DNA of 39,116 nt from a virus: positions 1 to 39,116 of IMG/VR virus record IMGVR_UViG_3300017598_001828. One strand, given 5' to 3'. Below the pieces are notes generated by a model, which did no database searches, was not told where the DNA came from, and saw nothing but the letters and a program-made list of their open reading frames with translations. This document shows positions 1 to 39,116 of the stretch, one piece after another; the first letter of the stretch is position 1; every line of letters begins with the position of its first letter. The position numbers and the translations under genes are program-made.

Positions 1-495
1 ATGGCACTCAACATTGGCAAGGAAATCGCCGCGTTAAAACGGATGACGGTAACTGAACTGCGGGACAAACACATCGAAGTTTTCGGTGAGGAAAATCGAT
101 CCCGCCACAAAACATATCTGATCAAACGGATCGCATGGCGCATTCAATCGCAGGCCGAAGGCGACCTGTCTGAACGCGCCCGGCAACGCGCATTGAAACT
201 GGCTACCGATGCTGATTTACGAACAAGACCTCCGGACGAAGCTGCCACCAAAGGATCAGGTAATACCAAAACTGTGCCAGTTGTGATTGACCACGATTCC
301 CGATTACCCATGCCCGGAGCCATCATCACCCGCGAATACAAAGGCGAAACCATACAAGTGGCGGTTTTGCCCAAGGGATTTGAGTATGAAGGGGAAATTT
401 ACAAAACACTGTCAGCCGTAGCCAAAGCGATCACCGGGTCACACTGGAACGGTTTTCATTTTTTCAATCTTAAACGTAAAGGGAAAACGGCATGA
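1..495 (+). CDS. DUF2924 family protein, recombinase-associated
   Basis: A 164-residue basic protein whose C-terminal half (about residues 105-160, with the ITREYKGE and FEYEGEIYKTLSAVAKAITG segments) matches my recollection of DUF2924, a family usually found directly upstream of large serine recombinases. The N-terminal 70 residues are helical and charged. No enzymatic motif is visible and its biochemical role is not established; a DNA-binding accessory role in integration or excision is inference from the constant genetic linkage. The gene begins at the first base of the window, so its ribosome binding site and promoter lie outside. It overlaps the recombinase start by four bases (ATGA), implying translational coupling in one plus-strand operon. 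Confidence 0.82.
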   Translation: MALNIGKEIAALKRMTVTELRDKHIEVFGEENRSRHKTYLIKRIAWRIQSQAEGDLSERARQRALKLATDADLRTRPPDEAATKGSGNTKTVPVVIDHDSRLPMPGAIITREYKGETIQVAVLPKGFEYEGEIYKTLSAVAKAITGSHWNGFHFFNLKRKGKTA

Positions 496-2051
496 ACAAA
501 CAGAAGGAAAAACCACAGGCGATTCGATGCGCCATCTACACACGCAAATCAACCTCCGAAGGACTTGAGCAAGATTTCAATTCGCTAGATGCTCAACGCG
601 AAGCTGGCGAAGCCTACATCGCCAGCCAAAAACACGAGGGATGGCATTGCCTTCCCGAACGATACGATGATGGCGGGTTCACCGGCGGGAACATGGAACG
701 CCCGGCCATGCGACGTCTTATGACCGACATCGAAGAAGGCAGGATTGATTGTGTCGTTGTGTACAAGGTAGACCGCCTGTCTCGCAGCTTGATGGATTTC
801 GCCCGGATAATGGAGATGTTCGAGAAGCATGGCGTTTCGTTTGTCTCCGTAACGCAACATTTCAATACCACCAGCTCCATGGGAAGGCTGACGCTTAACA
901 TCCTTCTTTCTTTCGCCCAATTTGAACGTGAGATCATTTCCGAACGCACGAGGGACAAGATCGCAGCCACTCGGAAAAAAGGGAAATGGTCAGGTGGCAC
1001 GCCCATCCTTGGATACGATCTTGATCCCAACGCCACACGCCTATTGGTGAACGAAGAAGAATCCAAAATCGCACGATCCATATTTGACATCTACCTTGAT
1101 ACCCAGTCTCTAACCGAAACCATCAAAGAAATCGAGGACCGTGGTTGGGCTAATAAGCAATGGACAACGAAAAAAGGAAATGAACGCGGTGGCGGGAAAT
1201 TTGTCAGGAATACTCTGCGCCGACTTTTGAACAATATCCTGTACATTGGAAAAATATCTCACAAAGAGGAAATCTACGAAGGCGAACATCCCGCCATTGT
1301 TGATGCCGATATATTCAATCGCACTCAACGTCTTCTCAAACGAAACGGGCGCACCGGAGGCGGTCACGTTAGGAATCGATTCGGCGCACTGCTCAAAGGC
1401 GTCATTCATTGCGCTGCCTGCAATTGTGGAATGACACCAACGCACGCGACCAAGAACAAAACCAAACGCTATCGATATTATGTCTGCAATAACGCGACGA
1501 GCCGAGGCTGGCACAATTGCCCTGCGCCTTCCGTTCCCGCGCCGGAAGTCGAACGATTCGTCATCGAGCAAATCAAGTGCATAGGTAAGGACTCTGATCT
1601 TCTTGCCGAAACCATCGAAGAAAGCCGACATCAACGGCAGGACGCCATCAAGGATTTGGAAGCAGAAAACCGCACTTTGGATCGGGAGCTACGCCGCCAC
1701 AACGAGGCCCTGCGAAAACTGGTATCGGAATCGAGGCAGGACGAAATAGCAACGGATCGGATGGCAGATTTACAAGACAGCATCAGGACCAACGAACAAC
1801 GGGCCACGGAAATTCGTGACAAGATTATCACCTTGAGCCGGGAATTGGTGGATGCACAAGAAATCGCGCAGGCATGCACACTGTTCGATCCCGTTTGGGA
1901 AACGCTCACACCACGCGAACAGGCTCGTGTCCTTCGCCTGTTGATTGAGCGTGTGTCCTATAACCGAAGCGATGGGAATATTGCCATCACATTCCACCCA
2001 ACCGGAATCAAAACTCTGGCAGACGAACTCAAACAGGAGGCAATGGCATGA
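492..2051 (+). CDS. Large serine recombinase (phage integrase/excisionase)
   Basis: A 519-residue large serine recombinase. The N-terminal resolvase domain starts with AIYTRKST; the serine of TRKS (residue 20) is the expected nucleophile, and VYKVDRLSRS (about residues 90-100) and FAQFEREIISERT are typical of the fold. A recombinase domain follows (about 170-290), then a zinc ribbon with CAACNCG and a later CNN...NCP cysteine pair (about 305-345), then a long charged coiled coil (about 375-460). Such proteins integrate DNA at short att sites without host factors. An AAGGG sits 8 nt before the start. It overlaps genes on both sides by ATGA. As the only integrase in the window it presumably integrates this prophage; att sites cannot be located from one junction. 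Confidence 0.95.
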   Translation: MNKQKEKPQAIRCAIYTRKSTSEGLEQDFNSLDAQREAGEAYIASQKHEGWHCLPERYDDGGFTGGNMERPAMRRLMTDIEEGRIDCVVVYKVDRLSRSLMDFARIMEMFEKHGVSFVSVTQHFNTTSSMGRLTLNILLSFAQFEREIISERTRDKIAATRKKGKWSGGTPILGYDLDPNATRLLVNEEESKIARSIFDIYLDTQSLTETIKEIEDRGWANKQWTTKKGNERGGGKFVRNTLRRLLNNILYIGKISHKEEIYEGEHPAIVDADIFNRTQRLLKRNGRTGGGHVRNRFGALLKGVIHCAACNCGMTPTHATKNKTKRYRYYVCNNATSRGWHNCPAPSVPAPEVERFVIEQIKCIGKDSDLLAETIEESRHQRQDAIKDLEAENRTLDRELRRHNEALRKLVSESRQDEIATDRMADLQDSIRTNEQRATEIRDKIITLSRELVDAQEIAQACTLFDPVWETLTPREQARVLRLLIERVSYNRSDGNIAITFHPTGIKTLADELKQEAMA

Positions 2052-2455
2052 ACAAAAGTTTGACGATCCAAAAGAACGTCCATTTCCGTAACGGGCGTGG
2101 CAGACGAAAGGTCATCATAGAAGGCCGAGAACCTGTAAATAATTATCCAATTGGAAACACGCCACGATTGTCACGCCTTATGGCATTGGCTATTAGATTC
2201 GACCGTCTTATCCAGTCTGGTGAAATTCTCGACCAAGCTGATCTTGCGCGGCTGGGTCAGGTTAGCCGTGCCCGTGTGACTCAGATCATGAACCTGCTTC
2301 AACTGGCCCCGGCCATTCAGGAAGATATTCTGTTTTTACCACGCACTCTCAAAGGCCGTGATCCCATCCGTGAACGCATGGTCAGACCAATTGCCGCCGT
2401 GCTGGATTGGAACAAGCAAAAGAAGATGTGGGATCAACTCAAGACTTCGGCCTAA
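2048..2455 (+). CDS. Small HTH protein, third gene of recombinase operon
   Basis: A 135-residue protein with a KorB/ParB-like helix-turn-helix at about residues 60-85 (LDQADLARLGQVSRARVTQI). It begins at an ATGA overlap with the recombinase and has an AGGAGG 7 nt upstream of its start. Small HTH proteins of this kind are commonly the third member of DUF2924-recombinase operons. A role as recombination directionality factor or operon regulator is plausible but unproven. Its stop codon interlocks with the stop of the convergent tail gene: TAA at 2453-2455 against TAG at 2452-2454 on the other strand, leaving no room for a terminator between the two transcription units. Confidence 0.75.
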   Translation: MNKSLTIQKNVHFRNGRGRRKVIIEGREPVNNYPIGNTPRLSRLMALAIRFDRLIQSGEILDQADLARLGQVSRARVTQIMNLLQLAPAIQEDILFLPRTLKGRDPIRERMVRPIAAVLDWNKQKKMWDQLKTSA

Positions 2456-3819
2456 TCCCTGTAGGCAAACTGATCGTCCGGGCTTCTCGGAATATCCGTA
2501 CTCCACGGCAAATAAAGCTCACTCACCGGCCCGGTTTCGGTGGCCGCAAACGCTGCCACCGCCACATATTCACTGTCCGTTTGATTGTGGGTGTACTGGT
2601 ATTCTCCGATCCCCGATGAGTAACCAACGATCTGATCGGGTAGCCCGGATGTATCGACCGGCGTGGTCGGTGAAAACCACAGGCCGAATTGAAAAGCACC
2701 CGGTGCGTATTCTTCGGTAATCTTCCATTTGATGCGTGAAGCAAAGGAGATGATTTCCCGCGTAAGATTTTGAATGACCGGAATACCCGTGGAACCGACG
2801 CTACCGCTGCCCACGACCAAGGTGGTGACTTTGCGTCCACGGCAGTTCTCCCAAAAATACTGATGTGGTCTAACTTCGATCTCATAAACACCGTCGGTCA
2901 AAGGAACGTCGATTAACTCTTTGGGGTTGGCGTCTTCGTCGATGAAGCCAAGGAATGTTTCTTCGCTTGTTACCGTGTCACGCACATAAACTGACCAACC
3001 GGGTCTGACGAAGGAATTGGCTCTGGCCAATTGCCTTGTCTGGATCTGGGCATGAGAGCCGAAACGCGAAGCAAGATGGCTGGTGATCAGTTCATACACC
3101 TTATATATAGAAAACGTTTTTGATTCCTGTATGGCTCGGCAATCGAAATCGCTACTGTGAAAGCGATTCATTTCCCCGCGCACATCGAATCGGGAATGGA
3201 CACTGGCTTCCGACAATATTCTGATCGACTTAAATCGACTGAGCCACTTGGCCGCCAGCATTGCCCTGGCATCAAACCCGCCTTGGTTTTGCAGTTGTGT
3301 TAGGGCACGGGCATCAAGTCGACTACTTTCTGCTGCAAATACAGTGGGGTCACGAATAACATCAAAGCGACTGTGTATGGTCGATTCGCTGATCTGGATT
3401 GAAGAAAAGCGCGAACTGTTGACACGACCAAATGCACCAGACACTGGAGCAGGCACAGATTCCAGAGTGTAAGGTCCATTGTCATACGAGTAGTAACCGC
3501 GAACGAAAAAAGCATAAACACCATCTTCGGGGATGGTGTAAACAATTTTTGAAAGGTGAGGCGCATCGTCTCCATTGAAATATCCATAGGTCAACTGATA
3601 CCCATCGGGATGGTATAGATACAGGATGGTTGTAAAAGCGGTCGGCAGCCGAGTTTGGAACGTGTACTCAACGCCACCTTTTAATTCAGCAGCCCACCAG
3701 TGATTGGGGCCACTGTAATAGTGGCTAAAATTATCATAAACTCTGGTGCCTCCGAGATAGAAACTGTGATCCCAGTCTTTGGCATTCTGTTGGCTTGATC
3801 CATCTCCGGTTCCCGGCAT
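2452..3819 (-). CDS. Distal tail fibre-like protein with PPC-like domain and internal repeats
   Basis: 455 residues, the last gene of the leftward structural operon. The N-terminal part (about 15-120) looks like a beta-sandwich of the bacterial pre-peptidase C-terminal type, with FQTRLPTAFTTILYLYHPDG and an IVYTIPEDGVYAFFVRG strand pair. The middle contains two diverged copies of a unit of roughly 60 residues, marked by STIHSRFDV...LDARA and ASVHSRFDV...FDCRA. The C-terminal third looks like another beta-rich module. Position at the distal end of the tail genes suggests a receptor-binding fibre or tip protein, which is inference. It starts three bases after the stop of the upstream 505-residue gene. 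Confidence 0.6.
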   Translation of the reverse strand: MPGTGDGSSQQNAKDWDHSFYLGGTRVYDNFSHYYSGPNHWWAAELKGGVEYTFQTRLPTAFTTILYLYHPDGYQLTYGYFNGDDAPHLSKIVYTIPEDGVYAFFVRGYYSYDNGPYTLESVPAPVSGAFGRVNSSRFSSIQISESTIHSRFDVIRDPTVFAAESSRLDARALTQLQNQGGFDARAMLAAKWLSRFKSIRILSEASVHSRFDVRGEMNRFHSSDFDCRAIQESKTFSIYKVYELITSHLASRFGSHAQIQTRQLARANSFVRPGWSVYVRDTVTSEETFLGFIDEDANPKELIDVPLTDGVYEIEVRPHQYFWENCRGRKVTTLVVGSGSVGSTGIPVIQNLTREIISFASRIKWKITEEYAPGAFQFGLWFSPTTPVDTSGLPDQIVGYSSGIGEYQYTHNQTDSEYVAVAAFAATETGPVSELYLPWSTDIPRSPDDQFAYRD

Positions 3820-3822
3820 TGA

Positions 3823-5340
3823 TTAACTCCAAGCGTAGTTCGTGTCAGCGGTAATCCCGTCTCTGGCCTGATGGCCTTCTAAAATCCATTCACGCCGCCA
3901 GACACCGTGCAGTTTGTCACTGGCGAGATTGCTCAACGAGACGGAAGATTGAAGATTCGAGCCGTCAGTAAAAATCACACCGTCAGGCACGATGGTTTCG
4001 GAGGCCGGGTTCTCATATTGCAGTGCGCCGGGTTTGTCGAAGCCGATGTCGATGTCACTCATCAACTCAATCGCATCATTTTGGCTCCACACTACTGCGG
4101 TGTAGCCTCGAAGACCCAAAACAGAATCGCCATCCGATGTGGCAACGGGCGTGGCACTGACTTCTATGTTATTGGTGTCGTTGAAAGTGCCGACGACCTT
4201 CTTGATAAGAAGTGTTCCGGCGGCATCGCCACCCCCCCAAGTACCACTTGCCAGTGTGACCTGATCGACAATGGCCGTGGCACCAGAAATTGGATCTGTG
4301 ATAGCGTCACCCTGATTGATTTGAACGCTACCATTGGCAAAGCCAAGCGTCGCCCAATCCACGCCCAATGCGTAGAGCGTGTCGCCACTTCGATATTTCA
4401 CATAACGACAATCTCCGGCTCCGGCGTTGACGGTGGTATTCTTGATCCAGAAACCCTTGGTCGGCCATGTGGATGGGTCAGTGACGTCAATGGAATCATC
4501 GGTCAACCCCAAACTTTCACCTGTATTGATGGTGCCCGGTGCGCCGAAGGGTTTACTGATATAAACAGACAGATCGACCATGGTGTCGCTGAGATCGGCG
4601 TTCTTAATGGCTTCTAATCGGTAACGCGTTTTCCCACCTATTCCATTGTTGGTTTCATAGCCTTCATAATCCGGTGTCAGTGTGGTTTCGGGATAAGACA
4701 TGGTGAATGTATCCGTCTGATCTCCGACCGGAAGACTAGCCGCGACCACGTCCACTTGAATCCATGATTGGCCGTCTTCTGCGTAGATAACGCCATCAGT
4801 GACATCGGCTGAAACGTCTAGCCCGATTCCGAAGTTCTGCGCGTCCATCTTGATAAACATTTCCTCGGTGGCATTTTCATAAAAAACACTCAACACGCCT
4901 TCCCCCAACTTGGCCGAGGCTTTCTTGATAGTCAGTCCGGTGATGTTGGTGCCGGTGACGGCAGATAGTTCGGGAAGCACGCCACCCAAAGCCATGCCGA
5001 AGGTTTCCTGAGAACTTCGCCAGTTGCCACCCAAGACGAGACGGAAGGTGTCACCTGCCACAGGCACACCGGGTAGATCACGGGACAGTGTCAGCGTGTC
5101 ACTGGCATCGTCAAAGTTTTTCACATGGAAAAACTTACCCTGAAGTTCAGGTGTGAGTGTGTTGCCATCAAACCATCCAATGGCACCGTCCCAATAACCA
5201 TCCGCTTCTATGAGCGCGGCATCGATAATAGTGTTGAGCGATCCATTGTCAGCGGTGAACTGTGTCAACGGATCACCATCTGCGCTCAGGTATTTGGATG
5301 GAAAGTAAACTCGTAATTTATCAGCGGTTGGGGTTCCCAT
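3823..5340 (-). CDS. Phage tail structural protein, function unknown
   Basis: A 505-residue acidic protein rich in Thr, Asp, Gly and Val, with alternating short strands, no cysteine cluster, no membrane segment and no catalytic motif that I recognise. The composition is typical of beta-structured virion proteins. A strong AGGAGG lies 8 nt before ATG. It sits between the fibronectin-like 190-residue protein and the distal fibre-like protein, so a tail-tip or fibre-attachment role is likely. The N-terminal region (MGTPTADKLRVYFPSKYL) lacks a signal peptide, consistent with assembly in the cytoplasm. I cannot assign a family by eye. Confidence 0.6.
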   Translation of the reverse strand: MGTPTADKLRVYFPSKYLSADGDPLTQFTADNGSLNTIIDAALIEADGYWDGAIGWFDGNTLTPELQGKFFHVKNFDDASDTLTLSRDLPGVPVAGDTFRLVLGGNWRSSQETFGMALGGVLPELSAVTGTNITGLTIKKASAKLGEGVLSVFYENATEEMFIKMDAQNFGIGLDVSADVTDGVIYAEDGQSWIQVDVVAASLPVGDQTDTFTMSYPETTLTPDYEGYETNNGIGGKTRYRLEAIKNADLSDTMVDLSVYISKPFGAPGTINTGESLGLTDDSIDVTDPSTWPTKGFWIKNTTVNAGAGDCRYVKYRSGDTLYALGVDWATLGFANGSVQINQGDAITDPISGATAIVDQVTLASGTWGGGDAAGTLLIKKVVGTFNDTNNIEVSATPVATSDGDSVLGLRGYTAVVWSQNDAIELMSDIDIGFDKPGALQYENPASETIVPDGVIFTDGSNLQSSVSLSNLASDKLHGVWRREWILEGHQARDGITADTNYAWS

Positions 5341-5351
5341 TATTCTTCCTC

Positions 5352-5924
5352 CTATATTTGAATCAAAAAGTTAAAGGTGCCCGACACACTGCCATCCGTG
5401 ACCGAAAGAGAATCCGGCAGTTCGGACGTGTCCATAACGAAAAACGACCAAGTCTGGCGAGTGGATTCGTTGCCGTATTGGTCGACAGCCTCCACTCTGA
5501 AAAAGTGCCAGACACCGCCTTTGCCGGATAGCGTGATCGGGCAGTTGATTACGTAGCGGGTGATCCCGCTGGTTATTTTCTTGTCGTAGATTACACTTTC
5601 CACCGATCCGGCTTCATGGTGATGGATGCGGTAGCGCACTGCGTCAGGCACATAATTCCAGATCAAAATTGGTTTAACGTTGGGCGTGATTTCGACGGCA
5701 TTGGTATTGACGCCAGCGGGCAAATCATGAATCTCGATTTTGATCACATCAGCCAGAGCAAAAGGAATCTTCACGACCCGTTCGATTTCCTCGATAAAGA
5801 TCGGACCCAACACATGGCTACCGTTTATGAAAATCCACGACCTGTCAGTCGCCGAAGGCGCACTCCAACGAACGTGAGAGTTCTTGGAGTCTTTGGGCGT
5901 GATGCGGTAATCTTCATTTAACAT
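5352..5924 (-). CDS. Tail protein with fibronectin III-like fold, putative
   Basis: 190 residues from the ATG giving MLNEDYRITPKD. I reject the longer in-frame extension because it would read far through the neighbouring gene. The centre (VEITPNVKPILIWNYVPDAVRYRIHHHEAG) and the later VWHFFRVEAVDQYGNES segment have the Trp, Tyr and beta-strand spacing of a fibronectin type III or Ig-like domain, which phage tail proteins often use for adhesion or spacing. It overlaps the upstream 348-residue gene by 11 bases, so translation is probably coupled. Function beyond tail or fibre decoration is not supported. Confidence 0.6.
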   Translation of the reverse strand: MLNEDYRITPKDSKNSHVRWSAPSATDRSWIFINGSHVLGPIFIEEIERVVKIPFALADVIKIEIHDLPAGVNTNAVEITPNVKPILIWNYVPDAVRYRIHHHEAGSVESVIYDKKITSGITRYVINCPITLSGKGGVWHFFRVEAVDQYGNESTRQTWSFFVMDTSELPDSLSVTDGSVSGTFNFLIQI

Positions 5925-6960
5925 ATTCGCGCACTCCGTTAAGTAGAAACTCAAAGAGATCCCAATCGGGGATGGTGCCTTTGGTTTGGTATTCCTTACG
6001 AGCATCCCGAATGGCCCGATGAACGATTGACCATTCCTGCGATTCGTCCTCCGCCTCATGAAGATGGCCAATGGCACGCAGGCGAAAGGCATATCCATCT
6101 GTGGTTTCCGTTAGAAGTACATAGGCCGCGCCCAGATGTTTTTCCACACACTCCAAGCAAGATGGACGCGTGACGGTTTCTATTGGGTTGTCACTTCGAC
6201 AGCCACATCGTTTGGGCGTGGTCGTTGCCGGAGAAACTGGTTCGGCCATCCGCCTTTGAATGGATGAATTGGGATAACGAGCCGAGCTTTCAGATTCACA
6301 AAGAATTCGATTTTCAAAATGATCACCGCAGCGATCGGCATAGATGATTCGATCACCAAGAATTGAACACTTGTAGGCGGGAAGGCCATCGCATTCCAAA
6401 ATATGTTCGTGGCCGGTGTCAAGATCGTATTCAAGGCAGAAAACATCCTCGTCATTGATCCATTGACCGCTGATCAAAAGTTTGTCGGGCTGGTCGGCAA
6501 TATAAGAAACACGGTAGAGATAGGCACCAGGCAATTCGATGATCTTGTCACCGGATCGTTCCCTCAAATGAACAATGTCTTGCAGTTCCCCGTAAACCAG
6601 ACGGTCTTTGTAAATGAATCCCGTCTTCGTTCGTTGAATGGCCACGGGAGGATTCATCTGCTCTAGCGATTGCCCGTCCATGCGAAAAAGCTGATACTGC
6701 GAATCGTCCAAACCGCCGCCGGCAATAAAGGAAACATGCCAGCCGCTTTCGTCCTGCCATGCGGTGGGCGAACATTCGATGATTTCATCGGTGCTGCCGG
6801 TGCCCAGTCGTTTGGGTTCTTCGCCGGGTAAGACGTAATAAATCTTCCAGATATGAGAGTTGTCACAGCGGCAAAAGAACAACACCTCTTGACCTTCTGC
6901 ATCCAGCAACAGAAATGGCATGTGTGTCATCATTCCGTCTGTATTGATTTGCTCTAACAT
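5914..6960 (-). CDS. Cysteine-containing tail protein, possible beta-propeller
   Basis: 348 residues starting at MLEQINTD, chosen because AAGGA lies about 10 nt upstream and the start overlaps the previous stop by only 7 bases. Residues about 20-230 show repeated short strand blocks ending in aromatic motifs (WKIYYVLPG, GWHVSFIAGG, YLYRVSYIADQ, VFCLEYDLDTG), suggesting a propeller-like fold that I cannot confirm. The C-terminal segment has a cysteine cluster (CGC, then SCLECVEKHLGAAYVLL) followed by HLHEAEDESQEW, a block I associate with similar phage proteins, perhaps metal-binding. Virion location is inferred from its place among tail-tip genes. Confidence 0.55.
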   Translation of the reverse strand: MLEQINTDGMMTHMPFLLLDAEGQEVLFFCRCDNSHIWKIYYVLPGEEPKRLGTGSTDEIIECSPTAWQDESGWHVSFIAGGGLDDSQYQLFRMDGQSLEQMNPPVAIQRTKTGFIYKDRLVYGELQDIVHLRERSGDKIIELPGAYLYRVSYIADQPDKLLISGQWINDEDVFCLEYDLDTGHEHILECDGLPAYKCSILGDRIIYADRCGDHFENRILCESESSARYPNSSIQRRMAEPVSPATTTPKRCGCRSDNPIETVTRPSCLECVEKHLGAAYVLLTETTDGYAFRLRAIGHLHEAEDESQEWSIVHRAIRDARKEYQTKGTIPDWDLFEFLLNGVREYVK

Positions 6961-7403
6961 GGAAATTGATTCCTTGGAGTTTGTTCCTGACATCCGAGTT
7001 TTGGCCATTGAATGAGTATGAATCCGTAGTCATCCTCAAATTCACATCCTTGTTGCAGGTACATATAGCCGTTGTAGGAACTACCGGTGAAGCTCGGTGG
7101 CAAACCAACCAACACGCCATCCTCATCGATGCAACCTGCTCCGTACCACGGATAATTACCGGGGTAACATGACCCCAAATCGATAAGTCGCCAAAAGGCT
7201 CCGGGCGTACCAATATGCATCCCTTGGTAAGGTGTTAAGTCCCACACTCGATTTTGGGAATTGGTGATTGTTTGCGCGATCACCTTTTCTTGACAGCAAC
7301 ACTCAGGGCATTCGCCTTGGTCGTCGTAGACACCAGCCTTGCCTGTTGGGCGTAGACCGCGCTTGCCAGTTTCTCTAACAACCGTTTTTCCTTGCTCCGG
7401 CAT
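6954..7403 (-). CDS. Small cysteine-rich tail-module protein
   Basis: 149 residues starting at MPEQGKTVV; the start is two bases after the upstream stop, and a longer in-frame start would overlap the upstream gene. The protein has about nine cysteines, four of them in GECPECCCQ near residue 35 and the rest spread to the C-terminus, which itself ends in Cys. It also has many Gly, Tyr and Trp residues (YPWYGAGC, SSYNGYMYLQQGC). This could be a metal-binding or disulphide-stabilised tail-tip protein. No known family is recognised. It overlaps the next gene by 7 bases. Confidence 0.6.
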   Translation of the reverse strand: MPEQGKTVVRETGKRGLRPTGKAGVYDDQGECPECCCQEKVIAQTITNSQNRVWDLTPYQGMHIGTPGAFWRLIDLGSCYPGNYPWYGAGCIDEDGVLVGLPPSFTGSSYNGYMYLQQGCEFEDDYGFILIQWPKLGCQEQTPRNQFPC

Positions 7404-7405
7404 GG

Positions 7406-8233
7406 TTACTGTCCTTCTTCCTCTTCGCACTTTTCTTGATCAACCATTTCGTTGATCCAACCGAGAACAATTTCGCCTTGGTCGTTGTAATGTGCGTAGC
7501 CGAAAGTGGCTTCGATCATCCATCCCACTGAGGGTCGTTGCCATTTGTGGGGATCGCTTATCGGGTCAGCTGCCGGACTCAACACATCGCCATTACCGAT
7601 GTCGATCACGTCATAAATCCATGTGGCCTGTTCGATGTCCGTTCCTTGTGTTCCACCTGCCGTGACCAACTTGACCGGAAACAAAACGGGAAGAACTCCG
7701 ATCCGAACCACAGCCCATTGAAGACCCGTACCGCCTTCACGCCACAAAATGGCCGCCGAACCTGCATACCGCGCCTTGAGATGGGCGGTCTGCCCATCGT
7801 CCATTTCGGCGTAGCGGCATTCTTCATCACCCTGTTCTACAAGGAGCATCACCGGGCAGATGTCGTCCACGTAAGCGCGACCAATCTTTCCCGAACCGAT
7901 GGGTTCTCTGAGGATTCCGAAACGACCGAGGTGTTTGGTCTTGTCTGGTGAAACCCCAGTCAAAGCAAAGCGGTGTTTGAATTCCGGCTCATTTTCATTT
8001 GGCTTAATAACCACACTGTCGAGTCCGACGACATCAAACATATTGAGATCGCCACCCGAATCATTGCGAATGCGTACGATTCCGCTTTGGGTGTTTTTGG
8101 GCACTGGCGTTTCGCTTTGTTTGAGCGTGCGGTTGCGGTAATCCTGTGCCGCATCCACAAAGGAGTTGAAGGTGCTGGCCTTCATTGAGAAGGGCTGACC
8201 GGAATTGACTTTTTTTAGATCGTTGCCTGCCAT
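7406..8233 (-). CDS. Phage tail-module protein, function unknown
   Basis: 275 residues. The N-terminus (KVNSGQPFSMKASTFNSFVDAAQDY) is reminiscent of the first segment of phage tail proteins that begin with a short helical docking stretch. The rest is beta-rich with an acidic tail ending EKCEEEEGQ. No catalytic motif is seen. The ATG directly abuts the upstream gene's stop codon (TAG then ATG), so the two are translationally linked. Its place after the tape measure and the 266-residue protein fits a distal-tail or baseplate-hub role, but this is positional inference only. Confidence 0.62.
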   Translation of the reverse strand: MAGNDLKKVNSGQPFSMKASTFNSFVDAAQDYRNRTLKQSETPVPKNTQSGIVRIRNDSGGDLNMFDVVGLDSVVIKPNENEPEFKHRFALTGVSPDKTKHLGRFGILREPIGSGKIGRAYVDDICPVMLLVEQGDEECRYAEMDDGQTAHLKARYAGSAAILWREGGTGLQWAVVRIGVLPVLFPVKLVTAGGTQGTDIEQATWIYDVIDIGNGDVLSPAADPISDPHKWQRPSVGWMIEATFGYAHYNDQGEIVLGWINEMVDQEKCEEEEGQ

Positions 8234-9034
8234 CTAATTACCTATTCCCAGTCCAGAGAAGGACGTCACGTCGTAGACCTTCTCGATATAAACGGCCACA
8301 GGCTTTTTAATGATCTGTTTTTTGGCTGCGTCCACGTCATCGGCGTACTGCACCCACATGTACTCCCAGCCTTTTTTGGAAATGCCTCCGATTGAACCGA
8401 CTGTGATATTGGTTTTGTTGGGCAGTGCCGCAAAACGAAAAGTGATCTCCCAATCATCTTCACCACGTTTGGAACCGGCGGCACCCAAAAACAAGACCTC
8501 GCCACTGGCCAACCCTCTGAAACCACCCGTATTGACCTTGCCAGTCTTGTTAAAAAGATTTCCCTTGTAGCTGGGTGTCACCGTGGAGTTGGGTAGAAAA
8601 TGTGTCTCGGTGAAATTGAACACGGGAATGGTGATGTCCACGCCTGTAATGTTTTCACCGTCATAACCAATGGCTCCACCTAATAGATCAGATGCCTGCG
8701 GGCCATACTTGGCAACGGTCTGGATGCTTTGGCTGATGTGTTGAGTGCCGCCTCCGGTATCGAAGGAATAGACAGGTTCTTCTTCCTCTTCCTGTTCGGT
8801 GAACTCCAAAGCCTCAAAGTTGGCCGTGACTTTCCATGTATCTTCGTTGATGCGCTCATCGATGGTGATGCTCTTGCGTACCAAACCGGCATAAAATTCA
8901 GGGACGGCCGCATCGGCTGCATTTTTGACATCGTTTTCGTCAGCGGCTTGACGCACCACATAAGCGATCTCAGCCGAAGGCTTGCTGCCCACGGTTTCAG
9001 TTCGATCTGCAAATAGTTCTTCAACAATTGCCAT
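8234..9034 (-). CDS. Tail protein encoded directly after the tape measure
   Basis: 266 residues beginning MAIVEELFADRTE. It has an acidic Glu run (EFTEQEEEEEPV, about residue 80), then a beta-rich half with GGTQHISQSIQTVAKYG and FHF-type strand motifs (FNFTETHFLPNSTVTPSYKG). In siphophages the gene after the tape measure usually encodes the distal tail protein (Dit), so that role is possible, but I see no Dit signature. The tape measure ends only six bases upstream of this gene's start. The ribosome binding site is weak (TTTGGAT), suggesting coupling. Confidence 0.6.
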   Translation of the reverse strand: MAIVEELFADRTETVGSKPSAEIAYVVRQAADENDVKNAADAAVPEFYAGLVRKSITIDERINEDTWKVTANFEALEFTEQEEEEEPVYSFDTGGGTQHISQSIQTVAKYGPQASDLLGGAIGYDGENITGVDITIPVFNFTETHFLPNSTVTPSYKGNLFNKTGKVNTGGFRGLASGEVLFLGAAGSKRGEDDWEITFRFAALPNKTNITVGSIGGISKKGWEYMWVQYADDVDAAKKQIIKKPVAVYIEKVYDVTSFSGLGIGN

Positions 9035-9040
9035 GTGTTT

Positions 9041-11404
9041 TTATCCAAATACCAGCGAGCTTTCGCCCATTTCCTTGACGATTTTTTTGGTGTTCTTGGC
9101 CGTTTCCTCGGTGGCCTTGGCGGTGCGCTCCTGCGTGCCGCCCGGTGTCAATCCGCGAATGGCAGCTGCGTTGAATGTTCCGGCCACATCAAGTTTCTGA
9201 GTTTTTTTGTCCACGCCGTCCAGATAACTGGTGACGCCGGTCAGTTTGTTCTTAAGTTTTCCCAAAACATCCACAATGTCGACTTCGGGCTTGTCCTGTT
9301 TCTCCGGACCTGCATCCGAAGTGTCAGAATCAATCTTTTTCTTGCCAGCCTCGGCAATGGCCTCGCGCCATTCCTGACGGGCTTTGTTCAATTCGTCTTC
9401 TGATTTTTGAAGATCATCTTTGTACTTCTCACGGCGTGCGCGATCTTCTTCGTTGGCCATTTCACCGATTGCCACAAGTGTGCCTTCACGTTCGCGCTCG
9501 ATCTCTTGGCGTTTTTCCTGACGTTTTCGTTCCCGTTCGGCCAAGGTGCGTCCGGCTTCTTCGGTAATGCGGCTGTTCTGGCGGTCGGTGTCATCGTCAA
9601 TAGACTTTTTTATGACGTCGACTTCGAGGCCTTCATCAAAAAGTCCCATAAGTTCGATCCAGCCTTTGGCCAGAAAACCTTGTGTTTCATTCCATGCTTT
9701 GGTAATTCCCAAAGTGAAACCCGTCCAGATGTTGGCGAGGAAAGTCACGGTTTCGACCCACGCCACCTGCATTCCGGCCCACGCTTCGGCAAGTACAGCA
9801 ACGACTCCAAAGAAGGCGTTGGTGGCAATGGACATGAAGAATTCTTTGAATTTGATCCACATGGCATTGAGCGAGTTGATGCCTTTTTTCCATTCCATTT
9901 GCAGTGTCAGCCAAAGAATCTTGGCAGCCAGTGCAATATCACCAGCGGCAAGCGCGTCACCAATTCCCTGCCATGCTTGTGATGCAATATTTTTCAAAGC
10001 CTCGAATTTCTCACCCAGCCATTTGAGTGCTTTGGCTCCGGTTCCGGTGGCATAGAGAATGTAAGAAGCCAAGGCAACCATGCCGCTGATAACCAAACCA
10101 ATTGGTGACAACAGAGCGGCCAGAATGGTTCCAAGAATCCCAATAGCTGTACCGACCCCGGCGATAATGGAAGCGATCCCTCCGAATACAAAAGCCATGG
10201 CGGCACCGGCTGTGCCAAGGACAACAAGTGATGCACCCAACAAGCCAATTGCCAAAACAACTTTGAGTGCGGCAATCACCAATCCTTTGTTTTTAACAAT
10301 CAGTTCACGAACCACGCCGACATATCGTTTGATGACCTTGGTGGCTTTTCCGATGGGTTCGGCGATGGCTTCACCAAGGACAGAAAGCACGCCAATGGCC
10401 GACTGTTTGAGTTGGTTGAAGGAATGCATAAGTGTGTTGGTCATTTTCTTATAAGCAGTTTCGGTCGCGCCCGCGCTTGATTGCATGGCGTCGATGTCAT
10501 CTGCGAATCCTTCCATATTGGCCAAAGCCGGAAGAACACCTTTGAGTGCGCGGATGTTGGGAAATAGTTTTGCTACCGCATCGGGCGGCAGTTTGCTGAT
10601 TCGTTCAAAGACACCGGCCAAGCTTTCGCTTTTCAAGGTGGCAGTGTTCATTTCAAAGCCCAGTTCTTTAGCAAGCTCCGAGGCTTCTTTGCTGGGCTTC
10701 AAAAATGACGTCATGATGGCCCGAAGCGCGGTGATGGCATCCTCGGTTTTGATTCCGTTTCGGGTGAGTAGCGCAATGGACGCGCCCATTTCATCCAGTC
10801 CCACTCCTGCAGTGGCCGCTATGTTGGCAACATTACCGATACTCGGTGCGAGTTCTGCAAATGTCGTTTTACCGCGACGCACAATTGAAAAGAGAAGGTC
10901 AGAAACCACTGCGGCGTTTTCCGCTTCCAAACCATAGGAATTTAGAACCGTGGTAATGGCATCGGCCGAGGTAGCCGTGTCCGTAAGCCCTGCCTTGGCT
11001 GCGCGTGCCGCAACAGCCAGTACACCAAGAGCTTTTTCAGCCGGGATTGATGCTGAGAGAATGTCATACAAACCACCGGCCAGTGTTTCAGTGGATTCGC
11101 CAAACTCCGATGACATACGCCGAATCTCACGACGAAATTCAGTTATGTGCATAGTCGGGTCTTTGAGCATGGTGGAGACGTTGGCCATCTGCTGCTCAAA
11201 GTCGGCAAAGACTTTGACTCCGGCAATAAACGGAGTCGCAAAAACCGCGCTCATGGCGGCCATGCGTTTGCCCACCTCGCGGGTCGACGCGCTGAAAGCT
11301 CTTAATCGGCGTTGCGCTCTTTTAAGGCCGCGCACCAACTTATTATCATTGGCAGTCAGCTCGACATAGGCCGCACCCGCACGAATCGCTCTGGCAGAGG
11401 GCAT
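9041..11404 (-). CDS. Phage tail tape measure protein, TP901 type
   Basis: 787 residues. The N-terminal half contains the TP901 tape-measure core: FEQQMANVSTMLKDPT, ALGVLAVAARAAKAGLTDTA, SIGNVANIAATAGVGLDEM and ALTRNGIKTEDAITALRAIM-like segments. A long hydrophobic stretch follows at about residues 375-455 (LVIAALKVVLAIGLLGASLV and onward), typical of the part that enters the host membrane. The C-terminal region (about 610-700) is a charged Glu/Arg/Lys coiled coil. At roughly 1.5 angstrom per residue the length predicts a tail near 120 nm. A GAAGGAATAAGAC ribosome binding site precedes ATG. It confirms a tailed phage, and no sheath gene is present, so a siphovirus tail is likely. Confidence 0.93.
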   Translation of the reverse strand: MPSARAIRAGAAYVELTANDNKLVRGLKRAQRRLRAFSASTREVGKRMAAMSAVFATPFIAGVKVFADFEQQMANVSTMLKDPTMHITEFRREIRRMSSEFGESTETLAGGLYDILSASIPAEKALGVLAVAARAAKAGLTDTATSADAITTVLNSYGLEAENAAVVSDLLFSIVRRGKTTFAELAPSIGNVANIAATAGVGLDEMGASIALLTRNGIKTEDAITALRAIMTSFLKPSKEASELAKELGFEMNTATLKSESLAGVFERISKLPPDAVAKLFPNIRALKGVLPALANMEGFADDIDAMQSSAGATETAYKKMTNTLMHSFNQLKQSAIGVLSVLGEAIAEPIGKATKVIKRYVGVVRELIVKNKGLVIAALKVVLAIGLLGASLVVLGTAGAAMAFVFGGIASIIAGVGTAIGILGTILAALLSPIGLVISGMVALASYILYATGTGAKALKWLGEKFEALKNIASQAWQGIGDALAAGDIALAAKILWLTLQMEWKKGINSLNAMWIKFKEFFMSIATNAFFGVVAVLAEAWAGMQVAWVETVTFLANIWTGFTLGITKAWNETQGFLAKGWIELMGLFDEGLEVDVIKKSIDDDTDRQNSRITEEAGRTLAERERKRQEKRQEIEREREGTLVAIGEMANEEDRARREKYKDDLQKSEDELNKARQEWREAIAEAGKKKIDSDTSDAGPEKQDKPEVDIVDVLGKLKNKLTGVTSYLDGVDKKTQKLDVAGTFNAAAIRGLTPGGTQERTAKATEETAKNTKKIVKEMGESSLVFG

Positions 11405-11407
11405 GTC

Positions 11408-11776
11408 TTATTCCTTCTTTTCCGGTTCAGGTGGCAGGACGTACCAGCCTTCGGGAAGATCCATTTCACTTGCCACCGGCTGACCGTTTTTGTCCAGCAC
11501 CCAAACCTTGGCTTTTTTGATGGTTTCACGCAGACGCACCGGCGTACCATCCGGTACATAAATGACACGGGTAAAACAACCCGATAGCGACACGAGACAA
11601 ATGGCCAGCACAGATAACCGTGCCGCTTTTCCCCATGTATCGCGCACCCGTTTTCGCAAGCGGTCACGCAATTCAATATTTTCGGAACCGTCTTCAGGCG
11701 TATCCTTCGAGGATTGAACAATCACCGGAAGAAAAGCACGAAGCAAGGCCACAAGAAATGTGATCAGTGCATTCAT
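11408..11776 (-). CDS. Spanin-like lipoprotein with N-terminal membrane segment
   Basis: 122 residues with two hydrophobic stretches: residues 2-20 (NALITFLVALLRAFLPVIV) and about 53-67 ending in the lipobox LSGC. The 45 residues between them are charged. After the cysteine the chain reads VIYVPDGTPVRLRETI...VWVLDKNGQ and ends in DLPEGWYVLPPEPEKKE, a pattern I associate with phage Rz1-like lipoproteins. A lipoprotein tethered in the outer membrane with a membrane anchor fits a unimolecular spanin or a fused inner/outer pair. The lipobox is far from the start, so an internal start could exist, but I see no good internal ribosome site. It overlaps the holin gene by four bases. Confidence 0.65.
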   Translation of the reverse strand: MNALITFLVALLRAFLPVIVQSSKDTPEDGSENIELRDRLRKRVRDTWGKAARLSVLAICLVSLSGCFTRVIYVPDGTPVRLRETIKKAKVWVLDKNGQPVASEMDLPEGWYVLPPEPEKKE

Positions 11777-12126
11777 TTTTTGAGCGTCCCTTTGGCTTCC
11801 AGTTTGTCGTGGGTGATCTGGATGCCTTCTCTCAGGGAAGATTTAATCTTGTACGTCGCCCGTTTGCGGCTGCTTTCTTCGTAAACTTTGACGGCGTATT
11901 TCAATGCCGCATCAAGGCGAGACAATCCTTTGTTCGGACTGCCATCGGGGATTTCCTTTTCGGCGAACTTGATGGCCGAAATAATCGCGCCTTCATAAGA
12001 AAGCCAGGCTGGCTTCTTGTCATAGATGCGATTGAGTAGCCAAAGAAATACACCAGCCATAACGGTGATGCCCGCCGGTGTGTTGAGCGCGTTCCAGATC
12101 AGGTTGAGAATGTTTTGTATGTCCAT
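11773..12126 (-). CDS. LLH-type phage holin, putative
   Basis: 117 residues with one membrane segment near residues 17-34 (AGITVMAGVFLWLLNRIY). A soluble part follows containing AIISAIKFAEKEIPDGSPNK and LSRLDAALKYAVKVYEE, which fits the pattern of phage holin LLH family proteins. Holins form the inner-membrane lesion that triggers lysis. It overlaps the downstream spanin-like gene by four bases, making a two-gene lysis cassette. That cassette sits between the tail-assembly chaperones and the tape measure, an unusual place. No endolysin was found near it. Confidence 0.72.
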   Translation of the reverse strand: MDIQNILNLIWNALNTPAGITVMAGVFLWLLNRIYDKKPAWLSYEGAIISAIKFAEKEIPDGSPNKGLSRLDAALKYAVKVYEESSRKRATYKIKSSLREGIQITHDKLEAKGTLKK

Positions 12127-12141
12127 TTATATTTCTCCTTG

Positions 12142-12378
12142 TCAGTCTCGATTGTTGTTTTCAACAAATACACGGCGCAAAATGGAGAGGTCTTTGGTCT
12201 TTCCAATCACGCGGTTTCGTTTCCCTGCTTCCAGTGGATTGAAATCCGTTGGAGAAAACGCTCTGGTCTTTTTGGGGTCACGGTTGACGTTGGCGGTCAA
12301 TGCCAGAAGCATGGACGTGTGCGACCATTGTTCTCTGACTTTCGCCTCGGCCATGCCTGTCAACTCCCGCAAGGTCAA
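12142..12378 (-). CDS. Tail assembly chaperone, T-frame (probable frameshift product)
   Basis: 78 residues if started at the TTG overlapping the upstream stop (TTGA). It contains LRELTGMAEAKVREQWSHTS and LLALTANVNRDPKK, typical of the second tail-assembly chaperone frame. The same frame is open upstream of the TTG without any ATG, GTG or TTG and reads LIWELAGIIGVNPGPLTLRE, which looks like genuine protein. This suggests it is made as a fusion to the first chaperone by a -1 frameshift, as with gpG and gpGT of lambda. The fusion would guide tail tube polymerisation around the tape measure. TTG re-initiation is the alternative. Confidence 0.78.
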   Translation of the reverse strand: MTLRELTGMAEAKVREQWSHTSMLLALTANVNRDPKKTRAFSPTDFNPLEAGKRNRVIGKTKDLSILRRVFVENNNRD

Positions 12379-12857
12379 GGGACCGGGGTTGACTCCGATG
12401 ATGCCAGCGAGTTCCCAAATGAGTCGACAATACCGTTCAGTGCCTTTTCCATTTCCGATTCCAACTCCGGACTGTCCAAATGCTTCTCGGCCATTTCCAG
12501 CGCCCTTGCTTCCAGCGTTTTGAGCTTGCCGAGTGCCTTTTGAAGCACCCGGCGTTTCCCCAAAGGGAAGAAATCCACCAGTTCTTCGAGTAAGGCGGTC
12601 GCCGCATGCTCGATGGCGTCACCGGCCATAGTCTTGCCGAAATCTTCGTCAGAGACATTCTTGGAATCACATTCAGGTTTGACGATGCAGTAAATGACAT
12701 CGCATAAAAGCACCGGGTCGGTGACCAGTTGTTCCAATAGTTTTCCATCAACGGCATCCAGAAGATTGACATCAAGAAGCGAGCGCACCCGTTTGATGGC
12801 GTCTACATTGATTGAGATCGTCCAGCTTTGCCCACCGTTGTCTTTGAATGTTTTCAT
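12375..12857 (-). CDS. Tail assembly chaperone, G-frame
   Basis: 160 residues, beginning MKTFKDNGGQSWTISINVDA, a common opening for siphophage tail-assembly chaperones. The rest is helical and acidic (LLEELVDFFPLGKRRVLQKA; LESEMEKALNGIVDSF), matching the small, mostly alpha first chaperone frame. It lies directly after the tail tube gene and before the tape measure separated by the lysis cassette. A candidate slippery heptamer GGAAAAG is at 12450-12444 in its reading frame, 23 codons before its stop. Function by family: binds the tape measure and recruits tube subunits. Confidence 0.78.
   Translation of the reverse strand: MKTFKDNGGQSWTISINVDAIKRVRSLLDVNLLDAVDGKLLEQLVTDPVLLCDVIYCIVKPECDSKNVSDEDFGKTMAGDAIEHAATALLEELVDFFPLGKRRVLQKALGKLKTLEARALEMAEKHLDSPELESEMEKALNGIVDSFGNSLASSESTPVP
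12444..12450 (-). other. Candidate -1 frameshift slippery heptamer GGAAAAG
   Basis: The heptamer reads G GAA AAG in the first chaperone's frame, so AAG can re-pair as AAA after a one-base backward slip. The shifted frame stays open to the end of the second chaperone. The P-site re-pairing (GAA to GGA) is imperfect, so the exact site is uncertain; no other in-frame heptamer nearby fits better. Confidence 0.45.
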
Positions 12858-12870
12858 TTATCTCACTCTC

Positions 12871-13308
12871 CTAAATCGTGACCCATGCCGGTGCTGTGGT
12901 CGAATAAGTCGGCTTGGCCGTGACCGAAACCATGATGGCTTCTTCCAAGGCTTCATTACGGCTGAAATTTGTGATGGCCATATCCGCATATAATCCCTGC
13001 GATCCGGGTGTGACGATGTCACCGTCCATGACGGCAAAACCAATAGGCGTGTTGTTGAAGTAGGCGTCCTTAATGGCTGTGAATCCCGCGTCGGCAGTGT
13101 CCCAGACCATTTCAAATTCGATGGACCCATCACGAAGCGTGGATACAGTGGCACGCCACCCGGCGTTGCCACGCGTGGTCACATCCGCTTCACCCGCTTC
13201 CAGATTGAGTGTCACATCTTTAACGTTTGTAAGTTCGTTCCACGAACCTCCACCAACCCCGGCAGGGTCATAGTAGAGTTTCGCTTCCATTCCTAATTTG
13301 ATTCCCAT
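12871..13308 (-). CDS. Phage major tail tube protein
   Basis: 145 residues. The order MEAKLYYDPAG, TNVKDVTLNLEAGEADVTTR, GWRATVSTLRDGSIEFEMVW and TAIKDAYFNNTPIGFAVMDG is the classic pattern of a siphophage tail tube subunit: an early beta hairpin, then the loop with 'DVTTRGNAG', then a DxxF-type helix. The subunit stacks in rings to form the non-contractile tail tube. It lies between the head-tail joining genes and the assembly chaperones, the normal siphophage order. No Ig-like C-terminal domain is added. Confidence 0.88.
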   Translation of the reverse strand: MGIKLGMEAKLYYDPAGVGGGSWNELTNVKDVTLNLEAGEADVTTRGNAGWRATVSTLRDGSIEFEMVWDTADAGFTAIKDAYFNNTPIGFAVMDGDIVTPGSQGLYADMAITNFSRNEALEEAIMVSVTAKPTYSTTAPAWVTI

Positions 13309-13319
13309 GGTTTAGTCTC

Positions 13320-13712
13320 CTATCTGACTGACCCGGCCCATTTACGTGGGAGCCGATCTTTCATTTTTCTAAGTGCCGGTCCCATAAACGGACGCCGGTC
13401 GTACCTGTCACTGCGATAGCGGCCACCAAATTCATGCGCCATGGCCGATTGACCGACGATGGCGACATCAGGACCGATGACTGCGAGTTCCTTTTCTCTC
13501 TCCACTGCGTACACAATGGATTTCTTAAGTCTCCCTTTGCGGGTATGCGGCGGCGTGCCCGGAGACGATTCGGTTTTGCTTCTGCGAATGCTGCGCTTGG
13601 CAGTCAATCGAATGGATGCCGCCGCATGGCCAAGGCTTCTGAAATTTGCGTCTTTGGCTTTTCGCGTAATCTTGCGCGAGTCAAATTCTGTTCTGATGCG
13701 AATGCCGATCAT
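13320..13712 (-). CDS. HK97 gp10-like head-tail joining / tail completion protein
   Basis: 130 residues starting at MIGIRIRTEFDSR, the ATG that overlaps the upstream stop (ATGA). It is basic, with RLTAKRSIRRSK, PGTPPHTRKGRLKKSIVYAV, an AHEFGGRY motif and RPFMGPALRKMKDRLP near the C-terminus, all hallmarks of HK97 gp10-like proteins that complete the neck or tail end. It is placed between the tail terminator-position gene and the tail tube gene, as expected. Confidence 0.85.
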   Translation of the reverse strand: MIGIRIRTEFDSRKITRKAKDANFRSLGHAAASIRLTAKRSIRRSKTESSPGTPPHTRKGRLKKSIVYAVEREKELAVIGPDVAIVGQSAMAHEFGGRYRSDRYDRRPFMGPALRKMKDRLPRKWAGSVR

Positions 13713-14137
13713 CGAAGTACCCTGAATGTCAGCGTTAATATGCTGGTGAACTGCCTGAGTTCTTCCATGTGTTCGGGCGCATAGATTGCGGTGTAATCTG
13801 TCTTCATCCACATAGCAGTTGAAAAAGAAGCCAGCCTTTTCAAACGAAAACTGTCTGCGATTTCCTCGACCAAGGTCATCAAAGGATCAAGTTCAGCTGG
13901 TTGATCTTTCTTGAATCGCTTTTGCACGGCAATGTCAACGCGGTAATCGTGTTGATTGGCTCCGCGACTGGCCGGATGCACCGTCACGTCATTGGGAACC
14001 ACGGTCACATGAAGGTTTTTCATTTCCTTCATATCAAAGAGCGGTTGGTAATGACGTTCGGCGGTGAAGGTTTCGCTGAAACTACCAGCGTTGAGTTCAT
14101 CCTTCACGGCTTCGGCGATATCGGTGATTACAGACAT
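13709..14137 (-). CDS. Tail terminator-position minor protein
   Basis: 142 residues: SVITDIAEAVKDELNAGSFS at the N-terminus, LHVTVVPNDVTVHPASRG and DYRVDIAVQKRF in the middle, then TLVEEIADSFRLKRLA and a C-terminal SILTLTFRVLR strand. This alternation resembles tail terminator proteins (lambda gpU or HK97 gp11-like minor tail proteins). The start shares one base with the previous stop (TAATG) and its end overlaps the gp10-like gene by four bases. Assignment rests on fold impression plus position. Confidence 0.68.
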   Translation of the reverse strand: MSVITDIAEAVKDELNAGSFSETFTAERHYQPLFDMKEMKNLHVTVVPNDVTVHPASRGANQHDYRVDIAVQKRFKKDQPAELDPLMTLVEEIADSFRLKRLASFSTAMWMKTDYTAIYAPEHMEELRQFTSILTLTFRVLR

Positions 14138-14409
14138 TAGGCTTTGCTCCGTTCTTCAAAACGGGCCGTCATCTTTTCAAGGGCAGTTGTGTTCCGCTCC
14201 AATGCATTGACCAGAGTTTCACGCACCCATTTGTGATCCTTTTCAATGGCCGAACTCATGCGCCGCTCGCGACTGTGGTCACGCCAAAGCGTGAAACCTA
14301 CAACCACACCAGCTAATCCCCACTGTGCCCATAAGGTGGAATCACCGCCCAAAGGGACTGAGGCGGCCAAAAGAACACCCATGCCAGTTTTGGCGACAGT
14401 TTCGATCAT
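14137..14409 (-). CDS. Small membrane protein within head-tail genes
   Basis: 90 residues with a moderately hydrophobic N-terminal 30 residues (MGVLLAASVPLG), a clear membrane segment at about 30-42 (LAGVVVGFTLW), then a charged helical tail (RDHSRERRM...LVNALERNTTALEKMTARF) likely to form a coiled coil. This could be a second holin-like or anti-holin protein, or a virion or superinfection factor. It overlaps the upstream gene by ATGA and the downstream gene by one base, so it is an integral part of the operon. No confident family assignment. Confidence 0.6.
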   Translation of the reverse strand: MIETVAKTGMGVLLAASVPLGGDSTLWAQWGLAGVVVGFTLWRDHSRERRMSSAIEKDHKWVRETLVNALERNTTALEKMTARFEERSKA

Positions 14410-14792
14410 GGTGCGACCTCCGTATCCACGAGTTTGGCGTGGATGCGCAGAGTTTTTCGGTACGGGTCTGAGTAGCGGTAATGCGGTTCTTTGCCCGGGG
14501 CCAAGACCTCGTAAACGAAGGTCTCAGTTCCGCGAGTTTCACGGATCACATCGCCACGTTCTGGTAAAGCCTGACTGCCATCAATGATCAGGTCTTTGGT
14601 CAGCACAAGGAAATCACGAGACTCGATCTTTTCGAGAATCCCTCTACCCTTATCCACTTCAAAGAGCGTGCGACCAACGGTGGCGTTGATACCAACGGAA
14701 AAAGTATCCCGTTTGTATCTCACCACATCCGTGCGATGTTCATCGCGCTTGTCTTCGAGCCAACCAAGGCCCTTTTCAAGAATGTCCGTCAC
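14406..14792 (-). CDS. Head-tail adaptor/stopper-position protein
   Basis: 128 residues from a GTG start with AAGGAG upstream. After a short helix (ILEKGLGWLEDKRDEHRTD) it is beta-rich, with VRYKRDTFSVGINATVGRT, SRDFLVLTKDLII and LPERGDVIRE segments and a C-terminal LRIHAKLVDTEVAP strand. This layout resembles the head-closure or stopper proteins that follow the capsid genes in siphophages with lambda-type portals (gpFII-like position). It is followed by the small membrane protein and the terminator-position gene. Confidence 0.68.
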   Translation of the reverse strand: MTDILEKGLGWLEDKRDEHRTDVVRYKRDTFSVGINATVGRTLFEVDKGRGILEKIESRDFLVLTKDLIIDGSQALPERGDVIRETRGTETFVYEVLAPGKEPHYRYSDPYRKTLRIHAKLVDTEVAP

Positions 14793-14801
14793 GACCTCTC
14801 C

Positions 14802-15137
14802 TTAAACGAGCAGTTTGACTTGAACAGATGTGTCGGCTTCGGCGGCATCTGCAACAGCCCGTCCGATCAAAGCAACACCACCGGAACCCAAAGGGTGCGC
14901 CAGTTGAGTTACGTCATCGAACAGGACATAGTCGCCTGTCTGAAAACTCTCGCCGGGGTCGGTTGATTTTGGAAAATCAAAAACACCTTCGAGGGTCAAA
15001 GCGCCGAGTTCGTCTGCCTTGATAGGCAGTTTGGTCACGCCGAAAAGGTAGTTTTGAATAACACCGATCCCAGCGGCCACGTCTGCAGCCGGTGTGTAAT
15101 CGATGGAATTGCCTTCTTGAACAAATTGAATAGTCAT
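14802..15137 (-). CDS. DUF2190 capsid decoration protein
   Basis: 111 residues starting at MTIQFVQEGNSIDYTPAAD, the usual opening of DUF2190 proteins, which decorate phage capsids. The body (VIQNYLFGVTKLPIKADELG; VFDFPKS; SFQTGDYVLFDD; GRAVADAAEADTSVQVKLL) matches the family's short beta-barrel. I chose this ATG because AAGGAGGAG lies upstream at good spacing. A second in-frame ATG 60 bases further up (15197) would add a 20-residue Pro-rich leader and also has a moderate AGGTGAGG site, so it is possible. It follows the capsid gene, as expected. Confidence 0.82.
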   Translation of the reverse strand: MTIQFVQEGNSIDYTPAADVAAGIGVIQNYLFGVTKLPIKADELGALTLEGVFDFPKSTDPGESFQTGDYVLFDDVTQLAHPLGSGGVALIGRAVADAAEADTSVQVKLLV

Positions 15138-15200
15138 AGGATTGTCTCCTCCTTCTGGTTCACTTGGGGGTGGTGGAAAGACCATGGGTCCTGCCATGTC

Positions 15201-17216
15201 TTATGCCTCACCTTTCATTTTCACGCCGCCTCTGAATTCCTGAAGCGCAACACCGAAGTCGTGGTAGCCGCGCATTTGAATGCCCAGCACGTTGAAATCT
15301 GCGTCAGCACTTTCGACGGTCGGGCGTTGTTGACCGTTGAGGAATGCCACTTCAATGACCGGCATGTCGTTTGGTTCTGCGAGGACATACCATGCTTTGT
15401 TGCTTGACCCCGCGTACTGCGAGTTGGACAAGTAGCTGGATCGCATCACACGGAATTTGCCCGAGTGGGGATTGTTGGTGGGGTATTTGGATTTACTGGA
15501 ATTGCCATCCTCTCGCACCTCGGTGCTGTTCATCAGATTGGAACCCTTCACAAGAAGTGCGTTGGGCACCAGAAGAACAGCGGGAGATACGGCCAGCGGA
15601 TGCCCATCGGGATCAACAAGATCAAGGAACATCTGCTCGGCTTGAGTCAGACTATCAATGGCCAGTGCTGTGGCCGCTCCGTCTGCGTAGTTCTTGTTGG
15701 CAGCACTGAAAAACGATGCGTTGTTAAGGAAAGCATTCCAGAAAACATCATTAAGTTTCAATGCCGCGCCGCGACCCAATCGACGGGGAACGGCAGTCAA
15801 TGCGCCGAGATCATCGTTGATCAAATCGTGCCGAGTGAGGCTGAACATCCGACCATAAGTCTGCGCCTGATTGGTGTAGGCTTCTTCTCCGAGTTCGGCG
15901 TGTTTGAGTTCGCCATCGGGTCCAACCTGTTCGTACTGAAAGCCTCCGGTCAACCTGTAACTGGTAACCTGTTTGAAGTCGCGAACATTGCGAATGGCCG
16001 AAATGGCCCGCCATGTCGATTCAACTCCCTCGAAACCTTCCAAGAGAAACTTGTTGGCGACATTGGAAAGAATGCCGGGCAGGGAAAGCGTCGAAAAGGC
16101 TGCTTCCAAAACACCACGCATGTCGCTTCTAAAATTCCAGCCGGTGTATCCGCTCATGCGAGCGGCTTCGATCAGAAGCTCCTGCAAACCGATCTGGCCT
16201 TTAAATCGCTTGTCAGCGGCCTCCAAAACCTGATCGGAATATTTCTTGTCGATGTTTTCAAGACCGGCAGCCATACAGACTGCGGCTTCAAGCGTTTGAC
16301 CCGTGGGGGTATCCCCGTTGCCATTGATGGCGGGTGCTTGCGGACGCTCTGCCCGAAGGACAGCGAGTTCCGTTTTGGCTTCGTCCCATCCATCGGTAAT
16401 AGCCTGCGCTTCGATCTCGTCGTGCTTGCCTGCACAGACTTTTCGCACGGCGGCCAGACGTTTAGTTTCTACGGCTACTTCGGCGCGTATATCAGAAACC
16501 ATGTCCGGTTGATTGTCCGTGTCGCCTGTATCATCAGCATCGACAGATTTATTTTTCTGAGCCTCGTACATGGCCTTGAGGCTTCTTGATTGTTCTTCTT
16601 CAAGATCCGCAAAAACGAATCCTTGAGCTTCTACCCATTGTTCGAATTCCATATTGATTGTCTCCATTTCTTTGTTGACGGCAGATGCCGCGATCCGTGC
16701 GGACGTTTCATCGTCCGCGCCCAATGCCACAAAACTGACTTCGCCCAGCGTGGCTTTACGGGCGACATAAACCGGACCGTCAAAGACGCGTCCATTTGCT
16801 TTTGCTTGTTTTCCTTCCGGTACGAACATCACCTTTTGCACCACGGCACCGATAGATGCCTGCCAAGGAAATCCGTTTTCACTTGAAGCAATGACTTCCT
16901 GCGCGACTTGTCCGGCACCGGAAATAACACCGGCTACTTTCAACGTGTCGTTTTCTTTGTTGACCGAATCTGTGTGTCCGACAATCAGGCTCGAACGGTG
17001 GTCTTTAAGAATCGGACGGCTCTTGGCCGAAATCTTCAGCCCCTTCAAATCCACAATGACGGGATAGGGCCAACCAGCCAAGACCATGGCGTCGCCTGTG
17101 TAGGCGGTCATGGTAAAGCGGCGCAACTTCTTTTCTTCGCCTTCAGCGGCTTCAATATTCGACCAGCCGCTAACGGCTGCACGAATCTCAAGCGGTTTGG
17201 CTTTGTGTTTTTTCAT
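15201..17216 (-). CDS. Prohead protease fused to major capsid protein
   Basis: 671 residues starting at MKKHKAKPLEI (GAGGAAAAAGAAG upstream). Residues about 30-185 form an S78-like prohead protease: KDHRSSLIVGHTDSV with candidate His73, and WQASIGAVV with candidate Ser121. A charged linker (about 190-310; EEEQSRSLKAMYEAQK) is scaffold-like. From about 325 onward the HK97-fold capsid follows (AAVCMAAGLENIDKKYSDQ; YTGWNFRSDMRGVLEAAFST; FSLTRHDLINDDLGAL; AWYVLAEPNDMPVIEVAFLN). Such fused protease-capsid genes occur in several siphophages. An internal ATG at 16652 has GGAG nine bases upstream and could yield a separate 483-residue scaffold-capsid. It overlaps the portal gene by 29 bases. Confidence 0.9.
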   Translation of the reverse strand: MKKHKAKPLEIRAAVSGWSNIEAAEGEEKKLRRFTMTAYTGDAMVLAGWPYPVIVDLKGLKISAKSRPILKDHRSSLIVGHTDSVNKENDTLKVAGVISGAGQVAQEVIASSENGFPWQASIGAVVQKVMFVPEGKQAKANGRVFDGPVYVARKATLGEVSFVALGADDETSARIAASAVNKEMETINMEFEQWVEAQGFVFADLEEEQSRSLKAMYEAQKNKSVDADDTGDTDNQPDMVSDIRAEVAVETKRLAAVRKVCAGKHDEIEAQAITDGWDEAKTELAVLRAERPQAPAINGNGDTPTGQTLEAAVCMAAGLENIDKKYSDQVLEAADKRFKGQIGLQELLIEAARMSGYTGWNFRSDMRGVLEAAFSTLSLPGILSNVANKFLLEGFEGVESTWRAISAIRNVRDFKQVTSYRLTGGFQYEQVGPDGELKHAELGEEAYTNQAQTYGRMFSLTRHDLINDDLGALTAVPRRLGRGAALKLNDVFWNAFLNNASFFSAANKNYADGAATALAIDSLTQAEQMFLDLVDPDGHPLAVSPAVLLVPNALLVKGSNLMNSTEVREDGNSSKSKYPTNNPHSGKFRVMRSSYLSNSQYAGSSNKAWYVLAEPNDMPVIEVAFLNGQQRPTVESADADFNVLGIQMRGYHDFGVALQEFRGGVKMKGEA

Positions 17217-18639
17217 CTTCTTTTTCCTCTGATTCTTCTTGCTGTGAGCTTTCGGATTCGGGCAAACCGAGTTCACGCATCAGTTCGATTTCTTTGGCGC
17301 GCTGGTGAAGTTGAGTTTCCCAGTCCTGGCCTTTGCGAGCGTATTCGTCTGCCAGCGTGGTGGTGTGACTGGACAGCCTCGTCGCCTGCGCGTTGGCTTC
17401 TTTGGCCGGATCGACGTGTTCGTGTCCGTCCCAAAACCACTGGTGAGGCCATTTGGAATTCACCATGCGCAGGGTCTGCGGGAGAAACTCGTCAATCAGG
17501 ATCGCTTCGCGCATCCATGCGTTGAGTATTCGATCCAGCACTTTGGCATTGAAGCGAGCTTGATCGACACGGATCGATTTGAAATAGGTCTGGTGATCCA
17601 ATCGCCCGGAGGCGTAGTTGTAGCCACTGGAATTTCCGGCAGCGACATTGAATGGCATGTTCAGACAACGTGCAATTTCGTTGAGAATTTCGTGTTTGAA
17701 TTCCTTATATGTAGTGGCGGGTTGTTCGGCTTTGACCTGTCCCATCTTCCATCCACCGGGCAAGGTTAAAAGCATGCGTTTTTCAAGCTCGATGATGTCC
17801 ATCGGTTCGACGGCATCGGCTTCGCCGTTGGCAGGCGCATCGGTATAAAGAATCCCGGCAAAGTCAGCGGCGGTTTCTGCGGCACCCAACACGGCCAGTG
17901 TGTAACGACGTAACTGAGCAAAAAGCGGAAGTGCAGGAGTCAGTTCGGGAATGCCACGGCTTTGGCCAGGTCGATCCAACTTATATAGATGAATAACGGA
18001 TTTAGCCGGAATGCGATCATAGTCCAATCCGAAGCTCCTGCTTCTTGAACCCGGATGCTCTTTGAGAATGTGGTACTCGACCGGGTTGCCCGCCGAATCA
18101 AAAATGATTCCATCCACGGCATTTTGATTTGCCGGGAACATATCTGGGGTTGTCACCTGATCGGCTTCGACCAGTTTGAGGTCAAGTTTGATGGGAGTAA
18201 TAATTTCGGGGTTGTTGGTCAGGACAACAAATGCCTCGCCGTCTTCGGCACAAGCTGCTCTTATGGCTCGAAGTTTTTCAGGAAGATCCACGACCTGTGC
18301 CCAGAGCATGAATTCATGTTCGATACGACGGTTACTTTCTGGGGATTCGGTCATCAGTTGCAAACGGGGGCCGGTTCCGACCACATCGTTGGCAAGAGTT
18401 GAAACGATGCCGCGTGCGTAGGAGTTGTTGGCGACTTCATAACGAGCGCGGTTTCTGAGAATCCGGCGAATTTCAGGAGAAGCGGCGGCATCAGCCGACA
18501 GTCCATCGGCGTTGGCCCAATGGCGGCGGTTGTCATCATTGGTAACTGCGGCGTCATAGCGACCACGCACGATTGGTAAATTGTCATTCGTGTTTCGTGA
18601 TTTGGGCGAAGCGAATATGTTTTTCAGCCAATTCAGCAC
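17188..18639 (-). CDS. Lambda-family phage portal protein
   Basis: 483 residues from a GTG start (GGGAG eight bases upstream). It shows the lambda gpB-like pattern: RGRYDAAVTNDDNRRHWANA near the N-terminus, RYEVANNSYARGIVSTLAND, AEDGEAFVVLTNNP, KLDLKLVEADQVTTPDMFP, and C-terminal GNSSGYNYASGRLDHQTYFK. The dodecameric portal is the DNA channel at the capsid vertex and docks the terminase. The C-terminal tail is acidic and Ser/Gln-rich. It starts within the stop codon of the preceding short gene (TAGTG). Confidence 0.94.
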   Translation of the reverse strand: MLNWLKNIFASPKSRNTNDNLPIVRGRYDAAVTNDDNRRHWANADGLSADAAASPEIRRILRNRARYEVANNSYARGIVSTLANDVVGTGPRLQLMTESPESNRRIEHEFMLWAQVVDLPEKLRAIRAACAEDGEAFVVLTNNPEIITPIKLDLKLVEADQVTTPDMFPANQNAVDGIIFDSAGNPVEYHILKEHPGSRSRSFGLDYDRIPAKSVIHLYKLDRPGQSRGIPELTPALPLFAQLRRYTLAVLGAAETAADFAGILYTDAPANGEADAVEPMDIIELEKRMLLTLPGGWKMGQVKAEQPATTYKEFKHEILNEIARCLNMPFNVAAGNSSGYNYASGRLDHQTYFKSIRVDQARFNAKVLDRILNAWMREAILIDEFLPQTLRMVNSKWPHQWFWDGHEHVDPAKEANAQATRLSSHTTTLADEYARKGQDWETQLHQRAKEIELMRELGLPESESSQQEESEEKEDEKTQSQTA

Positions 18640-18836
18640 TACGAAGCTCCCGGCGGGACAAGTTTGGACATGCCGATGCCCAGTCCCTTTTTCTGCACGG
18701 CCTTTTTGGAGTTGAGATAGCGATTCGCTTCAATTTGGTCTTTGAGGGAGTGCTGTTCCATCTCACCGGAATCACCACGGACCCGTTTGGGGCCTTTGGC
18801 GTTCTCTTCGATGGTGTCTTCGATGTCTTCCGGCAC
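18639..18836 (-). CDS. Short protein in gpW (head-tail connector) position
   Basis: 65 residues from GTG at 18836, chosen because GGGAG lies six bases upstream; the in-frame GTG at 18860 has no ribosome site. The N-terminal half is acidic. The C-terminal half (LKDQIEANRYLNSKKAVQKK and IGMSKLVPPGAS) resembles the short proteins found between terminase and portal in lambdoid phages. gpW is suggested by position, not by a clear sequence match. The two-part leader element at 18861-18895 lies 24 nt upstream of this start. Confidence 0.62.
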   Translation of the reverse strand: MPEDIEDTIEENAKGPKRVRGDSGEMEQHSLKDQIEANRYLNSKKAVQKKGLGIGMSKLVPPGAS

Positions 18837-18860
18837 GGCGTTCTCCCGTAAAGCGACCAC

Positions 18861-18895
18861 AATTGGCCGTCTACGAGTTACTTACCCGGTCGATT
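18861..18895. promoter_or_regulatory. Leader element copy B: inverted repeat with conserved loop
   Basis: AATTGGCCG and CGGTCGATT flank a 17-base loop. Read on the minus strand it contains CCGGGTAAGTAACT, three variable bases, then AGACGGC, identical to the element at 30331-30375. It ends exactly 24 nt before the GTG start of the connector-position gene. On the plus strand all nine arm positions pair, with two G-U; on the minus strand those two become A-C mismatches. Function unknown. Confidence 0.6.
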
Positions 18896-18959
18896 CATGA
18901 AGTGACGAAGGCGGGGAAAGATTGTTACGCATCTAGAACTTGAGATGGAAAATAGGTCT

Positions 18960-19130
18960 TCAGGCCACTTCCTCGTAGGTCGTGACCCGCCGACCGCAAT
19001 GACGGCATTCTCGCCGTCTAAGTAGACGATTCCCATGGGCAGCGCGGGTGTAAAGCACCCGAAAGTGACTACAACCGCACTTCGGGCATTCCAAACCTTT
19101 CTTTTCTTCTTTTTTTTTGGTTTCAGTCAT
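18960..19130 (-). CDS. NrdR-like zinc ribbon small protein
   Basis: 56 residues. It has CPKCGCSHFRVLYTR, then LLRRRECRHCGRRVTTYEEVA. The two CxxC pairs plus the R-R-R-E-C, CGRR and TTYE order closely match the zinc ribbon at the N-terminus of NrdR, the nucleotide-sensing repressor of ribonucleotide reductase. The ATP-cone domain is absent, so it cannot act as NrdR does. It may be a DNA- or RNA-binding accessory of packaging or a small regulator. The start overlaps the terminase stop (ATGA). The ribosome site is weak, so coupling is likely. Small zinc ribbons beside terminase genes occur in other phages. Confidence 0.82.
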   Translation of the reverse strand: MTETKKKEEKKGLECPKCGCSHFRVLYTRAAHGNRLLRRRECRHCGRRVTTYEEVA

Positions 19131-21397
19131 CACCGTTGTTTTCTTTGCAGAGATGAAAGTTTGACCCGTTCACGTTTTGCCGAAGATTTCACATCAGTGC
19201 CCGGCAGCACCGAGCCTTGGATGGATGCGGCTACGGCACAGCCGACGAGACAATCGAACCAGTGATTGTCGGTCTGCTCTGGACGAATTTTCCATTCATC
19301 CACGGTTCGTCCGCGTCCTTCTGTCTTCACCCGATATTCGGCAGTAAGTTGATCGGACAGAAGACGGTGGGTGTCTGCTTTTTTACCAAAAAGCGACAGG
19401 CATCCTTTATCACCGATGGCCACGGCAAGACGGGTGTGGATGAATGATTTCCAGTAGTTGGTGTCGTAAACGGCATGACGGATGGCACGTTTGCCCGCCA
19501 CGTTAGGTATGCGCCAATTGTGGCCGACGCGATCACCACGTTTGCGTTTGTATTCTGAAAATGGAATGGACGATGCGCCAACGAATCGACCATGACTTGG
19601 CAAAAGAATGGCCGCATGATTTGATTGACGACAGAACTGGTAAACCACATCGGTGGACGATCCCCAGTTAGCGTCTACAAGACATTTTCCAATTTTGACA
19701 TAGGCACCATCGTCACGCCGCCATTCACGAGAAAGATAATCGTTCGTGAGTTTTTCAAGACCGGCATAGATAGATCCTTCAAGACCCGCGCCTCGTGCTT
19801 TGCTGGCCAAGGTTATTCGAGAATCCCGCAGTGTGAAGTAATTCCGTTTCTGGTCAGGGTAGGTTCCATAATCGACAACATATCCGGTGAAGTCGTCTTC
19901 CCATGCAACCACCACGAAATAGAGAAGTTTCTGCTGCACGTCGATAAACATGGTCAGGTGGTTACATCCAATGGCCACTTCTCTGCGTTTGATGCCGTTG
20001 GTCTTGGCGGCGATTTCATCTGCGGTGAGTAATTCACCGTCCCCGATGTCTTCGGCCAAGGGCTCGTTTTGGTATTCAGCCCAAAACGCCGCCTCGTTTT
20101 GAAGTTTAAGATTCATGGCATGCTGGATGGCACTGACCTCATCATGGTTGAATCGTTCCGGCCACGCGACTTCCGCACCTTCATCCATTTCATTGCGGTG
20201 TTTCACATAGAATTCGGTCGCTACTTTGATCCCTTGTTCAGTTCGCAAGCTCTCGGCACGGATATCTGCGTATTCTTCCCATAGCTTTTCGTTCTTGGGA
20301 AAGCTGTACATCATCTTGGTGCGTTCGCCTTGCCACTGAGGATGTTTTTCCCGGTCAAGAATGCAGTCGGCCATGTCATCAGGGCGAATAACGGTGCAGG
20401 GCATGATGCCACTGATCTTTTTACCGGGTCCTGCCAGACCGAGAACGGCACCGGCAAGGATGCTTTCACGATGAGCGCATTGAGATGGACTGCGTGCGGA
20501 TTCATCAGTCTGCGGGTCATCCAGAATAACAAGCGAAGGCCGCACGCTTTTACCGTCTGCCCGTTTGTATTTCATGCCACGAATTCGACCTGTGATTCCG
20601 GCAACCTTGATTATTGCACCCGATGCTTTGCTTTCTGGAACAGTCGGCAGGATGATCTCGCGTGCTGTCCATCCGATATGCGTGCGTTCGCCTTCGAGTA
20701 ACTGGCCGTTGGCCCGGTGTGCGATGCCTTCCAGGCAATGAATCGGAAACACCGCTTCGGGAAAATCTTCAAGAAGCAGATCGTTGCTTTCCATTTCAGT
20801 TTTGAGGCTGTCGAGCATATCAAGGGCATGCCCCTCGTTTGATCCGATCAGACACACAAACTCACGATGTCCGTACAGGATCGCCCAGAGACAGGCGCAC
20901 TCGGCTAATGTCGTCTTGCCGCTTCCGCGTGGCATTGCCATGGCGAATAGCCCACCGTGAATGACAGCCTGTTCTATTTTGGCGATCACTTTCAAATGAT
21001 CCGGCGACCATGCCAGATCAAAAGTTAATGGGAAGTACGTCTCACAGAAAAAACAAAAGTCTGTCGATGCTTTTTCTTTTCTTTCAAGATTAACGACCGC
21101 AGGGATATCACCGATGTCTCGACCGCTTTTGGAAAGCGCGGCGTTTCGTGCCCGCGCCTGTTCTTTCATATCCTCGTAACCACCCAAGGGTTCTTCCGCT
21201 TGAGGGGCATAACGAAGATCAGTCAGCCACGCCGTATAGCGGAAAAGATCAACGGTGGTTCCGTCTCCGATTCGAAACCCGGCCCGTGTGCGATGACGAC
21301 GCAGTTGTCTCTCACTGATCACCTCACCAAACGGCGTTGAGTTCAGTAGACGCGCAATATCGGAGGGTCTTAACTTCTTGGGATCAATCGCGGCCAC
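19130..21397 (-). CDS. Phage terminase large subunit
   Basis: 755 residues from GTG with AAGGAG upstream. Residues about 8-60 form an added HTH-like domain (RPSDIARLLNSTPFGEVISE...VDLFRYTAWL). The ATPase follows: Walker A PRGSGKTT at about 156-163 and Walker B LVILDDPQ at about 289-296. The nuclease half begins near LTMFIDVQQ (Asp about 486). It packages phage DNA into the prohead using ATP and cuts concatemers. No separate small subunit is recognised; the N-terminal extension or the 66-residue protein upstream may substitute. It overlaps that upstream gene by 14 bases. Confidence 0.92.
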   Translation of the reverse strand: MAAIDPKKLRPSDIARLLNSTPFGEVISERQLRRHRTRAGFRIGDGTTVDLFRYTAWLTDLRYAPQAEEPLGGYEDMKEQARARNAALSKSGRDIGDIPAVVNLERKEKASTDFCFFCETYFPLTFDLAWSPDHLKVIAKIEQAVIHGGLFAMAMPRGSGKTTLAECACLWAILYGHREFVCLIGSNEGHALDMLDSLKTEMESNDLLLEDFPEAVFPIHCLEGIAHRANGQLLEGERTHIGWTAREIILPTVPESKASGAIIKVAGITGRIRGMKYKRADGKSVRPSLVILDDPQTDESARSPSQCAHRESILAGAVLGLAGPGKKISGIMPCTVIRPDDMADCILDREKHPQWQGERTKMMYSFPKNEKLWEEYADIRAESLRTEQGIKVATEFYVKHRNEMDEGAEVAWPERFNHDEVSAIQHAMNLKLQNEAAFWAEYQNEPLAEDIGDGELLTADEIAAKTNGIKRREVAIGCNHLTMFIDVQQKLLYFVVVAWEDDFTGYVVDYGTYPDQKRNYFTLRDSRITLASKARGAGLEGSIYAGLEKLTNDYLSREWRRDDGAYVKIGKCLVDANWGSSTDVVYQFCRQSNHAAILLPSHGRFVGASSIPFSEYKRKRGDRVGHNWRIPNVAGKRAIRHAVYDTNYWKSFIHTRLAVAIGDKGCLSLFGKKADTHRLLSDQLTAEYRVKTEGRGRTVDEWKIRPEQTDNHWFDCLVGCAVAASIQGSVLPGTDVKSSAKRERVKLSSLQRKQR

Positions 21398-21584
21398 GGC
21401 CCATCTCCTTCACCATCCACGCGGCGTAATGAACAAGGTTAATTGTGCCGTCGCTATTTATTGGAAGACCCTCATCAATATCAGATCGCACTTTTTCTTC
21501 CGTGATCTCTTTGGCACCGGATGCACGCAGCACTTTGACCAAGTTTTCGATACTCAGAGACGCTGGATCGAGTTTATCTTTCAT
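21384..21584 (-). CDS. Small protein sharing a domain with the terminase N-terminus
   Basis: 66 residues starting at MKDKLDPASLSIENLVKVLR (GAGG seven bases upstream; an in-frame TTG one codon earlier is not favoured). Its body pairs with the first 60 residues of the terminase: both have a short helix, a second helix with an I-S/T-E-E/R pattern, then 'DGT-x-V/I-N/D-L...Y-x-AW'. It may be a stand-alone DNA-recognition module, possibly a small terminase subunit. The similarity is by eye and needs a profile comparison. It overlaps the genes on both sides. Confidence 0.65.
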   Translation of the reverse strand: MKDKLDPASLSIENLVKVLRASGAKEITEEKVRSDIDEGLPINSDGTINLVHYAAWMVKEMGRGRD

Positions 21585-21897
21585 CAATAAACCTCACGGT
21601 CTTTCCCATGGATCGCATGATGGCAATTTCAGCCTGCACGCCATGGCTTTCTTCCCAGCCCGGTAATGTCAAAACCAGAAGCTCATCACAAACGGCCAGG
21701 TATGCTCGGTCGAAGGCTTCCCAATAATCCCAATCCACCGGCAAACCAAATGCTGTCATGGGATGGCTGTGAGCAATCGGACAAAACACAATCATTCCTT
21801 CGCGGATCAACTCGGCTGCTTTTCGGCAGACCGCATGAAATCGTTCTTCACGAACAACAGGCTCGGGATGTGAGTATGGCGAAGCCAAATAGATCAC
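21574..21897 (-). CDS. DUF1937 family protein (nucleoside deoxyribosyltransferase-like)
   Basis: 107 residues from GTG with GGAGG seven bases upstream. The opening MIYLASPYSHPEPVVREERF, then MIVFCPIAHSHPM, a DYWEAFDRAYLAVCDELLVL segment and GVQAEIAIMRSMGK match DUF1937, a family with the fold of nucleoside 2-deoxyribosyltransferases. In phage genomes it may work on nucleotides or related sugars; the actual reaction is unknown. The start overlaps the stop of the ParB-methyltransferase (GTGA) and the end overlaps the next gene. Confidence 0.82.
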   Translation of the reverse strand: MIYLASPYSHPEPVVREERFHAVCRKAAELIREGMIVFCPIAHSHPMTAFGLPVDWDYWEAFDRAYLAVCDELLVLTLPGWEESHGVQAEIAIMRSMGKTVRFIDER

Positions 21898-23210
21898 GCA
21901 TTAACCTCCGTAGATATTCGTTCGGCTTTCTTGCCCGTGAATTCTTCGAAGCGTTTCACAATCACATCGCAGTAAGCCGGGTCGAGTTCCATCAAAAAGG
22001 CATGGCGTCCGGTTTGTTCGGCTCCGATCAAAGTCGAACCGCTGCCGCCAAAGAGATCCAGAACGTTCTCGCCCGGCTTGGATGAATAGGTCATGGCTCG
22101 TACCGCAAGCTCGGCAGGTTTTTCAGTCAGATGCACCATGGATTGAGGATTGATCTTTTTGACCGACCAAACATCCACGGCATTTTTGATTTCAGGATTA
22201 AACCAATGCGCCGATCCTTCACGCCAGCCATAGAAACACCATTCATGATTGCCCATAAAATCTTTACGAGTCAGCACCGGATGTTCTTTGACCCAGATTA
22301 CAGCCTGAGAAAAATACAGTTCGCTTTCTTTGAGTGCCGATGGGTAGTTGGCGCAATTGGCATAACCACCCCAGATGTAAAACCCACGACCCGGTTCCAA
22401 GACTCGGGAGATGTTTCCAAACCAAGCCCGAAGCATCACGTCGAAATCTTCATCTGAAACAAAGTCGTTTTCAAGTGGCCTGTCTTTGGCCCGCATCTTT
22501 CGGTGCGTGGCTTTGGCTTTTTCAGGGTGACACGCCAGATCCATTTTCTGATGGTGGGTCTGTTTGAAAGAACTGTTACCCGCCGCGATGGCGTTATTGG
22601 ATCGTGGTTCGACCTTCACGTTGTATGGGGGATCGGTGTTGACCAGTTGAATCTTTGCGCCGTCCAACAGACGGTCGAGGTCTTCGGGTTTAGACGAGTC
22701 ACCACAGAGCAAACGGTGGTCACCCAAAATCCAAAGGTCGCCGGGTTGGGTGATGGGATCGTCCGGTGGCAATGGCACGGCATCAGGATCGGTCATGCCA
22801 TCAGTTCCATGGATTCCCGCACCAAGAACCTTCTCCAATTCTTCGGATGAGAAGCCTAAAGATTCCAAATCAAAATCCATACCTTGGAGTTCCGCAAGCT
22901 CGATGGGCAGAAGCTCGTAATCCCACTCGGCAAGTTCGGCGGTCTTGTTGTCGGCGATTCGGTAGGCCCGGACTTTTTCTGGGGTGAGATCGGTGGCCAC
23001 ATGCACCGGCACCGTTTTGAGTTCCAATTCCAAGGCAGCCCGGTATCGGGTGTGCCCACAGATAATGACCCCAGCCTCATCCACAACGATGGGCTGCCGG
23101 AATCCAAACTCCTTGATGGAAGCCGCCACCGCGTCCACGGCCTTGCCGTTTATACGGGGGTTGCCCTCGTATGGCGTGATGCTGTCAATTTTCCTTTGCT
23201 GGGTTTTCAT
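21894..23210 (-). CDS. ParB-like domain fused to DNA adenine/cytosine-N4 methyltransferase
   Basis: 438 residues starting at MKTQQRKIDSI (GGAG upstream). The N-terminal ParB/sulfiredoxin-like domain has PYEGNPRING, FGFRQPIVVDEAGVIICGHT with GHTR at about 52-55, and TAELAEWDYELL. A C-terminal methyltransferase follows: LVNTDPPYN with DPPY at about 193-196 and VLDLFGGSGSTLIGAE near 390-400. The motif order (IV before I) is that of beta-class amino-methyltransferases. The fusion is common in phages and protects or marks phage DNA; no partner nuclease is adjacent. The specificity and modified base cannot be read from sequence. Confidence 0.9.
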   Translation of the reverse strand: MKTQQRKIDSITPYEGNPRINGKAVDAVAASIKEFGFRQPIVVDEAGVIICGHTRYRAALELELKTVPVHVATDLTPEKVRAYRIADNKTAELAEWDYELLPIELAELQGMDFDLESLGFSSEELEKVLGAGIHGTDGMTDPDAVPLPPDDPITQPGDLWILGDHRLLCGDSSKPEDLDRLLDGAKIQLVNTDPPYNVKVEPRSNNAIAAGNSSFKQTHHQKMDLACHPEKAKATHRKMRAKDRPLENDFVSDEDFDVMLRAWFGNISRVLEPGRGFYIWGGYANCANYPSALKESELYFSQAVIWVKEHPVLTRKDFMGNHEWCFYGWREGSAHWFNPEIKNAVDVWSVKKINPQSMVHLTEKPAELAVRAMTYSSKPGENVLDLFGGSGSTLIGAEQTGRHAFLMELDPAYCDVIVKRFEEFTGKKAERISTEVNA

Positions 23211-23454
23211 GCATTTTTCTCCATTTCTGGCCTGACCGGACAATGCGGACAAGCAAAACAAACTAAGTCTCTAAGCGTGGCTGTTCCCACGCGCCTCTCC
23301 TGCCCACATGGCCCGGAAGTACCTAACTTCTTTCCCTTCCTTCCCTCCTTCACCCACCCCCTTGCGTACACACAAACAGAAAAATAAAAATGTGAGAATG
23401 TATATGGTGAAATAGAGAAAGAAGTATTTAACTCTTTATTATTTATAGACTTAC
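23211..23454. other. 244-base gap with AT-rich and purine-rich segments
   Basis: No gene is seen. On the minus strand it starts with about 65 AT-rich bases after the primase stop, then a tract of G-runs at 23334-23361, a 5-bp inverted repeat GAAGT/ACTTC at about 23325-23339, and a GCGTGG/CCACGC inverted repeat near 23275-23292. It may hold a promoter for the methyltransferase and structural genes, but I see no confident -35/-10 pair and no terminator with a T-run. Confidence 0.5.
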
Positions 23455-25551
23455 CTATTCACCCTTGTTTCCCCTTCCTTCCCCGATTGCCTTATAGTGC
23501 GTGCCCGTGCGCCCGGTGGTTTTGGTTTGGATCACTTCCAGATCACCTTGCTGGGTTAGCGTGAAGATCATCTTCTGGAAGGTTTGGGCGTCCATCTTCA
23601 TGCGCTTGAGCAATACACTGTGCGCCAACGTCTGATCAGATGCGCTCCGGATTTTCTCCATGACTTTCAGACAATCGGCATGGAATGGGTTGTCGGCAAC
23701 GTGTGCTTGAGCCATAAAGAGCATCCTTCTGGTCTGGTGCATGACAAAGCGCGTCGCCCACTCGGCAGCGGCTTCGTCAATACATGGGTTCTTGTGATTG
23801 GCACTGACCGAATGGATCAGTGCGAGCTTTCGGGTCTGTTCGCTGACACGACCCCATACGGTCGTGCCTACCGAGTCGGCTCGTTCCTCGGCATTGACGT
23901 ACTCGACCTCAGCTTCCTCCCTTGCCGCTACCAACAAGCGGGTTGCCTCATCGGTACGCCCAACGACCACGGGGTCGGGATGCCAGTTTTCGAGATTGCC
24001 TGAACCGGGAAAGAAATCCGACCACCACTTGGCCGTCTCCATGATTCGCTTTGGAATGTCGCGGATCGTTGGCTCTTGCCCTTTGCCCCGTTTGGCGTTT
24101 TCCAAAATAATCATCCGGGCAAAGAATCCGTTGGTCAGCATTCGCTCGGAAAGTGCCTCGTAATAGTGGTTAGGGATGGCCGTACCGAAAACAACCAGGC
24201 ATGGTTGATCGATTGCGCCGGGCGATTCTTTGCCAGCCTTGCGCCGCATCGGGAACACGCTATTGGCACTCGAATACAAAGTAAGAAGCGTTCCCATGAT
24301 GCTTTCGTGTCGAGCGTCTTTGGATTTATTGATCGATTGCAACATGCCGTCGATCTCATCGGTTTGAAAAAGCATGGTCGGTTTGAGGAAAAGTGCATCT
24401 TGGACACCTTCACCGGAAGCGAAGCGTTCGCCAAGGCCGTCTGACATACCGATTTGCTGCAGGATGCGCGTGTTGATTTTCCTCGGCCAGTCTTTACCCG
24501 CCGCAGAGTGCGCCAATCCCAACAGATAAAGATTGGTTCGGTTGTCACCTTGGTCGCGCACTTTTCGTCCGGCCAGAAAGGCTTGCAATGCCAACGCGCC
24601 ACAAAATGACATGACGCTGTTTGGGTACGGCGCGGTTTCCAGACAGTAGTCCATGACCTCGGAAATGAAACCGGGAACGCGCAGCAGTTCGTCCGGCATT
24701 TGACCGGGATCTTCAATTCCTATTTTCGGCGCGGCTGCGTCCTGATCCTGCGCCCAATGGTTTTCTGCCACGGCCACGGAAACCTGATCCGGTTCGTAGC
24801 GACAGATGCTCGTAACGATTCGTTCAACCTCGTTGGATTTGACGGGAGGACTGCAGCGGTCGGCATTCACTCTCTCAATGGCGGCATATATTTCGGATTG
24901 GCTCATGCCCACCCGGCGCATATTCCCCGCAAGGGCCGCCAGTGCGCTATTTCTCTGCCCTGAAGGGATCATGTTGCCACTGTTCCCATTATTCGCGCCC
25001 TGTGCGCCCGTGTTGGCCCCAATTGCCAGATTATCAAGAAGAACTACCAGCCAATCTGGCGGTTCCGGCAACTGATCCGGCGTGACGTTCAAATCCATGC
25101 CTTCGGCCCAACGGTAGGAATTGCCGTCAACTACAGATGGTGGCGCGATGATGTACCCGCCGTTGGCGCGGGTATCGACCTTGGGCGCGAGTTTGCCGGT
25201 GGTGTTTTTCCAATTCTTACCAGCAGGCTGTTTGAATATGTAATGGCGACCGCCTCCGGCAGTCAGTGCCAACGGAGCGCAAGCCAAATCTTCCGATTGT
25301 TCGATCTCCTTTGGCCATGGATTCTTTTCGCCATCGATATCAACGACCAACAAACCATTAGTGGGAATGCCGATGTTGGCCTTGGGATTCTTTCTCCAAA
25401 ACGACTCAATGACTTCAATGTTCGTAGTGGCGTCTTTGAAGCCGTGTTTGGTCAGAGGTTTTTTGCTTCCGGCAATACAGGGAAACACGGGATAGCCCAT
25501 CTCCGCGTACTGAATCGCCGCCGTAAGCATGTTTTCGTTTGGCGCACTCAT
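23455..25551 (-). CDS. PrimPol-type primase-polymerase with DUF3987-like ATPase
   Basis: 698 residues from ATG at 25551, which shares one base with the helicase stop (TGATG). The N-terminal AEP-superfamily prim-pol domain shows GYPVFPCIAGSKKPLTKHG, LLVVDIDGE with the DxD pair at about 71/73, and GGGRHYIFK (His about 103). The C-terminal half has a P-loop (GLAHSAAGKD), TMLFQTDEIDGML and a later RMLTNGFFARMIILEN segment, matching DUF3987-type helicase/ATPase domains. It likely primes and perhaps unwinds at phage origins. It precedes the 244-base gap. No family-B or family-A polymerase is encoded, so host polymerase is probably recruited. Confidence 0.85.
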   Translation of the reverse strand: MSAPNENMLTAAIQYAEMGYPVFPCIAGSKKPLTKHGFKDATTNIEVIESFWRKNPKANIGIPTNGLLVVDIDGEKNPWPKEIEQSEDLACAPLALTAGGGRHYIFKQPAGKNWKNTTGKLAPKVDTRANGGYIIAPPSVVDGNSYRWAEGMDLNVTPDQLPEPPDWLVVLLDNLAIGANTGAQGANNGNSGNMIPSGQRNSALAALAGNMRRVGMSQSEIYAAIERVNADRCSPPVKSNEVERIVTSICRYEPDQVSVAVAENHWAQDQDAAAPKIGIEDPGQMPDELLRVPGFISEVMDYCLETAPYPNSVMSFCGALALQAFLAGRKVRDQGDNRTNLYLLGLAHSAAGKDWPRKINTRILQQIGMSDGLGERFASGEGVQDALFLKPTMLFQTDEIDGMLQSINKSKDARHESIMGTLLTLYSSANSVFPMRRKAGKESPGAIDQPCLVVFGTAIPNHYYEALSERMLTNGFFARMIILENAKRGKGQEPTIRDIPKRIMETAKWWSDFFPGSGNLENWHPDPVVVGRTDEATRLLVAAREEAEVEYVNAEERADSVGTTVWGRVSEQTRKLALIHSVSANHKNPCIDEAAAEWATRFVMHQTRRMLFMAQAHVADNPFHADCLKVMEKIRSASDQTLAHSVLLKRMKMDAQTFQKMIFTLTQQGDLEVIQTKTTGRTGTHYKAIGEGRGNKGE

Positions 25552-27236
25552 CAAAATGGAATCTCATCATCTGCCATGCAGTAATCGGGTTCGGAATCGA
25601 CCATGGCGTCATTGTTCCATTCGGGTTTGTCGCCATGTTCGTAGCCAATGATGCGGTCGTATTGATCGCCGGTTGCACTCCTGACCGTGATGGATTTGGT
25701 TTCACAAAGCGCGCCTTGATCGGCCATGGCCACGGCTTCTGCTGCTGTATTTGGAAATGGTGCGTTGCTCCGCAGTCGCCACCATGACTCTGCTTTTTGC
25801 CTTGCCCAACCGGAATGCTCGAAACAGACCCATTCGCTATGGTATTGCTGCCAACCAACGCGGTATTCAACGCGCAGGGTTTTAGGTGCGTCATCTTTGG
25901 CATCGCGTTTGGTGTGGACGGCGTAATAAACATCCTGCACTTCGTATTCATCGATGCTGACTTCACCTGAAAGAATGCCTTCGGTGGACGCTTCGGCATC
26001 ATGTGTTTTGCTTTCCGGTTCGGGAAAGACAAAACCACAGTGGGGGCACACGGCAAAACCCGTCGCCACCAATGCCTGGCACTGGGGACATTCTTTGGCC
26101 GGAGCCGCACCTTCGCCTCTGGTTTCAATTGTCTGAATGCGAATTTGATCCACCGGCCCATGACGTATGACGTTGCCACCAAAATCGAGAACCAAACAGT
26201 CCTCTTTGCCCGGATGCAAACGGAAGCCACGACCGACCATTTGATAATAAAGGCCGGGCGACATGGTCGGGCGCACCATGGCCACGCAGTCGATGTTCGG
26301 CGCGTCGAAACCCATGGTCAACACATTGACGTTGACCAGATATTTGAGTTCACCGTTTTTGAAGTCCTCCAAGGTTTGATCACGCATAAAGGACATGGTG
26401 TCGCCAAAGACCGTGCCTACTTCCGCTCCGGTTTTCTTTTGAAGCACTTCGGCGATGTGCTTGCCGTGTTTTACTCCCGTGGCGAAGACGAGACACGATT
26501 TTCGATTACGGTTCTGTTGAATGATTTCAGTGCAAGCCGCCTCGACCAGTTCGTCGGTATCCATCAATTCTTCGGCTTCACCGGCAATGAACTCACCGCC
26601 GCGAACATGAAGGCCGGAAGTATCGACCTTTTCTTTTCCGGCTTTAGTGATCAATGGACAGAGATAGCCGTCCACGATGAGTTCTTTAACGCCGATCTCA
26701 AAGCAGACGTGGTTAAGAATATTCTGTGGTTCGCAGATCATGCCGCTTTTCATGCGAAACGGTGTGGCCGTCAGGCCAATCACCCGGACATTCGGATTGA
26801 CCAAACGGGCGTCCTGCAAGAACGTCCGGTACATGCCGTCACCGTCCGGAGGAATCATGTGCGCCTCATCAATGATGATCAGATCAAAAGCGTCCAGATC
26901 ACCGGCGCGTTTGTAGACCGATTGAATTCCGGCCACGATAATCGGATGCTCGGTGTCACGGCTTTTCAGTCCAGCCGAATACACCCCGATCTGATTCCAC
27001 ATTTCCGGCGCGACGACGTTGAGTTTTTCAACGGCCTGTTCCAGAAGCTCTTTGACGTGCGCCAAAATGAGAACGCGACCGTTCCATTGGTTAACGGCAT
27101 CCTTGCACAACGTGGCGATGACCGGAGTTTTGCCGCCGCCGGTCGGAATTACCACGCATGGATTGTTGTCGTGTTCACGAAGATGGTTGTAGACCGTACT
27201 CACGGCCTGTTGTTGATAAGGTCTTAATGCAAACAT
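25551..27236 (-). CDS. SF2 DEAD/DEAH-type helicase
   Basis: 561 residues: LRPYQQQAV at the N-terminus, Walker A PTGGGKTPV at about 31-39, DEAH at about 123-126, VIGLTATPFR as motif III, and YQMVGRGFRLHPGKEDCLVLD as motif VI. A zinc finger follows at about 383-402 (CPQCQALVATGFAVCPHCG). The C-terminal 150 residues form a less conserved domain with several Trp. Helicases of this class open replication forks or recombination intermediates. It overlaps the RusA gene by 13 bases and shares one base of its stop codon with the start of the primase gene. Confidence 0.92.
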   Translation of the reverse strand: MFALRPYQQQAVSTVYNHLREHDNNPCVVIPTGGGKTPVIATLCKDAVNQWNGRVLILAHVKELLEQAVEKLNVVAPEMWNQIGVYSAGLKSRDTEHPIIVAGIQSVYKRAGDLDAFDLIIIDEAHMIPPDGDGMYRTFLQDARLVNPNVRVIGLTATPFRMKSGMICEPQNILNHVCFEIGVKELIVDGYLCPLITKAGKEKVDTSGLHVRGGEFIAGEAEELMDTDELVEAACTEIIQQNRNRKSCLVFATGVKHGKHIAEVLQKKTGAEVGTVFGDTMSFMRDQTLEDFKNGELKYLVNVNVLTMGFDAPNIDCVAMVRPTMSPGLYYQMVGRGFRLHPGKEDCLVLDFGGNVIRHGPVDQIRIQTIETRGEGAAPAKECPQCQALVATGFAVCPHCGFVFPEPESKTHDAEASTEGILSGEVSIDEYEVQDVYYAVHTKRDAKDDAPKTLRVEYRVGWQQYHSEWVCFEHSGWARQKAESWWRLRSNAPFPNTAAEAVAMADQGALCETKSITVRSATGDQYDRIIGYEHGDKPEWNNDAMVDSEPDYCMADDEIPF

Positions 27237-27580
27237 TCAGCCTTCCTGATTCTCACAATTGTTTTTCCACCCGGTGTCGGATCACGTTTTTCAATTTCCA
27301 ACTTCACGATCTGACTGTCGTCCTTGTAGGCACCGCCGTGTTCGAGAGCATCAAGCAAGCTCTTTTGAAGGTTGTCGATGTCCCGCCTCTGCTTGTTCGG
27401 CGGGTACACTTCGATATGCACCCTCAATGGCCCGGCTATCGCTTTGATGTGCAGGGCCGCGAGGATCGAGCAAACCTTTTCACGGAAGGCCCGACCCTCG
27501 CGACTGATCAATGTCCTGCGACCAACGCGCCGGTAGTAATGGTTCACAGACGGAGGAAACGGCAGTTCCAGTTCAATCAT
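27224..27580 (-). CDS. rusA: RusA family Holliday junction resolvase
   Basis: 118 residues starting at MIELELPFPPSVNHYYRR, a signature of RusA, with the ATG inside the preceding stop (ATGA). The active-site block RRDIDNLQKSLLDAL carries two Asp residues three positions apart, and DDSQI supplies the third acidic residue. The protein cuts four-way junctions and resolves branched DNA before packaging. A longer in-frame start would run deep into the DUF669 gene and is rejected. It sits in the phage recombination cluster with the Sak4-like and exonuclease genes. Confidence 0.9.
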   Translation of the reverse strand: MIELELPFPPSVNHYYRRVGRRTLISREGRAFREKVCSILAALHIKAIAGPLRVHIEVYPPNKQRRDIDNLQKSLLDALEHGGAYKDDSQIVKLEIEKRDPTPGGKTIVRIRKAECLH

Positions 27581-28035
27581 TGACGCGCCCAAGGAGGCGT
27601 GCCGTCGTTGGCCTGTTGTGGTTGACTGGCCACAGCTGCTTCCTTTTTTGCGTACCCCTTGATTTCGTTGGTCATGTCGCCGGTGTCTTCGCGCTTCTTG
27701 CACTTGACCGAAACCACCAAAGGCAGATCGTGGAGTTCCGCACTGTCCTTGGGTGCCATCATTCCAACGGCCCGGCAGATAGCGGAGAGTTCACCTTGGG
27801 CGATCTTGACTGCGACCGGATTGGGGTTGTCGAGATTGAGACGCGCCCAGAGGTTGCGGTTTTTGTATTCGCCTTCGAGAACCTGAAAGGTCAGTTCCAG
27901 ATAATGTCCGGTGCCTGCCTTGGTGGGTTTCATTTCCGAGTTGGTGATTGTCGCCAGATATTTCCCTGCGGGAATGGCCTCGAATTCGGTTGCGGGTTCG
28001 TGATTGTTGGCATCAAAGCCGTTGAGATTTGCCAT
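27577..28035 (-). CDS. DUF669 family protein, putative ssDNA-binding
   Basis: 152 residues, ATG with CGGAGG upstream. It matches DUF669: FEAIPAGKYLATITNSEMKP, GTGHYLELTFQVLEGEYKN, NLWARLNLDNPNP and KIAQGELSAICRAVGM. The C-terminus ends PPWARQ after a Gln/Ala-rich stretch, like the acidic or aromatic tips of SSB proteins. Members are encoded beside Sak4-type ATPases and probably bind single-stranded DNA. It overlaps the RusA start by four bases and lies two bases after the Sak4-like gene. Confidence 0.85.
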   Translation of the reverse strand: MANLNGFDANNHEPATEFEAIPAGKYLATITNSEMKPTKAGTGHYLELTFQVLEGEYKNRNLWARLNLDNPNPVAVKIAQGELSAICRAVGMMAPKDSAELHDLPLVVSVKCKKREDTGDMTNEIKGYAKKEAAVASQPQQANDGTPPWARQ

Positions 28036-28037
28036 GG

Positions 28038-28790
28038 TTATTTACCTCCGTTTGTTTGGTTCAAAAAATGGGCGTAAGCGTTCCAATCGAGCGGAAGCTC
28101 GTCGGGAAGATTGAGCCGGTTCTTGGCAACGTGCGCCGGGCGTTCGGTGGTGCGGACGATACGCTCACCCGTGCCGATGCCTTGGGCGCGTTTGCGGTTG
28201 AATCCTTCGTCCGTCTGTTTGGTGTGGATTTTGTAGGTGGCGAAAAGCACCTCGTCGCACCATTCCTGAATAACCGCCGAAGCCAGCTTGTGAAGTCTTG
28301 GCACATAACGGTCATAGGTTTCCGTTTCGGGATTCTCGAAGCGTTCGATGCGGGCGTGCGCGACAAGGATGATTGTCATGCCGCGCTCATTGCGAAGTGC
28401 ATCCAGCCCGGTCAGGAATTGACGCCATTGGGTCAATGCAAAGGTGTATCCCTTGGCATAGCCGATGTCTTCGATGCTTTCGACGTTTCGTTTCTTGCAG
28501 ACCTCGGCCCAGATCAGGCGTTCCATCCAATCCAACGAATCGATCACTACCGTTTTGTATTGGTGCTTTTCGGAGTAGAGTTCCGATAGAGCCGCAATGG
28601 CTTGATCGAACGTACCGGTCAATGGAAATTTATCGCAATCAATTTCCCCGAGGCCATCTTCCGTTTGGATGAAGATGGGCTTGTTACTCATCGACCCGAA
28701 AGTCGATTTGCCGATTCCTTGCGTGCCATAAAGCATGACCCGTCGCGGTGCGGCTTTACGTCCTTTTTGGACTTGTTCTAGCAACGTCAT
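28038..28790 (-). CDS. Sak4-like RecA-fold ATPase (phage annealing/recombination)
   Basis: 250 residues with a strong AAAGGAGG upstream. Walker A GTQGIGKST at about 22-30 is followed by IFIQTEDGLGEIDCDKFPL, a Walker B-like TVVIDSLDWMERLIW, TIILVAHARIERF and a C-terminal YAHFLNQT. This is the phage Sak4/AAA_24 type of short RecA-like protein that anneals or pairs DNA with the help of a DUF669-like SSB. The upstream leader contains a GC-rich structured element at 28826-28888. Together with the exonuclease it forms a two-step recombination system. Confidence 0.86.
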   Translation of the reverse strand: MTLLEQVQKGRKAAPRRVMLYGTQGIGKSTFGSMSNKPIFIQTEDGLGEIDCDKFPLTGTFDQAIAALSELYSEKHQYKTVVIDSLDWMERLIWAEVCKKRNVESIEDIGYAKGYTFALTQWRQFLTGLDALRNERGMTIILVAHARIERFENPETETYDRYVPRLHKLASAVIQEWCDEVLFATYKIHTKQTDEGFNRKRAQGIGTGERIVRTTERPAHVAKNRLNLPDELPLDWNAYAHFLNQTNGGK

Positions 28791-28825
28791 TTGATGTTGC
28801 CTCCTTTCAAAAAAATGGTGACGAG

Positions 28826-28888
28826 ACGGTCGGACATAGGGAGTCCCAACCGAGAGGCCCGGTCCCGGCTACGCCGTCCCGACCGTCC
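28826..28888. repeat. GC-rich stem-loop element in leader of Sak4-like gene
   Basis: A perfect 9-bp inverted repeat, GACGGTCGG at 28826-28834 and CCGACCGTC at 28880-28888, encloses 45 bases with smaller stems (GGC-GTA-GCC; ACCGG/TCGGT). It is much richer in G+C than its surroundings and resembles a REP-type repeat. It may instead be a structured leader RNA or regulatory site. No T-run follows, so it is not a classic terminator. Confidence 0.5.
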
Positions 28889-28897
28889 GCCACCGGG

Positions 28898-29695
28898 TTA
28901 CAAATAATCCAGCGTTCGTACGGCCTCGTAGCCAGTGGGCCATTGGTCTGAGTTGCGGCATTCCTTGAGCCGTGCGATGGCTTCCTCGTTTTCTTTTTGC
29001 GTGAGTCCAAGCACGTCTTGGCCGATCACCCAAACGCCACAGCGGAATGGTTCTTTCTTTTCAACTGCAATCAGATGAACGGGTATGCATTGGCCGATAG
29101 CGACGGCCAGAACAGATCGGTAAAAAGCAAGTTGATGGACGTATCCATAGCGTCTGGCATCGGCTTCAAACCAAGTCATGTCATCGCAGGTTTTCAAATC
29201 CACGATGCCATGTTCTGGATGAAACCAGTCCATACGGATTTGGCATTTGATGTCTTGATAGTTCGTTCGGACGACACCTTCGGGCACGCCATCGGCCAGA
29301 AGATTCATGGCGATTTCGTGTTTGTGAACGCCTTCAGCCATATTGGTAATCAAGGCGTATTGAGAATCTGTTAAGACGGGTTTGCCTTGAGCAGTTGCCC
29401 ATTCACCGTAAGCCTTCGTGTTTGATCCGTAGGGTTTTCCGGTCTTTGAATTGATGGGCCCACCAACGGCGTATTCAGAATCAAAAACATCCGATCCTTC
29501 AAGAATCAGGGTGTGCGCTGCACGTCCGACAACATAGGCCGGGCGATCTTCATCGGGGATGAGTCCGAGAATCTTCTTTAGATATAGCTGTGGGCACTTT
29601 CTGAAATTGCCAAGCTGGTGGCTGCTCAGATTTTCTTTTGCCGATGCATGATACTTTTCGGCGGGTTCTGTAATAAGAAAGGAAGTGTCGATCAT
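28898..29695 (-). CDS. PD-(D/E)XK exonuclease (RecE/DUF3799-like)
   Basis: 265 residues starting at MIDTSFLITEPAEKYHASAK with the ATG in the previous stop (ATGA). It has SSHQLGNFRKCPQLYLKKI, RPAYVVGRAAHTLILEGSDV and the catalytic block HGIVDLKTCDDMTW, the D-x-K core of phage RecE-like nucleases. YVHQLAFYRSVL and IHLIAVEKKEP-type strands complete the fold. Such exonucleases chew 5' ends so that the annealing protein can pair the strands. A short in-frame extension upstream lacks a better ribosome site. Confidence 0.86.
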   Translation of the reverse strand: MIDTSFLITEPAEKYHASAKENLSSHQLGNFRKCPQLYLKKILGLIPDEDRPAYVVGRAAHTLILEGSDVFDSEYAVGGPINSKTGKPYGSNTKAYGEWATAQGKPVLTDSQYALITNMAEGVHKHEIAMNLLADGVPEGVVRTNYQDIKCQIRMDWFHPEHGIVDLKTCDDMTWFEADARRYGYVHQLAFYRSVLAVAIGQCIPVHLIAVEKKEPFRCGVWVIGQDVLGLTQKENEEAIARLKECRNSDQWPTGYEAVRTLDYL

Positions 29696-29985
29696 TTCGA
29701 TCCCTCCTTGACTGGCACCCACGTCATGCTGTTACGACCAGTGATTCGGCAGGGACGAACGTCATCATTTCTTACAAGACCCGCTTCACGAAGTTCTGGA
29801 AGTCGCCGTGATGGAACATGGCGTTCCAAACCTGTCGCCTTGGCGATCTCCGCAGCGGTTTGGCCGGGATGGTTCAGTACTTCCTGAAAGCAGATGGCAC
29901 GTTGTCCGCTTGCACGACCGCTGGCTTCCGCTTCTCGTGCGGCTTCATGTGACGTATGTGGATCTGTTTTTCGGGCACGGGCCAT
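29692..29985 (-). CDS. Small winged-helix DNA-binding protein
   Basis: 97 residues starting MARARKTDPHTSHEAAREAE; the ATG three codons earlier is rejected because it directly abuts AGAGGA, while the chosen ATG has nine-base spacing. A winged-helix follows: QTAAEIAKATGLERHVPSRR and LRELREAG-like LPELREAGLVRND, ending in a WVPVKEG wing. The N-terminal DPHTSHEAA motif recurs in small phage proteins of this type. It is probably a regulator or replication accessory protein. It overlaps the exonuclease start by four bases. Confidence 0.75.
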   Translation of the reverse strand: MARARKTDPHTSHEAAREAEASGRASGQRAICFQEVLNHPGQTAAEIAKATGLERHVPSRRLPELREAGLVRNDDVRPCRITGRNSMTWVPVKEGSK

Positions 29986-30000
29986 TGATTGCATTCCTCT

Positions 30001-30306
30001 TTACGCTGAAATTTCTTCTGATTCAGGGATAGGCGCGGTGTCCGCATGGCACACGCTGAAAGATTCCTCGCCGAATTCGCGGGTGATAAAGCCCGTAAAA
30101 ATGCGGCAGATGTCTTTGCCCACGGCAGCGGATGCATCAATAACACAGGTGTGCTTGGTGGGTTCCAGACAATAGGTCGTGTCCAGACGCACTCGGGATT
30201 TTCCGTGCAGTGATTCCACGGCCAAGACGGCCAGTAAAAGGGAGTTTTCAATTTCCCTTATGGGGACATCTTGATCAAAAACGTATTTGTAGATTAGTTT
30301 GCTCAT
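30001..30306 (-). CDS. Small conserved phage protein, function unknown
   Basis: 101 residues with AGGAG eight bases before ATG. It has IYKYVFDQDVPIREIENSLL, AVLAVESLHGKSRVRLDTTY and ASAAVGKDICRIFTGFITRE segments and an acidic tail (ESEEISA). The fold looks alpha/beta and no catalytic motif is seen. I recall similar small proteins in replication regions of prophages but cannot name a family. The leader element at 30331-30375 lies 24 nt upstream of this start, marking it as the first gene of a possible new transcription or translation unit. Confidence 0.65.
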   Translation of the reverse strand: MSKLIYKYVFDQDVPIREIENSLLLAVLAVESLHGKSRVRLDTTYCLEPTKHTCVIDASAAVGKDICRIFTGFITREFGEESFSVCHADTAPIPESEEISA

Positions 30307-30330
30307 GTCTCTTTCTCCTAAGTGGGAGGA

Positions 30331-30375
30331 TTTGCCTCTCGCCGTCTTTAGTTACTTACCCGGCGAAGAGGCAAA
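30331..30375. promoter_or_regulatory. Leader element copy A: long inverted repeat with conserved loop
   Basis: TTTGCCTCTCGCCG and CGGCGAAGAGGCAAA form a 14-bp stem with one bulge around a 16-base loop. Read on the minus strand it contains CCGGGTAAGTAACT, two variable bases, then AGACGGC, matching the element at 18861-18895. It ends 24 nt before the ATG at 30306. It follows the sigma-factor gene by a few bases. No T-run is next to it, so it is not a simple terminator. Confidence 0.65.
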
Positions 30376-30389
30376 CCGACGAAAATGGC

Positions 30390-30977
30390 TTAGAGGTATT
30401 CCCCAAGCCCTTTGTCTTCAAAAAGAACACGCAAACGTTGAATGGGTGCGTATAGCGATGTGCGTGGTACGCCGAGTTCACGAGCTGCTTCCGCAATGGA
30501 ATCCGTCCGCGTCAGAACATCCACAAGCTGTTTTTGATCAGAAGGCAGACCAGATATGATCAGCGACAAGTCAATCTGAAGATCAACGCGCTCACTTTTC
30601 GGGCGGCTGTGCTTCCCTGATCTCAAGTCCTGCTCATCCTGGCTAATCGTGCGTACACGTTCGACCATCTGGCCGTTGTCAGCCTTCATGTATTCATTGA
30701 GAGAGCAGTCGTTGCGGCGATAATCCCGAAGCTCCGTTTTTTGATGACGGATAATCTTTGAGATCTTTCTTTCAACAACGCGGGCGATAAAAGTGCTGCG
30801 CTTTGCAATGTTGGCGTCGTATTTCGCCATGCGCTCTGAGAGATCGTGCGTCATCTCGCTGGTCAGATCGTCCACATCACTTCTTGTGAACCCGTACTTC
30901 CCGATGAGTTGGTGTGCTTTACATTTGATAAGTCGCCTCGCGTAATCGTCGAGGTCTTGCATTCGCTTCTGTGCCAT
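30390..30977 (-). CDS. Phage sigma-70-like RNA polymerase sigma factor
   Basis: 195 residues from ATG with AAGGAG seven bases upstream. A region 2-like part (about 10-90) has IGKYGFTRSDVDDLTSEMTH and STFIARVVERKISKIIRHQK; a region 4-like HTH occupies about 145-190 (SLIISGLPSDQKQLVDVL; SIAEAARELGVPRTSLYAPI). It probably redirects host RNA polymerase to phage promoters. An in-frame extension upstream would run through a hairpin and lacks a ribosome site. It is followed closely by the leader element copy A. The ECF-like size suggests a late-gene activator, but no promoter consensus is proven. Confidence 0.78.
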   Translation of the reverse strand: MAQKRMQDLDDYARRLIKCKAHQLIGKYGFTRSDVDDLTSEMTHDLSERMAKYDANIAKRSTFIARVVERKISKIIRHQKTELRDYRRNDCSLNEYMKADNGQMVERVRTISQDEQDLRSGKHSRPKSERVDLQIDLSLIISGLPSDQKQLVDVLTRTDSIAEAARELGVPRTSLYAPIQRLRVLFEDKGLGEYL

Positions 30978-31006
30978 TTGGCATCTCCTTTGACCGGGAG
31001 AGCCGT

Positions 31007-31086
31007 GTGGGTGGCGACAGAAGAAGCGTTGAAACCAGACCGACCGATGAAGGCAGTGTGCGTGTTCGCTTTTCAGCGTCACCCAC
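31007..31086. promoter_or_regulatory. Long inverted repeat in leader of sigma-factor gene
   Basis: GTGGGTGGCG at 31007-31016 pairs with CGTCACCCAC at 31077-31086 (ten positions, one G-U on the plus strand), with an inner GAAGCG/CGCTTT stem. It ends 29 nt before the sigma start codon and covers most of the 186-base gap between the sigma gene and the small unknown upstream. It may be a structured leader or protein-binding site. No terminator T-run is seen. Confidence 0.45.
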
Positions 31087-31163
31087 AACTGCCTCCACTT
31101 TGTGGCCGGTTAGTTGTCTGGTTGAAAAATTAAATAAGTTTTATTGGGAGCCGAACCCGTTGT

Positions 31164-31490
31164 TTAGGCATTCACCTCCTCGACCTGCATTGAAAACGGA
31201 AGGCCATTTTTTATTTCAAGACAATGAACGGTTCCGTTCTTCAGCTTCTCGAAGGCAGCGAAGAGTTCGCGTATTTGTTTCTTGAGAGCAAAGTCATCCA
31301 TATTCGTTTCGGGACGAGAGCCGTTCTCCGATCCGAATTTCACGTTCAGAATGGAACGTGTAGACGGGCTGAAAACGGGATCGCCGTTTTCGATGACCAA
31401 TTCCCTGATATGGCCGAAATTGATCCGTTGCATTTCACGGATAAGGCGTTGGCGAGGTTGAGAAACCTCTGTTTTGAGTGCTGGGCGCAT
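31164..31490 (-). CDS. Small phage protein upstream of sigma factor, unknown
   Basis: 108 residues starting MRPALKTEVSQPRQRLIREM, preceded by AAAGGAGGT at ideal spacing. The chain is basic at the N-terminus, with a central RINFGHIRELVIENGDPVFS segment and a C-terminal FEKLKNGTVHCLEIKNGLPF. It looks like a small soluble DNA- or protein-binding protein. No family is recognised. It is separated from the HTH gene by 174 bases, so it may have its own promoter. Confidence 0.65.
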   Translation of the reverse strand: MRPALKTEVSQPRQRLIREMQRINFGHIRELVIENGDPVFSPSTRSILNVKFGSENGSRPETNMDDFALKKQIRELFAAFEKLKNGTVHCLEIKNGLPFSMQVEEVNA

Positions 31491-31664
31491 TTGCGTTACC
31501 TCCTTTGAGTTCGAGTGCGCCGTGAACCGACACAGCGTCAAACTCCGGAGGAGTTGCAGCAAAGCGGGAAAATTTTATTGCTGGATGTCGCAACCCATGG
31601 TTTGCCAATGGGTTATGGGCGAGGACTTCAAAATTGCAGTTACAGGAAAGCGTGGAAAGTGCAA
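31491..31664. other. 174-base gap with two inverted repeats
   Basis: No gene is supported. AACCCAT (31592-31598) and ATGGGTT (31608-31614) form a 7-bp inverted repeat with a nine-base loop. AACTCC (31541-31546) and GGAGTT (31550-31555) form a second one in the leader of the 108-residue gene. Either could be an operator. No convincing promoter or T-run terminator was found. Confidence 0.4.
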
Positions 31665-32621
31665 TTAGCGACGAGAAACAATGGTGTATTTCATGACCGC
31701 ATCGAGATCATTTGCGGTGTTCCATAACAACTTCAGCTTGTGTGCGCTGGCATCATTGATCGAGCGCGAAACCGTTGTTTCATCCAGACCGAGCTGTTTG
31801 GCGAGGAATTTTTGGGTTGGGCGTGGTAACAGCTCGGGAGCTTCTCCGCGTTGTATGGCGGCAAAGGCATAATCCCTTGCTGAAAGTATGTGTTCGATGA
31901 CCGCTTTTTCCATCAGATCAATTGCAGCCATTCTTTCGGCACGTTTCTTGGGAGTTTTCTTTGTCATGTCTTCGCCCGAACCGGACGCATTCAGAAATTC
32001 TTCGACCGCATCTTTGTCCATGGCAAGCGAACCTTCGTGCATTGAAATCACCTTGTCACAGGGGATCATCGAATCCGGACTCAGGTGAACCATCCCGTTC
32101 GCAGGCGCACGTCCAAGCATGAATAGAACGGGAGATTTCCCTTTTGGCAGCGAGGGCTTCAAGACATCCGCGTCTGGCCACGATAGACCCCGGGCGACCC
32201 AGATCATCCGTGATCGTCCCGCTATTGAAGCGCGACCTATTTCCCATAACCGTGAAGGAAAGGATTCATTGATTTCCCCTGTGGCGTTGAAAGCCTCGGC
32301 GATAAATTTGAGTAACGGGTCAAGATTGATCGACCATTGCAGCAAACGCTCCCTTGGGATTTCGACTCTTCCGTTTTCAGGGCAACGAATAAAAAAACGT
32401 GTGATTCCGTTCTTAAAAGAAACCGACATTACTTCTTCGACGTGTCCGTCCGTGCAGGCGTCACACAAAACATGGGTCGTCGTATCAGCCTGCCTCAAAA
32501 CACCAGCATCCATTAACGTCTGAAATGATCCTTCCGGCCATGATGCAATCTCATCACCCGTGAACAACGGAGATTGAACGTCCATGCTACGCCAGATTGG
32601 TTCCAGAGTATCAGGAGACAT
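31665..32621 (-). CDS. Putative regulator with RpoN-like C-terminal HTH
   Basis: 318 residues. The N-terminal 90 residues include a CDAC pair and HVEEVMSVSF; the centre is globular (WEIGRASIAGRSRMIWVARG). From about 225 the chain is basic, with a C-terminal HTH at about 258-290, LPRPTQKFLAKQLGLDETTV followed by SRSIND, that strongly resembles the DNA-binding HTH of sigma-54 factors. The RpoN box itself is not visible, so it may be a DNA-binding regulator rather than a sigma factor. The start overlaps the upstream unknown gene by 11 bases, so both are co-translated. Confidence 0.62.
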   Translation of the reverse strand: MSPDTLEPIWRSMDVQSPLFTGDEIASWPEGSFQTLMDAGVLRQADTTTHVLCDACTDGHVEEVMSVSFKNGITRFFIRCPENGRVEIPRERLLQWSINLDPLLKFIAEAFNATGEINESFPSRLWEIGRASIAGRSRMIWVARGLSWPDADVLKPSLPKGKSPVLFMLGRAPANGMVHLSPDSMIPCDKVISMHEGSLAMDKDAVEEFLNASGSGEDMTKKTPKKRAERMAAIDLMEKAVIEHILSARDYAFAAIQRGEAPELLPRPTQKFLAKQLGLDETTVSRSINDASAHKLKLLWNTANDLDAVMKYTIVSRR

Positions 32622-33783
32622 CGATCTTCCATTTCTTCAAATACTTCTCGCCGATGATGCGGTGATCTTCACGCTTGCTTTTCAAATTGCAGGAGTTGGG
32701 GTGCGTGACATCAAAGGTTAATGACCGTCCGTGCCCATTACCGTTAAACTGAAGATTAAAGGTCGCTTTGGTAACGTGCAAAACTGATCGCGGGAGCTTA
32801 TTGACGTTCAGATCGCGCTCTAACATATCGTAGATGTCTTCCCGCTGACCGTTGGCATCTGCCTCAAGTGTGATGCGTCGGCGTTGGTTGCCGACAACCG
32901 ATAGGCGAAGACGGCGCAATGACACCTGAACAACCCCGTCTTCTGGCTCAGTGGGGAATTTGAAATTACGCTCCATGAGGTGGTTCAAATCGTAGGGGTT
33001 GGCTGACACATCTTCGGCCCTTAAATCCTCGCCAAGGATGACACGGGAGAAGATTTTTTGAAGCGGTTCCACAATCTTTCTCCCGCCTTTGGCGAACATG
33101 TCAAGAGTTCCTGTTTGGTGGTCATAGGCAAACACAATTTCAAACGCGCGGCGTTCGGGAGTTCGTTGAAATTTTCCGGCATCGTCAAAATTGATGTATG
33201 TGTCGGCGTAATCGCTCAGATACACGAAAAAATAGTCGTGATTGCTTCCGCGTTTGAAGTGTTCGATCCGGCAATGGTGGCCGCGACCTTGACGTTCGCG
33301 GTAGAAAGCGGACAGGGCTTCCTGCATTTTCTTGAGATCGTCCGGGTTGGTGCCCGGGGCGACCACGGGCATGTCGACACGCCGGGTCCATGATCGAGCG
33401 GATGAAAGGCTGTCGGCTCGGGCGAACATTACCGATGCATCCCATATCAGGTTGTGGTTTAGATAAACCCACATGGCTTTATCAAAGCTGCTTTCCATGG
33501 ATTCCATGGAGACGGCAAGGTCGATGTCTCTGTTCCGACCCTCATCAACCAAAACGCGAATCCCATCCTCGTTGGCCATTTCATCGAGGTCATGGAATAT
33601 GACTTCGATTTGCCTGCGAGGCGTGTCTGCCAACGCCTGCCACGCCCTAAAGACCTCGTTGATTTGGGTATTTGTAATTTCATCCCACGGAATAGGGAGT
33701 GCATGTCCATGCCCCTCAAAAAACTCTTTGAGCAGCGCGTTTGAAATTTGGCGAAGCACACGCTTCGGATTAAACTGGGCCAT
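32611..33783 (-). CDS. 390-residue protein of unknown function
   Basis: 390 residues starting MAQFNPKRVLRQISNALLKE with a GAGAGG upstream. It has an N-terminal helical part, a central region with RRQIEVIFHDLDEMANEDGI and HHCRIEHFKRGSNHDYFFVY, and a C-terminal half with LRRLRLSVVGNQRRRITLEA. No Walker, nuclease or HTH motif is evident. Its promoter region holds half-sites of the XRE operator. The tight overlap with the RpoN-like HTH gene suggests the two act together. Phage origin proteins, regulators or anti-host factors are all possible; I do not recognise a family. Confidence 0.55.
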   Translation of the reverse strand: MAQFNPKRVLRQISNALLKEFFEGHGHALPIPWDEITNTQINEVFRAWQALADTPRRQIEVIFHDLDEMANEDGIRVLVDEGRNRDIDLAVSMESMESSFDKAMWVYLNHNLIWDASVMFARADSLSSARSWTRRVDMPVVAPGTNPDDLKKMQEALSAFYRERQGRGHHCRIEHFKRGSNHDYFFVYLSDYADTYINFDDAGKFQRTPERRAFEIVFAYDHQTGTLDMFAKGGRKIVEPLQKIFSRVILGEDLRAEDVSANPYDLNHLMERNFKFPTEPEDGVVQVSLRRLRLSVVGNQRRRITLEADANGQREDIYDMLERDLNVNKLPRSVLHVTKATFNLQFNGNGHGRSLTFDVTHPNSCNLKSKREDHRIIGEKYLKKWKIDVS

Positions 33784-33815
33784 TACATTATCCTCTCTCG
33801 CTCCGTATTATGTAG

Positions 33816-33829
33816 CCTAAACACTAAAC
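33816..33829. promoter_or_regulatory. Repeated XRE operator half-sites before 390-residue gene
   Basis: CCTAAACACTAAAC contains two direct half-sites (CTAAAC) of the palindrome at 35288-35307 (TGTTTAG...CTAAACA). They lie in a 67-base gap in front of the gene starting at 33783. A TTGACG at 33835-33840 could be a -35, but the spacing to a -10 is unclear. Binding by the XRE repressor is inferred from the shared half-site. Confidence 0.5.
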
Positions 33830-33850
33830 GGTTGCGTCAAAAAAAAGTGG

Positions 33851-34147
33851 TTACGATTTTTTCCTTTTTGTTTTAGACAGATTCGTCACTGTGACGTTTA
33901 TGTCCTGCTTCTTTGCCCGCTCAAGAGCTTTACTCATGTCGGTTTGAGGTACACGAATAATTTTATTCTTGTTCCCCTGTGTTTTAAGACGCGATAATGC
34001 CTTGTCGATCCCTTGATTCGTTCCGCTACGTTCAACCTCGATTGCATTCTTTCCCCGAATAGCATCTAGCCTCCGATTGCCTGAGATCGGAACTTCCTTT
34101 TTTGCAGCGTTTCCTTTGCCTTTTTTGTGTGACTGACTTTCTGACAT
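33851..34147 (-). CDS. Small basic phage protein, unknown
   Basis: 98 residues starting MSESQSHKKGKGNAAKKEVP, with AGGAG about 10 nt before ATG. It is lysine-rich throughout, ending LSKTKRKKS, and has a central GTNQGIDKALSRLKTQGNKN. The composition suggests nucleic-acid binding. It sits between the ImmA-like gene and the 390-residue unknown. No family is recognised. No clear hairpin terminator follows its stop, only a short T-rich stretch on the minus strand that overlaps the next promoter region. Confidence 0.55.
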   Translation of the reverse strand: MSESQSHKKGKGNAAKKEVPISGNRRLDAIRGKNAIEVERSGTNQGIDKALSRLKTQGNKNKIIRVPQTDMSKALERAKKQDINVTVTNLSKTKRKKS

Positions 34148-34179
34148 GACATAAGTCTCCTGTTAAATGACCGAGATTA

Positions 34180-34899
34180 TTAAAACAGACCGGGGTCGGG
34201 CTTCTCGGTCTTAATCAACCCGAGTCCGATCAAATGAATTTGCATTGCTTGTCCCGACACTTTGAATTCTGCCGCCATCTCACGAGCGAAATCAACCGTG
34301 GGTTGGGCATCGTCGGCAAGGCCCCATTTCGCCGACAGATCCTGAATTTCATCAGTAGCCACGTAGGCTTCCAAACGACCGTGATGATCGACCCACATTT
34401 TGCAGACCATTTCCTCCGGCATGAGCAAATAACCCGCAAACTGGTCAGCCTGCCATTCGATAGGTTCCTTTGTGATACTTCGGCAGACTATGGATGGTTC
34501 GGGCTCCTCGTCGAATAGAATCCCTTGGCCGGGATCTCCAATGAATTGATGGCGGTGCAAATCCCAATGGCCAAGTTCGTGGGCGACCGTGAAACGGTAA
34601 CGGCCTTCTTTCATAGGATGAATGGTTGGATCGAGGGATTCGTCAATGAGGACCTTCTTGTCACGAAACCACGTCGCACCGAGAACATTGGGCAACCCCA
34701 ACAGGTTCGATAGATTGTCGAATGAAAAATCGACTTCAAGATGCGCTTCCAGTATTTCTTCGACGGGAATGGGGGGAGCCGTGATCTGCTCGTACTTTTT
34801 CCCGTATTCGGCCAGCAGTTTCAGCGTGGCCGCTTCAATATGTTCTTTGGGTAGGAATTTAACTTTCTTTGTCATCCGTCGGGCCTCGGAAGCGATCAT
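34180..34899 (-). CDS. ImmA/IrrE-type zinc metalloprotease
   Basis: 239 residues if started at the ATG coupled to the repressor stop (TGATG). A start nine codons later (MTKKVKF) has a better GAGG site and is equally possible. HELGH at about 107-111 with EWQADQFAGYLLMP (Glu about 148) forms the zinc site of the IrrE/ImmA family. In phages and ICEs such proteases cleave an XRE repressor after DNA damage to trigger induction. The preceding XRE gene is the natural substrate, so this pair is probably the lysis-lysogeny switch. Confidence 0.86.
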   Translation of the reverse strand: MIASEARRMTKKVKFLPKEHIEAATLKLLAEYGKKYEQITAPPIPVEEILEAHLEVDFSFDNLSNLLGLPNVLGATWFRDKKVLIDESLDPTIHPMKEGRYRFTVAHELGHWDLHRHQFIGDPGQGILFDEEPEPSIVCRSITKEPIEWQADQFAGYLLMPEEMVCKMWVDHHGRLEAYVATDEIQDLSAKWGLADDAQPTVDFAREMAAEFKVSGQAMQIHLIGLGLIKTEKPDPGLF

Positions 34900-35264
34900 C
34901 AGGATCGCTTTTTCATTTTCTTGGTTAGTTTTTCAAGATCCTCTGCGGTTAGACCTTGCTCTCGCGCAGTGCGCAGCAGGTCAGCCATGGCTTTTGGTTG
35001 CTCCTTGATGATTTCATTCAACTCCGGATCAACACGACCTGCCAGTGCGAGTAACTCGTCCGCATCGACTTCAAGCAGTTCGGCCATCTTGATGATCTTT
35101 TCAGGCTTCGGGGGATCAAATTCTCCGGTTTCGACTTTGCTTAGAAAGGTGGCGCTGATGCCAACAGCATCTGAAAATTGGCGAAGAGAAAACGAAGGAT
35201 CAGTTTTTCTTTTTGCCTCTCGAAGCTGACGTATGCGCTTTCCGAATTTTGGGTTTCCAGCCAT
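34899..35264 (-). CDS. XRE family repressor (lysogeny regulator)
   Basis: 121 residues from MAGNPKFGKRIRQLREAKRK; an in-frame ATG four codons earlier is possible but has AGG directly adjacent to it. The HTH is at about 25-70 (SLRQFSDAVGISATFLSKVE; FDPPKPEKIIKMAELLEVDA). A charged C-terminal helix (KAMADLLRTAREQGLTAEDLEKL) may dimerise the protein or be recognised by ImmA. Its promoter overlaps a perfect palindrome, so autoregulation is likely. It heads the long leftward run of genes and is the likely maintenance repressor of the prophage. Confidence 0.86.
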   Translation of the reverse strand: MAGNPKFGKRIRQLREAKRKTDPSFSLRQFSDAVGISATFLSKVETGEFDPPKPEKIIKMAELLEVDADELLALAGRVDPELNEIIKEQPKAMADLLRTAREQGLTAEDLEKLTKKMKKRS

Positions 35265-35287
35265 GCTTGGTTTCATCCTATGTTCAG

Positions 35288-35307
35288 TGTTTAGGATATA
35301 CTAAACA
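35288..35307. promoter_or_regulatory. Operator palindrome for XRE repressor
   Basis: TGTTTAGGATATACTAAACA: perfect 7-bp arms (TGTTTAG/CTAAACA) with a six-base spacer, covering the -10 box of the repressor promoter. A near half-site TGTTCAG lies at 35281-35287. Related half-sites occur at 33816-33829. Binding by the adjacent XRE protein is inferred. Confidence 0.75.
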
Positions 35308-35326
35308 TACAGAAGCTTAAGGTCAA
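35298..35326 (-). promoter_or_regulatory. Sigma-70 promoter of the XRE-ImmA operon
   Basis: On the minus strand TTGACC (35326-35321), a 17-base spacer and TAGTAT (35303-35298) give a good sigma-70 promoter. The -10 lies inside the operator palindrome. The start codon at 35264 is 34 bases below the -10. Confidence 0.7.
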
Positions 35327-35499
35327 TACTTTTTTTAAATCCAAAACCAGTACTGTTACCACCTTTTCGATAGTCAAATCTTCCTTCTTCTGATATAAAA
35401 CTAATAAAAGCAGTTAGTTCAAGCCTTGCGTCTGCAACTATAGCCAGATTGCCACGTATTTTTGTGTCTGAATCAGATCAGAGGTTTTGGGAGAGGCGA
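35327..35499. other. AT-rich intergenic region before HNH nuclease gene
   Basis: No gene is supported. A TTG-initiated extension of the nuclease at 35449 lacks a ribosome site. The stretch is AT-rich and must hold the rightward promoter of the HNH gene, but I see no pair that I would defend. It marks the composition change from phage core to the restriction-modification cassette. Confidence 0.5.
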
Positions 35500-36564
35500 A
35501 TGTCTAGCATAAAATTTGGCGACAATAAATGGTCTGAAGATCAGTGGCACGCACTGCTTCAAAGCCTTATCGATTCTCAACTTCTATCCTGGAAAGAAAT
35601 CACAACACTCTGTTTGGGTCACATGAACCCATCTCAAGTGGGAACAAGCCTTGCCTCTTCAGAGGGATTTAAGAAACGCTATGGAAAAGGCAACACCATG
35701 CGTGTCGTTATGAAATGGTTTTATGAGCAAGCTGGAGCATGTGTTGATTGTGGAACAAGGTTTGAGCTTCAGGCTGATCACAGCAAGCCTCGTGAAAGCT
35801 ACTCCGATCCATTAGATGCAGATTTTATTGAAAACATGGTTCTTAGGTGTCGTCGCTGCAACGTAATAAAAAGGCCTTCTCACCTTTTTGGTGGCAACAC
35901 ACACTTAACAGCTGAATCAGCTCTGATGTGGATCCTTTTCACCTTTAAGCCAAGAACATTAAAAGATTTTATTCGTTTCTGTAGATTATACGGAATGACA
36001 ATGGCCGACATTAGAATGCAAGAGGGATGGGCGATGGCTCACTGGCTTCAACATGCAACAGATTACTCGATGGATATCGACACGCTTGACACAGCTTCTT
36101 CGATATTTCTTTGGCCAGATGGTGCAATAACAAGGGCCTGGCCTTCAGATCAAATTGATGGCGCAGTTGAATTATACAACAGCATCGATTCAAATTATCA
36201 TTTTGCATTTGTTGCTTCAATACCGATAGAGAATGATCGCCATAGGATGACATTTTTTAGAATACCAATAAGTGAGATTCCTTTTTCTCATTACTTTGTC
36301 GGTGGGGAATGGCCGAATCAGAGCTTGGCTATTTCGTATAGTCCACCAAAGCGAAACTCAGAAGAAAATGATAAACCTTCAATTTTACCACTGCCTCCTC
36401 GCTCAATGAAATTGCATGCTCACAAAGCTTTTGACAGTTCATCATCAATAAAATTGAGCTTTGGAACTAAACTTAAGCAGCTAGAAACAAAGAAAAGAGT
36501 GAAGATTGCCGATCTGACATCCAAAGAGGTAGAAGGACTTACCGTTTCTATTGAGTTGGTGTAG
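35500..36564 (+). CDS. HNH endonuclease, putative restriction enzyme
   Basis: 354 residues from ATG at 35500 (GGGAGAGG upstream). The HNH nuclease at about 80-122 has CVDCGTRFELQADHSKPRES with the zinc pair CVDC, the catalytic His in ADH, Asn at about 112 and the second zinc pair CRRCN. The C-terminal 200 residues (FIRFCRLYGMTMADIRMQEG; FAFVASIPIENDRHRMTFFR) are probably for target recognition. Convergent to a DNA methyltransferase with a 17-base overlap of their 3' ends, it is most likely the nuclease of a type II restriction-modification system. The cognate site is unknown. Confidence 0.82.
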   Translation: MSSIKFGDNKWSEDQWHALLQSLIDSQLLSWKEITTLCLGHMNPSQVGTSLASSEGFKKRYGKGNTMRVVMKWFYEQAGACVDCGTRFELQADHSKPRESYSDPLDADFIENMVLRCRRCNVIKRPSHLFGGNTHLTAESALMWILFTFKPRTLKDFIRFCRLYGMTMADIRMQEGWAMAHWLQHATDYSMDIDTLDTASSIFLWPDGAITRAWPSDQIDGAVELYNSIDSNYHFAFVASIPIENDRHRMTFFRIPISEIPFSHYFVGGEWPNQSLAISYSPPKRNSEENDKPSILPLPPRSMKLHAHKAFDSSSSIKLSFGTKLKQLETKKRVKIADLTSKEVEGLTVSIELV

Positions 36565-38881
36565 AGGATGAATGGTCTTCAAAAGACAATAATTCTTGCT
36601 GTTCAGAACTGATTGCCCGCTTGCGTATATCAAGACCCAACGTGCAGTATTCCATGTTCTTTTCAATTTGAATAGAACTTAACCCTCTTTCTTCTGCGAA
36701 CCTACCCGTCGTTAAACTACCTGCATACGGATCTAATATCACACAATCAGAGGTCAAAATGTTGATAAGTAGCCCAGGGATTTCATCTGGAAATGGTGCT
36801 GAATGACCATGAATATTTTCCCCTCGAATCATTTTAATCACTGGTTTGGCTCGAATAAATGTAGGAAAGATTTTATTATTGGAATTTTTCCTTTTTAATG
36901 CTGTCGGTTTCTGGAAAACTAGAATGTGCTCCCAACAGTTAAATGGAGACTGATAGTAGGGACTGAAGTTGCCGGCATTAAAACCTCTCTTTCCTTCAAT
37001 CTCTCCTTTATCCCAAACAATGTTTCCATAGAGATTGAATCCCACCCTTCGAAATGCGTCAACAATGTATGCGCTTAAGATCATTCTTTTTTGGCCCATT
37101 GCAGAAAAAACTATCGAATTTTCGTTGTCAAAATAATCAAATATGTTGAATAGGTAAAAAGATCCAGGTTTTAGGATCTGCCAAACACCTTTTGCAACAT
37201 TAAACATGTCATACAGATAGCAATAAATGTTGGGCCATTGTGTGTATTCTCTAGCATTGTAATAAGGTGGTGATGTTACTGCGCCGTCCACGCTATTGGG
37301 CTCGAGGTTAAAAAGAACATCGAAAGAATCACCGCAAAACACTTTAAAGTTACCGTCATTAACCTGAGACATAGATTTGTGTTTTTTAGCTTTAGGTCTC
37401 TCAACCAGATATCTATTAAATAACGCAGCTTTTTCAAAAAAAGCGTCTTCTTTTCTGAGCAATAATTTGTTGACGACAGCATTTCTTCCAAACGTGCATT
37501 TTGGACTGGAAACATTAAATAAGTGAATCGCATCTCTACTAAGAGAGTAATGCTGGATTAACATTTTGATTACTTCGTCAAGATTTTTGTTATATTGCAC
37601 GTCTCTTGACCATGCCCTCACCTGTGATGAAGCAATGCTATTCTGAGGATCATCAATCGCTTGTTGCATAAGAATGGATTTAAATGAATATCGCTTGCCC
37701 CGATTGTATTTACTTCGATCGGGACAAAGGCGATTTTTGCATTCCCAACTTCTGACCCCTAGAGTTGGATACGAATTCCCTTGAACATTTTGACTTCGAC
37801 ATTTTGGACAAGGTATTAAGGTTTCGTCGCGTTCGTTTTTTTGAAACAATAACAATATAGTCGGTTCATTTTTTACATCATCTGAGGTTTTGAAAAATAC
37901 AAAGCAGTCCTTGTAGAAAAATCCTTCATTTGCTTTTTCAAAAGCTGCATTTTTGGTGTCAATATTTTTAATGTATGAAGATGTTATTTCTCTAATTTCG
38001 TTTTCTCTAAAATACGTTTTTTTGAGAGAGCGTTCGCGATGTTTTTCGCTAAATAATGTTAAGTCTGACGCAAGTTCCCATTGAATAGATTTTTTAGAAC
38101 TATCTGTTATGGGCTCAATAATAATTGCTAAGTGGCCATAGTTGTTAATTCGCTCATATGCATTTCTAACCCAAAAGGCCAGCTTATTACGAAAACGCTC
38201 ATAAGATGTTCTGCGAGTCAGCGTTGGTGTGATCCTAATAATTTCCAAAGAATCATTTCTGCTAAACAATTCTGGATGTCTAGCATGCAATTCATCCCAG
38301 AAGGCTGGCTTGTAATTGTCGCTAGTGAATTCAGGATCAAAAAATCCATGCATTTCTTTTTCCGACAAAGAGCAATAAAGAAACGCTGCAAATTGCGATT
38401 CTAATATTTCTCGACTGATGTTTCTTCCATTCTGAGGTTTTCTTAATTTAGACGGGCCCTGACATTCGTTTTTTATGGTCTGAATAGAATCCTTTTTAGA
38501 GTAAGGATCAAAGTTCTGAAGCAGCTCATGTTTAATTTCTTTTCTGTCAACCGCAGCGTCTAAAACATTTTTAAGGCGTGGTTTTGAAGAGTCGTCATAG
38601 GCAAGTTGAATTTCTCTTTTTTCGTGATAATTGAAAGTGAATCCAGATATAGCAGCGAGTTTATAGAAGTTTCGTAACGATTCTGCATTAGTTCTAAACT
38701 TCCAATTAACATGTGCTACAAAACGATTGTGTCTGGTCCTTCTAGATAGGAGTTTCTTTTCCTCTAAGTATTTACACAAAACACTTACATCGTTCAAAAA
38801 TTCATGGCTGAAATCTGTTTTAATTCCCAACAAATCTTCAAACTCTGAAATAAGTTTGTTCGAAATTTTATTTTTGTTCAT
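36548..38881 (-). CDS. SPPY-type DNA methyltransferase with large N-terminal domain
   Basis: 777 residues, far longer than a lone beta-class methyltransferase. Residues 1-345 are AT-codon-rich and unassigned (HNRFVAHVNWKFRTNAESLR; LAIIIEPITDSSKKSIQWEL). A C4 zinc finger lies at about 358-386 (CPKC...CKNRLC). The methyltransferase follows, with GAVTSPPYYNAREY at about 533-546 (motif IV, SPPY as in N4-cytosine enzymes) and VILDPYAGSLTTGRFAEERG at about 714-733 (motif I variant), giving beta-class order. It should protect host and phage DNA from the convergent HNH nuclease. The N-terminal part may add target recognition or another activity. It overlaps the RHH gene upstream by 14 bases. Confidence 0.84.
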   Translation of the reverse strand: MNKNKISNKLISEFEDLLGIKTDFSHEFLNDVSVLCKYLEEKKLLSRRTRHNRFVAHVNWKFRTNAESLRNFYKLAAISGFTFNYHEKREIQLAYDDSSKPRLKNVLDAAVDRKEIKHELLQNFDPYSKKDSIQTIKNECQGPSKLRKPQNGRNISREILESQFAAFLYCSLSEKEMHGFFDPEFTSDNYKPAFWDELHARHPELFSRNDSLEIIRITPTLTRRTSYERFRNKLAFWVRNAYERINNYGHLAIIIEPITDSSKKSIQWELASDLTLFSEKHRERSLKKTYFRENEIREITSSYIKNIDTKNAAFEKANEGFFYKDCFVFFKTSDDVKNEPTILLLFQKNERDETLIPCPKCRSQNVQGNSYPTLGVRSWECKNRLCPDRSKYNRGKRYSFKSILMQQAIDDPQNSIASSQVRAWSRDVQYNKNLDEVIKMLIQHYSLSRDAIHLFNVSSPKCTFGRNAVVNKLLLRKEDAFFEKAALFNRYLVERPKAKKHKSMSQVNDGNFKVFCGDSFDVLFNLEPNSVDGAVTSPPYYNAREYTQWPNIYCYLYDMFNVAKGVWQILKPGSFYLFNIFDYFDNENSIVFSAMGQKRMILSAYIVDAFRRVGFNLYGNIVWDKGEIEGKRGFNAGNFSPYYQSPFNCWEHILVFQKPTALKRKNSNNKIFPTFIRAKPVIKMIRGENIHGHSAPFPDEIPGLLINILTSDCVILDPYAGSLTTGRFAEERGLSSIQIEKNMEYCTLGLDIRKRAISSEQQELLSFEDHSSSTPTQ

Positions 38882-39116
38882 TTTGTTTTTTCTTTTTAGA
38901 ATTCGAACTTTTCAATCCGTTTTTTTTATCTAATTCCTCATTCCAAACACCTAAATCAACCATGGATTTACGGTGTTCATTAAAAACCTGTTTCGCCGCA
39001 AATCGATAAAAAGTGCTTATTGGCAAACCTAGATATTTTGCGCATGCATCTATTTCGGCCTTCTCAGCTTGGGTTAGCCTGATGGTGATGGTGATGGTTT
39101 GATTCTCGTTTTTCAT
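38868..39116 (-). CDS. Ribbon-helix-helix protein upstream of methyltransferase
   Basis: 82 residues with the ATG at the last three bases of the window, so upstream control is not visible. TITITIRLTQAEKAEIDACA then KYLGLPISTFYRFAAKQVF is an RHH pattern (beta strand, two helices). The C-terminus is charged and Lys-rich. It overlaps the methyltransferase start by 14 bases, so it may regulate that gene, comparable to controller proteins of restriction-modification systems, although those are usually XRE-type. Function is inferred. Confidence 0.72.
   Translation of the reverse strand: MKNENQTITITIRLTQAEKAEIDACAKYLGLPISTFYRFAAKQVFNEHRKSMVDLGVWNEELDKKNGLKSSNSKKKKQNEQK

Follow-up and report, generated by a model that had tools for sequence, protein, structure and literature searches.

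ECF (group 4) sigma factors such as SigH of Mycobacterium tuberculosis are two-domain proteins comprising regions 2 and 4, and they combine a rigid spacing between the -35 and -10 elements with base-specific contacts of sigma4 to the -35, the -35 being read by a helix of region 4 and the -10 by region 2 (PMC6411747). Sigma factors encoded by phages and controlling phage genes are also known, namely gp28 and gp34 of SPO1 and gp55 of T4 (PMC9429907), and in T4 the late promoters of gene e and I-TevI are embedded in hairpins (PMC3014915). The locus described here shares features with each of these systems. It encodes a two-domain ECF-like sigma with a rigidly spaced pair of putative promoter blocks, and we infer the same division of labor between regions 4 and 2; the -35 of one lineage (prophage G003), GGAAAC, resembles the GGAAYA of SigH. 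Unlike SigH-type factors, however, the present sigma is encoded by a phage, its predicted promoter lies directly 3' of its own gene and again before the structural genes, the -35 is mostly CGNCA and the -10 is GGGTAAGTAAC-like. As with gp28, gp34 and gp55, the sigma would redirect host RNA polymerase to phage promoters, but SPO1 and T4 are virulent phages, which infect Bacillus and E. coli. As at gene e and I-TevI, the promoter at one of the two sites lies inside an inverted repeat, whereas a general role of that repeat in masking ribosome sites is not supported here.

The DNA analyzed (the window) is an IMG/VR record of 39,116 bases, considered at its full length. Relatives of its terminase large subunit reside mostly in planctomycete genomes, and the source is therefore most likely a temperate phage of Planctomycetota. 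The phage carries a serine-recombinase integrase (492-2051, plus strand) and a repressor-like gene (34899-35276, minus strand). Site 1 has a sigma-like gene upstream and recombination and replication genes downstream: the first gene 3' of the site (30001..30306, minus) encodes 101 amino acids without a family match, and a MarR/HTH-like protein and then a DUF3799/RecE-like nuclease (28898-29994) follow it. The gene types found 3' of the equivalent copy in related phages resemble those in the window. Site 2 is flanked by the terminase large subunit gene (19130..21397, minus; PF20454 and PHROG terminase), which served as our query for relatives, and by a small gene with a GTG start (18639..18836, minus), whose relatives have homologous MAEDLDNTI-type starts. 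The portal gene (17188..18639, minus; PF05136, E 1.5e-61) and the capsid and tail genes come next. Between the terminase and site 2, at about 18961-19110 (minus), we read by eye a small zinc-ribbon-like frame (CPKCG...CRHCGRRVTTYEE), and a similar frame, again by eye, occurs at locus L031. Elsewhere in the window, a 371-amino acid frame with an HNH-endonuclease match (35449-36564, plus) is oriented against most genes, and a 777-amino acid protein (36548-38881, minus) has a C-terminal N6/N4 DNA methylase domain behind a long N-terminal part without assignment.

A preliminary description of this DNA had pointed to a two-part motif at both sites, and we find it there: CCGGGTAAGTAACT on the minus strand at 30363-30350 and 18889-18876, followed by AGACGGC after 2 nt at site 1 (30347-30341) and after 3 nt at site 2 (18872-18866). 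The 14-mer by itself is as unremarkable as was said, with 2 matches in the window against 1.36 expected when 3 mismatches are allowed. What had been overlooked is a -35 half, TTCGTC[A/G], 15 nt upstream of the -10 at both sites. At site 1 the -35 block is TTCGTCG (30377..30383, minus), assigned by a matrix and by its distance from the -10 block, which relatives keep at 15 nt; the -10 block, GGGTAAGTAACT (30350..30361, minus), lies 28 nt past the stop codon of the sigma gene, and its first G covaries with an Arg of sigma region 2.4. At site 2 the matrix places the same -35 variant, TTCGTCA, at 18903..18909 (minus), and the -10 block, again GGGTAAGTAACT, occupies 18876..18887 (minus) between the terminase and portal genes, a position shared by more than 15 terminase relatives. 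The two-block matrix was built from relatives with a training set that includes both window sites, which scored 26.4 bits (site 1) and 28.8 bits (site 2). The next best position in the window reached 15.0 bits and the best in 20 triplet-shuffled windows 19.6, so that the matrix revealed no third promoter above shuffle level in the window. The spacing of exactly 24 nt to the start codon, as originally reported, holds for the intervals as they were drawn but not from other interval ends: the first G of GGGTAA is 55 nt from the start codon at site 1 (ATG, 30306) and 51 nt at site 2 (GTG, 18836), and the corresponding distances from the end of AGACGGC are 34 and 29 nt. AGACGGC is part of a weaker conserved stretch that directly follows the -10 and plausibly represents the transcription start region. 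This weak third block, with TAG at +14/+15 in 24 of 52 sites against 0-2 in control windows, probably marks where RNA starts; transcription would begin about 12-16 nt downstream of the initial G of the -10.

The sigma gene (30390..30977, minus) encodes 195 amino acids from its ATG (MAQKRMQDL...) within a frame that is open up to 31088. The PHROG match of the protein is to a sigma factor, and profile searches returned RpoE/SigE/FliA. Sigma70_r2 was detected by Pfam in 25 of 26 family members and Sigma70_r4_2 in 6, with further HTH models in more, and the family thus has region 2 and region 4 without region 3, which is the ECF-type layout. The window protein itself scores 18.4 bits against Sigma70_r2, below the curated Pfam cut-off of 24; we regard it as a divergent ECF-type member, an assignment made through its relatives and profile matches. 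In the first alignment these relatives were 39-46% identical to it. An AlphaFold model (mean pLDDT 84) gave top fold matches to the ECF factors SigE, SigH, SigL and AlgU, which were weak (best E 7.7e-3, low global TM), and the poor global superposition probably reflects a two-domain arrangement that is not fixed. In the model R89 (numbered in a 207-amino acid frame; R77 from the ATG) belongs to the final helix of region 2 (residues 72-95), and the final helix of region 4 (185-200) contains Tyr188. As a single query the window sigma retrieved no relatives from viral contigs, and a family alignment was required to collect them. No clear homologue was present among 50,697 phage records; the sole match in annotated phage records was to a Wolbachia phage (HQ906663.1, 8902-9312, minus; 23% identity, E 8e-4). 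Four sigma homologues (G711:C163, G592:C66, G970:C134 and G970:C75) contain a single in-frame TGA and are either decayed genes or affected by sequencing errors.

The proposed check of related phages for the motif bore out its recurrence, with a module found after sigma genes and again between terminase and portal. The exact two-part form is lineage-specific: GGTAAGTAACT-N1-4-AGACGG gave only two matches across viral contigs, both inside unrelated genes. Among about 160 terminase-related loci, on the other hand, more than 15 phages have the core GGGTAANNNAC directly 3' of the terminase, with the same small gene behind it. Several phages proved to contain GGGTAAGTAAC two or three times when whole records were searched, as a rule at intervals of 11-15 kb, and one of these copies is directly behind a sigma homologue. 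When copies were aligned on GGGTAA, an upstream block of TCCGACA, TTCGTCA or CCGCCA appeared at a constant 15 nt in early and late copies alike, and in the G003 prophage GGAAACA occupied the same distance. Third promoter copies on the opposite strand were seen before a ParB-like gene (G003:C3:13445, minus; L166) and before an excisionase-like gene (G004:C1:1908, minus; L169). Around half of the recovered sigma relatives have the module 20-48 nt past the stop codon or overlapping the 3' end of the gene, and behind diverged sigma genes the module is kept while the -10 drifts to GGTATGTAATA, GCGTATATAAAT or GCATAGGTAACC. We also scanned 120 nt around the stop codon of 81 sigma genes with the -10 matrix alone, using 81 stretches inside the same genes as controls. 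A site was found at 42 of the sigma genes and in one of the control stretches, and with sites placed in this way the -35-like block emerges at a constant distance; the remaining half or so of the sigma genes had no above-threshold site within the 120 nt scanned. The spacing of CGAC to GGGTAAGTAAC in phage contigs had its largest count at 16 (14 cases), with counts also at 9 and 19 nt in viral contigs that may include redundant sequences. A terminase-portal copy matching the sigma-linked one was not found for phages in G402, G404, G414, G293, G268 and G368. One contig (IMGVR_UViG_3300029258_003713, L183) has two tandem sigma genes of the family, and behind each lies a different promoter variant, GGACA/GCATAAGTAATA in one case and TCCGACA/GGGTAAGTAACC in the other. 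The stretch CGGGTAAGTAAC resembles CGGGTGAGTAAC, a conserved stretch of 16S rRNA; this resemblance was set aside because the motif has become GTATGTAATA and GCGTATATAAAT in relatives.

Early and late copies from the same phage agree in the blocks far better than copies from different phages, identity within versus between phages being 0.89 versus 0.61 for the -35 and 0.97 versus 0.77 for the -10 (permutation p about 1e-5), values that carry a bias in that some late copies were located using the early motif as a guide. Restricting the comparison to pairs found without the block under test gave 0.90 versus 0.59 for the -35 (2 of 720 permutations) and 0.96 versus 0.49 for -10 bases +5..+11 (1 of 24 permutations). 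Variants common to the early and late copy include GGGTAGCTCTCC in G042, GGGTAGGTCAA in G397, GCGTATGTAGCC in G341, GGGTCTTTATCC in G373 and GGGTAATTGAC in G002, where for G341 and G373 the two copies are on different contigs and a common prophage is assumed. Covariation was examined in 38 non-redundant sigma-site pairs, comparing all protein columns with 42 DNA positions. The strongest pair joined the region 2.4 residue (R89/R77 of the window protein) to the first base of the -10, with Arg accompanied by G in 33 of 33 cases and Glu by C in 5 of 5; L189, L190 and L205 are examples of sigmas with Glu. Residue and base each change at least 3 times on a sigma tree built without the tested columns. 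The association held in sigma genes from other genome samples that were less than 75% identical to the training set and whose sites were placed without the first -10 base (Arg-G 37/37, Glu-C 5/5, plus one Lys-C). In region 4 the variable base of CGNCA follows the sequence of the recognition helix, PRxTx[Y/R]: helices with Tyr go with A, those with Arg with C, and those reading PRTTLN or PRT[ST]LY[AG] with T, with exceptions. Four to five independent pairs agree with the Tyr-A/Arg-C rule and none oppose it, although formal sign tests on independent pairs miss 0.05 because the pairs are too few, and the rule is looser in the held-out data (Tyr-A 7/8, Arg-C 4/9). Covariation of this kind indicates that sigma and site evolve together; transcription itself is beyond its reach.

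These observations lead us to propose, with a probability of roughly 0.93, that the phage's own ECF-like sigma uses both sites as promoters, one for an early and one for a late operon. The earlier suggestion of a promoter for the sigma encoded just upstream thus receives strong support, drawn entirely from comparison of genomes: the sites recur with two blocks at a fixed spacing, placed before and oriented toward genes, they agree within a phage, and their specificity co-evolves with the sigma in a manner that extends to held-out genes. The sigma gene (30390-30977) would be transcribed first, from another promoter. Its product would then bring host RNA polymerase to a -35 of TTCGTC[A/G] (family consensus NNCG[A/C/T]CA) and a -10 of GGGTAAGTAACT, 15 nt apart, with region 4 presumably reading the former and region 2.4 the latter. 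Expression of the operon for replication and recombination, which immediately follows the sigma gene, would begin at site 1 and that of the portal-capsid-tail operon at site 2; in related phages, too, copies lie upstream of replication/recombination and portal-capsid operons, and some of these phages have a third copy. Binding and activation by the sigma, the order of expression and the early and late roles are what such an arrangement would predict.

Each copy of the motif had originally been drawn as the loop and inner stem of an inverted repeat whose outer arms differ but keep pairing, which was thought to favor structure. This description fits site 1, where the repeat (30331..30375, minus; arms 30375-30361 and 30344-30331, 14-15 nt) folds with -31.7 kcal/mol (z -3.3), but at site 2 the total folding energy is ordinary (z -0.2) and a hairpin is predicted downstream instead, immediately behind the -10 block, within or bordering the 5' leader (18845..18877, minus). 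Likewise, own arms outpair swapped arms at early, site-1-type sites (n=31, p about 5e-5), an advantage that terminase-portal sites lack (n=21, p=0.20); there it is the halves of the downstream leader hairpin that outpair swapped halves (p about 1e-4). An RNA element with an enclosing stem was accordingly rejected as a general reading, being true of early sites only. A cis-acting leader RNA, in which a hairpin with a conserved loop serves a phage regulator as a translational operator or as a nut/put-kind antitermination site, would account for this self-pairing, for the leader hairpin and for the location at operon starts. We nevertheless consider it very unlikely, since the block spacing is rigid at 15 nt while the pairing geometry differs between the site classes, late sites have one of the blocks ahead of all structure, and the bases covary with residues of sigma regions 2.4 and 4. 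Rfam provided no family match in the window, and at site 1 nothing beyond chance-level matches. The motif is best read as DNA rather than RNA, and a promoter alone leaves the inverted repeats and leader hairpins unexplained.

One possible use of the repeat, in addition to promoter function and at site 1 only, is a switch like that of T4 gene e, in which the following gene has its ribosome site masked in RNA reading through from the sigma gene and exposed in RNA begun inside the repeat. Such a switch is suggested by the T4 precedent (PMC3014915), by the strong repeat around site 1 and in its relatives, and by the pairing of ribosome sites in a small number of relatives (G001, L186, L226). Yet across 28 early sites the ribosome site in the read-through RNA has a predicted accessibility of 0.35, compared with 0.37 when the 5' arms are shuffled, and at site 1 of the window the values are 0.21 and 0.22; these figures do not support masking as the general role of the repeat, and we judge a switch of this type improbable. 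The repeat could also serve as an operator for another DNA-binding regulator of the phage, which does encode the repressor-like protein noted above, and the neighboring sigma gene would then be a mere passenger. That the covariation singles out the sigma regions recognizing -10 and -35 in ECF factors, with matching residue and base changes and success out of sample, makes this highly improbable. Least credible, to the point of being negligible, is a chance repeat or mutual gene conversion between two intergenic copies: although about 1.4 occurrences of the 14-mer are expected by chance and spacers from one phage resemble each other somewhat more than spacers from different phages do (0.51 versus 0.38), the copies occupy the same two places in many phages and their bases track sigma residues. 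Within a phage the blocks are 0.89-0.97 identical and the spacer and flanks only 0.32-0.51, and this much lower likeness argues against simple gene conversion.

We found no description of the present sigma in planctomycete phages in the openly available journal literature searched. Phage-encoded sigma factors as a kind are already known; what appears to be new is an ECF-type phage sigma whose cognate promoters are linked to it and whose specificity code can be read. The promoter reading would supply a cognate sigma-promoter system for a large group of uncultured planctomycete prophages that have no characterized relatives among the phage records searched. A further gain is a natural set of paired sigmas and promoters whose base-by-residue recognition rules, Arg-G and Glu-C at the -10, are readable and directly testable. 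The expression program of these phages would become predictable from sequence. We advance more tentatively, as a possibility that is doubtful at present, that prophage sigma/promoter pairs diversify toward orthogonality, with co-resident prophages having different, mutually insulated codes. If true, this would amount to a self/non-self system at the level of transcription, encoded by a handful of residues of regions 2.4 and 4 together with their partner bases. Orthogonality of co-resident prophages is itself open to testing. One 7.4 Mb genome (G368) has four sigma homologues and 21 terminase matches, several of them fragments of a single gene; with its many co-resident prophage remnants, it is suited for testing promoter orthogonality.
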